The position numbers and the translations under genes are program-made. The notes beneath the pieces were generated by a model that made no database searches, was not told the origin of the DNA, and worked only from the letters and a program-made list of their open reading frames with translations. Below, piece by piece: positions 1 to 64,000 of a DNA stretch of 64,000 nt (position 1 is its first letter; every line of letters begins with the position of its first letter). The DNA comes from Paucibacter sp. B2R-40 (GTDB lineage Bacteria; Pseudomonadota; Gammaproteobacteria; Burkholderiales; Burkholderiaceae_C), in assembly GCF_025717555.1 (NCBI RefSeq), contig NZ_JAJIRP010000007.1, positions 124,001-188,000 on the forward strand. Direction: 5' to 3'.

Positions 1-371
1 TCCCGCGCACGCATGCGGTCTTCGGTGCGATGGCGGACAAAGACCTGGACGGCATTTTTCAGAAAATGGCACCGCTGGTTGACGCTTGGCATTTCTGTGA
101 TCTTGAACTCCCACGCGCGGCCAAGGCTGAGGCCTTGCTGGCGCAGTTTGAGGCGCTATGTTCGGCCGGCGGCTTGAAGCCACCGAAAGAATTGAGCCTG
201 CATGTGCACCCGAGCCCCGCCGAAGCGCTGGCTGCGGCGACCGTTGCCGCCGACCCCGCTGATAGAATTCTGGTCTTCGGTTCCTTCTTCACCGTTGGCG
301 GTGTGCTCAAGAACGGTGTGCCGCGTTTGCAGGCCGGCAAGCCGCCTCAAACCAGCAGTTCTCAGTCTTGA
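1..371 (+). CDS. folC: Bifunctional folylpolyglutamate synthase/dihydrofolate synthase, C-terminal part
   Basis: This is the 3' end of a gene whose start lies before the window; the reading frame is open from base 3. The translation begins HAVFGAMADKD, the typical FolC motif in the Mur-ligase-like C-terminal domain, and ends with the FGSFFTVGGVL segment common to FolC C-termini. The enzyme adds glutamate to dihydropteroate and to folates in the cytoplasm. The SPOR-domain gene follows at once and cvpA-purF-metZ come after it, a common betaproteobacterial order. The identification rests on the C-terminal roughly 120 residues only. Confidence 0.85.
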   Translation, partial: PRTHAVFGAMADKDLDGIFQKMAPLVDAWHFCDLELPRAAKAEALLAQFEALCSAGGLKPPKELSLHVHPSPAEALAAATVAADPADRILVFGSFFTVGGVLKNGVPRLQAGKPPQTSSSQS

Positions 372-445
372 TTCCACGGCTTCCGCAAGGGAGCCGATTC
401 ATTTCGCTTCATCTCGTCGAGCCGGCTCACGCTGCCATTCTTGCC

Positions 446-1333
446 ATGGGTCTGTTGTCATTCTTTAAACGCGGTGAAGCCAATTCGGCCGCGACTTCAA
501 GCGCGAAGTCAGGGGCCAAATCGGGTGCAAAACCTGTGGCAGATGCCGCTGATGCGGTGCAGCATTTGCGCCTGCGCGCTCGCCATCGCCTGATCGGCGC
601 GGCACTGCTGGTTGGTATCGGAGTGATTGGCTTCCCGCTGCTGTTCGAGACCCAGCCCCGCCCGATTCCGGTTGATCTCCCGATTGACATCCCAGGCAAA
701 GAAGCCGTGCCGCCCCTGCGTGTACCGGCGCAACTTCAAGCACCGGCCTTGCCGCCGCTGCCCGCTCCGACCGAGCAGGCGGCAACGGACAACCCAGTTT
801 TGCCAGCTAGTGCTCAAAAGCAAGTGGGTGCCGGGTCTGCGGAAAAGGAGCCTGCCGCGACGCTGCCAGCAACCGGCACCGTCAAGCTCGATTCAATCAA
901 GCCTGAGCCTAGAACAGAAGCTAAAGCAGAACCCAAGCCGGAGCCAAAGGTTGAGCCCAAGCAGTTGGCAAAGCCCAGTGAAAAAACGCCTGACAAAAAG
1001 GTCGCGGAACATCATCCTGACAAGGCCGCCTCGCAGCAAGAGGCCGCCCGGGTGCAGTCGCTGCTGGAGGGTAAAGCCGGTCAGAGTAAAGCGGCTGAAT
1101 CGGGACAGCGCGCCATTGTTCAGGTGGGAGCTTTTGCCGATGCGAACGCAGCGCAAGAGGTTCGTATCAAGGTCGAAAAGCTTGGCCTGAAAACCTATAC
1201 GCAAGTGCTAGAGACGCCCGGCGGTAAGCGCGTGCGGGTGCGTGTGGGGCCGTTCGCCAGCAAAGATGAGGCGGACAAAGCCGCCGCAAAATTGCGCGCC
1301 AGCGGCTTGTCGCCGGCGGTGTTGACGCTTTGA
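446..1333 (+). CDS. SPOR domain-containing cell-division-type protein (DedD-like)
   Basis: The protein has 295 residues. A short cytoplasmic tail (MGLLSFFKRG) is followed by one transmembrane helix at about residues 49-66. Next comes a long low-complexity Pro/Lys/Glu/Ala linker in which KPEP-type repeats are visible, then a C-terminal SPOR domain from about residue 222 (IVQVGAFAD... VRVGPFASKDEAD). SPOR domains bind denuded septal peptidoglycan, so a role in division like that of DedD is likely. I chose ATG at 446 because it begins the family-typical N-terminus. An in-frame TTG at 368 would overlap folC and add an atypical extension. Confidence 0.85.
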   Translation: MGLLSFFKRGEANSAATSSAKSGAKSGAKPVADAADAVQHLRLRARHRLIGAALLVGIGVIGFPLLFETQPRPIPVDLPIDIPGKEAVPPLRVPAQLQAPALPPLPAPTEQAATDNPVLPASAQKQVGAGSAEKEPAATLPATGTVKLDSIKPEPRTEAKAEPKPEPKVEPKQLAKPSEKTPDKKVAEHHPDKAASQQEAARVQSLLEGKAGQSKAAESGQRAIVQVGAFADANAAQEVRIKVEKLGLKTYTQVLETPGGKRVRVRVGPFASKDEADKAAAKLRASGLSPAVLTL

Positions 1334-1363
1334 TGTCGGATTTGAATAGCGCGGTGGTCTTGT

Positions 1364-1864
1364 TTGAGTAACCTGACGAGTTGGGTCGACTGGGCCTTGT
1401 TGGCTCTGCTGGCCGGCTCGGCCTTGCTGGGCTTGTGGCGCGGCTTGGTGTTTGAGTTGCTGTCAATTGCTGGCTGGTTGATCGCCTATTTCGGCGCGCC
1501 CGCATTGGCACCCTTGGTGGAGTCTTGGCTGCCGCAGCAGCGCTTTGAGGCAGGCATGCTGCATGTGCTGGGCCTGAGCTTGAGTTTTATATTGATCTTG
1601 CTGGTTTGGACGCTGGGTGCGAAGTTGGTGCGGGCCTTGCTGCACGCAACCCCCTTGAGCGTGATCGACCGTTTGCTGGGTTGTATGTTTGGATTTTTGC
1701 GTGGCTTGCTGGTGTGCTTGATCATGGCTGTTTTGGTCAGCATGACGCCGGCCAAGGACTGGTCAAGTTGGCAAGAGTCACAACTGGCCGCTGGCTTGCA
1801 AAAAGTACTGCACGAAGTTCGTCCGGCGCTGCCGGATGAAGTGCTGAAATATGTCCCTGCCTGA
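1364..1864 (+). CDS. cvpA: CvpA family membrane protein
   Basis: The protein has 166 residues and about four transmembrane helices (near residues 8-28, 33-50, 65-85 and 105-125). The N-terminal WVDWALLALLAGSALLGLWRG pattern is typical of CvpA. The family is named for colicin V production and is linked to envelope homeostasis; the mechanism is unclear. It lies directly upstream of purF, the classic cvpA-purF pairing. The only near start in frame is TTG at 1364, because a stop lies at 1343-1345. The 30-base gap after the SPOR gene suggests one operon. Confidence 0.85.
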   Translation: MSNLTSWVDWALLALLAGSALLGLWRGLVFELLSIAGWLIAYFGAPALAPLVESWLPQQRFEAGMLHVLGLSLSFILILLVWTLGAKLVRALLHATPLSVIDRLLGCMFGFLRGLLVCLIMAVLVSMTPAKDWSSWQESQLAAGLQKVLHEVRPALPDEVLKYVPA

Positions 1865-1918
1865 GCCCGCGCTCAGGCCCTGAATTTTGTTTGTGTCCCT
1901 TCAAGACAAGGAAATACC

Positions 1919-3433
1919 ATGTGCGGCATCGTCGGCGTGATCTCTCGCTCACCGGTTAACCAGCTGATTTATGACGGACTGTTGCTGCTGCAGCATCGCG
2001 GTCAGGATGCTGCTGGCATCGTCACCATGCAGGGCAATAAATGCTTTATGCACAAGGCCCGTGGCATGGTGCGCGACGTCTTCCGCACACGCAATATGCG
2101 CGCCTTGCCAGGCAATATTGGGCTGGGCCAAACGCGCTACCCGACCGCCGGCAATGCCTATAACGAAGAAGAGGCGCAGCCTTTTTACGTCAACGCGCCA
2201 TTCGGTCTGGTCTTGGTTCATAACGGCAACCTGACCAACGCGCAAAGCTTGAAGACCGAGCTCTACGACATTGATCGCCGCCACATCAACACCGAAAGCG
2301 ATTCCGAAGTGCTGCTCAATGTGCTGGCGCATGAAATCGAGCAAGTCGTTCGCGACGCGCCGCTGAGCGCCGAAGGTTTGTTCAAAGCCGTGGCTGCGGT
2401 GCACAAGCGCATCAAGGGCTCATATGCGGTGATCGCGCTGATCGCCGGACACGGCATGTTGGCGTTTCGTGACCCCTTTGGTATTCGCCCGCTGTGCTTT
2501 GGTCAGGCGGAAAGCGGTGAACATATGGTGGCCAGCGAGAGTGTCGCGCTGGAGGGCACCGGCTTCAAATTGACGCGCGACGTTGCTCCCGGCGAGGCCT
2601 TGTTCATCGACATGGACGGCAAGTTGCATACACAGCAATGCGCCGAGAATCCGACGCTGAACCCCTGCATGTTCGAGTTTGTTTACCTGGCCCGCCCGGA
2701 CTCGGTGATGGACGGCATTTCGGTCTACCAAGCGCGGCTGAATATGGGTGAAACCCTGGCTCAGCGCTTGATCTCCACCATGCCTCCGAGCGACATCGAC
2801 GTGGTGATCCCGATTCCGGAGTCGAGCCGGCCGTCCGCGATGCAATTGGCGCACCGCATCGGTAAACCCTACCGGGAAGGTTTCGTCAAGAACCGCTATG
2901 TCGGCCGCACTTTCATCATGCCGGGCCAAGGCGAGCGCAAGAAGTCGGTGCGCCAAAAGCTCAACGCGATCGGGCTGGAATTCAAGAACCGCAATGTCTT
3001 GTTGGTGGATGATTCGATCGTGCGCGGCACCACCTCGAAGGAGATCGTGCAAATGGCCCGCGAGGCCGGGGCGCGCAAGGTCTATCTGGCCTCTGCCGCG
3101 CCACCGGTGCGCTACCGCAATGTCTATGGCATCGACATGCCGACCAGCGAAGAACTGGTTGCGCATAACCGCAGCAATGAGGAAATCCGGCAGTTCATCG
3201 GCGCCGATGCCTTGATCTATCAAGATGTTGATGCGATGAAGCGTGTGGTCGCCGCCTTGCAACCGGCCTTGGACGGCTTTGAGGCTTCGTGTTTCGACGG
3301 GATCTATGTCACCGGCGATGTGACCGCCGAAGATTTCGCCAAGCTCGAAGCACAGCGGCGCAGCCAAGGCGATGAAGAGGACGGCCCGGCGCGCACGCGG
3401 CTGGCTTTGCAAAGCGGGGGTGATGGCCGATGA
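1919..3433 (+). CDS. purF: Amidophosphoribosyltransferase
   Basis: PurF catalyses the first committed step of purine synthesis, PRPP plus glutamine to phosphoribosylamine. The 504-residue protein starts MCGIVGV, so Cys2 is the N-terminal nucleophile of the class II glutamine amidotransferase domain. The C-terminal half carries the PRPP-binding phosphoribosyltransferase motif [15 protein letters not shown] Shine-Dalgarno-like AAGGAAA lies just before the ATG. It overlaps metZ by 4 bases, which indicates translational coupling. The length fits the family. Confidence 0.97.
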
Positions 3434-4671
3434 GCAGTGAAGAAGCTCGCCGCCTTGCCCGCGCGCAGTTGCCGGACGGTTTGCGTCCCGAGACCTTGGC
3501 CGTGCGCCTGGCCCTCGCGCCCAGCCAGCATGGCGAGAACTCGGAAGCATTGTTTCTGACCAGCGCTTATGTGCAGCCCGATGCGCAGACCTCGGCGCAG
3601 CGCTTTGCCGCGTCGGAAGACTTCACCTACTCGCGCACCAGCAACCCGACGGTGCGCAGTTTGGAGTTGCGCCTGGCGGCGATGGAAGGCACGGAAGGCG
3701 CAATCGCCACGTCGACCGGCATGAGCGCCATCCTGCTTTTGTGCATGGGCTTGCTCAAGGCCGGCGACCATGTGATCTGCTCGCGCTCGGTGTTTGGCTC
3801 GACGATCAATCTGTTCGCCAAAGAGTTCGGCAAATTCGGTGTCGACACCACCTTTGTCTCGCAAACCGATCTGCAGGAATGGCAGTCGGCGATTCGGCCC
3901 AACACGCGTATTTTGTTCGCCGAAACGCCGACCAACCCGCTGACTGAAGTCTGCGATATCCGCGCGTTGGCCGATATGGCCCATGCCGGCGGCTCATTGC
4001 TGGTGGTGGACAACACCTATTCCACCCCGGCCCTGCAACAGCCGGCCAAACTTGGTGCGGATCTGGTCATGCACTCAGCGACCAAATATATGGACGGCCA
4101 GGGCCGGGTCATGGGTGGCGCGCTTTGTGGTCCCAATCACCTGATCAAGGACATTTTCGCCCCGGTCCTGCGCACCGTCGGCATGACGCTTGCCCCGTTC
4201 AATGCCTGGGTGATTCTCAAGGGCCTGGAAACGCTGAACTTGCGCATGCGAGCGCAGAGCGAACAAGCGCTGGCCGTGGCGCGCTGGTTGGAGGCGCGGC
4301 CCGAAGTGGCGCGCGTCTATTGCCCCGCGTTGCCTTCGCACCCACAGCACCAATTGGCGATGCGCCAGCAGTCGGGGCAGGGCGGGGCGGTGCTGTCGTT
4401 CGAGTTGCGCGCGGCGACGCCCGAAGCCGCACGTGCGGCTGCCTTTCATGTCATCGACAGCACCCGAGTGCTCAGCATCGCCACCAATCTGGGCGATACC
4501 AAGTCCATCATCACGCATCCTGCCACCACCTCGCATGGGCGCCTCAGCGAAGCTCAGCGCCAGGCCGCCGGCATCAGCCAAGGTCTGATTCGCCTTGCCG
4601 TCGGGCTGGAGCATGTTGACGACATCACCGACGACTTGCTGCGTGGACTTTCTACTTTGCCATCCCTATGA
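3430..4671 (+). CDS. metZ: O-succinylhomoserine sulfhydrylase
   Basis: This 413-residue PLP enzyme of the Cys/Met metabolism family makes homocysteine from O-succinylhomoserine and sulfide. Visible features are [10 protein letters not shown] (substrate/PLP phosphate region), [12 protein letters not shown], and [11 protein letters not shown] with the PLP-binding lysine. The position right after purF is typical of metZ in pseudomonads and Burkholderiales and favours MetZ over MetB or MetC. It overlaps purF and gltX by 4 bases each (ATGA-type junctions). Confidence 0.93.
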
Positions 4672-6071
4672 GCCAAAACCCATCTACCCCCGTCCGCACG
4701 CGTATCGCGCCTTCACCCACCGGCTTTTTGCATCTGGGTACCGCCCGCACGGCCCTTTTCTCTTGGGCCTATGCACGCCACTTCGGCGGCCAGTTTGTGC
4801 TGCGTATCGAAGACACCGACGTTGCCCGTTCGACCCAGGACTCGGTCGAGCAGATCCTCGCTTCGATGCAGTGGTTGGGGCTGGACTATGACGAAGGCCC
4901 GATTTACCAGATGCAGCGGCTGGAGCGCTATAGCGCCGTCGTTGAGCAATTGATAGCCGAGGGCAAGGCCTATCGCTGTTACTGTTCGCCGGCAGAATTG
5001 GATGAAATGCGCGAAGCGCAGCGCGCACGTGGTGAAAAAACGCATTACGACCGCCGCTGGCGGCCGGAGCCCGGCAAGGTCTTGCCGGCCGCACCCGAAG
5101 GCGTGCAGCCGGTCGTGCGTTTCAAGAACCCGCTCGAAGGTGATGTGACCTGGGACGATGTGGTCAAAGGCCCCATCACCATCAACAACCGCGAGATCGA
5201 CGACCTGATCATCGTCCGCCCGGATGGTGTGCCGACTTATAACTTCTGCGTTGTGGTCGACGACTGGGACATGAACATCAGCCATGTCTTCCGCGGCGAT
5301 GAGCATGTCAACAACACGCCTTGGCAGATCAATATCTTCAATGCGCTCGGCGCGCCATTGCCGCAGTTTGGCCATGTGCCGGTGATTCTGGGTGATGACG
5401 GCCAGAAATTGTCCAAGCGTCGAGGCGCGGTCAGTGTGACCGCCTATGAAGATGCCGGCTATTTGCCCGAGGCGATGTTGAACTATCTGTCGCGCCTGGG
5501 CTGGAGCCATGGAGATGAAGAGCTGTTCTCGCGCGAGCAATTGGTGGCTTGGTTTGATGGCTCGCACTTGAGTAAGAGTCCGGCGCAATGGGACCCCGCC
5601 AAGTTGGAGTGGGTCAATAGCCAGTACATCAAGCAAGCCGATGACGCGCGACTGGCCGTTTTGGTCGCGGCTCAACTGCTTAAACGCGGCTTGACGGTTG
5701 ACGTTGCGACCCTGGTTCCAATGTGCGCGCTGTTCAAGGATCGGTGTGCTACTACGGTCGCCCTGGCGGACTGGTTGATCATGTACTTCGCACCGGTTGC
5801 GCCAACAGCAGAGGATTTGGCGGCGCATCTGACCGAAGCAGTCAAGCCGGCGCTTCAAACCTTGGCGATCAAGCTGGCTGAGGCCGAATGGAGCAAGATG
5901 GGCATTGCCGCAGCGATCAAGGAAACCATCACTGCCCACGGCATCAAGATGCCTTTGCTGGCTATGCCAGTGCGTGCTTTGGTGTGTGGACGCGTGCAAA
6001 CACCGAGCGTGGACGCCGTACTGGCCTTGTTCACAAAAGAAATTGTCATCGATCGCTTGCGCTCCAGTTGA
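4668..6071 (+). CDS. gltX: Glutamate--tRNA ligase
   Basis: This 467-residue class I aminoacyl-tRNA synthetase has the HIGH-type motif in PSPTGFLHLGTARTA near the N-terminus and the KMSKS-type motif KLSKRRG near residue 250. The C-terminal anticodon-binding region is present. It charges tRNA-Glu. Two copies of tRNA-Glu(UUC) lie just downstream in their own transcription units. It overlaps metZ by 4 bases and closes the + strand block that begins with folC. Confidence 0.96.
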   Translation: MSQNPSTPVRTRIAPSPTGFLHLGTARTALFSWAYARHFGGQFVLRIEDTDVARSTQDSVEQILASMQWLGLDYDEGPIYQMQRLERYSAVVEQLIAEGKAYRCYCSPAELDEMREAQRARGEKTHYDRRWRPEPGKVLPAAPEGVQPVVRFKNPLEGDVTWDDVVKGPITINNREIDDLIIVRPDGVPTYNFCVVVDDWDMNISHVFRGDEHVNNTPWQINIFNALGAPLPQFGHVPVILGDDGQKLSKRRGAVSVTAYEDAGYLPEAMLNYLSRLGWSHGDEELFSREQLVAWFDGSHLSKSPAQWDPAKLEWVNSQYIKQADDARLAVLVAAQLLKRGLTVDVATLVPMCALFKDRCATTVALADWLIMYFAPVAPTAEDLAAHLTEAVKPALQTLAIKLAEAEWSKMGIAAAIKETITAHGIKMPLLAMPVRALVCGRVQTPSVDAVLALFTKEIVIDRLRSS

Positions 6072-6086
6072 AATTCATACTACAAT
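6057..6086 (+). promoter_or_regulatory. Probable sigma-70 promoter of the first tRNA operon
   Basis: A -35-like TTGCGC (6057-6062) is separated by 18 bases from a -10-like TACAAT (6081-6086). It lies at the very end of gltX, about 65 bases before the first tRNA. The leader word GCTTGAACAGCGCGA (6096-6110) recurs before the second tRNA operon at 6665-6679. Confidence 0.55.
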
Positions 6087-6152
6087 CTATGTCTTGCTTG
6101 AACAGCGCGAAACGCTAGGGCATCAACTAAGTTGACGTTCTGGAGTTTTTAA

Positions 6153-6228
<76 letters not shown>

Positions 6229-6292
6229 AATATTATCGGTGTAATGTTGATACTATTTGGATGGCGCGCAGTTCAGGAAAGTAGAAGGTTTA

Positions 6293-6368
6293 GTCCCCTT
6301 CGTCTAGAGGCCTAGGACACCACCCTTTCACGGTGACTACAGGGGTTCGAATCCCCTAGGGGACGCCA
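6293..6368 (+). tRNA. tRNA-Glu (TTC), copy 1
   Basis: The gene is 76 bases with encoded CCA. The acceptor stem GTCCCCT pairs with AGGGGAC, and the T arm contains GGTTCGAATCC. The anticodon in the CCCTTTCACGG arm is TTC. It is identical to the copy at 6826. Confidence 0.97.
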
Positions 6369-6462
6369 AGTTTTACAAAACTTGGTAGTTGTTTGAAAGA
6401 GTTAAAAAATTTCAAAACAACTACAAATTTGTTAAGTATATATGTGATACACTTATATACAT

Positions 6463-6539
6463 GGAGTGGTAGTTCAGTTGGTTAGAATACCGGCCTGTCA
6501 CGCCGGGGGTCGCGGGTTCGAGTCCCGTCCACTCCGCCA
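6463..6539 (+). tRNA. tRNA-Asp (GTC), copy 1
   Basis: The gene is 77 bases with encoded CCA. The acceptor stem GGAGTGG pairs with CCACTCC. The anticodon stem CCGGC/GCCGG holds the loop CTGTCAC, so the anticodon is GTC. It is identical to the copy at 6979. Confidence 0.97.
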
Positions 6540-6609
6540 AAATTGTGACGTTCAGCAAAATGCTGAATTAGGTTGAAGCAGCGAGATATTTGCTGTTAGG
6601 TATCGCTAA

Positions 6610-6639
6610 AAGCGGCCAAGAAATTGGCCGCTTGTTTTT
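6610..6639 (+). terminator. Intrinsic terminator of the first tRNA operon
   Basis: A 10-bp perfect stem (AAGCGGCCAA with TTGGCCGCTT) with a GAAA tetraloop is followed by GTTTTT. It lies between the two tRNA sets, so they are separately transcribed. Confidence 0.9.
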
Positions 6640-6691
6640 GAGTAGTGCAGTATTGAATAATCGAGCTTGAACAGCGCGATGCCCGGAATTT

Positions 6692-6767
<76 letters not shown>

Positions 6768-6825
6768 TTTGCTTTCGGGCGAGTGGTTGGCGCGCGGTTC
6801 AAGTAGATAAGATTTAGAAGGTTTA

Positions 6826-6901
6826 GTCCCCTTCGTCTAGAGGCCTAGGACACCACCCTTTCACGGTGACTACAGGGGTTCGAATCCCCTAGGGGACGCC
6901 A
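6826..6901 (+). tRNA. tRNA-Glu (TTC), copy 2
   Basis: The sequence matches the gene at 6293-6368. The upstream words AGAAGGTTTA and GGCGCGC are also shared with copy 1, while most of the spacer differs. Confidence 0.97.
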
Positions 6902-6978
6902 AGTTTGACAATGCTTGGTATTCATCAGATTGATGGATACAAATTTTGTTCGATGCGCTGAAGCAATTCAGCACATTT

Positions 6979-7055
6979 GGAGTGGTAGTTCAGTTGGTTA
7001 GAATACCGGCCTGTCACGCCGGGGGTCGCGGGTTCGAGTCCCGTCCACTCCGCCA
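6979..7055 (+). tRNA. tRNA-Asp (GTC), copy 2
   Basis: The sequence matches the gene at 6463-6539. It is the last gene of the second tRNA operon and is followed at once by a terminator. Confidence 0.97.
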
Positions 7056-7061
7056 ATATTG

Positions 7062-7099
7062 AAAGCCCCGGAAACATTTGTTTCCGGGGCTTTTTCTTT
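7062..7099 (+). terminator. Intrinsic terminator of the second tRNA operon
   Basis: A 14-bp perfect stem (AAAGCCCCGGAAAC with GTTTCCGGGGCTTT) with an ATTT loop runs into TTCTTTT. The remaining 7100-7216 stretch before the lexA stop shows no other feature. Confidence 0.92.
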
Positions 7100-7216
7100 T
7101 GCTGGTACAGCTTAGGCATCTTCTGGCCATTGCTGCATCAACTTGGATGTACAGCAAGATATCTCAATCGATAGAAACCGAGTTTGTCTGCAAGTCAAAC
7201 TCAGCTTCACCATAGT

Positions 7217-7948
7217 TCAGAGAAACATCTGATTTCGTATCAATCCCACTGCCAAGCCCTCAAGCGAGAAACTTTCGTCGCCGGACTTAATCAGAATGGG
7301 TGAGAACTCAGGGTTCTCCGGCAAAAGCTCAATACCGCTGCGGTTGCGTTTAAATCGTTTCACCGTGACTTCGTCACCAATGCGGGCCACCACGATTTGG
7401 CCGTTGCTGGCTTCACTGATCTTCTGGACGGCCAGCAAGTCGCCGTCCATGATGCCTATGTCTTTCATGCTCATGCCCCGCACTTTGAGCAAGAAATCCG
7501 GTTGGCGGACGAACATATTCGCTTCAACGGTATAACTTTGTTCAATATGTTCTTGTGCCAGGATGGGTTGGCCCGCCGCTACCCGGCCTACCAGCGGCAA
7601 CGTGAGCTGCGCCAAGCTCGCCAGTGGTAGGCTGAATTGAGTGTCAAACGATCGCTGTTTTGACTCTGGTTCGGTGGCTTTGCGGCCGTCTCGCGCATCC
7701 CGGGCCTCGTTCAGGGCGCGCAATGTGTCAGACTTCAGCCTGATGCCTCTCGAAGTGCCGCCCACCAACTCGATCACGCCTTTGCGGGCAAGGGCTTGCA
7801 AATGTTCTTCGGCGGCATTGGCGGAGCGAAATCCCAACTCCCGTGCAATTTCGGCTCGGGTCGGTGGTGCGCCGGTGCTTTCAATGGCGCTGCGAACTAA
7901 GTCGAGGATTTGCTGTTGGCGGGCGGTGAGTTTGGGGCTGACATCCAT
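7217..7948 (-). CDS. lexA: LexA repressor
   Basis: LexA (243 residues) represses the SOS regulon and cleaves itself when RecA filaments form. The N-terminal winged helix starts [12 protein letters not shown] and has the recognition-type segment [22 protein letters not shown]. The cleavage site is the Ala-Gly in GRVAAGQPI. The catalytic serine lies in GMSMKD and the lysine in DEVTVKRF. The protein is longer than E. coli LexA because of a linker of about 40 residues before the cleavage site. AGAGGA precedes the ATG. Two SOS boxes upstream indicate autoregulation. Confidence 0.97.
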
Positions 7949-7971
7949 GGAAGTCCTCTGCTATTGCTGGC

Positions 7972-7987
7972 CTGAATATATATCCAG
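7972..7987. promoter_or_regulatory. lexA: LexA binding site (SOS box) 1
   Basis: CTGAATATATATCCAG fits the CTG-N10-CAG consensus with an AT-rich core. It lies 23 bases upstream of the lexA start and between lexA and the divergent asparaginase gene. Confidence 0.8.
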
Positions 7988-7990
7988 TAA

Positions 7991-8006
7991 CTGTATTTTC
8001 ATCCAG
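7991..8006. promoter_or_regulatory. lexA: LexA binding site (SOS box) 2
   Basis: CTGTATTTTCATCCAG fits CTG-N10-CAG. It is separated from box 1 by only 3 bases, so the dyad centres are 19 bases apart, and it sits 11 bases before the TTG of the asparaginase gene. Confidence 0.75.
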
Positions 8007-8017
8007 GTTGACGAAAA

Positions 8018-8995
8018 TTGCAAAACACAAATGAACTGATCAGTGGTTTGTCCCAAACAAACCGAGCGGATTTGGTGGTGCTATTGGGCACCGGCGGCAC
8101 GATTGCCGGCACGGCACAAGATGCGGCCGACAACGTCGGCTATCAGGCGGCGCAGTTGGGCGTTGCTGAATTGGTGCAGGCTATTCCGCCCTTGGGGCGA
8201 CGGCGGTTAGAAACCGAGCAAGTTGCCCAACTAGACAGCAAGGACATGGACTTTGCGACATGGCAAAAGCTCGCAACGCGCGTGGCCGCGCATTTGGCCA
8301 GGCCCGAAGTAGCGGGTATCGTCATCACCCACGGTACCGATACCTTGGAGGAAACCGCTTACTTTTTGCATCGCGTATTGGCTCCTAGCAAGCCGCTGGT
8401 GTTGACCGCTGCGATGCGGCCTGCGACAGCGCTGCAAACAGACGGACCGCAGAATCTGCTGGATGCCGTCAATGTCGCACTTGACCCTCAAGCGCACGGC
8501 GTGTTGGTCGTTTTTGCGGGTGCCGTGCATTCGGCCGCTCAAGTGCGCAAGATTCACAGTTACCGGGTGGACGCTTTCGCTTCGGTTGATGGTGCAAGGT
8601 TGGCCGTGGTGGAAGAGGGTGCGGTTCGATGGCTGGGCGGGCTTGAAGGCGGGCAGCCGCCCTTTGGGCTGAGCATTGTCAGTGCCGCCGCAGCAAATTG
8701 GCCGCGCGTGGAAGTCTTGCTGAACTACGCAGGCGCTGACGGTGCGGTGGTCGATGCGCTGGTCAATTCCGGCGTGAATGGGCTGGTGGTAGCAGGCACC
8801 GGCAATGGCAGTCTGTCGCTGAAATTGGACGCCGCCTTGCGCGCAGCCCAGGCACGGGGGGTGGCCGTGCTGCGCAGCACTCGCTGTGATGCCGGCCCGG
8901 TGACCGAGTCCGCAGACGCCTTGCCCAGCGCCGGTGCGCTCAGCCCGGTCAAGGCCCGGGTCGAGCTTTTGCTCAGGCTGATGGCGGCCGGCTAA
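8018..8995 (+). CDS. Asparaginase
   Basis: This 325-residue asparaginase/glutaminase-family protein hydrolyses asparagine to aspartate and ammonia. LLGTGGTIAGT holds the first catalytic threonine, and HGTDTLEETAYF holds the second Thr-Asp pair; AAMRP follows with the usual spacing. No signal peptide is present, so it is probably cytoplasmic. The start is uncertain: TTG at 8018 has no clear Shine-Dalgarno sequence, and an in-frame TTG at 8048 would put the GTGGT motif at the usual distance. It diverges from lexA and shares its SOS boxes. Confidence 0.9.
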   Translation: MQNTNELISGLSQTNRADLVVLLGTGGTIAGTAQDAADNVGYQAAQLGVAELVQAIPPLGRRRLETEQVAQLDSKDMDFATWQKLATRVAAHLARPEVAGIVITHGTDTLEETAYFLHRVLAPSKPLVLTAAMRPATALQTDGPQNLLDAVNVALDPQAHGVLVVFAGAVHSAAQVRKIHSYRVDAFASVDGARLAVVEEGAVRWLGGLEGGQPPFGLSIVSAAAANWPRVEVLLNYAGADGAVVDALVNSGVNGLVVAGTGNGSLSLKLDAALRAAQARGVAVLRSTRCDAGPVTESADALPSAGALSPVKARVELLLRLMAAG

Positions 8996-9006
8996 CTGGC
9001 CGCCAT
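8981..9006. terminator. Hairpin between convergent genes
   Basis: ATGGCGGCC and GGCCGCCAT form a 9-bp perfect stem with an 8-base loop. It spans the end of the asparaginase gene and faces the ohr 3' end. It lacks a long T tract, so it may be a weak bidirectional terminator. Confidence 0.45.
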
Positions 9007-9012
9007 CGAGTC

Positions 9013-9438
9013 TTAGACCACTGTCAAGGTCACGTCGATATTGCCGCGCGTGGCGTTGGAGTAGGGGCAGACCTGGTGAGCTGCTTGGACCAATTGTTCG
9101 GCGGCTTCGCGGGCCATGCCGGGCAGGCTGATATGCAAGGCCACCTGGATGCTGAAGCCGGTTGGGATCGGGCCAATGCCCACATCGGCGGTGATGGACA
9201 AATCCGCCGGCAGGGCAGTTTTTGTCTTGCCCGCAACTGCCTTCATCGCGCCGATGAAACAGGCCGAATAGCCCGCCGCAAACAACTGCTCCGGGTTGGT
9301 GCCAGGGCCACCTGCGCCGCCCAGTTCTTTGGGGGTCGACAAGGTGACGCTGAGCGTCCCGTCCGGTGTGGCCGACTTGCCTTCGCGGCCGCCGGTCGAG
9401 GTGGCGTGGGCGGTGTATAAAACTTTTTCGAGTGCCAT
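9013..9438 (-). CDS. ohr: Organic hydroperoxide resistance protein (Ohr)
   Basis: Ohr (141 residues, OsmC fold) is a thiol peroxidase that reduces organic hydroperoxides. The two redox cysteines are visible in [12 protein letters not shown] and [12 protein letters not shown], and the N-terminus [14 protein letters not shown] is typical. ATG at 9438 begins the family-typical [10 protein letters not shown] with a GAAGAAAG upstream; the in-frame TTG at 9459 would overlap ohrR and is less likely. It follows ohrR on the same strand. Confidence 0.93.
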
Positions 9439-9455
9439 TTTGTTGAGGTCTTTCT

Positions 9456-9950
9456 TCAAGGGTTGAGGGAAGGGACGGGGAAAAGACTGAGCTGCTGGCG
9501 CAACTGATGAAGGCGCTGGGTCAGTGATTGGAGTTCTTCCAGGGAGCAGGCGGTCGCGCAGGCCATCTGCGGTGGAATCTGGCGGGCTTGCACGCGCAGT
9601 GCGTTACCCGCTTCGCTCAGGAAGATGTCGACCCGGCGCTCATCATCAACAGCGCGTTGCCGATTGATCAAGCCATTCGCTTCGAGTCGTTTGAGCAAAG
9701 GCGTCAAGGTGCCGGAATCCAGTGACAGGCGTTGGCCAAGGCTTGAGACGCTCATGCCGTCCGACTCCCACAGCAGCAACATCACCAGATACTGCGGATA
9801 GGTGAGCCCGAGCGCAGCAAGCAAGGGTTTGTATTGCTTGGTCATGGCCAAAGAACTGGCATAAAGCGCAAAGCACAGTTGCCGGTCCAGCTGCAGCCAT
9901 TCGTCGGCGCTGGACTGGGTCCGTGCAGGGGTGGCTTTTCGTCTGAGCAT
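9456..9950 (-). CDS. ohrR: MarR-family organic hydroperoxide regulator OhrR
   Basis: The 164-residue winged-helix MarR protein has the OhrR hallmark: a reactive cysteine near the N-terminus (Cys26 in [10 protein letters not shown]), plus Cys131 and Cys135 near the C-terminus, as in two-Cys OhrR proteins. The DNA-binding wing has the [13 protein letters not shown] motif. ATG at 9950 is preferred over an in-frame TTG at 9971 because the latter lies inside the upstream palindrome. It probably represses itself and ohr until oxidised. Confidence 0.92.
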
Positions 9951-9965
9951 GGGATGTAATGTAGA

Positions 9966-9982
9966 GTGCAATTAAATTGCAC
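9966..9982. promoter_or_regulatory. Palindromic operator, probable OhrR site
   Basis: GTGCAATTAAATTGCAC is a perfect 17-base palindrome (8-bp arms around a central A). It lies 15 bases upstream of the ohrR start and 38 bases before the divergent DUF1304 gene. OhrR family operators are AATT-rich inverted repeats of this type; the assignment to OhrR is by position and pattern. Confidence 0.7.
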
Positions 9983-10020
9983 ACAATCTAAGTGGTTATT
10001 TACCCGCGAAGAGAGACTCG

Positions 10021-10383
10021 ATGATGACCTTGATCGCTAACGCGCTACTGACCCTGGTGGCCGCACTGCACCTGTATTTTTTGGTGCTGGAGATGTTCTT
10101 GTGGACCAAGCCACTGGGGCTGAAGACCTTTAGGCTGACGCCGGAGTTTGCCCAGGCCAGCAAGGCGCTGGCCGCCAATCAGGGGCTGTACAACGGCTTT
10201 CTGGCTGCCGGCCTGCTCTGGGGTTTGAGCCAAGGCGCGGCAGGCCATGCAGTGCAGTTGTTCTTCTTGGGCTGCGTGGTGGTGGCGGGCCTGTTTGGCG
10301 CCGCCACCGTCAGCCGCAAGATTGCTTTCATCCAGGCGCTGCCGGCCGCCTTAGGAATGGTGGCCGTGCTTCTGAGCGCCTGA
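10021..10383 (+). CDS. DUF1304 family small membrane protein
   Basis: The 120-residue protein is almost entirely hydrophobic and has four predicted transmembrane helices. The pattern AALHLYFLVLEMFLW followed by NQGLYNGFLAAGL is typical of DUF1304. The function is unknown. The strong Shine-Dalgarno sequence GAAGAGAGA precedes two adjacent ATGs (10021 and 10024). It diverges from ohrR and shares the palindrome, so co-regulation by peroxide is plausible. Confidence 0.8.
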   Translation: MMTLIANALLTLVAALHLYFLVLEMFLWTKPLGLKTFRLTPEFAQASKALAANQGLYNGFLAAGLLWGLSQGAAGHAVQLFFLGCVVVAGLFGAATVSRKIAFIQALPAALGMVAVLLSA

Positions 10384-10384
10384 C

Positions 10385-12385
10385 TTAGTTCGCGGCGTGC
10401 AGCGCGTCGACTTCGGCGCTAAGCTCCAGCCAACGCAGCTCGGCAGTTGCGAGTTCGTCGTGGATGGCCTTCAAGCGCCGGCCTGACTCGGCAATTTGAG
10501 CCGGTGTGGCGGTGCCAGCGCCCAACTGCGCCTCGACGGCCGTGCGCTCGTCCGCCAGCTTGTTCAGCTGGGCGTCGATGGCGTCCATCTCGCGGCGCAG
10601 CGGCTTGGTTTGCTCGGCCAGCTTTTGGCGCGCTTGACCGCTTGTTTTGCGGTCTGTGGGCGCAGCTGCGGGCGCTGGGGCAGGTGCGGCCACCGTTGGC
10701 GCGGCAGGCTTGCCTGCATTCTTGATGGCACTCTTTGCCGCAGCTTTGGCGGCTTCTTTAGCGGCCTTGGCGGCCTCCTTGGATTGCTCCAGCAGCCACT
10801 TTTGGTAATCGTCCAGATCACCGTCGAACGGCGCCACCACGCCCTTGGCCACCAGCCAGAATTCGTCGCAGACCTCGCGCAGCAAGGCGCGGTCATGGCT
10901 GACCAGCATCACCGTGCCTTCGAACTCGTTCAGCGCCATCGACAACGCCTCTCGCGTGTTCAAGTCCAGATGGTTGGTTGGTTCATCCAGCAGCAAGAGG
11001 TTGGGGCGCTGCCAAACCAGCATGGCCAGCACCAGGCGTGCTTTTTCGCCGCCGGAGAGGCTGCCGACCTCCTGATTGACCATCGGGCCGACAAAGCGGA
11101 ATTGGCCCAAAAAGTCGCGTAGCTCCTGCTCGCGCGCGCCTGTCCCGCCGTTGGCCGCCATGTCCTTGGCCAAGCGCACCATGTGCGAGAGCGGGCCTTC
11201 ATCGGGGCGCAAGACGTCCATTTCCTGCTGGGCAAAGTAGCCGATCGTCAGGCCTTTGCCCTCGGTGATCATGCCGCCCATCGCGCGCTGCGCGCGGGCC
11301 ACGGTTTTCACCAAGGTCGACTTGCCCTGACCGTTGGCGCCCAGGATGCCAATGCGCTGGCCGGCCAGCACCGAGCGGTTGATGCCGCGCACGATCACGT
11401 TTTCGCCTTCGTCGGTGTCGTAGCCACAGGCGACTTCGTCGAACATCAACATCGGATTGGGCAGGTTCAGCGGCTCGCGGAACTCGAACGAAAAATCGGC
11501 CGAAGCCAAGACAGGCGCCAGGCGCTCCATCCGTTCCAGCGCCTTGACCCGGCTTTGCGCCTGCTTGGCCTTGCTGGCCTTGGCTTTGAAGCGGTCGATG
11601 AACTTTTGCAGATGCTCGATGCGGTCTTGCTGCTTGCCAAAGGCCGCTGCCTGCAAGATCATGCGCTCGGCACGCATCGACTCGAAGGCCGTGTAGTTGC
11701 CGCCGTATCGCATCAGCTTGGCTTCGTCCAGATGCAGGGTTACTTTCGTGATCGCGTCGAGGAATTCGCGGTCATGGCTGATCACGATCAGCGTGCCTTC
11801 GTAGCGCATCAGCCAGGCTTCCAGCCAGACCAGCGCGTCCAAGTCCAAGTGGTTGGTCGGCTCGTCCAGCAGCATCAGCTCGGCCGGGCACATCAGTGCG
11901 CGGGCGAGCTGCAAGCGCATGCGCCAGCCGCCCGAGAAGCTGTTCACTGGGGCGTCAACTTGCGCGCCCTTGAAGCCCAGGCCCATCAGCAGCGCTTGCG
12001 CACGTGGGCGGGCGTCAAAGGCGCCAGCATCGCTGAGCATCGCGTGGGCATCGGCCATCGCGTGGCCGTCTTCGGCGGCTTCGGCCGCGTCCAGTGCCAT
12101 GCGGGCTTCCATCAGGCGGCGGTCACCCTCCAGCACATAGTCGGTGGCCGGCATCTCGGTCTCGGGCATGTCCTGTGCAACTTCGCCGACGGCCCATTGG
12201 CGCGGGATATCGACCTCGCCCTTGTCGTTTTGCAGGCGGTTGGTCAGCATCGCAAAGAGGCTGGACTTGCCGGCGCCGTTGCGCCCGACCAGGCCGATTT
12301 TTTCACCCGGTTGCAGAGTGACGGAGGCATCGTCGAGGACGACCTTGGTGCCGCGCCGCAGCGTGATATTGCGTAGCGTGATCAT
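10385..12385 (-). CDS. yheS: ABC-F family ATP-binding protein (YheS type)
   Basis: The 666-residue protein has two ABC ATPase domains and no membrane segments. Walker A motifs are GRNGAGKSS (about residue 35) and GANGQGKST (about residue 345). Signatures are FSGGWRMRL and LSGGEKARL, each with a DEPTNHLDL Walker B. The N-terminus and the FSGGWRMRL signature resemble E. coli YheS more than Uup or EttA. A lysine/alanine-rich C-terminal extension may bind rRNA. ABC-F proteins act on the ribosome. It overlaps prmB by 4 bases. Confidence 0.88.
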   Translation of the reverse strand: MITLRNITLRRGTKVVLDDASVTLQPGEKIGLVGRNGAGKSSLFAMLTNRLQNDKGEVDIPRQWAVGEVAQDMPETEMPATDYVLEGDRRLMEARMALDAAEAAEDGHAMADAHAMLSDAGAFDARPRAQALLMGLGFKGAQVDAPVNSFSGGWRMRLQLARALMCPAELMLLDEPTNHLDLDALVWLEAWLMRYEGTLIVISHDREFLDAITKVTLHLDEAKLMRYGGNYTAFESMRAERMILQAAAFGKQQDRIEHLQKFIDRFKAKASKAKQAQSRVKALERMERLAPVLASADFSFEFREPLNLPNPMLMFDEVACGYDTDEGENVIVRGINRSVLAGQRIGILGANGQGKSTLVKTVARAQRAMGGMITEGKGLTIGYFAQQEMDVLRPDEGPLSHMVRLAKDMAANGGTGAREQELRDFLGQFRFVGPMVNQEVGSLSGGEKARLVLAMLVWQRPNLLLLDEPTNHLDLNTREALSMALNEFEGTVMLVSHDRALLREVCDEFWLVAKGVVAPFDGDLDDYQKWLLEQSKEAAKAAKEAAKAAAKSAIKNAGKPAAPTVAAPAPAPAAAPTDRKTSGQARQKLAEQTKPLRREMDAIDAQLNKLADERTAVEAQLGAGTATPAQIAESGRRLKAIHDELATAELRWLELSAEVDALHAAN

Positions 12386-13275
12386 GATGCGAGTAGGGCC
12401 TTTTCTTTTCTCAATGCTGCAGGGGTAACGATTAACACTTGATAGTCTCCGGCCGATGTTGCCATCCAGGCCACTTCAAGCTGCGGGAAGGCAGCGTAAA
12501 AATATTCGCACTCATTGCCGATTTCCAGCACCAGCAGGCCGTTCTCGGTCAAGTGCTCGGCGGCTTGACTGAGCAAGCGGCGCACAAAATCCATGCCATC
12601 CGCGCCGCCCGCCAGGGCCAACTCGGGCTCGGCGCGGTACTCGGCGGGCAGCGTGCTCATAGCATCCGCGTTGACATAAGGCGGATTGCACAAAATCAGG
12701 TCATAACGCGCAGCTTCAGCGGCCACCGGCGCGAAGCCGTCGCCTTGCAGCAAGCGGATGCGTTCGCCCAGACCATGCTTGTCCACATTGATGCGGGCCA
12801 CGGCCAGCGCGTCGGCGCTCAAGTCGATCGCGTCGACCTGCACCTCGGGCCAGGCCATTGCGGCCAGCACGGCCAGCGAGCCATTGCCGGTGCACAGATC
12901 GAGCACCCGCCGGGTTTTATCCGACAGCCAGGAGTCGATCGCCTCATCGGCGATCAACTCGGCGATCAGACTGCGCGGCACGATGGCTCGCTCGTCGATG
13001 TAAAAGGGCACGCCCTGCAGCCAAGCTTCCTGGGTCAAATAGGCGGCGGGCTTGCGGGTGGCAATGCGCTGCTCGAGCAAGGCCTCAATTTTGGCCGAGC
13101 TCTCAGGGCTCAGGGCGTCTTGCTCATGCTCTTCCAGGCTGTCTAGGGCTAAGCCGCAGCTCCACAAGACCAACCAAGCAGCTTCGTCAAAAGCATTCGT
13201 TGTGCCATGCCCAAAAGAAACGCCCGCTTCGGTCAAGCGGGCGGCGCTTTGTTCAATACAGTCAATCAGCTTCAC
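12382..13275 (-). CDS. prmB: 50S ribosomal protein L3 N5-glutamine methyltransferase
   Basis: This 297-residue SAM-dependent methyltransferase has the [11 protein letters not shown] motif I and the NPPY motif ([10 protein letters not shown]) that binds the target glutamine side chain. The N-terminal helical region and the [18 protein letters not shown] segment fit PrmB rather than PrmC. It methylates ribosomal protein L3. It overlaps dapE and the ABC-F gene by 4 bases on either side, so it is in the middle of a translationally coupled operon. Confidence 0.93.
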
Positions 13276-14417
13276 AGCAGTAGGTTCTCCAGCGTCAAGC
13301 GGTAAATATTTTTCAAAGGATCCAGGCTGTCGGCGGGCAAGTACTCGTCGACCTTGTGGATGCTGGCGTTGATGGGGCCGAACTCGATCACCTGGGGGCA
13401 GATCTTGGCGATGAAGCGTCCGTCCGAAGTGCCGCCGGTGGTGGAGAGTTGGGCCGTGAGGCCGGTCTCTTGGCGAATCGCCGCGCAGACGGCTTCGCTC
13501 AAGCTGCCGACCGGCGTCAAAAACGGCTCGCCGCCCAGCGTCCAGTCCAATGCGTACTCGAGGCCGTGGCGCTCCAGCAGAGCCAGCACGCGGGCCTTCA
13601 GACCCTCGGGCGTTGACTCGGTCGAGAAGCGGAAATTGAAGTCCAACACCATCTCGCCGGGGATCACATTCGTCGCCCCGGTGCCGGCGCTGATATTGGA
13701 GATCTGGAAGGTGGTGGCAGGAAAGTACGCGTTACCAGCATCCCAAACCATGCCCGCCAATTCGGCCAAGGCCGGTGCTGCCTGGTGGATCGGATTGCGT
13801 GCCAATTGGGGGTAAGCCACATGACCTTGAATGCCCTTGACCCTGAGCTTGCCGCTGAGCGTGCCGCGTCGGCCGTTCTTCAGCATATCGCCGACGGCAT
13901 CAACGGAGGTCGGCTCGCCGACGATGCAGTAGTCCAAACGTTGGCCACGTGCCTGTAAAACCTGGCAGCAAACCTTGGTGCCATCGATCGACGGGCCTTC
14001 CTCGTCGCTGGTCAGCAAGAAGGCCAGGCTGCCCTCATGGTCGGGGTGAGTGGCGACAAATTCTTCCGTCGCGACCACCATCGCCGCGACCGAACCCTTC
14101 ATATCGGCGGCGCCGCGACCGTAGATGCGGCCGTCCCGGTAGCTGGGCACAAAAGGGTCACTGGCCCAGGCGTCCAGTCGGCCCGGCGGCACCACATCGG
14201 TGTGGCCGGCGAACATCAGCACCGGTCCGTCCGACCGGCCACGTTTGATCGCCCAAAGATTGCTGACGCGAAAGCTCTCCGGCCCGCTGTCCATGCTTTC
14301 GATCTCGAAACCGATGGCCGCCAAGCGGGCGCCAATCAGCTCTTGGCAGCCGGCATCCAGCGGCGTGACGGACGGACGCGCAATCAGCGCCTCCAGCAGG
14401 GCAAGGGTGTCGGACAT
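13272..14417 (-). CDS. dapE: Succinyl-diaminopimelate desuccinylase
   Basis: DapE (381 residues, M20 peptidase family) removes succinate to give LL-diaminopimelate. The metal-binding motifs [12 protein letters not shown] and the [10 protein letters not shown] segment are visible, and the usual C-terminal [12 protein letters not shown] is present. ATG at 14417 gives the family N-terminus [19 protein letters not shown]; an ATG-like extension to 14447 would overlap the upstream gene. It works with dapD and dapC in the same cluster. Confidence 0.95.
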
Positions 14418-14443
14418 GGAATTGTTCTTGTCTATGCAGCGTT

Positions 14444-15601
14444 TCAATCCTGGCGCACGTCCAGGGTGATCTCGGTAAAGCTGGCCTCATCGCTGGGCGT
14501 GGCCTCAGGCTGTTTGCTAGATGGTTTGCTGGCGCCGGGCGCGTCGTTTTGCAAACGCCACAGCAAATTGGTCGGCGAGTCCGCAAAGGCCAGACCTTCT
14601 TCGCGTGTGATGGTGCCGTCAATGATCAGTTTGGCGAAGTTCTCTTCATAGGTCTGCGAGCCCTCGGCCATGGATTTTTCCATGGCCTCCTTGACGCCGG
14701 CAAAGTCGCCATGCTCGATCAACTCCGAGATCAGCTTGGTGTTGAGCAAGATCTCGATCACCGGGATGCGCCCGCCTGCCGAAGCCCGCACCAAACGCTG
14801 CGAAACGATGGACTTCAGGCCTGCCGCCAGGTCATTCAACAAAGCCGGGCGTGATTCCGGTGTGTAGAAAGACAGGATGCGGTTCAGCGCGTGATAGCTG
14901 TTATTGCCATGCAAGGTCGCCAGCACCAAGTGGCCCGACAGCGCGTAGGAGATCGCCGCGGTCATGGTTTCGCGGTCGCGAATTTCGCCGATCAAGATGC
15001 AATCCGGCGCTTGACGCAGCGCGTTCTTCAGCGCAATTTGCAGCGAGGCAGTGTCGCGCCCGACCTCGCGCTGGTTGACCACCGAGCGCTTATTGCTGAA
15101 CAGGTATTCGAGCGGATCCTCGATAGTGAGGATGTGGCCGCTCATATTCTGGTTGCGCTGCTCCAGCATCGAGGCCAGCGTGGTGCTTTTGCCCGTGCCG
15201 GTGGCGCCCACCATCAAAATCAGGCCACGCTTTTCTTGCACCAGCTTGCCCAACACCGGCGGCAGATTGAGCTGCTCCAGTGACGGGATATTGTGCGGAA
15301 TATGGCGGAATACGCCGGCAATGCTGCCGCGCTGGCGAAAGCCCGAGAGCCGAAAGCTGCCCACCTTGCTGACCGCCACGGCCATATTCAACTCGCCCGT
15401 TGCATCCAGCTCAGCCAGCTGCGCCGGTTCCACCACTTCGGCAATCAGCTGCCTCGGCTGGGTATGGGTGAGGACCTGGTCGGACAACTGCACGATCTGC
15501 CCGTTCAGGCGGATCAAGACCGGCATATTGGCCGACAGGTAAACGTCAGACGCGCCTTTGTCGGCCATCAAGCGCAGGATGCGCTCCATATTTCCACTCA
15601 T
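14444..15601 (-). CDS. pilU: PilT/PilU family type IV pilus retraction-type ATPase
   Basis: The 385-residue ATPase has the N-terminal [16 protein letters not shown] domain. Further motifs are Walker [10 protein letters not shown], the Asp box ([12 protein letters not shown]), Walker B ([13 protein letters not shown]) and the His box ([11 protein letters not shown]). The acidic C-terminal ending ITLDVRQD resembles the TLEVQED end of Pseudomonas PilU, so I favour PilU over PilT. It is placed between dapD and dapE rather than beside pilT, so it may be an additional or relocated paralogue. Confidence 0.8.
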
Positions 15602-15618
15602 GCCGGCCCCGCTCCAGT

Positions 15619-16440
15619 TCAGTCGCGCAGCAAGTCGTTGATGCTGGTCTTGGCGCGCGTACCGGCATCGACCTTCTTGACGATGATGGCGGCATAGAGG
15701 CTGTACTTGCCATCGTTTTTGGGCAGGCTGCCGCTGATCACGACCGAGCCGGCGGGCACGCGGCCGTAAGTGACGGTGTCGAGTTCGCGGTCATAAATCG
15801 GCGTGCTCTGGCCGATGTAGACGCCCATCGAGATGACCGAGTTTTCTTCGACGATCACGCCCTCGACCACTTCCGAGCGGGCGCCGATGAAGCAGTTGTC
15901 TTCGATGATGGTCGGGTTGCCTTGCAGCGGCTCCAGCACGCCGCCGATGCCCACACCGCCGCTCAGATGCACGTTCTTGCCGATCTGCGCGCAGCTGCCG
16001 ACCGTCGCCCAGGTGTCGACCATGGTGCCTTCATCGACATAGGCGCCGATGTTCACGTAAGACGGCATCAGGATCACGTTCTTGGCCAAAAAACTACCGC
16101 GTCGCGCAACGGCCGGCGGCACCACGCGCACGCCCATGGCGCGGATGGCGTCTTCGGACAAGCCACCGAACTTGGTCGGCACCTTGTCGAAGAAGGTCAT
16201 GTCGCCTGCACCCATCAGGCGGTTGTCATTGAGGCGGAAAGACAGCAAGACCGCCTTCTTGACCCACTGATGCACGACCCACTGACCGACGGCTTGACGC
16301 TCGGCGACGCGCAAGCGACCCGCATCCAGCTCGGCCATCACCTGCTCAACGGCTTCGCGCACTTCCGGCGCATTGGCGGCATTGATGGAGGCGCGACCTT
16401 CCCAGGCCAGATCGATGGTGGATTGCAATTGTGTTGTCAT
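15619..16440 (-). CDS. dapD: 2,3,4,5-tetrahydropyridine-2,6-dicarboxylate N-succinyltransferase
   Basis: DapD (273 residues) succinylates tetrahydrodipicolinate in the DAP/lysine pathway. The left-handed beta-helix hexapeptide repeats are visible from about residue 115 ([40 protein letters not shown] is the core, quoted here only by its extent, roughly residues 115-155). It lies between dapC and the PilU-like gene, all on the - strand. Confidence 0.95.
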
Positions 16441-16494
16441 GAATCAGCTCAAAGAAAGTCAGGGAATAGAGGTGAAGAAAAACTCAAGGCGCGG

Positions 16495-17736
16495 TCAAAG
16501 CGAGTCTTTGAAGGACTGCACATAGGCGACGATGCGCTCGGCCGCCTCCATGCATTCGCTCTGCTCGGCCACCAGGGCCAAGCGGATTCGACCGGCTCCC
16601 GGGTTGATGCCATGCGCCTCGCGCGCTAGCAAGCTGCCCGGCAGCACCGCGACATTGTATTGAGCCAGCAGACCTTGGGCGAAAGCGACGTCGTCACCGG
16701 CGTGAATATGGGCCGGAACTTCGGCCCAAAGGTAAAAGCCCGCGTCCGGCAAAGCGACCCGCATATGCGCTGCCAACAGCGGCGTGACCTGGGCGAACTT
16801 GGCGCGGTATTGCGCCCGGTTGGCGACTACATGGGCTTCGTCATTCCAGGCCGCCACGCTGGCCGCCTGCACGATGGGGCTCATCGCGCTGCCGTGGTAG
16901 GTGCGGTAGAGCAAGAAGCGCTTGATGATGCTCGCGTCCCCTGCCACAAAGCCCGAGCGCAGGCCCGGCACATTGGAGCGCTTGGACAGGCTGGTGAAGG
17001 CGATCAGATTGCTGAAGTCGCTGCGGCCCAGCTTGGCCGCCGCCTCCAGCCCACCCAGCGGCGCGGACTGCGGGCCTTCTTCGCCAAAATAGATCTCCGA
17101 ATAGCATTCGTCCGAGGCGATCACGAAGCCATGCCGGTCGGACAACTCGAACAGCGCCTGCCACTCGCTCAACGGCATCACAGCACCCGTCGGGTTGCCC
17201 GGTGAGCAGACATACAACAGCTGGGTACGGCACCAGGTGGGCTCGTCGATCTCGCTCCAGTTGGCGGCGAAATTTCGCGCCGGGTCACTATTGGCAAAAG
17301 CCGTCTGAGCACCGGCCAGAAGCGCCGCGCCTTCGTAGATTTGATAAAAGGGATTCGGGCAGACCACGGTGGCGCCGGGGCGGCTTGGGTCAATCACCGT
17401 CTGGGCCAAGGCGAACAAGGCCTCGCGCGAACCATTGACCGGCAGGACCTGTGTCGCCGCGTCCAAGTTCAAGCTATAGCGGCGCTGCAACCAGGCGCAG
17501 ATCGCTTCGCGTAGCGAGGGCTCGCCAGCGGTGGCCGGGTAGCCCGACAAACCCTTCAAGCTCGCCATCAAGGCATCTTCGATCAGCTTGGGTGCCGGAT
17601 GCTTGGGCTCGCCAATGCCCAGACTGATAGGGCGGTAGGCGGGATTGGGCGTGATGCCGGCCGTCAAAGCTCGCAAACGCTCGAAGGGGTAGGGGTGGAG
17701 CTTGTCCAGCAGCGGGTTGTGAGGTGCGGTTTTCAT
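16495..17736 (-). CDS. dapC: Succinyldiaminopimelate transaminase
   Basis: DapC (413 residues) is a fold-type I PLP aminotransferase that makes N-succinyl-LL-DAP. Key features are the N-terminal NPLLDKLHPYPFERL segment typical of DapC, the YVCSPGNPTG motif, and the PLP lysine in FTSLSKRSNVPGLRSGF. ATG at 17736 (MKTAPHNPLL) is chosen; an upstream in-frame start at 17775 gives a basic extension with no family support. It leads the dapC-dapD-dapE series. Confidence 0.93.
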   Translation of the reverse strand: MKTAPHNPLLDKLHPYPFERLRALTAGITPNPAYRPISLGIGEPKHPAPKLIEDALMASLKGLSGYPATAGEPSLREAICAWLQRRYSLNLDAATQVLPVNGSREALFALAQTVIDPSRPGATVVCPNPFYQIYEGAALLAGAQTAFANSDPARNFAANWSEIDEPTWCRTQLLYVCSPGNPTGAVMPLSEWQALFELSDRHGFVIASDECYSEIYFGEEGPQSAPLGGLEAAAKLGRSDFSNLIAFTSLSKRSNVPGLRSGFVAGDASIIKRFLLYRTYHGSAMSPIVQAASVAAWNDEAHVVANRAQYRAKFAQVTPLLAAHMRVALPDAGFYLWAEVPAHIHAGDDVAFAQGLLAQYNVAVLPGSLLAREAHGINPGAGRIRLALVAEQSECMEAAERIVAYVQSFKDSL

Positions 17737-17778
17737 CTTGTTGGAACTCGTTCGTCCCCTTTTTGGGGGGGGCAAAAA

Positions 17779-18204
17779 CTATAGCCAGCCGCTGCAGCCG
17801 GGCTGCGCGCAGCGGCAGGCCAAGCGGCCTTCATGGTGGGTGGCGCCATAGGCCACCGTGATCTCGTCGCCGATCGCCAGGTCGCGCATGGCAAAGAATT
17901 CGACCGCGCCATCTTCCACCTGGATGCGGGCATTGGGCGAGCAGGAATGGTTGGTGAAGCGCATCGCGTCGGCCGAGCGGGTGGCGTCGATCGCGCGGCT
18001 GGCGGATACCTCCACCAGCATGATGCGCTGCCGCCCTTGAGCGCGGCGCCGCGCCTCGGCCACCGTGATCGCTTCGCCGGTCAAGCCGCCCAGCTTGGCG
18101 CCGAGCTTGACGACCTCATCCGCAAACACGCCGTAGCCATCGATGCGGCTGCGCCGCACCGTCACGGCGATGTCTTGATGGCAGTTGCTGGTGGCGAAGG
18201 ACAA
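17779..18204 (-). CDS. SET domain-containing protein-lysine N-methyltransferase
   Basis: The 141-residue protein is little more than a SET domain. It has the N-terminal RRSRIDGYGVFA strand, the SAM/pseudoknot motif RFTNHSCSPNA, and GDEITVAYG. A short post-SET cysteine cluster CRCAQPGC sits at the end. Such proteins methylate lysines, but the bacterial substrate is not known. It lies 17 bases after queF on the same strand and before dapC. Confidence 0.85.
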   Translation of the reverse strand: MSFATSNCHQDIAVTVRRSRIDGYGVFADEVVKLGAKLGGLTGEAITVAEARRRAQGRQRIMLVEVSASRAIDATRSADAMRFTNHSCSPNARIQVEDGAVEFFAMRDLAIGDEITVAYGATHHEGRLACRCAQPGCSGWL

Positions 18205-18221
18205 GCGCTCAGCCTCGCTGC

Positions 18222-18890
18222 TCAGGCCAGCAAGCCGGACTGAAAGCCATGCGAGGGCAGATCAACACTTGGCAGCGGCTGCCAGCCTTTTTTACGATGC
18301 TCAACCACCACATTGGTGTAAATGCCGCCGCGCACATACCATTTGGCGGTGATGCGAATAAAGCGCGGATCGGTGACCTTGACGATGTCGTTCAGGATCG
18401 TGTTGGTGACCTTTTCGTGGAAGGCGCCCTCGTGGCGATAGCTCCAGAAGTACATCTTCAGGCTCTTCAATTCAACGCATTGCTGGTCGGCAATCATGTC
18501 GATGGTGAAGTGAGCGAAATCGGGCTGGCCGGTCAGCGGGCAGTGGCAGGTGAACTCGGGCACCTGGAACTGGATCACATAGTCGCGCTCAGGCGCCGGG
18601 TTGGGGAAGACGTGCAGTTCCTTGCTTGGGCGCGAAGGAGGGTTTGGCGGCATCTCGCGCTGCTTGGGCGCCATGGCCATGCTGACGGCCGGCGTCTTAT
18701 TGACCGGCTTTGCGGCCTTGGGCATTTCCAGCTTCAACACCTTGCGGGTCTTGGCCTCCAGCTCCAGAGTTTGGCGGCCCTTGCTGCTGGTTTTGGCGCT
18801 GGACTTTGCGGCGGTTTTAGCTGCAGATTTGACGGCGCTCTTGGTTGCAGTCTTGGTAGCGGACTTGGTCGGAGGGGTGATCTTGGCCAT
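18222..18890 (-). CDS. queF: NADPH-dependent 7-cyano-7-deazaguanine reductase with Lys/Ala-rich N-terminal extension
   Basis: QueF reduces preQ0 to preQ1 in queuosine synthesis. The unimodular core lies in the last roughly 140 residues: the catalytic cysteine is in [16 protein letters not shown], followed by [13 protein letters not shown] and the NADPH/substrate region with FHE. The first roughly 75 residues are a low-complexity Lys/Ala/Thr/Ser stretch that resembles histone H1-like tails and is not needed for the fold. ATG at 18890 (MAKITPP) is chosen over an in-frame start at 18911. Confidence 0.92.
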
Positions 18891-18977
18891 GGAATCAATG
18901 CGCCACAGCAAGGCCGTAGGCCAAGCTGTGTCGGTGAGTAAAAGGGGGAGGCCGCGATGGTATCATCCAGGCCCGAT

Positions 18978-19001
18978 AAAGCGCCCGTTTGCGGCGCTTT
19001 T
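18978..19001. other. GC-rich hairpin in the queF-smc intergenic region
   Basis: AAAGCGCC and GGCGCTTT form an 8-bp stem with a 7-base loop, followed on the + strand by TGTG. It lies in the 204-base gap between divergent queF and smc. It could attenuate smc transcription or be a structural repeat; there is no upstream + strand gene for it to terminate. Confidence 0.4.
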
Positions 19002-19094
19002 GTGTAAATAAATCAACGGCTTAGCAGCGGTTTTCGAAGTTCGCCCTGGCTTGAGAGGCGTACTTTTGAGGCTTGCTGTGGTGTTTTCGCGTCC

Positions 19095-22610
<3,516 letters not shown>

Positions 22611-22683
22611 GCCCCCTGTTCACTTCGTTCACGGCCCCCGAGGGGCGCGTTCTCCCTTGGGACGGCCCGGCGGGAGAACTGAC
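22611..22683 (+). repeat. GC-rich intergenic repeat-like sequence between smc and zipA
   Basis: The 73-base spacer contains CCCCCGAGGGG and an inverted pair CTCCC/GGGAG around GGGACGGCC. This wording recurs in intergenic regions of related Burkholderiales in my recollection, so it may be a REP-type element; only one copy is obvious here. Confidence 0.35.
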
Positions 22684-23733
22684 ATGACTTTGACAGAGAT
22701 GTTAGCCATCGCCGGTGGCGTCGTTTTGGCCGGCGTTGTCGCTCATGGCGCCTGGAGCGCCCGCAAGGCCGGCCCGCGCCGTGCCGATGCGCAGCTTGAG
22801 CCCATGATGGACGGCGCACGGCAAGAACCCGGCCTGAACGGACCCGCCTTGGGTGAGGCTGCGGTGTCACTGGATGCGACGCTGCCCGCCGTAGCTCGCG
22901 TGCGCAAGCCGTCCGCCCGCATCGACGCCTTGATTGACGCGATCGCCACTGTCACGCTGGATGCGCCGGTGAGCGGCGAGATGGCGATTTCGCATCTGCC
23001 GGGCAGCCGCCGCGCCGGCACCAAGCCTTTTCATATCGAGGGCATGAATACCGAAAGTGGCGAGTGGGAGCTGCCCGTGCCGGGTCAACGCTATGGCGAG
23101 TTCCAGGCCGGTGTACAGATGGCCAACCGCAACGGTGCGATGAACGAGATCGAGTATTCGGAATTCGTACAAAAGGTGCAGAGTTTTGCCGACGGCGTGG
23201 GTGCCTTTGTGCAGTTCCCTGATATGTTGGATGTTGTCGGTCGGGCGCGTGAATTGGATCATTTTGCAGGGGACCATGACGCGCAGTTGGCGGTGATTCT
23301 GCGAGCCAGGTCGGCCACCTGGACGCTGGGCTTCGTGCAACAGATCGCCGCGCGCCATGGGTTTGTGCCGGGCGCGATGCCAGGCCGCTTGGTGCTGGCT
23401 TCCGAAGAAGAGGGCGCGCCACCCATCCTGAGCTTGAACTTTGAGCCACAGGCGGCCCTGGCCGAGAATCCGCAACTGTCTTCGTTGCGTGAACTGTCCT
23501 TATCGCTTGATGTGGCGCAAACGCCGGAGGCGCTGGAACCATTTGCCTCCTGGCAAGAGGCAGCGCGCGGCTTGGCGCGCGACATCGAGGCCGATGTCTG
23601 CGACGATAGGGGTCAGGTCTTGAACTTGCATGCCTTTGCTTCGATTGGCCAAGATCTGACGACCTTGTACCGGGCCTTGGCTTCGCGCGATCTGGCCGCC
23701 GGCAGCTTGGTTTCTCGGCGTCTATTCAGTTAA
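22684..23733 (+). CDS. zipA: ZipA-like cell division protein
   Basis: The 349-residue protein has one N-terminal transmembrane helix (about residues 5-24), a Pro/Ala-rich linker, and a C-terminal ZipA-type FtsZ-binding domain (about residues 200-345, with LDVVGRARELDHFA and LSLDVAQTPE). It would tether FtsZ to the membrane. It sits between smc and ligA, the usual zipA position. The start at 22684 follows GGGAGAA. Confidence 0.82.
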   Translation: MTLTEMLAIAGGVVLAGVVAHGAWSARKAGPRRADAQLEPMMDGARQEPGLNGPALGEAAVSLDATLPAVARVRKPSARIDALIDAIATVTLDAPVSGEMAISHLPGSRRAGTKPFHIEGMNTESGEWELPVPGQRYGEFQAGVQMANRNGAMNEIEYSEFVQKVQSFADGVGAFVQFPDMLDVVGRARELDHFAGDHDAQLAVILRARSATWTLGFVQQIAARHGFVPGAMPGRLVLASEEEGAPPILSLNFEPQAALAENPQLSSLRELSLSLDVAQTPEALEPFASWQEAARGLARDIEADVCDDRGQVLNLHAFASIGQDLTTLYRALASRDLAAGSLVSRRLFS

Positions 23734-23759
23734 ATTATTCCAGCCAAAGAGGAGTTTCA

Positions 23760-27136
<3,377 letters not shown>

Positions 27137-27144
27137 TTGAGGAT

Positions 27145-28440
27145 TTAGGCTTCAGGCAGCAAGGCCAGAATGGCGCTGGCCATTCGCGCGGCGGCGCCGC
27201 GATGGGCGGCGGCAAACTGCCTTGCTTGGTCGGCGCCTTGACCGCCGGGCTCTTTGCAGATGATCAGCGCCTGCGCCAGACCTTGGCTGATATCGGCCAC
27301 ACGCAAGGCCGCACCGGCCGCCTCGGCCAACTCGGCCGCCTCGGCAAAGTTGAAGGTGTGTGGCCCCATCACGATGGGGCAGCCGCAAGCGGCCGCTTCG
27401 ATCAGGTTCTGACCGCCGAGTGGCGCGAAGCTGCCTCCCAGCAGCGCGACATCGGCAAGCGCGTAATACAGCGCCATCTCGCGCATCGAGTCACCGAGCC
27501 AGACCTGGGCCTTCAATGCTTGCTCGGGCAGCTTGTCTTGCCAGCCGCTGCGGCGGGCCAGCGTCAGGCCGGCCTTCTCGACCAAGGCCGCCACCTCGTC
27601 GAAGCGCTGCGGGTGGCGTGGCACGATCAAGAGCAGCGGCAGGTCTTGCTGCGGCAACTGGCTCCAGGCCTGCAACAGCATCGTCTCTTCGCCTTCGCGC
27701 GTCACGGCGGCCAGCAGCACCGGCCGACCCAGCTGCTCGCGCCATTGCCGGCCTTTGGCTAACAAATCAGCGTCCACCTGCATATCAAACTTCAAATTTC
27801 CCTGCACCAGCACCTTGGGCACAGCGCTGGCGCGCAGGCGCTCGGCGTCGGCCTCGGTCTGCGCCAAGGCGAGCGCCAAGCGCCGAGCGGCCGGATGCAG
27901 CAAGGCCTTGAAGCGTTCACCTCGGCGCTGGCTGCGCGCGGACAGGCGTGCATTGGCCAAGACCATGGGAATCTGCTGCTGGGCCGCTTCGAATTGCAAT
28001 TGCGGCCAGATTTCGGTTTCCATCAAGACGCCGACGGACGGCCGCCAATGGCGCAGAAAGCGCCGCACCGCGCCCGGCGTGTCGTAGGGCAGCCAGGCCT
28101 GCGCATCGCCTTCGCGCAGCAGGCCCAAGCCGGCGGCGCGGCCGGTGGCCGTGCTGTGGGTCAGTAGCAGGCGGGTGTTGGGCCGCTGCTCGCGCAGTGC
28201 GTTGATCAGCGCGGCGGCCGCACGGGTTTCGCCCAGCGACACCGCATGTACCCATACCCAAGCGCTTGATTTGGGCCTTAGGCCGTAAAAACCCAGGCGT
28301 TGCGCCAGCCATTGGCGATACAGCGGCTCGGCCTTGCCGCGCCGCCACAGACGCAGCAGATAGAAGGGCGTCAGCAGCCGCAACAGGCTTGTATAAGCCC
28401 AACGGCTGAGGCGCTCAGACCATGCTTCTGCGGGGGTCAA
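27145..28440 (-). CDS. waaA: 3-deoxy-D-manno-octulosonic acid transferase
   Basis: WaaA/KdtA (431 residues) transfers Kdo to lipid IVA at the inner membrane. It has an N-terminal hydrophobic anchor (LLRLLTPFYLL), the catalytic glutamate in VHAVSLGETRAA, and the C-terminal GT-B donor site region with GGSFAPLGGQNLIEAAACG. It ends 8 bases from the convergent ligA. It abuts the phosphomannomutase gene without a gap. Confidence 0.93.
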   Translation of the reverse strand: MTPAEAWSERLSRWAYTSLLRLLTPFYLLRLWRRGKAEPLYRQWLAQRLGFYGLRPKSSAWVWVHAVSLGETRAAAALINALREQRPNTRLLLTHSTATGRAAGLGLLREGDAQAWLPYDTPGAVRRFLRHWRPSVGVLMETEIWPQLQFEAAQQQIPMVLANARLSARSQRRGERFKALLHPAARRLALALAQTEADAERLRASAVPKVLVQGNLKFDMQVDADLLAKGRQWREQLGRPVLLAAVTREGEETMLLQAWSQLPQQDLPLLLIVPRHPQRFDEVAALVEKAGLTLARRSGWQDKLPEQALKAQVWLGDSMREMALYYALADVALLGGSFAPLGGQNLIEAAACGCPIVMGPHTFNFAEAAELAEAAGAALRVADISQGLAQALIICKEPGGQGADQARQFAAAHRGAAARMASAILALLPEA

Positions 28441-29829
28441 TCAATGCCCGGCCGCAAAGGTGGCGTCGGGCTTGACGCGCTTGAGTTGGGCCAGCACATC
28501 ATGCTGGATGCGGGCCAAGGCCTCGGGCGTGTGACCTTCAAAGCGCAGCACCAAGACCGGTGTGGTGTTGGACGCACGCACCAGACCGAAACCGTCCTCG
28601 TACTCGACGCGCAGGCCGTCGATGGTGACGATCTCCTTCGAGCCCGGGAACTCGGCCACTTCCAGCAATTTTTTGACCACCTCGTGATGCTCGCCTTCGG
28701 CGCAAGGCACATTGATCTCGGGCGTGTTGAAGCTGGTCGGCAGTGCGTGCAGCACCGCGCTTGGGTCGCTGGCCCTTGAGAGGATTTCCAGCAGGCGGGC
28801 GGCGGTGTACATCGCGTCGTCAAAACCGTACCAACGCTCCTTGAAGAAGATATGGCCCGACAACTCCCCGGCGAGAGGCGCGCCGGTCTCGCGCAGCTTG
28901 GCCTTGGCCAAGGAGTGGCCGGTCATCCACATCAGCGGCTTGCCGCCATGCTCGCGAATCCACGGTGCCAGGCGCTGTGTGCACTTGACGTCGAAGATGA
29001 TTTCGGCGCCGGGCTTGCGCTTCAGAATGTCGGCGGCGAACAGCATGATTTGGCGGTCCGGCATGATCATGGTGCCGTCCTTGGTGACCACGCCCAAGCG
29101 GTCGCCGTCACCGTCGAAGGCCAGACCTAACTCCGCATCGCATGCATGCACGATGCGCTTGAGGTCTTCCAGATTCTCTGGCCGCGATGGATCGGGATGG
29201 TGGTTGGGGAAGTCACCGTCGACCTTGGAATAAATGTCGATCACCTCGCAGCCCAGTGCGCGCAGGATGGCCGGTGCGGTGGCGCCGGGGATGCCGTTGC
29301 CGGAGTCGACCACGATCTTCATCGGGCGCTTGAGCTTGCAATCTTTGACGATGCGCTGGCTGTACTCGGGCACGATGTCCATCGCGGCCGTGCGACCCTG
29401 GCCGGTCTTGTAGTCCTCGGCCTCGATGCGCCGGCGCAGGCCCTGAATCTGCTCGCCATAGACGGCCGCGCCCTTGAGCACCATCTTGAAGCCGTTGTAG
29501 TCCTTGGGGTTGTGGCTGCCGGTCACCATGATGCCGCTGCGGCAGCCATGCTTGGCGCGTGTGGCGGCAACGTAATACAGCATCGGTGTGGTGACGGCGC
29601 CGAGGTCGACCACGTCCAGGCCGGTGGATTGCAAACCACGGATCAAAGCAGCCACCAGGCCGGGGCCGGAGATGCGGCCGTCACGGCCGACGGCGACGGC
29701 CTTCTCACCGAGGGCACGCGCTTCGGTGCCGAAGGCGCATCCGAGGTGTTCTGCCAGCTCTTCGTTCAATGTTGTGCCGACGACTCCTCGGATGTCATAG
29801 GCCTTGAAGATGGACGCGTGAACTTGCAT
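28441..29829 (-). CDS. Phosphomannomutase/phosphoglucomutase
   Basis: The 462-residue alpha-D-phosphohexomutase has the N-terminal FKAYDIRG motif, the phosphoserine loop VTGSHNP (Ser105), the metal loop DGDGDR and the sugar loop GELSGH. It belongs to the AlgC/ManB group and supplies hexose-1-phosphates for surface polysaccharides and LPS, which suits the neighbour waaA. ATG at 29829 begins the family-typical MQVHASIFKAYDIRG; a longer in-frame reading to 29991 has no homologous content. Confidence 0.93.
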   Translation of the reverse strand: MQVHASIFKAYDIRGVVGTTLNEELAEHLGCAFGTEARALGEKAVAVGRDGRISGPGLVAALIRGLQSTGLDVVDLGAVTTPMLYYVAATRAKHGCRSGIMVTGSHNPKDYNGFKMVLKGAAVYGEQIQGLRRRIEAEDYKTGQGRTAAMDIVPEYSQRIVKDCKLKRPMKIVVDSGNGIPGATAPAILRALGCEVIDIYSKVDGDFPNHHPDPSRPENLEDLKRIVHACDAELGLAFDGDGDRLGVVTKDGTMIMPDRQIMLFAADILKRKPGAEIIFDVKCTQRLAPWIREHGGKPLMWMTGHSLAKAKLRETGAPLAGELSGHIFFKERWYGFDDAMYTAARLLEILSRASDPSAVLHALPTSFNTPEINVPCAEGEHHEVVKKLLEVAEFPGSKEIVTIDGLRVEYEDGFGLVRASNTTPVLVLRFEGHTPEALARIQHDVLAQLKRVKPDATFAAGH

Positions 29830-29970
29830 GTGGAAATTCCCTGGATTGAATGGATCGGTAAAAAAGCTTGGCGCGATTGTAGGCAAGGGATTTGACGCTT
29901 CATCGCACCGGCTGTCGAATCGTCGCGACCCGGCATTGCTTGCTTGGCTGGCTTGCCTACACTGCGACAC

Positions 29971-31128
29971 ATGAAGAGCATCATCCATCACTTCAAGAGT
30001 GGCCTGCTGCAGGCTTGGGCGTCATTCACCGTGCTGACAAAAGACCGCACCGAGCCGGCTTGGGCGCGCGTCTTGATCAGCACCGGCATAGGTCTGTGCT
30101 TTGCCTTGCTGTTCACGCTGGTGCCGGGAATGATCCTGGGGCGGCTGTTCGATGGAAATTGGTTGGCGCACACCTTTGGCGCCAATCTGATTTTGTGCCT
30201 GTGCATTTCTTACACCATCCATGCCTTGTTTCGAAGTGCCGAGCTGTTTTTGCCGGTGTCGATGATTGAGCGATTGCAGGCGCGCAGCGACTGGCGAGCC
30301 GGGGTCTTTTCGGCCGGGGTAGGGATTGCCGGGACTGCGCTGGGCGGCTTCTTGGGGTTGATTTTTCTGGGGCATGTGTTTGATATCGATGCCTTGGGAA
30401 GCTATTTGAGCAAACCCTCGAATCTGCGCATGTCCGGTTTTCTGACCTTGCTGATCACCGGCGCCAATATTTTTTGGTGGAAGATGCGCAGCAAGCAGCA
30501 AGCCTTGCAGTTGGCCGCCACCGAGGCGCAGCTGCGCCTGCTGCAGGCGCAAATTGAGCCGCATTTCCTGTTCAACACCTTGGCCAATGTGCAAAGCCTG
30601 ATTGACCATGATGCTGCGCGTGCCAAACATATGCTGGAATCATTCACCGATTACCTGCGGGCCAGCTTGGGCCAGCTGCGCAGGGCGGATAGTTCGCTGG
30701 GCGCTGAGCTTGAGATGGCACAGAGCTATTTGCATTTGCTGCAGATCCGTATGGGTGAGCGGCTGAGCTTCAGCATCGAGGCCAGCGCCGAGGCGCGTAG
30801 TGCAGCCTTGCCGCCACTGCTCTTGCAGCCCTTGATAGAAAACGCCATTCATCATGGCCTGGAACCCAAGCTGGAGGGCGGGTGCATCATGATTCAGGCG
30901 CAGGTGCAGCAAGGCAGGCTGCAGATTCGGGTGGAGGACGATGGGCTGGGCCTGGATGCGCCCAAGCGCCCAGGCCGCAAGGGCGGCGCTGGTATCGCCC
31001 TGGGGAATATCCGGGCGCGACTGGAAAGTCTTTACCCTCACAATGCCAGTCTGAGCCTAACGCAGCAAACTGTCGGCACTTTGGCCGCTTTGAGTTTGCC
31101 TTACACACCAAGCCGAAGCCAACCATGA
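29971..31128 (+). CDS. LytS/AlgZ-type sensor histidine kinase
   Basis: The 385-residue protein has four or five N-terminal transmembrane helices and a His_kinase domain with the phosphorylated histidine in QIEPHFLFNTLAN (about residue 200). An HATPase domain follows, with N box LIENAIHHGL and G boxes DDGLGL and GIALGNIRARL. It forms a two-component pair with the next gene, overlapping by 4 bases. The signal is unknown. ATG at 29971 fits the family better than an in-frame start at 29944. Confidence 0.9.
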   Translation: MKSIIHHFKSGLLQAWASFTVLTKDRTEPAWARVLISTGIGLCFALLFTLVPGMILGRLFDGNWLAHTFGANLILCLCISYTIHALFRSAELFLPVSMIERLQARSDWRAGVFSAGVGIAGTALGGFLGLIFLGHVFDIDALGSYLSKPSNLRMSGFLTLLITGANIFWWKMRSKQQALQLAATEAQLRLLQAQIEPHFLFNTLANVQSLIDHDAARAKHMLESFTDYLRASLGQLRRADSSLGAELEMAQSYLHLLQIRMGERLSFSIEASAEARSAALPPLLLQPLIENAIHHGLEPKLEGGCIMIQAQVQQGRLQIRVEDDGLGLDAPKRPGRKGGAGIALGNIRARLESLYPHNASLSLTQQTVGTLAALSLPYTPSRSQP

Positions 31129-31880
31129 CCCGTGCCTTGATCGCTGATGACGAGCCGCACTTGGCTCAATACCTGAAACAGCAATTGGCCGATTGCTGGC
31201 CCGAGCTCGAGATTGTTGCCGTGGCCAGAAACGGCATCGAAGCGGCTGAGCAGATCAATGCTCTACAGCCGGATATTGCCTTTTTGGATATTCAAATGCC
31301 GGGCCTGACCGGGCTGGAGGTGGCGCAAGGCATCGAGGGCGGCACGCGGGTGGTGTTCGTCACGGCCTATGACGAATATGCGCTGGAGGCTTTTGACGCG
31401 GCCGCGATTGACTATCTGCTCAAGCCGCTGAAGACGGAGCGTTTGCTGACTTGCCTGGCCCGCCTCAAGGGCGCACTGGCGCAACCCCAAGCCGCTGAGA
31501 CTGCTCGTTTGGCCGAGGCCTTGCAGCGCCTGCTGCCCAGCGCTGCGGCGGCACCAAGGCTGCGTTTCATTCGTGCCGGCAGTGCAGACTTGATGCATCA
31601 GGTCGCGGTACAGGATGTGCTGTTCTTCCATGCGGATGACAAGTACACGGTGGTTAAAACGGCCCAGGCTGAGCACTTGATTCGCACCACCATCACCGAC
31701 TTGGTGGCGCAACTCGACCCCGAACAGTTCTGGCAGGTGCACCGTTCAACACTGATCAACCTGGCTCATTTGGCAGGCACCAGGCGCGACGAGATGAGTC
31801 GCTTGTTTGTGCGCATCAAGGGCCATGCGCAGGAGCTGCCGGTCAGCCGCGCCTATGTGCATCTGTTCAAGTCGATGTAG
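31125..31880 (+). CDS. LytTR-family response regulator
   Basis: The 251-residue protein has an N-terminal receiver domain with acidic DDE, the phosphoacceptor Asp in FLDIQMPGLTG, and the Lys in DYLLKPLK. A C-terminal LytTR DNA-binding domain follows (DVLFFHADDKYTVV... FWQVHRSTLINL). It is the partner of the kinase encoded upstream. ATG at 31125 lies in the ATGA overlap. Longer in-frame readings that run back into the kinase gene are artefacts. Confidence 0.93.
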   Translation: MTRALIADDEPHLAQYLKQQLADCWPELEIVAVARNGIEAAEQINALQPDIAFLDIQMPGLTGLEVAQGIEGGTRVVFVTAYDEYALEAFDAAAIDYLLKPLKTERLLTCLARLKGALAQPQAAETARLAEALQRLLPSAAAAPRLRFIRAGSADLMHQVAVQDVLFFHADDKYTVVKTAQAEHLIRTTITDLVAQLDPEQFWQVHRSTLINLAHLAGTRRDEMSRLFVRIKGHAQELPVSRAYVHLFKSM

Positions 31881-31928
31881 AGTCGGCTCCAAGTCAGGGG
31901 GCTTACAAGAATCCATATCGGCACGATC

Positions 31929-32696
31929 ATGAACTTCCTCTTGCGTAGAAGTCGGCGGCCTTTGCCCTGGCTGTTGGCGGCCGCTCTGTGCCCGACGCTG
32001 CTGCTCTCCCATCCGGCCAGAGCCGCCCAGTTGGAATGGCTGGCGGGGGAATTGCCGCCCTTCGTTTGGCAATCCCAGGACGGCCCGCATGGCCTGGCGT
32101 ATGAGTTGGCGGCGCAAATGTCGCTCAGACTCGGCCGCCCGATGAGCCTGACCATTTACCCCTGGGCGCGTGCAGTTCGTATGGCTGAGGGAGGACCCAA
32201 CTACGGCGTATTTCCGCTGGCTCGCACGCTTGATCGGGAAGCAAAGTTCAAGTGGCTGATCCCCTTGGCGCATGTGAACTACACCTTCTTTGGTCGACGC
32301 GGCAGCAGCGTTGATTTGGATGACCTGGAGGCCTTGCGGTCTCAACGCATCGGCGTGTTGCGCGGCTCGCCCATCATCAAGAATTTACAGGCCGAGAAGT
32401 TTCGCCATCTCGTGCAAGCCAAGGACTACAAGGAACTTCTGCGCCTCTTGACCGAGGGCATGGTTGCTGCGGCCTATGCGGGTGAGCCGATGTTGCGCGC
32501 TGCGATTGATGAGTTCGGCTTCAAACCGCAGGAGTTTCGCTCTGGGCTCAGCTTGAAGTCCGCCGAGCTGTATGTGGCGACATCTTTGGCGCTGGATCCT
32601 TTAGAAGAAGAGCGTTGGCTGCAGGCTTACCGAGAGCTTCAATTGGACGGCACGGTCGCTCGCTTGCAGAAGAAATACTTGCAGCGGGAGCACTGA
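31929..32696 (+). CDS. Periplasmic substrate-binding protein (amino-acid-binding-like, SBP_bac_3 type)
   Basis: The 255-residue protein has a signal peptide (RR-LPWLLAAALCPTLLL, cleavage near the ARA-A at about residue 33) and a family 3 solute-binding fold: LPPFVWQSQDGPHGLAYEL, then the PWARA segment, and GVLRGSPIIKNL in lobe 2. No permease or ATPase gene accompanies it, so it may be a stand-alone sensor or scavenging protein. The ligand cannot be told from sequence. Confidence 0.8.
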   Translation: MNFLLRRSRRPLPWLLAAALCPTLLLSHPARAAQLEWLAGELPPFVWQSQDGPHGLAYELAAQMSLRLGRPMSLTIYPWARAVRMAEGGPNYGVFPLARTLDREAKFKWLIPLAHVNYTFFGRRGSSVDLDDLEALRSQRIGVLRGSPIIKNLQAEKFRHLVQAKDYKELLRLLTEGMVAAAYAGEPMLRAAIDEFGFKPQEFRSGLSLKSAELYVATSLALDPLEEERWLQAYRELQLDGTVARLQKKYLQREH

Positions 32697-32793
32697 GCTT
32701 TCGGCGTGCGCTGGCTGAAGGGCGCAAGAAGCGGGTCGACCGCGAGCAAGTCGGCGCGCAGTATGCTCACGGGCCTTACCGTGACTGCACCTG

Positions 32794-33669
32794 ATGAAAA
32801 CCTTTGACCTCGCCGAACTGATTTTGCTGGCCGCTATTTGGGGCGCCTCCTTTTTATTCATGCGCCTGGGCGCCCATGAATTTGGGCCGGTGGCGATGGC
32901 TGCGATGCGCGTCGCCGGGGCCAGTCTGATGCTGTTGCCGCTCCTGGCTGCGCGCCAGGGGCTTGCCGAGTTGGGCCGGGAATGGCGGCCACTGGCCGTC
33001 ATTGGCCTGTTGAACAGTGCCTTGCCTTTCGCGCTGTTCAGCTTTGCGGCCTTGTCGATCTCGGCTGGTTTATCCAGCATTGTCAATGCCACAACGCCGC
33101 TATGGGGGGCCTTGATCGCTTGGCTTTGGCTTGGACAACGGCTCAACAGCCTGCGCATCATCGGCTTGGGCCTTGGCTTTGCTGGTGTGCTCTATTTGGC
33201 CTGGGACAAAGCATCGTTCAAGCCGGGCGCGGACCACAGCGCGGTGTGGGCCTTGCTGGCATGTTTGACTGCGACCTTTTGCTATGGACTTGCGGCCAAT
33301 TTCAGCAAGCGCTACACCGCGCATATCGCGCCGTTGGCGGTCGCCACCGGCAGCCAAGTCTATGCCGCTTTGATGTTGATAGTGCCTGCTTTGGTCTTTT
33401 GGCCTCAGACAGTGCCCAGCCCGCAAGCCTGGGCTGCAGTGTCGGCCTTGTCACTGCTGTGCTCAGCGTTTGCCTACATTTTGTATTTCCGCTTGATGAG
33501 CCGCATCGGGCCCACCAACACCATCGCCGTGACCTTCTTGATCCCCGTCTTCGCGGTGCTCTGGGGCTATTTATTCTTGGGCGAAGTTTTTACGCTGAAA
33601 ATGGTGGCCGGCTGCGCGGTGGTCTTGTTGGGTACGGCGCTGGCCTTGGGTTTGCTGCGCCGCTCATGA
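32794..33669 (+). CDS. DMT superfamily (EamA) transporter
   Basis: The 291-residue protein has ten predicted transmembrane helices arranged as two EamA repeats. The first starts LAELILLAAIWGASFLFMRLG and the second near residue 150 (AVWALLACLTATFCYG). The family exports metabolites and amino acids; the substrate is unknown. It has 97 bases upstream with no gene and is transcribed alone toward a convergent regulator gene. Confidence 0.88.
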   Translation: MKTFDLAELILLAAIWGASFLFMRLGAHEFGPVAMAAMRVAGASLMLLPLLAARQGLAELGREWRPLAVIGLLNSALPFALFSFAALSISAGLSSIVNATTPLWGALIAWLWLGQRLNSLRIIGLGLGFAGVLYLAWDKASFKPGADHSAVWALLACLTATFCYGLAANFSKRYTAHIAPLAVATGSQVYAALMLIVPALVFWPQTVPSPQAWAAVSALSLLCSAFAYILYFRLMSRIGPTNTIAVTFLIPVFAVLWGYLFLGEVFTLKMVAGCAVVLLGTALALGLLRRS

Positions 33670-33696
33670 GTGGACAATGGGGTGAACTTGGCCGTT

Positions 33697-35043
33697 TCAC
33701 TGCGGGGTGTGGCTCGGCAGATCCTTGAGCTTGCGATACAAGGTGCTGCGGCCTATGCCTAATTGCCTGGCCGCGAGAGCCAGATTGCCTTTGCAGTTCA
33801 AGACAGCCGCCTGAATGGCTTGCAATTCGGTTTGACGCAAAGTGCCGGTTTCGCTCAACCCCACAGGGGGGCGCAGGGCTTCACCGGCAGGGCTGAGCTG
33901 CTGGCCAGCTTGCTCAAGTGCCGCAGCACTGCGCGTCAAGCTCGCTGCGCGCTCCACGGCAGCAGCAGCGCCCACCGCCGCATCCGACCCCGATGGGGTT
34001 GCAACTGGGGCAACTTGCCCGAGCGCCGTCGCCCCGGACTTGCCTCGACTTGCAAAGCTCAACACGCCATGCAGACATCTTGCGGGTGCAGCTCCGCCCG
34101 CCTCGACATGGGCCGCAACCAGAAGATCGCCCACGCCGCCGCGGCTCTGTGCTGAGGCCTGTGCAGGCTTGGTCAGCGCCATCTGCAAAGGCAGGTCCGG
34201 GTAGCTTTGGCCGTGTTCAAGCAGGCTGGGCAGCTCAATGCCGAACAGATCCGGCAGGGCGCAGCGTCGCAACTGAGCGGCGCTTTGCCCTATCATTTCA
34301 ATCGCGCGGCGGTTGACGCCAAGCACCCGGCCAGCCTCGTCAAGTGCCAGCACGCCCTCTCTGAGAGTACCCAAGCCGTTGGCGCTGGGGTGAATGTGCA
34401 GGCTCAGGCTTTGCCTGAACATGTCTTTGAACCATTGCGTTTCAATCATGTTCGCCGCCATGGTCGCCAAAGCGAGCGTGTGCGGGTGGTAGCTGCGACG
34501 GTCACCGGACACATTGACCACGCCCAGCAAAGCACCTTTGTGATCAAAGATCGGCGCAGCCGAGCAGGTCAGGAAATGGAAATCACGCAAATAATGGTCT
34601 TGGCCGTTGACCACGGTCGGGGCCTCGGTCATCAAGGCGGTGCCGACGGCATTGGTGCCCTTGACGGCTTCCGACCAAATAGCCCCGGGTGCCAGGGCAA
34701 TACGCTGAGCACGCTCCAAGAATCCCGGGTCTCCCATCGCATGCAAGATGACGCCGCTGGCATCGGTCAGCAAGACCATGCTGTGGGCATGGCTCAGCTG
34801 CTCGTAAAGCATTTCCATCACCGGTAGCGCTTGCGCGCACAGTCTGACGTTGCGCTTGCGAAGCTCGATCAAGTCGGTTTGGCTCAGACAAGTCAAGTCG
34901 GCGCGGTGCTGTGGCATAAGCCCGAAGACCTGGCAGCGCTCATGTGAACTCAACATCGCCAGTCTTTGCTCAGCTTGAGGCTCTGCCCTGCTTTTCGAGG
35001 CGATTGCGGGTCCGCTGCGTTGGCCGTAATTGGTGCTTATCAA
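33697..35043 (-). CDS. AcoR-like GAF/PAS/Fis-type regulator lacking the AAA+ domain
   Basis: The 448-residue protein resembles AcoR-type sigma-54 activators. It has an N-terminal GAF domain (WSEAVKGTNAVGTAL... FHFLTCSAAPIFDHKGALLGVVNVSG), a PAS-like domain (DEAGRVLGVNRRAIEMIG), and a C-terminal Fis-type HTH (NLALAARQLGIGRSTLYRKLKDL). No Walker motifs or GAFTGA loop lie between them; the space is a low-complexity Ala/Ser/Gly region. It therefore cannot act as a normal sigma-54 activator. The target genes are unknown. Confidence 0.82.
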   Translation of the reverse strand: MISTNYGQRSGPAIASKSRAEPQAEQRLAMLSSHERCQVFGLMPQHRADLTCLSQTDLIELRKRNVRLCAQALPVMEMLYEQLSHAHSMVLLTDASGVILHAMGDPGFLERAQRIALAPGAIWSEAVKGTNAVGTALMTEAPTVVNGQDHYLRDFHFLTCSAAPIFDHKGALLGVVNVSGDRRSYHPHTLALATMAANMIETQWFKDMFRQSLSLHIHPSANGLGTLREGVLALDEAGRVLGVNRRAIEMIGQSAAQLRRCALPDLFGIELPSLLEHGQSYPDLPLQMALTKPAQASAQSRGGVGDLLVAAHVEAGGAAPARCLHGVLSFASRGKSGATALGQVAPVATPSGSDAAVGAAAAVERAASLTRSAAALEQAGQQLSPAGEALRPPVGLSETGTLRQTELQAIQAAVLNCKGNLALAARQLGIGRSTLYRKLKDLPSHTPQ

Positions 35044-35196
35044 TCTTGCTCCCTGATGCTTTGTGACAGACTAGCATGCAGCGTAGTCCCATCGGCCCCT
35101 GGAGTTAGGGGGATGGCCAGCGACAGGGGGGTGGGCTTGCCCTAGTTGTGCGATAGGCGGAAAGTTGAGCGCTTGAAAACGGCCTGTCGAGCACCT

Positions 35197-37779
35197 TCAG
35201 GCGTTGCTGGTGGCCCGGACTTCGGCCATCGTGGTCACGCCCTGCAAAACCTTGCAGATCCCGTCTTGGCGCAAGGATCGCATGCCCTCAAACAGCGCGG
35301 TTTGCAGCAACTCCTCGGCGCGGGCACCGGTTTGTATTTGCCGGCGCAAGGTCTTGGACATCATCAAGAGTTCGTGCAGGCCGGCACGGCCCTTGAAACC
35401 GCTTTGCTCGCAGGCCTCGCAGCCGGGGCTGTGGAACTTCATCAAGCGGCCATTGCTGCCATAGTTGCCCAACCAACCCGTCAGTACCGACTCACGCGTA
35501 GGCCGCTGCTCCGCTGCAAAAGCATGCAGGTAATCATCCAGCCATTCTTCCTGGTCGGCTTCGTCCAGCGGACTGCTGATCCGGCATTGCGGGCACATAC
35601 GTCGCACCAAGCGCTGCGCCAGCACGGCCAGCAAGGAGTCGGCAAAGTTAAACGGGTCCATGCCCATGTCCAAAAGCCGGGTGACGGTCTCGGCCGCGCT
35701 ATTGGTGTGCAAGGTGGACATCACCATATGACCGGTCAGCGACGCCTCGACCGCAATCTCGGCGGTCTCTTCATCGCGAATTTCACCCACCATGATGACG
35801 TCCGGGTCGGCGCGCAAGAAGGCTCGCAAAGCCTTGGCAAAAGTCCACTCGATGCGCGGATTCATCTGTACCTGGCGCAGACCGGCTTGGGTGATTTCGA
35901 TCGGATCTTCGGCCGTCCAGATCTTGCGGTCCGGGGTGTTGATTTCGCTCAGCGCCGAGTGCAACGTTGTGGTCTTGCCCGAACCGGTCGGGCCCACGCA
36001 CAAGACCATGCCGTAAGGGCGGCTGATCGCGTATTTCAGATTCTTCAGGTTGTCGGGCGACAGGCCGAGCTTCTCCAGCGGGATGGGCTTGGACGAGGAC
36101 AGCAAACGCATCACCACGTCTTCCAGGCCGTTATTGGTCGGGATCGTCGCCACCCGCAGCTCCAATTTGTGCTGGGGCGAAAAGCGGGAGAAATTGATCT
36201 TGCCGTCTTGCGGCTTGCGTCGCTCTGAGATATCCAGATCGCACATGATCTTGACCCGCGCAATCATCGCGTTGCGGTAGGTGTTGGGCAGTTCCAAATA
36301 GGGCTTCATCATGCCGTCCCGGCGAAAGCGGATCTTCAGCTTCTCGGTGCCGGGGTGGGTCTCGATATGAATATCGGACACGCCTTGCGTGCTGGCGTCA
36401 ATGATCATGGTGTTGATCAGTCGAACCAGCGAGTTATCGCTTTGCTCGATCGGAGGACCTTCGTCGCGCTGGCTCTGCTCCAGGCCTTCGCGCTCCAGGG
36501 TTTCCATCAACTGGTCGGCCTTGTCGAGCGAAAAGTCCGCCTGCAAGGAAGGCAGATTCAATTCGCTGCGCGACACCGCGTCGCCGCCGAGGCGCTCATA
36601 GGCCTCGGGAATCGCGAACTGCAGCGAGCCAATCTTGGTCAAGGTCGGTGTCACCTTGAGCTGCGAGATGAATTCGATCTCGTCCAGCGCGTCGCGCCGG
36701 GTCGGGTCTTCCATCGCCACGATCAAGCGACCGTCGCGCAGCAGCAAGGGCAAAACTTCCAGACGCTTGGCGACGGCAAACGGCAGCTTGCGGATGGCAT
36801 CTGGCTCGATGGCAAAGTTCTCCACGTCGACCAGCGGATAGCCCATCTTGCGCGCCAGTGCGGATTGAAGCGCCTGGCGCGTCACCACCCCATTGCGCAC
36901 CAGCAACTCGCCCAAGGGCACCGAACGGTCGGCTCTTTGCAACTCGAGTGCCTGCTCAAGTTGCGCTTGGGAGATCAGGTCCAATGCCAACAAAGCCTCG
37001 CCGATGCGCACCATGGGCATGCGGGCTTGCTGCTCGATCGCCAGCATCAACTGATCGGCGCTGACGATTTGCTGCGAGACCAGAATGTCGCCCACCCGGC
37101 GCGAGCGCAGGCCTTGCTGCTCGGTGGCGGCCGCGTCGACTTGGGCCGCCGTGGCGAGCTTGTTCTTGACCAATAGATCGCCAATGCGCTCGCCAATATC
37201 GACATGGGCGAGCACTTCACGCGGAATGAACAGGCGCATCACGGAGTCGTCGTTGTCGCTGAGCGGCGAAAACAGAAACAAACCGAGCTCATCTTGAAAA
37301 TGCCCAATCGTCAAACCTTGCAATTCGCCGCCACCGGCAAAGAAGAGCTTGAACTCGCTGCGCGGGCGCTGATCGAGTTGCCACTCATTGGACGCGCCGC
37401 CAGCCGCCGGGCCAATGCTGTCGTCGCTCAGCCCGCCAGTATTGATGCGTGGCGCCGCGATCACGGGCCGCAGCAACTTCAGGACCCGGAATTGCGCAAA
37501 TTTGAGCGGCATCGCGTTGCGGGCGGGAGGCACCAGAATCTGCGCCAAACGCTCTCTTGGGGCCAGCGAGACCAATTGTCCGACGCTGCTGCGGTTGTTC
37601 AGCCCCAGGATCTCGCAAGGCTCGGCGGCGCCTGCAACTTGCTGGCGCGGGTAGGCGGCATAGGGCGGCACCGGCCAGCTGAATTCACGCTCGGCTTCAC
37701 CATCAGTCAAGCCCAATTCCGGCAAAGCCGAGGGGCTGTCTTGATGAGGCCATTGCAGTGGGGCAGACAAGTCGATCAT
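35197..37779 (-). CDS. GspE/PilB-family secretion ATPase with extended N-terminus
   Basis: The 860-residue protein ends in a GspE-type ATPase with Walker A GPTGSGKTTTLHS, Asp box IWTAEDPIEI, Walker B VIMVGEIRDEETAE, His box MVMSTLHTNSAA, and a zinc-type CPQC... CEAC pair. Before it are four tandem N-terminal units of about 35 residues with the pattern (I/V/L)G(D/E)xL...QLxxAL (about residues 195-340) and an MshEN-type domain. The first roughly 180 residues are unlike GspE. No other T2SS genes are beside it, so its apparatus is uncertain. Confidence 0.85.
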   Translation of the reverse strand: MIDLSAPLQWPHQDSPSALPELGLTDGEAEREFSWPVPPYAAYPRQQVAGAAEPCEILGLNNRSSVGQLVSLAPRERLAQILVPPARNAMPLKFAQFRVLKLLRPVIAAPRINTGGLSDDSIGPAAGGASNEWQLDQRPRSEFKLFFAGGGELQGLTIGHFQDELGLFLFSPLSDNDDSVMRLFIPREVLAHVDIGERIGDLLVKNKLATAAQVDAAATEQQGLRSRRVGDILVSQQIVSADQLMLAIEQQARMPMVRIGEALLALDLISQAQLEQALELQRADRSVPLGELLVRNGVVTRQALQSALARKMGYPLVDVENFAIEPDAIRKLPFAVAKRLEVLPLLLRDGRLIVAMEDPTRRDALDEIEFISQLKVTPTLTKIGSLQFAIPEAYERLGGDAVSRSELNLPSLQADFSLDKADQLMETLEREGLEQSQRDEGPPIEQSDNSLVRLINTMIIDASTQGVSDIHIETHPGTEKLKIRFRRDGMMKPYLELPNTYRNAMIARVKIMCDLDISERRKPQDGKINFSRFSPQHKLELRVATIPTNNGLEDVVMRLLSSSKPIPLEKLGLSPDNLKNLKYAISRPYGMVLCVGPTGSGKTTTLHSALSEINTPDRKIWTAEDPIEITQAGLRQVQMNPRIEWTFAKALRAFLRADPDVIMVGEIRDEETAEIAVEASLTGHMVMSTLHTNSAAETVTRLLDMGMDPFNFADSLLAVLAQRLVRRMCPQCRISSPLDEADQEEWLDDYLHAFAAEQRPTRESVLTGWLGNYGSNGRLMKFHSPGCEACEQSGFKGRAGLHELLMMSKTLRRQIQTGARAEELLQTALFEGMRSLRQDGICKVLQGVTTMAEVRATSNA

Positions 37780-37985
37780 GCTTTCTCCGAATTCGATTGA
37801 GCGAGCCCAAGCCAGCTTGGGCGAAGCTTCTCACTTCATGCATGCTACGCGTTCGAGAGCGCAGCCAAAATGCCGAATTGAACAAGGCTGACCCGGCAGT
37901 TGTACGGTGCTTATGTTAGAAACGCCGTCTACTGGGCTTGGGCGAACCAAGCTGCAACTGGTGCAGAGCTTGAGGGACGCGCGCA

Positions 37986-38627
37986 TTGAAGATAATTTTA
38001 TTGACCGGATTTGAGCCTTTTGGCGGCGAAAGCATCAACCCTTCATGGGAAATCGCGCGGGCCTTGGATGGCCAGCAGATCGGCGGAGCCCGGGTGGTCT
38101 CGACCTGCTTGCCTTGCGTGTTTGGCGACGCCCTGACTCGCTTGAACAAGGCCCTGCTCGAGTTTCAGCCTGCGCTGGTATTGGCCCTGGGTCAAGCTGG
38201 CGGGCGCGCCGAGTTGTCCTTGGAGCGGGTAGCGATCAATATTGACGACGCTCGCATTGCCGATAACGCCGGCCAGCAGCCGATTGATGAGCCCGTGATC
38301 GCGGGCGCCGCGGCGGCCTACTTCTCGACGCTGCCGATCAAAGCCATGGTGGCTGGCTTACGGAGTGCGGGCTTCCCCGCCGGTATCTCGCAAACGGCCG
38401 GTACTTTTGTTTGCAATCATGTGTTTTATGGCCTGCAGCATTCGTTGCGAGCAGGCTCGGTGCGCAGCGGCTTCATGCATATCCCTTTGCTGCCTGAACA
38501 AGCGGCTCACTTGGCAGGACAGGCCAGCATGGCGCTGCCCACCATGGTGGAGGGAGTGCGTCTTGCACTGAAGCTGGCCTTGCGCGTCGAAACCGATTTA
38601 CGCCAGTCGGGCGGCAGCATCAGCTGA
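37986..38627 (+). CDS. pcp: Pyroglutamyl-peptidase I
   Basis: Pcp (213 residues, peptidase family C15) removes N-terminal pyroglutamate from peptides. The start segment [20 protein letters not shown], the catalytic glutamate in [13 protein letters not shown], and the catalytic cysteine in [13 protein letters not shown] followed by [11 protein letters not shown] (histidine) are all present. The start is TTG at 37986. A terminator follows the stop. Confidence 0.93.
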
Positions 38628-38637
38628 CAGCGTGGCG

Positions 38638-38660
38638 AAACTGCCTGCCGGCAGTTTTCA
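38638..38660 (+). terminator. pcp: Intrinsic terminator after pcp
   Basis: AAACTGCC and GGCAGTTT form an 8-bp stem with a TGCC loop followed by TCATTCTTT. It lies 10 bases after the pcp stop and meets the stop of the convergent small zinc-finger gene. Confidence 0.75.
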
Positions 38661-38840
38661 TTCTTTGCTGCAGTCGCGCCAGCGCGCTGATGCTTGGCGC
38701 ATCATTCCGAGCTGTTTTCCGAAGTTCTTACAGCCACTGCAAATCATCCAATGCGCACGAACAAGAAGGCGCTCGCCAGCACGAAGCTGACGGTCTTCTC
38801 CGGCCAGCACGATGTGTGTGATGTCTTTGCAGCTCGGCAT
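38658..38840 (-). CDS. Small zf-HC2 anti-sigma-factor-like protein
   Basis: The 60-residue protein has the pattern of the short zf-HC2 family found next to ECF sigma genes: MPSCKDITHIV, then LRAGERLLVRAHWMICSGC with the H-x3-C-x2-C zinc-binding motif, then a basic helix (MMRQASARWR). ATG at 38840 is chosen; an in-frame TTG at 38864 would add eight residues. Anti-sigma factors of this type hold an ECF sigma factor inactive. It diverges from the bufferin operon and has a matching promoter, but no ECF gene is adjacent. Confidence 0.65.
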   Translation of the reverse strand: MPSCKDITHIVLAGEDRQLRAGERLLVRAHWMICSGCKNFGKQLGMMRQASARWRDCSKE

Positions 38841-38896
38841 TAATTTCACGCCCAATTTCTCCAAGTTTGTTCGGCATCCCTACGTGCCACGTATGG

Positions 38897-38922
38897 GTCG
38901 AACAAGATTTGTGTTCCTTACA
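38897..38922 (-). promoter_or_regulatory. Putative ECF-type promoter for the zf-HC2 gene
   Basis: On the - strand TGTAAGGA (38915-38922) is followed after 14 bases by CGAC (38897-38900). The same two words occur with a 15-base spacer on the + strand before the bufferin operon. The predicted start near 38890 gives a leader of about 50 bases. Confidence 0.55.
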
Positions 38923-38933
38923 AACGCTCTCCG

Positions 38934-38971
38934 GTGCTGGCTTCTTTTAGCTAAAAATTTCTTGCCAGCAC
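38934..38971. repeat. Nested inverted repeat between the divergent promoters
   Basis: GTGCTGGC (38934-38941) is matched by GCCAGCAC (38964-38971), and the interior holds the palindrome TTTTAGCTAAAA (38945-38956). It lies exactly between the two divergent promoter candidates and may be an operator or structural element. Confidence 0.5.
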
Positions 38972-38973
38972 GG

Positions 38974-39001
38974 TGTAAGGACTCAAGCACTGCTTGCGAC
39001 C
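38974..39001 (+). promoter_or_regulatory. Putative ECF-type promoter of the bufferin operon
   Basis: TGTAAGGA (38974-38981), a 15-base spacer, and CGACC (38997-39001) mirror the promoter of the divergent zf-HC2 gene. The leader to the bufA start would be about 90 bases. The rest of 38841-39095 shows nothing else. Confidence 0.6.
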
Positions 39002-39095
39002 CAAGGGTGTCAACGGCATGATGCCTTGGCTTGGGACTCTCCAGTCAGGGTCTGCTCGCATCGAAGTTATCACTTTCTTTCCATTGGAGTCATTC

Positions 39096-39374
39096 ATGAA
39101 ATCAAGCTATCTCGTATCTTCCGCAGTCGCCGCCGCATTGGCCATGGGGCTGGTTGGCCAAGTCGCTGCGCAGGACAAGGCTGCCAAGGAGAAATGCTTC
39201 GGCATCGCGAAGGCAGGCGAAAACGATTGCTCAAATCTCAGCGGCAGCCATTCCTGCGCCGGCCAATCCAAAGTCGATATGGGCGCTGACGAATGGAAGT
39301 TTGTTGCCAAGGGCAGTTGCAAGGGCATGTCCGGCATGACTGCCGAAGAAGCCAAAGCCAAGATGAAGAAGTAA
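39096..39374 (+). CDS. bufA1: DUF2282 bufferin-type metallophore precursor (BufA1 type)
   Basis: The 92-residue precursor has a signal peptide (about residues 1-25, ending VAAQ) and a short core with four conserved cysteines: Cys34 (EKCFG), Cys45 (AGENDC), Cys54 (GSHSCAGQS) and Cys75 (KGSCKGM). In bufferins such cysteines are modified by the MNIO enzyme encoded next door, and the product binds copper in the periplasm. The start at 39096 follows TTGGAGT; the Lys-rich tail ([10 protein letters not shown]) is typical. It heads an operon with bufB, bufC and doxX. Confidence 0.9.
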
Positions 39375-39417
39375 GACCGCAGCCGTGCAGACAGGCCAAG
39401 TTGAGAGGGCGCAGCGT

Positions 39418-40302
39418 ATGGGTTCGGAGCCGCAATTGACGCAGTCGAAAGTCGGCATTGGTTGGCGCCAAGCTCATTACGATTTATTGCTGCAGAGCGC
39501 GCCTCCACTTGGTTTTTTGGAAGTGCATTCGGAAAATTTCTTTGCCGACGGTGGAGCGCCGCTGGCTGTCCTGATGGCTGGCCGCGCCCAATATCCGATC
39601 AGCTTGCACGGAGTCGGTTTGGCCCTGGGCTCGGCCTGTGGCTTGGATGCTTGGCATCTCGACCGCTTGGCGGCCTTGGTCGAGCGGGTCGAGCCGGTGC
39701 GGGTGTCGGATCACGCAAGTTTTGCACGCGTACCGGGTCAAGGCGACCTTGGCGGGCTGCATGCCAGTGATCTTTTGCCGATTGAGTTCAACCGAGCCAG
39801 CCTGGATGTGATGGTGAACCATGTGCAGCAGGTCCAAGAGCGACTGCGCCGGCAGATTTTGGTAGAAAACCTGAGCGCCTACGTCGGCTGGGACGGGGAC
39901 AACATGGACGAGCCGGAGTTCTTCAATCAGCTGACGCAACGCAGTGGTTGTGGCTTGCTGCTCGATGTGAATAACCTGGTCGTGAATGCGCGCAACCGTG
40001 GCGCCAACAAGTTCGAGGCCGCACTTCAGGCCCGGGACTGGGTCGACGCCATACGCAGCGGCAGTGTCGGCGAAGTGCATTTGGCCGGGCACGCCGAATT
40101 GCCCGGCATCGTCATTGATGACCATGGCAGCCGCGTCAGCGCCGAGGTTTGGCAGGTGTTCGCTCACGCCATGCGGCGGTTTGGGCCGCTGCCCAGTTTG
40201 ATCGAATGGGATACCGATGTGCCGGCGCTGGAGGTGCTGCTGAGCGAGGCCGAATGGGCCAGTCAGACAATTGCTGACTGTGCGGCGCTGGTGTCCGCAT
40301 GA
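39418..40302 (+). CDS. bufB: DUF692 multinuclear non-heme iron oxidase (MNIO, BufB)
   Basis: The 294-residue TIM-barrel protein belongs to the DUF692/MNIO family, which modifies cysteines in RiPP precursors using iron. Metal-binding residues are visible in [46 protein letters not shown] and IEWDTD. Its precursor is encoded just upstream. ATG at 39418 is preferred to GTG at 39385 because GAGAGG lies 9 bases before it. It overlaps bufC by 4 bases. Confidence 0.9.
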
Positions 40303-41078
40303 CGGCCGCCCTGGTGTTGCGCCAACAGGCCTTGCTGGCTGCTTTGCTGGGGTCATCCTCGGCTGAAGGGGCGGGATTGATCGGCTTGCCTGGCGTGTTG
40401 AGTAGCTCTGGCGGAACGTCTCTTGAGCGCGGACTGCTGGCCTACCGGCTGAACGCGCAAGTCATGGCGGCGAAAACCTTAGGTGCGGTGTTCAAGTGTA
40501 CGCAGAACGCCTTGGGCGATGAGGCCAGCTTTGCCGCGATGGCCTGGGCTTTTTGGCGCCGCTATCCACCGCTACGAGGAGACTTGGGGCAGTGGGGTGG
40601 CAGCCTGGCAGAGTTTTTAGCTGAACAAGACGGCATGCCGCAGTGGCTCAGCGATTTGGCTCGTCTTGAGTGGGCAGCTCACTGCTGCGAGCGGGCTGCG
40701 GACAGTGAGCTTGATGCGGCCTCCTTGGCTTTGTTGAGTGTTGTCGAGCCGCCAGAGCTGCGTTTGCTGTTCAGGCCTGGCGTGCAGTTGCTGAGGGTAG
40801 AGGCCCAAGCCTGGGCGCTTTGGGCCGACCAAGAGCTTGACGATGCTTCGCTGGGAGGCAGCGTTGGCCTTGTGATGGCGCGCAAGGCTTGGCGTGCGCA
40901 AGCGCATTGCTTGCAGGACGGTGAGTGGGCTCTGATGACCAGTCTGCTTGAAGGGGCCGATCTGGATTTGGCGATGCAGCAGGCATTTGCGGTTCAGGCT
41001 GATTTCGAATTCTCGGTGTGGCTGCAAGCCGCACTGCTCAATGGCTGGCTCTTGGGTGCTGAGAGTCAGTCTAAGTAA
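40299..41078 (+). CDS. bufC: DUF2063 bufferin partner protein (BufC)
   Basis: The 259-residue protein matches the DUF2063 pattern: an N-terminal region with [21 protein letters not shown], then [20 protein letters not shown] and [17 protein letters not shown] segment. These proteins are thought to deliver the precursor to the MNIO enzyme. Its start overlaps the bufB stop, so the two are translationally coupled, as in other bufferin clusters. Confidence 0.85.
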
Positions 41079-41143
41079 ATTTTGTTTGACCGAAGCGTCG
41101 ACAGGCCGCTTCCGCAAGCACCTAACGAACAAGGAAACACACC

Positions 41144-41650
41144 ATGAAGGCGATCCTGAGCCTCGTCCTGCGCGCTCTTTGCAATCCAGGCCAAAGCTGC
41201 GGCCTTGAATCCAGCTTCCCGGAACCCTTGCGAGGTCTGCTGGCCCACGCGCAGTCTTTGGCTTTGTTGATGGCGCGGCTCTTTGTCGCGAAGGCCTTCT
41301 TTCTATCCGGGCTGACAAAAATTCACGATTGGTCGACGACGCTGGCGCTCTTCGAGACCGAATACATGACGCCTTTGTTGTCGCCCGAGCTGGCGGCCTG
41401 GATGGGCACGGGCGGTGAGCTGCTGCTGCCGGTCTTTTTGGTGCTGGGCTTGGGTGGTCGATTCGCCGCCCTTGGCCTTTCGGTCGTCAACGTGATGGCG
41501 GTGCTGAGTCTGAGCGATATTGCGCCGGCTGCATTGGTCGGCCATCAGCTCTGGGGTGTGCTGCTGCTGGCCGTGGTGCTCTGGGGGGCAGGCCGCTGGT
41601 CGCTAGACGCGCTGCTGCAGCGCAGGCTCACTCCAAAGGCTGGAAGCTAA
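41144..41650 (+). CDS. DoxX family membrane protein
   Basis: The 168-residue protein has four transmembrane helices and the DoxX motif MARLFVAKAFFLSGLTKI. DoxX genes commonly close DUF2282-DUF692-DUF2063 operons; the same four-gene set is called gigPABT in Cupriavidus. The role is unknown. AAGGAAA precedes the ATG. The gap to bufC is 65 bases. Its last 23 bases overlap the convergent tolA gene. Confidence 0.85.
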   Translation: MKAILSLVLRALCNPGQSCGLESSFPEPLRGLLAHAQSLALLMARLFVAKAFFLSGLTKIHDWSTTLALFETEYMTPLLSPELAAWMGTGGELLLPVFLVLGLGGRFAALGLSVVNVMAVLSLSDIAPAALVGHQLWGVLLLAVVLWGAGRWSLDALLQRRLTPKAGS

Positions 41651-42506
41651 TCACCAATACCGGCGGCACTCGTCCGTCGACATCACGCGGCAGCTTCTCG
41701 GTTTTGTCGATGGCGCGCAGCACGGCCTTGTCCCACTCGGCGTCGCCGCTGGGCTTGAGCAGCTTGCGCGAGATGATGGTTCCGTCGGGCGCGACACGGA
41801 CCTCAACTTCGGCCACCGGGTTGCCGTTCGGGGTGTCTGTAAAAATGATGTTAGGGCGGATGCTGGCCTTGATGCGCCCACCATAGGTCGCGGAAGGCCC
41901 CGAGCTCTTCAGTGCCGTGCCGGTGGCGTTGGGCGCACCATTGGCACCCGCCATACCTTGGATGCGGCGCAGGTTTTCTTGTCGCTGAGCGTCGAGTTTG
42001 GCTTCGGCTTGTTTGTCCAGCTTGAGCTGGTTTTCTTTCTTGTCTTTGTCGAGCTTGGCCTGCTTGAGCTTATCCTCTTTACGCTGTTCTTCCTTGCGCT
42101 GATCTTCTTTGCGTTGATCCTCTTTCAGCGCTAGTTCCCGCTTCTTGCGCTCGGCCTCAAGTTCGGCGGCGGCGCGTTTCTTTTTCTGTTCGCGGGCGAT
42201 CGCAATTTCGGCATCACGTTCGGCTTGGGCGTCTTCTTCGACTGCTTTGGGCTCGGGCTTCTTAACCACCTCAGGTTCGGCTTCAGGCGCCGGTGGGACG
42301 ACTTCTTTGGGGGCGGCGGCCTGCGGCACAGCCGACCATAGTTCAGCCTCAAAGGCCGGCGGCGCCTTGGTTCGCCAGTTGACACCAGCGCTCAGTGCCG
42401 TTATCAAGGCCGCGTGGGCAATGATGGCAAACACCAGGCCGCGTCCCATCAGCGGCGTTTCGGGAGGGCGCAGCGGATCGCTGTGGAGCAAAAAGAGTGA
42501 GGACAT
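41628..42506 (-). CDS. tolA: Cell envelope integrity protein TolA
   Basis: TolA (292 residues) links the TolQR motor to the outer membrane. It has an N-terminal transmembrane helix (about residues 24-42) and a long Lys/Glu/Ala helical domain II that includes the repeat KEDQRKEDQRKEEQRKED (about residues 128-145). A C-terminal TonB-like domain ends in PPVLVISFQPLE. It follows tolR by 10 bases in the tolQRA order. Confidence 0.93.
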   Translation of the reverse strand: MSSLFLLHSDPLRPPETPLMGRGLVFAIIAHAALITALSAGVNWRTKAPPAFEAELWSAVPQAAAPKEVVPPAPEAEPEVVKKPEPKAVEEDAQAERDAEIAIAREQKKKRAAAELEAERKKRELALKEDQRKEDQRKEEQRKEDKLKQAKLDKDKKENQLKLDKQAEAKLDAQRQENLRRIQGMAGANGAPNATGTALKSSGPSATYGGRIKASIRPNIIFTDTPNGNPVAEVEVRVAPDGTIISRKLLKPSGDAEWDKAVLRAIDKTEKLPRDVDGRVPPVLVISFQPLE

Positions 42507-42516
42507 GGCCTTGTTC

Positions 42517-42963
42517 TTAATTGGCCGAACCGGCTGAACCGCCAGAGTTTTTGACCGCCAAGCCGACGCGTGTGATGCCGGCCGTTTGCAAGATGTCCAT
42601 CACCTTGACGATGGCCTCGTACTTGACGTTTTTGTCGCCCGAGATCACGACCGGCGTGGCCGCATCACCTGCTTGCGCCTGCTTGACCCGCTCGGCGAGT
42701 TGCTTGAGGGTCAGTGGGCTGGCTTCTTCTTTGTCCAGCTTGAGTTTGAGCTTTTCGTCCGCGCCGACGATGACATGAATTACATGCTCGGGCTGGGCGC
42801 GGCTTTTCCCCACGCTGGGCAGGTCAACCAGGCCGGTCGTGATCATGGGCGCACTGACCATGAAGATGATCAGGAGCACCAACATCACGTCGATGAAGGG
42901 CACCATATTGATCTCGTTGATGGTGCGGCGGCGGCGTGAGCCGCGGGAGCTGATGGCTGCCAT
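42517..42963 (-). CDS. tolR: Protein TolR (ExbD family)
   Basis: TolR (148 residues) has a short cytoplasmic tail, one transmembrane helix with the essential Asp in NMVPFIDVMLVLLIIFMV, and a periplasmic domain. It forms the proton-driven TolQR motor with TolQ. Confidence 0.95.
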   Translation of the reverse strand: MAAISSRGSRRRRTINEINMVPFIDVMLVLLIIFMVSAPMITTGLVDLPSVGKSRAQPEHVIHVIVGADEKLKLKLDKEEASPLTLKQLAERVKQAQAGDAATPVVISGDKNVKYEAIVKVMDILQTAGITRVGLAVKNSGGSAGSAN

Positions 42964-42977
42964 AGCTAAAGGCCGAC

Positions 42978-43676
42978 TCAGCGGTTGGCCGAGCCGGCGG
43001 GCGCGGCTTGGGCGGCGTTGCGCTGCAAGATATTGGAGAACTCTTCAATGAAGGACTCCAGCGTGATCGCGCTGCGGTCGATCTGCCGGGCAAAACGGTT
43101 GTAGGCCAGGACCGCAGGAATGGCTGCAAACAGGCCAATCGCGGTGGCCACCAGGGCCTCGGCGATGCCCGGTGCTACCGTGGCCAAGGTCACCTGCTGC
43201 ACATTGGACAGGCCAACGAAGGCGTGCATGATGCCCCAGATGGTGCCAAAGAGGCCTACATAGGGCGATACCGAGCCGACCGAAGCGAGGAAGGATAGAT
43301 TGCTTTCCATCGCGTCCAACTCGCGCTGAAAGCTCGCTCGCATCGCGCGCCGGGCGCCGTCCAGCAAGGCGCCGGCTTCGGTGACGCGGCGCTCGCGTGA
43401 CTTCAAGAACTCACGCATGCCGGAAGCAAAAATGCGCTCCAGCGGGGCGCCGTCCGGCTTGGTGGAGACCGCGCTGAACAAGTCGTTGAGGTTTTTGCCG
43501 GACCAGAACTCCTGCTCAAATGCCTCGTTACTGGAGTTGATGCGCGAGAGTGAAATCAGCTTGCTGAAGATCACGCTCCAGCTGGCCAGCGAGACCAGCA
43601 GCAGGGCAGCGATCACCATCTGTACGGTCAGGCTGGCATGGGCGATCAGGGAAACAATCGACAGGTCTTGATTCAT
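42978..43676 (-). CDS. tolQ: Protein TolQ (ExbB family)
   Basis: TolQ (232 residues) has three transmembrane helices: near residues 15-35 (MVIAALLLVSLASWSVIF), 135-155 (GLFGTIWGIMHAF) and 170-190 (ALVATAIGLFAAIPAVLAYNRF). It conducts protons with TolR. ATG at 43676 (MNQDLSIV) overlaps the ybgC stop by 4 bases; longer in-frame readings into ybgC are artefacts. Confidence 0.95.
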   Translation of the reverse strand: MNQDLSIVSLIAHASLTVQMVIAALLLVSLASWSVIFSKLISLSRINSSNEAFEQEFWSGKNLNDLFSAVSTKPDGAPLERIFASGMREFLKSRERRVTEAGALLDGARRAMRASFQRELDAMESNLSFLASVGSVSPYVGLFGTIWGIMHAFVGLSNVQQVTLATVAPGIAEALVATAIGLFAAIPAVLAYNRFARQIDRSAITLESFIEEFSNILQRNAAQAAPAGSANR

Positions 43677-44056
43677 GGATTCAGGGAAGTGAGGGCCTGG
43701 GTCAAGGAGGCGGGAATGCGGGTGGCTTGTAAATTGCCTTGTTGTGCTTGGCTGCTCTGGAAATGCACGCAGCCGATGCGGATCTCGCCCTCGGCCAGCA
43801 AGCGCTCGCCACAAAAGGCTTGCTGGAACAGCAACATGCTGGCGCGGCCGAGGCTGCGTACTTCGACGCTGACCTGTAGCAAATCGTCCAGCCGCGCTGG
43901 GCTCAGATAGCGCAGCTGTGTGCTGCCGACGACGAACATCACGCCGTCTTGCAAGCGCATCAACTCCTGCGAGAAGCCGAGTTCGCGCAGCCATTCGGTG
44001 CGCGCGCGCTCGAAGAATTTCAAATAATTGGCATAGAAAACCACGCCGCCGGCGTC
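43673..44056 (-). pseudogene. ybgC: ybgC, 3' fragment (tol-pal-associated acyl-CoA thioesterase)
   Basis: From the - strand codon at 44056 the frame reads DAGGVVFYANYLKFFERARTEW, the body of YbgC, and continues to a normal C-terminus overlapping tolQ. The catalytic aspartate of DAGG is kept, but the first beta strand and start are missing. They are found 5.5 kb away at 49599-49649. Upstream of 44056 the open frame runs on into unrelated inserted DNA as far as 44491, so a chimeric product is possible. I treat it as an interrupted gene. Confidence 0.88.
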
Positions 44057-44625
44057 ATTGGACCGGCGTGGTGACACGGCATGGACATTCGGCGAAGGCC
44101 TTGATTTCAAATGATTTTTTACAAGTTCGCAAATGTCCATGGGCGGGCCGGATTCTCGCTCATTTTTGTCAAGTATGTCCATGGCCTGACGGTTGGCTCT
44201 GAGCTTGGTTAGATGCAGCCAATAGTTGCTTGCACTTGGCTGCAAATTCACCAGGCGAACCACTAGGTCCTGAGTCTTGTGGGTGAGAACATCGGTCTGC
44301 ACACAAGCTTCCATAAGTAAAGAGGATATGGCGTCTCGCTGAGCTCTAAGGTTCGGGAAGGTTTCATACGCACTGCGGCATTGCTGCCTCTGCCTATGTA
44401 GGCGTTGTCTCTCTGTGGGGCGCGCCCGTCGCCTTGGCTGGATAGGTAAGTCTGGATATCCGTCATTAGGCCTGGAAAGCGCTGTGGTCATCGACTTTGC
44501 CCGAATCGAAGGGCATGAGCCAGCAATCCAGCGATCGGCGATTTCGCGCGATCGGGGACATCATTCGGTAACTTGCTGCCGCTGGGAGCCGACCCAATTT
44601 GAATTGACTGAACCCGCTTCGGCTA

Positions 44626-44690
44626 GCCAATGTGAATCGGAACATGCGGCCAATCTGAATCGGAACAAGTGGCCACGTTCAATCGGAACA
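44626..44690 (-). mobile_element. Solo IS21-family-like terminal repeats
   Basis: Three 19-base repeats of the type GCCAATNTGAATCGGAACA lie at 44626-44644, 44649-44667 and 44672-44690, with an exact period of 23. Multiple internal repeats next to a CA/TG end are typical of IS21-family ends. No istA or istB is present, so only one end survives. Confidence 0.6.
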
Positions 44691-45505
44691 GCTGAATGAA
44701 TTGAAACGGGAATGGGCGGATTTTTCGGCCCGAAATACGCAGCCAGAGTTGGCTCGGCCAAGTCGGGGTGGGAAACCGCGCTGTACACAGTCGATGATTT
44801 CTGATTACGGCGATAGAGTGGAGGCCGCAGGAAGCTTGCGGTCAGATTCTCGAGCGTCATCTCAGGGTCTTCAAGCGCTAGTAGTGCGGTTTGCTGCCGC
44901 AGGACCGTTTCTGTCGTATCTGCTGTTCCTATCGGCGCATGGTGTTCTTGATGTTTTGTGCAGACCGCGACCTTTGAGACCGCCGGGATTCGGTCGGGAC
45001 CAAGGAACAGCGTGGCGTATTCACCCGACGCATCAAGTAGCGTTACGTTCTGCGAGAGTGCTATCGGTATGCGACAAAGGGCTTCGATGCCTTCGGCCAC
45101 AGAACTACAGGTTTCGAGCACGTAGCGCAGTATCAGAATGATTGAGAAGCCAAGGCCCTGAGCGCGGCTGCCACCAAAGGTTGCGCTTGCAACAAGGCCT
45201 GCGGCATTCATGCCATCAAGGCAACCGCCCCACGGCCTTTGAGCCTTGGAGACTACCTCGCGGCCGAACCAGGAAGTCGACTCGAAGTGGCCCGAGACGG
45301 TCTGGATTGGGAAGTCATAGTTTCGGACCAGAGCTGGACCTTCACTCCCAAGCCATACGGCCTGTGTGCAACCGAGCCGCAAGGGTGGCGGCCGATAGTG
45401 GCTGAGAATTTGGTGTGCCAATTCATCATCGCCGACCAGGTCGCAAACATGATCGTAGGAGGTAAGTAGCTCGGGCATGTGCTTGCGCAAGGCTCCCCTG
45501 CACTC
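44691..45505 (-). pseudogene. C45 family autoproteolytic acyltransferase/peptidase, truncated at both ends
   Basis: The frame reads ECRGALRKHMPELLTSYDHV, then LGCTQAVWLG with the nucleophile cysteine, LVRNYDF, WGGCLDGMNAAGLVAS, and ends with TVYSAVSHPDL. These are C45 family motifs. Homology begins exactly where the cassette gene at 45504 stops, so roughly 50 N-terminal codons are missing. At the other end the frame runs into the IS21-type repeats and stops at 44561. ATG at 45478 could still start a 305-residue product, but it is probably non-functional. Confidence 0.75.
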
Positions 45506-46034
45506 AATCGAACTCGATGGCGAGCCGCAACGTTTTGCCGTCTCCTTCAGCGGTTGCATCTTGATGACCGACACGGATCCGCTCGTAGTTGAACGTGCCG
45601 ATGAGCATTTCGGTCTCCTCGGCCGAAATGTCCCGAACTACGCGCGACAGCGCGATAGCTTCCTGATCCGACATGTCTATCTCGTCGATCGCGTTTCGAG
45701 CGACGTTCTTCAGATACCGGAGCTTCGAGGACTGAGTACAGGAGAGCACCGCGAGTACGGACTCGTTGATCAACTTGAACTGAGCATCTGTCAGATGCTC
45801 GATTGCGTCCGCGTGTTCTTGCAGAACCGCGGACATCTCGCGTAGTGCGCCTTCAACTCTAGCCTGCTGGCGCGTCGCTGCAAGTGACTTGGCGAGTACT
45901 GGGACCAGCGGTGCCAAGAGGGCAGCCGTTGGGGAGAGGGCCGCTGACGCAGCTGCAGCGAGAGTTAAGCCCGCCTCGACGCCGGGACTTCCTGCGACTC
46001 GCTCAAGTGCTGATGGGCGGTGAGGTGCGGACAT
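45504..46034 (-). CDS. Cassette-borne hypothetical protein (possibly membrane-anchored)
   Basis: The 176-residue protein starts MSAPHRPSAL just inside attC at 46040 and has a hydrophobic stretch (about residues 21-44, Ala/Leu-rich) followed by a charged helical region (LREMSAVLQEHADAIEHL). I do not recognise the family. Its stop codon coincides with the start of the truncated C45 peptidase homology and no attC follows, so its own 3' end and attC may have been lost in a deletion. Confidence 0.6.
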   Translation of the reverse strand: MSAPHRPSALERVAGSPGVEAGLTLAAAASAALSPTAALLAPLVPVLAKSLAATRQQARVEGALREMSAVLQEHADAIEHLTDAQFKLINESVLAVLSCTQSSKLRYLKNVARNAIDEIDMSDQEAIALSRVVRDISAEETEMLIGTFNYERIRVGHQDATAEGDGKTLRLAIEFD

Positions 46035-46039
46035 GAGAT

Positions 46040-46150
46040 GCCTAACGTCGAAGTTGAGCCGCGAGCGGCGGCTGGGCGCGGAAGGCCCAGAATGAAATGA
46101 GGGCCTGTAGAGACCAGCCGTTGCGAGGCGGCTCGAACGCCAGGTTAGGC
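46040..46150 (-). repeat. Integron attC site (111 bp)
   Basis: GCCTAAC (46040-46046) and GTTAGGC (46144-46150) bound an imperfect palindrome with inner arms containing TTGAGCCGC and GCGGCTCGAA. This is the structure of an attC recombination site. Genes on both sides are on the - strand. Confidence 0.88.
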
Positions 46151-46198
46151 CGCATTTTTCTGAATCGAGCCATTTGGTGGATTGAGACTTTTCATTGC

Positions 46199-46543
46199 TT
46201 ACTGCATTGGCAGTTGTGGATTGCGCCGACGGAGCAAGCTGATTGCCCACGTACCGGCAACTAGAGCTGCGAACCAGATCGCCAAGTTCGCTGCCATTGC
46301 CTTGGGCAACAGCGTGTCGACACTCAGCAGAACACCAAGAAGATCTACAGACCCAGCAGGAGAAACTCCGGGCCCGTCAACGATGAACGGAACTGGCCAG
46401 CCGCCGGTGAGAAATGAACACTCATTTTCACAGCCGACCATACCAAGTTCAGTAGCGCTGACTCGCCCTGGAACAATCGTTGAAACGAGTGTCGCAACAG
46501 TCGCGACCGCGAAGAGAAGGAACATCTTGCGGAATCGGAGCAT
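46199..46543 (-). CDS. Cassette-borne hypothetical membrane protein
   Basis: The 114-residue protein has an N-terminal hydrophobic segment (FLLFAVATVATLVSTIVPG, signal peptide or anchor), two cysteines (GCENECSF) and a C-terminal helix (LAIWFAALVAGTWAISLL) followed by RRR. The family is unknown. It fills one complete cassette between attC sites at 46040 and 46559 and begins close to the upstream attC, as cassette genes do. Confidence 0.7.
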   Translation of the reverse strand: MLRFRKMFLLFAVATVATLVSTIVPGRVSATELGMVGCENECSFLTGGWPVPFIVDGPGVSPAGSVDLLGVLLSVDTLLPKAMAANLAIWFAALVAGTWAISLLRRRNPQLPMQ

Positions 46544-46558
46544 CTTGGATTCCTTGCG

Positions 46559-46669
46559 GCCTAACGTTGAAGCTGAGCGGCCGCAGCCAGCTGGGCGCGC
46601 GGAGCTGAAAATATACAGGCAGCGTAGCGCGGCCAGCTGGCGAAGGTCAACTCGAGCGACTGGTTAGGG
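46559..46669 (-). repeat. Integron attC site (111 bp)
   Basis: GCCTAAC (46559-46565) and GTTAGGG (46663-46669) bound an imperfect palindrome with CCAGCTGG in both arms. It has the same length as the attC at 46040 and similar inner boxes. The TTA within its right end provides the stop codon of the neighbouring cassette gene. Confidence 0.88.
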
Positions 46670-47044
46670 ATCTTGGTGGAGGAAATAGCTGGCATAGAAA
46701 TCTCTCGCATCTTCCCAGTCTGGCTCAAAAGCTTCCAGGCAATGGCGGTATACCCGTTCTGCATTCCAGTCGTTTCGCGCAATGGCAGTATGACACCGCG
46801 ATTCGTATTCATGCTTGATGTTCGGCCAACCCAACGCATGCATGCAAACTTCAATGAATTCAACCGGCGCGCGGCCAGGCAACTCGAGAAAGACAGCTTC
46901 GAACTCCGCCTGCAAATGAGGATGCGCTTTGATGATTGAAATCGCGGCATCCGCGAAAGGCAAAACATCAGACGCATTGAAGGACTCGGCTAGCTTCAAC
47001 TCAGCGGCGTCGGCGAGTTTTACGATGTGTTCTGGTGGGATCAA
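46664..47044 (-). CDS. Cassette-borne hypothetical protein, mostly helical
   Basis: The 126-residue acidic protein is predicted all-helical with aromatic-rich C-terminal part (LEAFEPDWEDARDFYASYFL). It has no signal peptide or membrane segment and I do not recognise it. The only early start is TTG at 47044, close to the attC at 47053. Its stop lies inside the next attC. It is a complete cassette. Confidence 0.68.
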   Translation of the reverse strand: MIPPEHIVKLADAAELKLAESFNASDVLPFADAAISIIKAHPHLQAEFEAVFLELPGRAPVEFIEVCMHALGWPNIKHEYESRCHTAIARNDWNAERVYRHCLEAFEPDWEDARDFYASYFLHQDP

Positions 47045-47052
47045 TTGGGAGA

Positions 47053-47122
47053 GCCCTAACGTTTGAGATGAGAGGCGGTGCCCGGCTTGCCGGGCGACGT
47101 CCTCTCGATTGAAGGGTTAGGC
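47053..47122 (-). repeat. Integron attC site (70 bp)
   Basis: CCCTAAC (47054-47060) and GTTAGGC (47116-47122) bound a good palindrome with arms GAGAGGCGG and CGTCCTCTC and a GC-rich GCCCGGC/GCCGGGC centre. It is shorter than the two other attC sites in the array. Confidence 0.9.
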
Positions 47123-47123
47123 C

Positions 47124-47702
47124 TCAGTTGGTACCTGTACATGCGCTAGACCCGGCACACGGCTTGCACTCTACGGCCGCCCGATATGACTCGGCAAGCT
47201 CGACGAGGACAGGGATGAACTCCCGAACACTACCTGCCTGTGGAACTTGCATAACAAAGAAGTTGACGGTATTTGGCGCAGGAAAATAGACAGCCAACTC
47301 AGCGCCGCCGTTGCTATACCCGGTGTACTGCCATAGCTCGCCTCGGGCGCCAGACTTTGAGCGTACGCCTTGCAAGCGAGCCGCCTTGATGCTCTCCGTG
47401 CCTGCACGGTACATCTGAATGACCTGATCGACTTGCTCAGTGATTCGAGTGGAGTCGGGTCGAGTACCCGAAGAAGTTATGGGACGTGTGTAGATGGCAA
47501 CCGGAGCGGACTGCCACGTTGTCCCGTTGGGAAAGAAGACCATTGGCACGCCATCCTTTTCTCCGACCTTGTTGTCCATGGTCCAACCACTAGGCGCATC
47601 GAAGTAATAGCAGTGGTCCGCACCGTGTGCATAGCCTGACATAGCGAACGCCTGACTACCAATCGTGAGAAGCGAAGTGACGGCGAGCGCGCGAATGAGC
47701 AT
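47124..47702 (-). CDS. Cassette-borne secreted hypothetical protein
   Basis: The 192-residue protein has a signal peptide (MLIRALAVTSLLTIGSQAFA, cleavage near residue 20) and a soluble domain with HCYYFDAPSGWTMDN, two cysteines near the C-terminus (CKPCAGSSAC has three). Related proteins are seen in integron cassettes, but the function is unknown. It is the first cassette next to attI. Its start is only 8 bases from the recombination junction at 47710. Confidence 0.72.
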   Translation of the reverse strand: MLIRALAVTSLLTIGSQAFAMSGYAHGADHCYYFDAPSGWTMDNKVGEKDGVPMVFFPNGTTWQSAPVAIYTRPITSSGTRPDSTRITEQVDQVIQMYRAGTESIKAARLQGVRSKSGARGELWQYTGYSNGGAELAVYFPAPNTVNFFVMQVPQAGSVREFIPVLVELAESYRAAVECKPCAGSSACTGTN

Positions 47703-47709
47703 TTCTGAG

Positions 47710-47742
47710 GCCTAACGTTGATTAGGGCGCAGTGCGCCCATA
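47710..47742 (-). other. attI-like recombination junction
   Basis: GCCTAACGTTG (47710-47720) holds the G^TTAGGC crossover (read on the - strand) where the first cassette joins. Directly beside it GGGCGCAGTGCGCCC (47726-47740) is a palindrome. The position between the first cassette and intI is that of attI. Confidence 0.65.
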
Positions 47743-47775
47743 TTCGATTCCAAGCCTATAAAAGGCTCAATGTAG

Positions 47776-47838
47776 TGCGCCCACTGTCGGTTATGGGCGC
47801 ACTGCTTGGGTATGCGCCCATAACCGACAGTGGGCGCA
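47776..47838. repeat. 26-bp perfect inverted repeat between attI and intI
   Basis: Two 26-base arms (47776-47801 and 47813-47838) are perfect reverse complements around an 11-base loop. Each arm is itself bounded by TGCGCCCA and TGGGCGCA. GCAGTGCGCCCATA from the attI side (47729-47742) repeats in inverse at 47792-47805. It could form a large cruciform, or be a multi-site operator or part of attI. Confidence 0.85.
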
Positions 47839-47918
47839 GCGGAGACCGGCTTGGCGTCAAATTCCACAATCGTGCGCGGCAAAGCTTTTCCTTGAAGAAT
47901 AACTTTGTGGCACATAGA

Positions 47919-47934
47919 CTGTATGAATATACAG
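47919..47934. promoter_or_regulatory. SOS box upstream of the intI remnant
   Basis: CTGTATGAATATACAG is a near-perfect LexA site (CTG-N10-CAG with ACAG end). It lies 24 bases before the ATG at 47959, as in SOS-controlled integron integrases. Confidence 0.9.
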
Positions 47935-47958
47935 TCACTGAACTTGGCGTCTAAGCCC

Positions 47959-48639
47959 ATGTCTACCTCCGCCAGCCCGACATTTGGATTCTCCAAAGTA
48001 AAAGTCCGCCGTAGTTTGCCGCCGTTGCTATCTAGTCGTCTCCTAGATCAAGTTCGTGAGCGAATCAGATACTTGCACTACAGCGACCGCACCGAGGAGG
48101 CCTATGTCCATTGGATTCTAAGTTATGTCCGTTTTCACCACAAACGACATCCGGCCGAGATGGGCCAAGCGGAGGTCGTGGCTTACTTAACTTGGTTGTC
48201 CAATGAGCGAAAAGTGGCAGCCAATACACACCGCTTGGCTTTGGCGGCGTTGCTATTCATGTACCGGGACGTATTGGGCCAGGACTTGCCGTGGATGTTT
48301 GAACTTGATCGACCAAAGATCAATCGCCGCTTAACCGAGTTGTTGGCCACGACCGAAGACTACATCTTGTCTCTTGGTGATGATGTGCAGCGCAAGGAGT
48401 TGAGGATTTACGCTGCATTCAAACGGCTCAAGAATTTTGCGACGATTGTTTTGCAAAAAAACCGACTGCTTCTTTACCTGCATTTGAAGCCCAAACAGTT
48501 GGGGCCATTGCCGCCCAACGCCCGTGACGTGGGTGAAATAGGGCATTGGGGTACCGGTGATCTTGAGGTCTCGCTGGTGGCGCAGGCCGATCTGGACGCA
48601 GTGAAGCCTCTGATCATGATGGCGTACGAGGGGCGGTGA
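47959..48639 (+). CDS. Integron integrase N-terminal domain fused to a DUF5655 domain
   Basis: The 226-residue protein starts as an Int[56 protein letters not shown] and [17 protein letters not shown]. At about residue 108, where IntI continues into its catalytic domain, it switches to a DUF5655-type domain: [25 protein letters not shown], then [16 protein letters not shown]. The tyrosine-recombinase R-K-H-R-H-Y residues are all absent, so it cannot recombine. ATG at 47959 is chosen because the SOS box lies just upstream and an upstream in-frame start would contain it. Confidence 0.88.
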
Positions 48640-48641
48640 GC

Positions 48642-49127
48642 ATGAGTTCCTTTTCGGCTCAGCAGATTGACGCCTTTGTTGCCTCAATTGAGCAGTGGCG
48701 CTCCGCGTATCACCGTGCGCGCCTTCACTTTGTTGCTGTCGAGTCGGGGCCGCACCTTCTGATCGTTGCCGCACGTATTCTCTTGTTGGCCATCGGAGAC
48801 GAGACTCCTAAGAGAAGTTTTCGCGCCGGGCGCATTGTGGCCGGCGAGTGGGAACTGCCCAGCGCTACTGATGGCCTTGAAGAGGTCTTGGCTGCATTGA
48901 TGAGCGCGGAGGGCTTTGGGGTTCTGGTTATGACGCGGGAGGGCCTTGTCCGCACACTTGATCAAATCCCTTTCTATCCCGACGCGGATACGCTTTTTGA
49001 ACGTGGCGTTGAAGCCGCTAACGACAAGCAGCAAAAGCGGAAGGCTGTGCTGGCAGGTCAGCCCGTGCAAGAGGGTCTAGTTGCCTCGCTGGTCGGTTCT
49101 GGCCAGACTCATACCGAGCAAATCTAG
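48642..49127 (+). CDS. Hypothetical protein following the IntI-DUF5655 fusion
   Basis: The 161-residue soluble protein (MSSFSAQQIDAFVASIEQW start) has a central hydrophobic stretch (LLIVAARILLLAIGD) and a Gln/Lys-rich tail. I do not recognise a family. Its start lies 3 bases after the fusion gene's stop (GTG at 48636 would overlap it), so the two are probably translationally coupled and may have come from the donor of the DUF5655 part. It overlaps the convergent thioesterase gene by 4 bases. Confidence 0.6.
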   Translation: MSSFSAQQIDAFVASIEQWRSAYHRARLHFVAVESGPHLLIVAARILLLAIGDETPKRSFRAGRIVAGEWELPSATDGLEEVLAALMSAEGFGVLVMTREGLVRTLDQIPFYPDADTLFERGVEAANDKQQKRKAVLAGQPVQEGLVASLVGSGQTHTEQI

Positions 49128-49561
49128 ACCCCCGAGCCGAAAGGTTCTTCAAGCTCAGGCAGGACCATAGGCCGACCTCGTTCGTTCAAGGCTGCGCCAG
49201 TCACGACTGCGTTCAACATCAACTTGTTGTCCGGCAAACGATAGATTGACTGATTGAATGCGAGGCGGAGCCGTCCCTTTCGCTCAAACGCAGTCCGAAC
49301 GACGAAGGAATCTCCGCTTGTCAGGGATGCTTTGAAGTCGGCCTCGATGCGGGTCACAACCAAGTCAATGCTGCGCTTGGCCAGTTCCGCAAAGCTGATG
49401 CCCAAGCTTTGAAGCAACTCATGCCGAGCGTGCTCCAGGTAGTTGAGGTAAACGGCGTTGTTAACGACATGCCCCATGTCGCATTCGTAGTCACGAACCT
49501 TCAGCTCAAGGTCCATCGCTGCATACGGTGCCGGCAGTCTCTGCTCGGATTTATTGCTCAT
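49124..49561 (-). CDS. Acyl-CoA thioesterase, 4HBT/YbgC-like
   Basis: The 145-residue hotdog-fold protein has the 4HBT motif VRDYECDMGHVVNNAVYLNYLEHARHE with the catalytic Asp in CDMGHVVNN. It resembles YbgC-type thioesterases but is a separate gene from ybgC. It lies inside the insertion, 38 bases from the ybgC 5' fragment and on the same strand, so it is the first complete thioesterase downstream of the aminotransferase. ATG at 49561 is chosen over an in-frame start at 49621. Confidence 0.85.
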   Translation of the reverse strand: MSNKSEQRLPAPYAAMDLELKVRDYECDMGHVVNNAVYLNYLEHARHELLQSLGISFAELAKRSIDLVVTRIEADFKASLTSGDSFVVRTAFERKGRLRLAFNQSIYRLPDNKLMLNAVVTGAALNERGRPMVLPELEEPFGSGV

Positions 49562-49598
49562 CACGCTGCTAGCATGTCCATACCCCCAACACGCGCGT

Positions 49599-49649
49599 AT
49601 CGGTATCTTCCCAATAGACACGCATCTCGCGTTTGAATGGGGGCTTCAT
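49599..49649 (-). pseudogene. ybgC: ybgC, 5' fragment
   Basis: The - strand ATG at 49649 overlaps the aminotransferase stop (ATGA) and reads [17 protein letters not shown], the YbgC N-terminus. After WEDTD the frame leaves the family (TRVLGVWTC then stop). The continuation DAGGVVFYANYL is at 44056, across the 5.5-kb insertion. Confidence 0.9.
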
Positions 49650-50836
49650 GAACGCGCCGCCAAAAAGGATGTCAAACGAGCCACGGCTTCTTGCAAGTCG
49701 GCCATGCTGCTGGCGAAGGACAGGCGCATCCAGGACTCGGTGCCGGCGCGGCCAAAGTCACGTCCCGGCGTCAGCGCGATCTGGGTTTTGTGCATCAACT
49801 CGAAAGCTAAATCCCAGCTGTTGGCACAGACCTCGGCGCAGTCAAACCAGACATAAAAAGCGCCGTCCGGCATGACCGGCACTTTGAAGCCCAGCGCTTG
49901 CAAGGCCGGCACGATGAAATCGCGGCGCTCGCGCAGAGTCTCGCGACGACGCTCGAACTCGGCAATGGAGGCCGGCTCGAAACAGGCCAGGGCGGCATAC
50001 TGGGCAATGCTGGAGGCGCAAATGAACAAGTTCTGCGTAAGCTTCTCGATCGGCGCGACCATGCCGGGCGGCAGCACCAACCAACCCAGCCGCCAACCGG
50101 TCATCCCGAAGTACTTGGAAAAGCTGTTGACCGAGATGATGTCCTCACCAAACTCCAGGGCGCTGCGCTGAAAGCGTGCGTCGAAACTCAGCCCTAGATA
50201 GATCTCGTCCACGATGGTGATGCCGCCGCGTGATCGTACCGCTTCGACGATCGCTTGCAACTCCTGCGGGGCAATCGAGGTGCCGGTCGGGTTGCTGGGG
50301 GAGGCCAGCAAGACGGCGCGGGTGTTGACGTCCCAGGCGGCTATGACTTGCTCGGCGCTTGGCTGAAAGCGCTGTTCCGGCCCACAGGTCAGCAGCACTG
50401 GCAAGGCATCAACGGCCGCCACAAAGTGACGATTGCAGGGGTAGCAGGGGTCGGGCATCAGCACCCGGTCGCCGCCCTCGAACAAGGCCAGGCAAGCGAG
50501 TTGCAAAGCGGCCGATGCGCCGGCGGTGATGACGATGCGTTCTGGTGCAATGCTCAAGCCAAAGCTTTGCAAATACCAGGCTGACAAGGCTTCACGCAGT
50601 ACCGGCAGGCCGGTGGCAGCGGTGTACTGGGTCAGGCCAGCTTTGATGCAGGCCTGGCCGGCTGCTTGCACGGCGGGTGGCGCCACGAAATCGGGTTCGC
50701 CGATATTGAGGTAAATCATCCGCCGCCCGCCCTGGGCGGCGTCGCACAAGGGACCGCGGGCAATCTCTGCTGCCGACTTGGCGCACTCCATCACATAAAA
50801 GGGCTCGATTTGGTCGAGCCGACCCGCCAGCTTCAT
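49646..50836 (-). CDS. Pyridoxal phosphate-dependent aminotransferase (class I/II)
   Basis: The 396-residue fold-type I enzyme has [24 protein letters not shown], the PLP lysine in [18 protein letters not shown], and the C-terminal arginine in WMRLSFASS. The exact amino acid substrate cannot be told. It overlaps nusB by 4 bases and ends in an ATGA overlap with the ybgC 5' fragment, so the ancestral operon was nusB-aminotransferase-ybgC-tolQRA. Confidence 0.9.
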
Positions 50837-51381
50837 TTCAGAGCGTCGGGCGCCGCTGCTTGAACGGTGTTTTGCTTGGCGTTACGGGCCGCCACTTCCA
50901 CGGGCCGCAGATCCACGGCTGAGCGGTCGAGCACACCGTTGACATATTTATGGCCGTCGGTGCCGCCAAAAGACTTGGCCAATTCGACCGCTTCGTTGAT
51001 GACGACGCGGTAGGGGATGTCCATGCAATGCTTGAGCTCGTAGGCGCCAATCATTAGCACGCCATGCTCGATCGGCGATAGCTCGGTGGTCTTGCGGTCC
51101 ACATGGCGGGCCAGTACGGCGTCTAGATCGGCGGCTTCGAGAATGCAGCCATTGAGCAACGCGTCAAAGTGGGCGCGGTCAACCTTGTCGAACTCATCCA
51201 ACTCGCGCATATGGGCGTCGATGGTGGCGACATCGTCTCCAGTCACCAGCCATTGGTAGAGCCCTTGCAGCGCGGCTTCGCGTGAGCGGCGGCGGGCTGA
51301 CTTGGCTTGCGGGCGCTTGGCGCTTGGTTTTGCAGCCGCCTTATCTTCAGTCTTGGCGATGTTCTTGGCGTTTGTGCTCAC
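50833..51381 (-). CDS. nusB: Transcription antitermination factor NusB
   Basis: NusB (182 residues) joins the rRNA antitermination complex with NusE. The arginine-rich [16 protein letters not shown] start of the core and the [27 protein letters not shown] motif are diagnostic. A Lys/Ala-rich N-terminal tail of about 28 residues precedes the core. It overlaps ribH and the aminotransferase gene. Confidence 0.95.
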
Positions 51382-51851
51382 TGCAGTTCTTCCATCAAAT
51401 TGGCCATCTCGACCGCCACACGTGCCGCGTCACGGCCTTTTTCCTCGGCGCGCGCCCAGGCTTGTTCTTCGTTCTCGACCGTCAATATCGCATTGGCGAT
51501 CGGAATCTGGTTGTCGAGTGAAACCCGTGTGACCGCCGCACCGCTCTCGTTGGCGACCAATTCGAAGTGATAGGTTTCACCGCGAATGACGCAGCCCAGC
51601 GCGACCAAGGCGTCATAGTCCTCGCTATCGGCCATCGCATTGAGTGCGATCGGGATTTCGAGTGCGCCGGGTACGGTGACGTGCCGAATATGGTGTGCGC
51701 TAACGCCCAGCAGCCTCAGCTCCGCCACGCAGGCTTCAGCCAGGCGACTCGTGATAGCGTCATTGAATCTTGCCTGCACGATGCCGATGCGCAGGTCTTG
51801 CCCATTCAAAGCAGCCTGCGATTTAGGTGCCCCTTGGTCAGATGCTTGCAA
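51378..51851 (-). CDS. ribH: 6,7-dimethyl-8-ribityllumazine synthase
   Basis: RibH (157 residues) makes lumazine, the direct precursor of riboflavin. The [13 protein letters not shown] start, the [11 protein letters not shown] motif, and the [12 protein letters not shown] motif are present. I place the start at TTG 51851 because GAGGA lies 7 bases upstream, just after the ribB stop; longer in-frame readings would overlap ribB by 47 bases. Confidence 0.93.
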
Positions 51852-51861
51852 TTGCGCGTCC

Positions 51862-52959
51862 TCAGTTCTTGTTGTTGGGGGCCACAAAGCCGGTGACTTC
51901 GAGGCCATAGCCGGTCATGCTGGGCATGCGCCTTGGGCTGCCGAGCAAACGCATTTTGTGCACACCCAGATCACGCAGGATTTGGGCGCCCACACCATAG
52001 GTGCGCAGATCCATCACCTTGGGCGCAGCCTGCTGCGGCTCTGCATTCAAGCGGGCCAGCAGGCCAGCCGCCTCTTCGCCGCAATTCAGCAGCACGGCCA
52101 CGCCGCAGGGCGCGCGCTTGAGTTCGGCCAAGGCTTGCTGCAGCGGCCAGGCGTGGCCACTGTTGCCGGCGTCCAGCAGGTCCAAAATCGACAGCGGCTC
52201 ATGCACCCGCACCAGTACATCATCTTCGGCATTCCATGAGCCATGGCTGAGAGCCAGGTGGACGCCGCCGGTGCGGTCGGTGTAGGCGGCACAGCTGAAT
52301 TCGCCTTGATGCGTCAAAAGCTTGCGCTCGGACAGGCGTGTGACCAGCGATTCATTGCGGCTGCGGTGCTCGATCAGCGCGGCGATCGTGCCAATTTTGA
52401 GTCCATGCTCTTTGGCGAACTCGATCAAATCCGGCAGACGGGCCATGGTGCCATCGTCCTTCATGATCTCGCAGATCACGGCGGCCGGCTCCAAACCCGC
52501 CATGCGAGCGAAGTCGCAACCGGCCTCGGTGTGACCGGCACGCATCAGCACGCCGCCGTCTTGCGCCTGCAGCGGAAAGATGTGACCCGGTTGTACCAAA
52601 TCACGCGCTTCGGCCCCGCGCGCCACGGCTGCTTGTACGGTGCGCGCACGGTCTGCGGCGGAGATGCCGGTGGTCACGCCGGTGGCCGCCTCGATCGATA
52701 CCGTGAAGGCGGTGGCATGCTTGGTGCCGTTGCGGCTGGCCATGGGAGGCAGCTGCAGGCGCTCGCAGCGTTCGCGCGTCAGGGTCAGGCAGATCAGGCC
52801 GCGGCCAAATTTGGCCATGAAGTTGATGGCTTCGGGGGTGACATGTTCGGCAGCTAAAACGAGGTCACCCTCGTTCTCGCGATCTTCTTCGTCAACCAGG
52901 ATAACCATGCGGCCGGCGGCCATCTCGGCAACCAGCTCGGAAACAGGTGATATGGGCAT
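51862..52959 (-). CDS. ribB: 3,4-dihydroxy-2-butanone 4-phosphate synthase with degenerate GTP cyclohydrolase II domain (RibBX type)
   Basis: The N-terminal half is a complete Rib[27 protein letters not shown], and the [12 protein letters not shown] motif. The C-terminal half is RibA-like by length and ending ([19 protein letters not shown]), but the zinc-binding Cys-x2-GD...RC-x-C cluster is missing; the equivalent stretch reads [16 protein letters not shown]. Hence only the DHBP synthase reaction is expected. ATG at 52959 gives the family start MPISPVSEL. It lies between ribD and ribH; ribE is not between them. Confidence 0.9.
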
Positions 52960-53005
52960 AAACCCGATTGTAAAGGGCGGCGCTCGGTGATTCGGCAAGG
53001 GAGGG

Positions 53006-54148
53006 CTAATCTCGGTGCGGACGGGCGCGCAGCCGCAAGTCTTCGCCGATCATGCTGCAGTCGATCCAGTGCCAGGACTGTACCTGTTGCAGTGATTCAA
53101 ACGGCCCAAGTGCAGCCATCTCAAGGCCTGCGCCCAATAGTTTGGGTGCCATATAGACCAGCAATTCGTTGACCAATCCTTCGCGCAGCAGCGAGCCATT
53201 GAGTTTGTGACCGGCCTCGACGTGCAGTTCGTTGATGCCGCGTGCGCCAAGGTCGTCGAGTACGGCGCCGAGGTCCACCTTGGCTCCTGCACCTGCCAGA
53301 TTGACCAACTCGGCGCCGCCGACGCGCAGCGCCTGGGCATGCTGGGCTTGGGACTGAGGATCGACAGCGCAATAAATCAAAACCTCGCCGGGCGGGGCCA
53401 GCAGGCGTGCGTCGGTGGGCGTCTCCAGGCGCGAATCGATCACGACGCGCAGCGGCTGCAAGGCCGCCGGCACCAGGCGAACATCCAGTCTGGGGTTGTC
53501 GTCGCGCAAAGTGCCAATGCCAGTTAGCACCGCGCCAGCGCGACGGCGCCAAGCGTGGCCATCGGTTCGGGCAGGGCTGCCGGTGATCCATTGGCTGACG
53601 CCGTTTGGCAAAGCGGTGCGGCCATCCATCGAGGTGGCGATCTTCATGCGCACAAAGGGTCGGCCGGTCTGCATGCGGGAGAAGAAGCCGATATTCAGTT
53701 CGCGAGCTTCATCCGCCAAAAGGCCAACGCTGGTTTGCTTGCCGGCCGCAGCCAAGCGAGCGAGACCTTGGCCTGCAACTTGCGGGTTAGGATCTGCAAT
53801 TGCGGCCACCACACGGGACAATCCGGCCGCGATCAAGGCATCGCAGCAAGGTGGGGTGCGGCCATGGTGCGAGCAGGGCTCGAGCGTGACAAAGGCGGTC
53901 GCCCCAAACCGCTGCAGACTTTGCAGGTCGGTGCCACGCGCCTGTGCGTCTCGCAGCGCCATCACCTCGGCATGCGGGCCACCCGCCGCCTGGGTATGAC
54001 CGCTGCCCAGCAATCGACCGTCTGCTGCCACGATCACACAGCCGACGCGCGGATTGGGGTCGCTCAGTCCGATTGCCGCTTCGGCCAGCGCCAGCGCGTG
54101 GCGCATGGCGCTCACATCATCGGCAAAAAAAATCGGGCTGGCTGGCAT
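53006..54148 (-). CDS. ribD: Bifunctional diaminohydroxyphosphoribosylaminopyrimidine deaminase/5-amino-6-(5-phosphoribosylamino)uracil reductase
   Basis: RibD (380 residues) carries out the second and third riboflavin steps. The N-terminal deaminase has the zinc motifs PHAEV and PCSHHGRTPPC, and the C-terminal reductase begins near residue 155 (GRPFVRMKIATSMDGR). ribB follows after 46 bases; the riboflavin synthase gene ribE that usually lies between is absent. Confidence 0.95.
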   Translation of the reverse strand: MPASPIFFADDVSAMRHALALAEAAIGLSDPNPRVGCVIVAADGRLLGSGHTQAAGGPHAEVMALRDAQARGTDLQSLQRFGATAFVTLEPCSHHGRTPPCCDALIAAGLSRVVAAIADPNPQVAGQGLARLAAAGKQTSVGLLADEARELNIGFFSRMQTGRPFVRMKIATSMDGRTALPNGVSQWITGSPARTDGHAWRRRAGAVLTGIGTLRDDNPRLDVRLVPAALQPLRVVIDSRLETPTDARLLAPPGEVLIYCAVDPQSQAQHAQALRVGGAELVNLAGAGAKVDLGAVLDDLGARGINELHVEAGHKLNGSLLREGLVNELLVYMAPKLLGAGLEMAALGPFESLQQVQSWHWIDCSMIGEDLRLRARPHRD

Positions 54149-54154
54149 GAGAAC

Positions 54155-55159
54155 TCAGTCCCAGGGGGCCGGTTCGGCGTCGGCCGACTTAGGCTCAGGC
54201 TCAGGCTCTTGTTCCGGGGCGCTCGGCGTAGAAGGTCGCTCAGCCAAGGCAGCTCCGGCGGCCAAAAAGTCATGCTCACCGCCCAGACCATCGATCAACT
54301 CGGGGATCAGCTTGCATAGCTCACCGGTGGCGATGGCCGCGTCGGCGTCAAAGGCTTCGTCCTTGTCGCCGGACTCACGGCCTTCGAACACCACGTCCAA
54401 GAAACTGATCTTCTTGATCTGCAAGGTGTCGGTGAGCATGAAGGACACCCGGTCCCGCCAGCTCATGGCCAAGCGTGTCGGCGACTTGCCGCCGGTCAGG
54501 TGTTGGCGGACCTCCTCGATATCGAGTGAGTGGCGCGCATAGCGCACCACCGACTTCATCTCGTCCACGCTCTTGAGCTCGCATTCCCGATCGATGGTGA
54601 AGCCCTCAGGTGGAACACCGTCCATCAACCATGCGGCCATGCAACTGGCTGGCGCCTCGGCGGTTTGGATCAGATGCAGATTGAGTCCCGGCAGTTCCTT
54701 GATCAACAAGGTCACCACTTCTTCGGCCCGACCTGCACTGCCGGCATCGATCATCAACAGGTGCTGCGCCGGCGCGATCCAGACCCGTATGGCAGATTGC
54801 TTGGTGAAGGCCATGGGCAACAGCTCCAGCGTCGCTTGCTCCTTCAGGTCTTTGGTCTGCTTTTTGCCGGGTTTGCGGCCGGTTTCGGCCTCAATGCGCT
54901 CGGCCATTTCATCGGTGCGGCGTTTCACCACCGAACTGGGCAGCACACGCTGCTCGATCATCAACTTGAGCAACCAATGGCCACCAATGTCCTCAATCAA
55001 GGGGGCATGCTCAATGCCGCGCGGCGGCGCCCAACCCATCGACTGCTGCTGGGTCGCGCCGGTTTCCACAAAAGTCGTTTTGGCCAGGCTGTCTTCGATT
55101 TGTTCGACCGTGGGCTGCCAATCAAGGCCTACGCGGTACACCATCAAGTTCTTGAACAC
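54155..55159 (-). CDS. rdgC: Recombination-associated protein RdgC
   Basis: RdgC (334 residues) is a nucleoid-associated DNA-binding ring that modulates RecA. The FKNLMVYRVG start, QSMGWAPPRG and ALLIMIEQRVLPSSVV-type segment are family features, and the VSFMLTDTLQIKKISFLDVVFE stretch is conserved. GTG at 55159 is chosen: AAGGA lies 9 bases before it, whereas the in-frame TTG at 55168 is fused to that AAGGA. A 79-base gap separates it from the pilV stop. Confidence 0.93.
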   Translation of the reverse strand: MFKNLMVYRVGLDWQPTVEQIEDSLAKTTFVETGATQQQSMGWAPPRGIEHAPLIEDIGGHWLLKLMIEQRVLPSSVVKRRTDEMAERIEAETGRKPGKKQTKDLKEQATLELLPMAFTKQSAIRVWIAPAQHLLMIDAGSAGRAEEVVTLLIKELPGLNLHLIQTAEAPASCMAAWLMDGVPPEGFTIDRECELKSVDEMKSVVRYARHSLDIEEVRQHLTGGKSPTRLAMSWRDRVSFMLTDTLQIKKISFLDVVFEGRESGDKDEAFDADAAIATGELCKLIPELIDGLGGEHDFLAAGAALAERPSTPSAPEQEPEPEPKSADAEPAPWD

Positions 55160-55247
55160 TGCAGACAATCCTTGTTCGCTGGACCCGCCCTCATGCTTGA
55201 GCGGGCAAAGCGTAGATTGTCACTCAGCTGGCGCCTGTTTTGTTGAC

Positions 55248-56453
55248 TCAGGGCTGGTGCAGCACGGTGGCGGTATTGCTGAAGTAGCCCGCGGACGGAT
55301 TGAGGCCGTGACCGGCAGGGCAGCTTTCACTGGCCTTGATGACAAGAAAGTTCTGCCGGGTCAAGGCGCCACTCACATTGACGTATTCCAACGGGTGCTC
55401 GGCATTGGAGATACTGCCGTTGCCGTCATAGTCGGCCGAATAGCGGCAGATCTTGCGCTGGTTGGTGTCGCCAGGAGCAAGCGGCAAGCCCGCCAAATTG
55501 AGGCGGCCAGACCAAGTCCTGGGCACAGCATTGTTCGGGTAGACGATGCAGTAGTAGCTGACAGCAGAGCCCGCGTTTGCTGTTACTTGAGCGCTGTCGT
55601 CATAGCACTCATGCGATGGAGCGGCAGGCACCAAGCCGGCATCGAGCGTTTGTGCGGGGCTGTTGGGTGAATTCGGATCAGGTGGCGAGGTGAGCGAGAA
55701 ACGCACGAAACCGCTGAGTAAAAGGCCAAAGGTGTTGTTGCTGCAAGCCGCTACATCGTCTTTGCTCAAGCCCGTGGCCAAGGTACCCATCGCGACCGTG
55801 CATTTGCCGACGATGACACCGCTCAGGTTGTCGAACACCCAAGCGACGGTGTCGTTCAATGTCGGTACAAATACGCTCGTGCCATTGCCTAGATCATGTG
55901 CGCTGACCGGTATGCTTGATTCGCGCCCCATCGGACCTTGGACAGTGAGCGAAGCGGGCGCGATCGTCAGCGCCGCGCTCAATCCCGGATCAGCGCGTGA
56001 AATGATGCTGTCGATCTGTACGAACTGAGGGCCGCTGGCCCTGTCAAGCCAGTCAACTCTGACCCGCACCGCAGTTTGTGCCGACTGAGCTTCCGCCCAG
56101 GGGTCGACGGTGCGCGTCAAGGAAAAAACCGCATTGCTGTTGGGGTCGCCGGCATTGGCATTGACGGCCGGGGTCGAGATATCAGCCCATGCCAGCACCC
56201 CGGCGGCTGGGTTGGCTGGGTCGGGATGAGCCAACACCGAATAGGCTCGCAAACTTTCCATCTCTCGTTGAGCCAATCGAATCGCCTCGCCGCGCTGCTT
56301 CGACAGGTCGGCTCCGCGACGCAAATTTCCTTGCAGCCCGACCAAGGCCAGCATGCCAAATGCCATGATCAGCAAGGCGACCATGGCCTCGATCAGGGCT
56401 ACGCCGCGACCAAAACGTCGCACGTCATTCAACTTGAGTTGGTGGTTTTGCAT
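55248..56453 (-). CDS. pilV: Type IV pilus modification/minor pilin PilV
   Basis: The 401-residue protein starts with a prepilin-like N-terminus, RGVALIEAMVALLIMAFGMLALVG, in which Glu5 of the mature pilin helix is kept. The C-terminal part is a large beta-rich domain with several cysteines, longer than usual PilV proteins. It is the last gene of the minor pilin operon. ATG at 56453 is chosen over an in-frame start at 56498. Confidence 0.85.
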   Translation of the reverse strand: MQNHQLKLNDVRRFGRGVALIEAMVALLIMAFGMLALVGLQGNLRRGADLSKQRGEAIRLAQREMESLRAYSVLAHPDPANPAAGVLAWADISTPAVNANAGDPNSNAVFSLTRTVDPWAEAQSAQTAVRVRVDWLDRASGPQFVQIDSIISRADPGLSAALTIAPASLTVQGPMGRESSIPVSAHDLGNGTSVFVPTLNDTVAWVFDNLSGVIVGKCTVAMGTLATGLSKDDVAACSNNTFGLLLSGFVRFSLTSPPDPNSPNSPAQTLDAGLVPAAPSHECYDDSAQVTANAGSAVSYYCIVYPNNAVPRTWSGRLNLAGLPLAPGDTNQRKICRYSADYDGNGSISNAEHPLEYVNVSGALTRQNFLVIKASESCPAGHGLNPSAGYFSNTATVLHQP

Positions 56454-56454
56454 T

Positions 56455-57753
56455 TCAGTTCCACCAGCTTCCCTGTACCCGTACAAAACTTCCGGCACGG
56501 TTCTTCAATTCATCCATGACACTGGCTTGGTACCAGATGTCGACGGTACCGTCGACAGCCAAATCACCGTCGACCAGCAGTGCCCCTTGCAATAGGGCGG
56601 GCAGTCCGGATGTATTGGTCCAAATGGTGTTGCCTCGCGCATAGAGAAGGCCGGTCAATTGCAAGCCCGCATCGATGCGAACAGGGCCTTCCACAACGAT
56701 GAGCATCGGGCTGGTGGCGGACCCCAAGACTGTGGCACTCAAAATATCTAGTGGGCCATTGATCCAGGCAAGCCTGACTCCTTTGGCGTAGGCCGCAGCC
56801 AAGCTCGGCCCGCAATCAAGGGCGCAAGTGATTTGGCGCATGGCGGGCTGGTTTACATAGCGCTGCAGCGACATACCAAAAAACAACTTGAACATTTGTT
56901 CCGGGGTCGCTGAACCCAAACCCGGGTCCGCGAATATCAAGGCTTGCTGGATGGGAGTGCCCGGCAAGGTGTCCAGGCGAGCTTCCAGCAAATTCGGCAC
57001 AGTGTCGTCACTGGTCAACAGCAACAAACCGTTACTGAGTGGCTCACTGTTGTGCAGGCCAATCCCATTGGCGCCCAGATTGATGCTTCCTCTGACAGTG
57101 AGTGCGGTGGCGGGTGGCACCTTCAAGGCGCTCAGCAGCGCGGCGTCCAATTGAACTACCGCGCGCGCCAGAGTCATATCGCTGGACATGGCGTCAGCTT
57201 CGCAGTTTTGCGCAACGCTGCTGGTGCATCCGACAGACTCTATGCGCAAGTTGCCCGCTCGATTGCCAACTGGCGAGATGAGGCTGACTTTAAAGCTAGG
57301 CTGCATATTGCTTGCGCTAGCCGGCGCTGCAGCAGCGGACCAAGTTCCCGTTGGGCAGTTGCAGACCCAGCGGCCCTGTGCCTCTGTGCGCACGCAATCA
57401 GCAACGCTTCTCCTGTTTGCGATGTTGGGTGTAATCACGATGCCGGAGGGCGCAATCTCTCTGCTTGTCGATGCGATAGTCAGGTAGCGGTCACGAAATC
57501 TATCTGTCGCTGCGTTGCCCGCCAAGCAGGCTTGATCAATCTTGAGTCCATTGAGCATGCCAAGCGCCCATTCCGCGCCGGCATCTGCGGCCTCCAGCGA
57601 CACACCGGCTCGGTAGTAATTGCTCGCAATGCGTTGCTCAAAAATCATGTTTCGATTGGCATAGGCAGCCATCATGGCCATGATCAAGAACAGCACCATC
57701 ACGACGACCAGCGTGGCCGCGCCACGCTCGCCACGGTGCAAGTGCACATTCAT
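56455..57753 (-). CDS. pilX: Pilus assembly PilX-like minor pilin
   Basis: The 432-residue protein has a PilX-type N-terminus, RGAATLVVVMVLFLIMAMMAAYANRN, and a large extracellular part with several cysteine pairs. PilX proteins sit at the pilus tip or prime assembly with PilV, PilW and FimU/FimT. It overlaps pilW by 4 bases and ends next to pilV. Confidence 0.82.
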   Translation of the reverse strand: MNVHLHRGERGAATLVVVMVLFLIMAMMAAYANRNMIFEQRIASNYYRAGVSLEAADAGAEWALGMLNGLKIDQACLAGNAATDRFRDRYLTIASTSREIAPSGIVITPNIANRRSVADCVRTEAQGRWVCNCPTGTWSAAAAPASASNMQPSFKVSLISPVGNRAGNLRIESVGCTSSVAQNCEADAMSSDMTLARAVVQLDAALLSALKVPPATALTVRGSINLGANGIGLHNSEPLSNGLLLLTSDDTVPNLLEARLDTLPGTPIQQALIFADPGLGSATPEQMFKLFFGMSLQRYVNQPAMRQITCALDCGPSLAAAYAKGVRLAWINGPLDILSATVLGSATSPMLIVVEGPVRIDAGLQLTGLLYARGNTIWTNTSGLPALLQGALLVDGDLAVDGTVDIWYQASVMDELKNRAGSFVRVQGSWWN

Positions 57754-58484
57754 GGGCAGGCTCCGAGGATCTCGTCATTGCGAATTCGGCTGGTCACCTT
57801 AATCGTTCGTTCAACCTTGCTGTCATGGACAGCGTGGCCCGTCAAACTGATGTCATAGCGGCGAAGTATCTGGCGCGGCGGGCAGGTCGCACTGCCAGGT
57901 GGGCATGCCGAACTGCACAGATCATCCAAGGTGACTTGTTGCTCATTCAGACCAACGTCAAAGGCAGTGATGACCAAGACATTGATATCGGTCAGCGGCT
58001 GCCATCTGTCACCGAGTCTGAACTTGAGTACGCCGCCGTCTTCGATCTTGAAACCGAATCTTTCGGTGCTCGAAGTCATCTCATTGTCTTCCGGGTCCGC
58101 GATCGCGACGTTGGTGGATCTGTATCTATCCTTGTGGCGTGAATAGCTGTATTGAAGGATCGAACTTCCTTGCTCTGTAGCTAGGCTGGTCGGGGCATAG
58201 CGATTCGCCACTGGCGCCGGTACTGATCCGGGTGACCAAACACCGTTCTGAGGGACTGCCCAGGACCCTGCTCGGCGCAGATCTCGCAGCATCAGATCGG
58301 CTGCGGCACGCAAATCTTGCTGGACCTGCGTTTCCAGCGTGAGCCGCCTGTGCTCAGCCAGTTGATTGGTCATCATCACGCTTGCACCCGCCACCACGAT
58401 CATGCCGACGGCAATACCGACCATCAGCTCGACCAGGCTGACGCCACGGATTCCTGTTCGGCTACCGCGTTTTATGCGGGACAT
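57750..58484 (-). CDS. pilW: Minor pilin PilW
   Basis: The 244-residue protein has the class III cleavage site G|VSLVELMVGIAVG and the PilW-typical EVRHHLTL-like region (QLAEHRRLTLETQVQQDLRAAADLMLRDLRRAG). Cysteines near the C-terminus (CSSACPPGSATC) may form disulfides. It overlaps pilX by 4 bases and fimT by 13. Confidence 0.87.
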   Translation of the reverse strand: MSRIKRGSRTGIRGVSLVELMVGIAVGMIVVAGASVMMTNQLAEHRRLTLETQVQQDLRAAADLMLRDLRRAGSWAVPQNGVWSPGSVPAPVANRYAPTSLATEQGSSILQYSYSRHKDRYRSTNVAIADPEDNEMTSSTERFGFKIEDGGVLKFRLGDRWQPLTDINVLVITAFDVGLNEQQVTLDDLCSSACPPGSATCPPRQILRRYDISLTGHAVHDSKVERTIKVTSRIRNDEILGACP

Positions 58485-59029
58485 GCCGGTACTCCACTGA
58501 AATTTCCTCCTGCGGGCACGCAGATAGACACCCGACCCATGGCGTTGACCTGGACTTGCAACTTTGAACCCCGCATGCCAGCCACGGTCACGGCAAATCC
58601 TTCTGGCGCAGAACTGGACATGCGCGGTGCCTCGAAGGAAATCAAGTCGGTCTGTCCCACGACATTCATGCTGACACCCATGCTGGTGGGCACTTGATAA
58701 GTTCTCAACTCCAGCTTTGTGCCGCTACAGGCAGTTCCGGACGGGCGGTTGCAAAGGCAATTTCCGAGCAAACCGTTGATGAAGATCGTGTAACAAGTCA
58801 TGTCCGATGGCTGTGCAAATTTCACAAAGACAGGCAAGTTGCGGCCCAATCCGGCTTCGGCTCGGGCATAGGCCAAGTCATTGCTGAGAGTTTCAGCCAC
58901 CATTTGAACCCGTCGGCGATTCAGCATGTCGGCCAAAGAGGGCGCAGCCAAGCCCAGCAAAATCCCGCTGACTGCCACGACAACCAGCACTTCTGTCAAC
59001 GTGACACCCCGGAAATGGCGCCGACTCAT
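58472..59029 (-). CDS. GspH/FimT family pseudopilin
   Basis: The 185-residue protein has the cleavage site G|VTLTEVLVVVAVSGILLGLAAPSL followed by the FimT/GspH helix (NRRRVQMVAETLSNDLAYARAEA), and a cysteine-containing C-terminal domain (CLCNRPSGTACSGT). ATG at 59029 (MSRRHFRG) overlaps the pilE stop. It is one of two FimT-type genes in this operon. Confidence 0.85.
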   Translation of the reverse strand: MSRRHFRGVTLTEVLVVVAVSGILLGLAAPSLADMLNRRRVQMVAETLSNDLAYARAEAGLGRNLPVFVKFAQPSDMTCYTIFINGLLGNCLCNRPSGTACSGTKLELRTYQVPTSMGVSMNVVGQTDLISFEAPRMSSSAPEGFAVTVAGMRGSKLQVQVNAMGRVSICVPAGGNFSGVPACPA

Positions 59030-59529
59030 TTTGGCCAACATTTTGCTGAACTATCCTGGTCACTGCTGTCTTTGGCTTCATAGTAAATACTGCCGCCATC
59101 GATGCGCATGGAAAGCGTGGTGCAGTCGCTATCGCGGCCCTGAGGACTGGCGGAGTCAGCCATTGCCTTGGCGATGTAGCCGTAATTGAAACTGGCCGGA
59201 TCGCGCACGCCAGCAAGGCTAAGGTTGTAATGTTTCCCAGGCGATTGGGTTCCTAGCTTGAGCTCATCATCACCCAAAGACGAGGCGTAGCTGCCGCGAT
59301 TGCTGCGCCAACGCTCCTGCGCCTGCGCGATACCTGCCAGGGCGTTGATGGCATCGGCGCGCCGGCCTTTGGCGACTTGCTTTTGGTATATGGGCAGGGC
59401 CACCAAAGCCAAGATGGCAACAATGACCACCACGAACATCAATTCAACCAAGGTAAATCCAGTCACCAAGGATGGAGAATTTGTTCGTTCGAACAATGCA
59501 AAGCTGGATTTGGTTTTGGCAATTCTCAT
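59026..59529 (-). CDS. pilE: Type IV pilin PilE
   Basis: The 167-residue protein has the prepilin peptidase site G|FTLVELMFVVVIVAILALVALP and a mature domain with one disulfide-type cysteine pair (DCTTLS and KCWP), as in PilE-type pilins in minor pilin operons. The leader is about 24 residues, longer than usual. No clear Shine-Dalgarno sequence is seen; the ATG at 59529 lies inside an inverted repeat. Confidence 0.87.
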   Translation of the reverse strand: MRIAKTKSSFALFERTNSPSLVTGFTLVELMFVVVIVAILALVALPIYQKQVAKGRRADAINALAGIAQAQERWRSNRGSYASSLGDDELKLGTQSPGKHYNLSLAGVRDPASFNYGYIAKAMADSASPQGRDSDCTTLSMRIDGGSIYYEAKDSSDQDSSAKCWPK

Positions 59530-59547
59530 GCTGTGATTATGAGAATT
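59521..59547. repeat. Inverted repeat covering the pilE start codon
   Basis: AATTCTCAT (59521-59529) and ATGAGAATT (59539-59547) form a 9-bp perfect stem around a 9-base loop. One arm contains the pilE start codon. It could sequester translation initiation or be an operator. Confidence 0.55.
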
Positions 59548-59634
59548 CAGCGACCGGCGGCGGTGGCCTTGTCTTGCCGTTTGTCCTTGGGAAAAGGCCT
59601 TTGATCGAATCCCCCCGCATTCAAGGGGGTGGGC

Positions 59635-60180
59635 TCAGCAGCGCGGGAAAAGGTGTAATTCACCTGTCGGAGAGCAAGATCTGACTCGACCGGCAATACT
59701 GACCACGTGGCGGATGGTCTCGCCATTGTTCGAACTGATGTCTATGCTGCCCGTGCTGGTCACAGCCCCTTGGCGAGCTTGAAAGCTCATATTGGCGACA
59801 TTGGCTCTGACCGCAATATTTTGGTCCGATGGAATCCACTCGAGCTTCAAGACTCGCTCGTTTGCTGCACAAACTGCTTGGCCGTTGGCTTCGCATTGGC
59901 ATTGCCCGGATGCGCCCGTGTGCAGGATGTAGCAACTACCGCCAGCATGGCGACTGAATCTCAACTGCACGGCATCGGCACGACTGACTGCTTCGCTGCG
60001 TGCCTCTTGCAAATTGGCCATCATGGTCTGAGCCACCAACTCAAGCCTTTGGCGCTGTTTGAGTTGGGCCAGTGAGGGCAGCGCCATGGCCATCAGGATG
60101 GCGGGGACGGCGACGCACACGCATAGCTCAACCAAACTAAAGCCGCGGCACTGCAAAGAAGTGGACAGTAATTTGGGCAC
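59635..60180 (-). CDS. GspH/FimT family pseudopilin, operon leader
   Basis: The 181-residue protein has the site G|FSLVELCVCVAVPAILMAMALPSL and the FimT helix (QLKQRQRLELVAQTMMANLQEARSEA). The C-terminal domain has paired cysteines (CQCEANGQAVC). GTG at 60180 is chosen because GAGAGG lies 6 bases upstream. It is separated from pilE by 105 bases that hold a CCCCC/GGGGG hairpin (near 59610-59630) without a T tract. Confidence 0.82.
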   Translation of the reverse strand: MPKLLSTSLQCRGFSLVELCVCVAVPAILMAMALPSLAQLKQRQRLELVAQTMMANLQEARSEAVSRADAVQLRFSRHAGGSCYILHTGASGQCQCEANGQAVCAANERVLKLEWIPSDQNIAVRANVANMSFQARQGAVTSTGSIDISSNNGETIRHVVSIAGRVRSCSPTGELHLFPRC

Positions 60181-60285
60181 GGCGGACCTCTCATATTCAG
60201 TTGCGACTGAACACAATTTAGACCGCAATGTTCCCGACTTCTGTCCCTCTGGAGGGGGCTCCATATCCCCCATTGGGGGGGGTAC

Positions 60286-60729
60286 TTAGATTTCCCGAAT
60301 CAATTGCCTGAACTCGTCCACATCTTCAAAGCTGCGGTAGACGGACGCAAAGCGCACGTACGCGACCTTGTCGATTCGTTTCAATTCCCGCATCACAAGC
60401 TCACCCAAGCGCGTGGAGGGCAACTCGCGCGCGCCGCTGGTCAGCAAAGTTTCCTCAATCTTTGCCAGTGCGGCATCGATTTGTTCAATGCTTACAGGCC
60501 GCTTGCGAAGCGCCAGTTGCATCGAGGCGCGCACTTTTTTCGGATCGAAATCGGCGCGCGTCCCGTCCTTTTTGACCACCACGGGCAAGGCTATTTCTGC
60601 CCGCTCATAGGTGGTGAAGCGTTTGTCACAGCCCAAGCAGCGTCGCCTGCGGCGCACCACATCGCCTTCGTCCGATTCCCGCGTCTCTGCAACTTGGGTT
60701 TCGGCGTGACTACAAAATGGACAACGCAT
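60286..60729 (-). CDS. nrdR: Transcriptional repressor NrdR
   Basis: NrdR (147 residues) represses ribonucleotide reductase genes. It has the zinc ribbon with Cys3, Cys6, Cys31 and Cys34 (MRCPFC and [14 protein letters not shown]) and an ATP-cone domain ([22 protein letters not shown]). It follows glyA by 24 bases. A CCCCC/GGGGG hairpin near 60270-60280 lies just after its stop. Confidence 0.97.
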
Positions 60730-60753
60730 GAGCTGTGAGGACGGAGCGGTCTA

Positions 60754-62001
60754 TCAACGGTAGACCGGGAAGTCACGCGTCAGCGCGGCGACTTTGGCTC
60801 GTACCGCAGCCAGATTGGCTTCGTCATTGGGATTGTCCAAGACATCAGCGATCAAGTTTGCAGTCAAGCGAACTTGCTCTTCCTTGAAGCCACGCGTGGT
60901 CATGGCCGGCGTACCCAAGCGAATGCCGCTGGTGACCATGGGCTTTTGAGGATCATTTGGAATGCCATTCTTGTTGCAAGTCATGTGCGCACGGCCCAAG
61001 ACGGCCTCGGCTTCCTTGCCCGTCATGTTTTTCGGACGCAGATCAACCAGCATCACATGACTCTCGGTGCGGCCGGACACTATCCGCAAACCGCGCTTGA
61101 TCAACTCCTCGGCCAAGACAACCGCATTTTTCAACACCTGTTCTTGGTAGGCCTTGAACTCAGGCGTCAGCGCTTCCTTGAAGGCAACGGCCTTGCCCGC
61201 GATCACATGCATCAAGGGGCCACCCTGAATGCCCGGGAAGATGGCGCTATTGATTTGCTTGGCTACGTGGTCCTTCATCAGGATGATGCCGCCGCGCGGT
61301 CCGCGCAGGCTCTTATGTGTCGTGGATGTCACAACGTCGGCATGTGGCACCGGATTGGGGTAGACGCCGGCGGCAATCAAGCCCGCGTAGTGCGCCATGT
61401 CGACCATGAAATAGGCACCGATTTCCTTGGCAATATTGGCAAAGCGCTCGAAGTCAATGCGCAGGCTGTAAGCCGATGCACCGGCGATGATCAGCTTGGG
61501 TTTGTGCTCGCGCGCCGTGCGCTCCATCGCGTCGTAGTCAATCGCTTCGTTGGCGTCCAGCCCATAGCTGACCACCTTGAACCACTTGCCGCTCATATTC
61601 AACGGCATGCCGTGGGTCAAGTGGCCGCCTTCCGACAAGCTCATGCCCATGATGGTGTCGCCGGGTTGCAGCAGCGCAAAGAACACGCCTTGATTGGCCT
61701 GTGAGCCCGAATTCGGTTGCACATTGGCATTCTCGGCGCCAAACAATTGCTTGACTCGGTCAATCGCCAATTGCTCGACCACGTCGACATATTCACAGCC
61801 GCCGTAATAGCGCTTGCCGGGATAACCTTCTGCGTACTTGTTGGTCAGTTGACTCCCCTGCGCCTGCATGACTGCAGGTGAGGTGTAGTTCTCGGACGCG
61901 ATCAACTCGATATGGTCTTCTTGGCGCTGGTTCTCGTTTTGAACGGCGGCCCACAAATCGGGGTCGACAAGCGCAAGAGTGGAAGTGCTACGGTCAAACA
62001 T
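60754..62001 (-). CDS. glyA: Serine hydroxymethyltransferase
   Basis: GlyA (415 residues) interconverts serine and glycine with tetrahydrofolate. The PLP lysine is in [14 protein letters not shown], and [21 protein letters not shown] is diagnostic. ATG at 62001 (MFDRSTS) is used; an in-frame ATG at 62013 is equally possible. A leader of about 220 bases separates it from a weak -10-like TACACT at 62231-62236. No known riboswitch pattern was recognised in 62002-62293. Confidence 0.96.
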
Positions 62002-62293
62002 AGATGGGTGCATTGCTCAAAAAATGGAGTCCCCATCTCGACAGGCCTCAATTGGCTTGGAAAAACGGGGCTGCCCAGGCGAACGGCTGAAAACAGCTTC
62101 TGAAAGCTCGAAGCTGCCCGCGCTTCCCGGTGGTCCACCACCTCGGGATGCCCCTGATTCGGCCGTAGATGCCCAAAAAGCAAAGACCGCTGCAGGACGC
62201 AACCTTGATCGCCAGTCGCGCAGAATTTGGAGTGTAGCGCCTGCCGGGATCCCTCTGCTGATTGGGCATGCAGGCGGTTGGCGCGCCTATCAG

Positions 62294-63151
62294 TCAGCGT
62301 GCCAGTGCGACACGCTCATCGGTGACTCTGGCCTCGATCTCTGGAGGTGCACTCTTCGTCGGCAGGCTCTCGCGCAGCGGCTTGTCGATCGGCTTGCGGC
62401 CTGCCGCAACGGCCTTCATTTGCTCATGCATGGCCAACACACGTTGTGCATATCCGCCGTCATCGGGCAAATTAGCCGCGCCTACATAGTGTTTCAGGCC
62501 TTCGTCCACGCTGCCTGCTCTTTGAATGTTTTCCTTGAGCACTTGCACGCCAACTCGAAGATTGGTAATCGGGTCAAAAGCGGCGAGGTTGCCGCCAAAG
62601 GCCTTGTATTTGTCGTTGTGCACGCTGGTCAGCACCTGCATCAGCCCCTGCGCTCCGACCGAGCTTTGTGCAAAAGGATTGAAACTGGATTCAATCGCCA
62701 TGATGGCCAGGATCAAGGTGGGTTCAACCTGCGCACGCTGGCCCACGGACCAGGCTTCTTGTACCAACCGGCTGATAGGTTCGGGAGCCACTCTGTACTT
62801 GCCGGCCAACCAATGCGCAATCGCTGCCTGCTGCCTTGGTAGATCCTTGGGGTCCGAGGCCGTGGCCCGGTTCACCGCATCGGGCTCATTGCTGGCGAAC
62901 AGCGTGTTTCCTTCCGCCATTGCGCGAGCTTCTTCGCGGTCATGCAGCCAACCCAGGGCGTGGCCCTCGAGACGCTGCTGTAAGTCGACTTGGCTGGCGA
63001 AGGTGAAAACAAGCGCAACCACAGCCAAGCCAACGAGGGCAAGGGTGTTGTGGCTCACCACCAGCAATCCTTGGCCGATGTCGCGAGCAAACAAGGACAA
63101 GGCGGCACCGGTATTGCGTGCCAGGGACAAAATTTCTAGACGCGCTGTCAT
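62294..63151 (-). CDS. Lytic transglycosylase (SLT domain) with N-terminal membrane anchor
   Basis: The 285-residue protein has a hydrophobic anchor (about residues 37-52, LALVGLAVVALVFTFA) and an SLT domain with the catalytic glutamate in IMAIESSFNPFAQSSVGAQGLMQV. It cleaves peptidoglycan glycan strands. ATG at 63151 follows AGGAG. The frame stays open upstream to a GTG at 63325, but that stretch is probably a leader. It shares a divergent promoter region with ubiD. Confidence 0.9.
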   Translation of the reverse strand: MTARLEILSLARNTGAALSLFARDIGQGLLVVSHNTLALVGLAVVALVFTFASQVDLQQRLEGHALGWLHDREEARAMAEGNTLFASNEPDAVNRATASDPKDLPRQQAAIAHWLAGKYRVAPEPISRLVQEAWSVGQRAQVEPTLILAIMAIESSFNPFAQSSVGAQGLMQVLTSVHNDKYKAFGGNLAAFDPITNLRVGVQVLKENIQRAGSVDEGLKHYVGAANLPDDGGYAQRVLAMHEQMKAVAAGRKPIDKPLRESLPTKSAPPEIEARVTDERVALAR

Positions 63152-63349
63152 GCGACTCCTTTGTTCTCTACCGCTCGCCTGCCTTGCGCTGTTGAGCGAT
63201 GGCTGACTTGCGGAAGTGATAATGGGCCGGACCGTATGCAGCTGAAACGACCCAGGTCGTAGCATTTGCATAGGATTGCCGTCCATCGGCAGCGGGGCGT
63301 CTTCGCCCTCCCTAGGCAAAGACACGGGTTTACCCTGAATAAACAGGAC
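63152..63349 (-). ncRNA. Long, probably structured leader of the lytic transglycosylase gene
   Basis: About 200 bases lie between the predicted transcription start and the ATG. Three short stems are visible: GGGTTTACCC (63326-63335), TGCCG/CGGCA with a 5-base loop (63277-63291) and ACGAC/GTCGT with a 4-base loop (63247-63260). The element matches no riboswitch I recognise. Confidence 0.4.
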
Positions 63350-63355
63350 GAGCGG

Positions 63356-63383
63356 ATTCTAAGGTCCAAAGATAACCCGTCAA
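63356..63383 (-). promoter_or_regulatory. Probable sigma-70 promoter of the lytic transglycosylase gene
   Basis: On the - strand TTGACG (63378-63383) is followed after 16 bases by TAGAAT (63356-63361). The opposite strand carries TATAAT at 63400-63405 before ubiD, with no clear -35. Confidence 0.6.
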
Positions 63384-63416
63384 GCTTATAAACCGTATTT
63401 ATAATTACCAAAAGTT

Positions 63417-64000
63417 ATGAAGTACCGTGATCTGCGTGAATTTATTGACGGTTTAGAAGCTGTAGGCCAGTTGCAGCGCATAACTGAGCCTGTCTCTCCA
63501 ATATTGGAAATGACGGCCCTGAGTGACCGCGTCTTGCGTGCTGGCGGCCCGGCTCTGCTGTTTGAGAATCCAGTCGGCCATAAAACTGCCGTGCTGACGA
63601 ATCTTTTCGGTACAACCGACCGAGTGGCGCTGGGCATGGGCGCGCGGAGCTTGCAGGACTTGCGCCAAGTCGGCCATGTGCTGGCTAACTTGAAGGAGCC
63701 CGAGCCTCCCAAAGGCATCAAAGATGCCGGGCGATTGCTGCAGATGCTCAAGTCATTGTGGGACATGAAGCCCGTCGTGGTTCGCAGGGCGGCGTGCCAG
63801 CAAGAGGTATTCGAGGGTTCGGAAGTCAATTTGAAGGCCTTGCCGATCCAGACTTGCTGGCCTGGCGATATTGGGCCCCTGATCACCTGGGGGCTGGTCG
63901 TCACCCGTGGCCCACAGAACATCGCGCAGCCGCGAGCAAGGCAGAACTTGGGCATCTATCGCCAGCAAGTCATCGCCCGCAATCAAGTGATCATGCGTTG
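63417..64000 (+). CDS. ubiD: 4-hydroxy-3-polyprenylbenzoate decarboxylase UbiD, N-terminal part
   Basis: The gene runs off the window. The first 194 residues start [19 protein letters not shown] and include [36 protein letters not shown] and [12 protein letters not shown], all UbiD motifs. UbiD decarboxylates the ubiquinone precursor with prenylated FMN. About five extra residues (QNIAQPRA region) seem inserted between TRGP and RQNLG compared with the E. coli protein. Confidence 0.93.

Follow-up and report, generated by a model that had tools for sequence, protein, structure and literature searches.

Integrons are gene-capturing elements. Tyrosine recombinases hold DNA with both of their domains, and in the integron integrase IntI the catalytic domain includes an extra patch specific to IntI. 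The available text of PMC3108266 describes inactivation of the integrase as common, affecting 43% of 1,135 intI homologues, and reports that inactivation correlates with the loss of LexA control. Active IntI1 is described as costly in the accessible part of PMC3510236, where inactivation removes the cost and activity is lost through frameshifts. The closest described arrangement is in SGI1 of Salmonella, where the right integron of In104 has a groEL-intI1 fusion (PMC3285670). As far as the accessible part of that source goes, this is a class 1 integron with a truncated 5′ conserved segment bearing the fusion and a gene cassette inserted at attI; the same island holds another intI1 copy, which is functional.

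The locus reported here is of the same type in that intI is truncated, attI is kept and the end of another gene is joined to the truncated frame; a second IntI lies on another contig (C7). It differs in being a chromosomal-type integron, in its partner, a DUF5655 domain instead of GroEL, and in the position of the join at codon 123. Two other kinds of protein are related to the two ends of the gene. Full-length IntI (P0002, or IntI4, structure 2a3v) shares the N-terminal domain, with 89% identity to P0002 and a modeled fold like that of 2a3v, but the fusion lacks the catalytic domain and is thus no recombinase. A PDC-S18, NucS-like protein with a DUF5655 domain (P0003) is 89% identical to the C-terminal part, which makes up 46% of the fusion, but the N-terminal two thirds of P0003, which include a weak NucS_C match, are missing from it.

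The fusion (protein P0001, copy C48 below) lies in a 64,000-nucleotide window, the whole stretch of DNA from the betaproteobacterium Paucibacter sp. B2R-40 that was analyzed. The features are as follows.

44057..49599, no strand: island of 5,543 bp that holds the integron and interrupts a ybgC-like gene; flanks abut in relatives
46040..46150, minus strand: attC of cassette 3; both core sites strict, plus-strand fold z −4.8
46199..46543, minus strand: cassette 3 ORF, 114 aa, without Pfam match
46559..46669, minus strand: attC of cassette 2; one core site strict, plus-strand fold z −3.9
46664..47044, minus strand: cassette 2 ORF, 126 aa, without Pfam match
47054..47122, minus strand: attC of cassette 1; one core site strict, fold of 47055–47122 (plus strand) z −5.4
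47124..47702, minus strand: cassette 1 ORF, 192 aa, without Pfam match
47710..47716, minus strand: attI core site by core-site pattern, GTTAGGC on the minus strand, where the first cassette starts
47776..47838, no strand: perfect inverted repeat between attI and intI, with identical 26-bp arms at 47776–47801 and 47813–47838
47919..47934, plus strand: LexA-box-like site CTGTATGAATATACAG, 24 bases before the fusion ATG, with 2 mismatches to CTGTATATATATACAG
47959..48639, plus strand: intI–DUF5655 fusion ORF, 226 aa, stop-free translation
47959..48327, plus strand: 5′ part of intI, codons 1–123, IntI N-terminal (SAM-like, core-binding) domain
48328..48639, plus strand: codons 124–226 and stop, from the 3′ end of a DUF5655 (PDC-S18-like) gene; PF18899 at E 4.9e-10 for the piece 48334–48636
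48636..49127, plus strand: 163-aa ORF directly behind the fusion, without Pfam match
49124..49561, minus strand: 4HBT-type thioesterase at the right island end, PF13279 at E 4.8e-13

A Pfam scan assigned residues 28–111 of the fusion to PF13495 (E 4.3e-29) and residues 127–224 to DUF5655 (PF18899; E 1.7e-9, 38.2 bits, above the curated cut-off of 24). When the halves 47959–48333 and 48334–48636 were scanned separately, as the preliminary description had proposed, each gave its own domain. Two NCBIfam integron-integrase models matched residues 19–133 at 154 bits (cut-off 435) and 28–133 at 113 bits (cut-off 265), and their profiles align to the fusion only up to positions 121 of 337 and 106 of 315. 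The IntI region that holds the extra patch is absent from the fusion in this alignment. The catalytic tyrosine-recombinase domain PF00589 was not found in the ORF up to E 1. Nor was a catalytic domain found in another frame at the locus, where the match to full IntI stops about ten codons past the junction. The N-terminal part is an IntI-type SAM-like, core-binding domain by its PF13495 match and by the integrase models, which match up to residue 133. Its predicted fold resembles 2a3v; in the DUF5655 part, residues 134–158 are poorly modeled.

The join was placed by comparison with the IntI copies and P0003. It is in frame after codon 123, at base 48327; in this region the full IntI P0002 reads ...NRRLPVVLDRDE. 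The preliminary description had correctly recognized an ORF that starts as an IntI N-terminal domain, runs unbroken into a DUF5655-type domain and has lost the recombinase catalytic residues. Its boundary, at about residue 108 and base 48320, has to be moved to codon 123. The fusion is confirmed: it looks like a real IntI N-terminal domain joined to DUF5655, with the catalytic domain missing.

Close relatives exist for both parents. The IntI half shares 89% identity with P0002 and 91% with an intI copy in a genome of the same genus (G008). None of the 48 positions that are invariant among 15 homologues of the N-terminal domain is changed in the fusion, and a single conservative L to I replacement was found at the 41 invariant DUF5655 positions (25 homologues). 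On the C48 branch after the split from G008, the N-terminal domain took 5 synonymous and 2 nonsynonymous changes (neutral synonymous share 0.26 with transitions weighted 2; P = 0.015), a pattern that shows past purifying selection on this part at the sequence level. The other parent, P0003, is a 315-aa protein. It matches the PADLOC candidate PDC-S18 at E 8.6e-132, and its NucS_C match reaches 22.9 bits against a cut-off of 24. Residues 121–224 of the fusion also match PDC-S18 (E 2.3e-33), covering profile positions 216–321 of 365 only; the NucS-like N-terminal part of PDC-S18 is absent by this profile match. The PF18899 match starts at profile position 14 in the fusion versus position 5 in P0003. 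Our literature search found no paper naming DUF5655, DUF5655 together with integron integrase, or PDC-S18.

The promoter region keeps a candidate LexA box. Scanning the given strand of the window with CTGTATATATATACAG, which we take to be the LexA-box consensus and which is its own reverse complement, we found two sites with at most 2 mismatches, at 47919–47934 and at 7972. The second is just upstream of lexA (PF01726 match at 7745–7933). The lexA upstream region 7972–8006 holds two LexA-box-like sites, with 2 and 4 mismatches. No LexA-like site within 5 mismatches of the consensus was found in recA and 1.5 kb on either side of it. The window contains the pattern CTGT-N8-ACAG twice, where 0.64 occurrences are expected, and 14 of 100 shuffles contained it at least twice. 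It is not rare, so the LexA-box call rests on its position and its conservation, the pattern being present upstream of intI in all four aligned copies. The site would place the fusion among putatively SOS-controlled intI genes, and the retention of LexA site and ATG claimed earlier agrees with the sequence.

Like the cassettes of an integron, those seen here point away from intI, which adjoins attI and is divergent from them. Cassettes coded on the minus strand recombine through their plus strand, and for each of the three attC sites none of 200 shuffles folded as well on that strand. The attC sites of cassettes 1 and 2 each have one end that departs from the strict core pattern, and for cassette 2 a shorter minus-strand piece folds at z −0.8. 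Copies of the cassette 2 site (90–91%) are found in G003:C34, another genus genome, and in contig C5 of the present genome, and G003:C34 also has a 93% copy of the cassette 3 site. With the core at 47710 and three folding attC-like sites, the attI and attC arrangement was described accurately from the start. The G003 and G008 sister copies become alike from the attI core towards intI. The inverted repeat between attI and intI would form a DNA hairpin of −37.5 kcal/mol (z −10.4). Of 18 genomes of the genus, 3 have it, solely at this module, and the other 15 lack it; the G003 module has both arms with one mismatch, G008 has one arm with the other partly N, and one diverged arm lies at the C7 contig edge. 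Candidate roles for the repeat are a terminator, an IntI site or an insulator.

In each of the five relatives fetched (G001, G003, G008, G009 and G013; loci L036, L037, L038, L039 and L041), the flanking sequences up to 44056 and from 49600 onwards meet within about 10 bases. The segment 44057–49599 is therefore an inserted block. Judged by eye, the empty site belongs to a YbgC-like thioesterase gene, which the insertion splits near its start. The second, 4HBT-type thioesterase at the island edge is possibly a replacement for it. At E 0.001, none of the 17 other genomes of the genus matched the 163-aa ORF behind the fusion. Past the last attC observed, the island carries an acyl-CoA:6-aminopenicillanic acid acyltransferase-type ORF (44561–45574; PF03417, E 7.8e-33).

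The same genome has a further IntI on contig C7 with a catalytic domain (PF00589). It is 91% identical to P0002 over residues 2–362, and its N-terminal domain is 89% identical to that of the fusion. The C7 frame (L002:186–1697) continues in frame for 155 aa past intI, and 103 of these match residues 199–301 of a 405-aa G001 protein at 77%. In G001, about 14 kb with transposition-type ORFs (by eye) separate this protein from intI. Contig C5 carries degraded IntI pieces. The G003:C34 copy breaks at about codon 43. The G008:C260 copy diverges around codon 312 and ends after codon 317, next to a further recombinase-like ORF. The 3′ ends of the four close copies (C48, C7, G003, G008) are all different. 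C48 and C7, the two close IntI frames in this genome, are both in-frame chimeras. For each, strand and frame would agree in perhaps one of six cases; with two cases only, this is mildly suggestive.

A search for the same fusion elsewhere, also proposed beforehand, turned up no second case among the proteins and genomes covered. Searching 5.8 billion proteins gave 1,536 matches; among the best 120 examined, both domains occur in P0001 only, which scores 503 bits against 257 for the next match. In the genome_contigs set, 80 of 169 loci were kept, 12 with the N-terminal domain, 68 with DUF5655 and none with both. The fusion was also not found in the 17 other genus genomes, of which G011 and G016 are less than 80% complete. 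The 24 truncated IntI frames fetched from other genomes include one in-frame ORF of the IntI1-type/GroEL kind. There (G144, a genome of the same family; L161:12425–13081) an IntI1-type N-terminal domain is in frame with the GroEL C-terminus. A second IntI frame, which matches the catalytic domain in part, lies about 9 kb from it, and ORFs recognized by eye as DHFR-, Smr- and Sul-like are found nearby.

We consider it most likely, with a probability of roughly 0.77, that the gene is a chimeric, recombinase-dead product of a recent illegitimate join and an ordinary outcome of decay. The intI of this integron would once have been complete. By deletion or recombination, its codon 123 may then have been joined to a PDC-S18/DUF5655 gene at about codon 214, with an in-frame outcome expected in one of three cases once the strands agree. 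The join would have killed the local integrase and left the promoter, LexA box, attI and cassettes in place. After DNA damage, the promoter would probably still make the 226-aa protein, which is expected to do no recombination, and the local cassettes would be fixed unless the C7 IntI acts in trans. Loss of the active integrase may have been neutral or favored. Neither half is visibly decayed and the LexA box is intact, which counts against decay; these features fit a recent event and would also fit selection. That the box is kept, though integrase inactivation correlates with the loss of LexA control, points to a young event. The preliminary description had offered a dominant competitor for attI and attC or a decaying fusion. 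Decay is the better supported, since the fusion stands alone among the best 120 matches, the three related copies end differently and groEL-intI1 is published; no specific support was found for the competitor.

As a competitor or regulator induced by the SOS response, the protein would recognize attI or attC through its N-terminal domain and, having no catalysis, poison or temper the synapses of the C7 IntI. For this, the cell must also contain an active IntI; the C7 copy, with its catalytic domain and 89% identical N-terminal domain, could be its source. The 48 unchanged invariant positions, the predicted 2a3v-like fold, the putative LexA box and the past purifying selection are in its favor. 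However, an N-terminal domain alone should bind weakly, as both domains of tyrosine recombinases hold DNA, and no second fusion was seen among the best 120 of 1,536 protein matches, the genus genomes or the loci kept. We know of no role of DUF5655 in recombination, and a literature search on "integron integrase" with "dominant negative" yielded nothing related, judged by title. We regard this explanation as quite unlikely. It is similarly improbable that in this lineage the 3′ end of intI repeatedly fuses in frame with unrelated genes (DUF5655 in C48, the 405-aa-type fragment in C7), giving SOS-controlled IntI DNA-binding modules new C-terminal domains, with the C48 protein as a working, damage-induced regulator or effector that binds attI and attC. 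About as doubtful is an effector for which the integron promoter, after DNA damage, expresses the C-terminal domain of a PDC-S18 protein, a candidate in defense against phages, with the IntI domain as leader or DNA tether. The PDC-S18 match of the parent and the 40 of 41 invariant positions kept would suit such an effector, but the NucS-like half is missing, the DUF5655 match begins late in its profile, residues 134–158 are poorly modeled and DUF5655 is not named in the literature searched. Least probable is an assembly or frame artefact at the junction. The fusion is known from one cluster member on one contig, but the junction lies inside a 373-kb contig. A false join should leave orphan halves, unless the assembly is incomplete, and their absence counts against it: neither a separate 5′ half of the DUF5655 parent (the next match has E 0.26) nor a separate catalytic intI half was found in the genome, with only distant recombinases matching beyond the C7 and C5 copies.

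As judged from sequence, no observation specifically supports a functional, SOS-controlled fusion protein. The locus indicates that one join can cost an integron its integrase, while the promoter region, LexA box, attI and cassettes stay; elsewhere, this genome still keeps an IntI with a catalytic domain. An active fusion protein would offer a natural way to test whether the IntI N-terminal domain alone can bias cassette recombination; if decay is the answer, it would be a further case of the documented trend of integrase loss.
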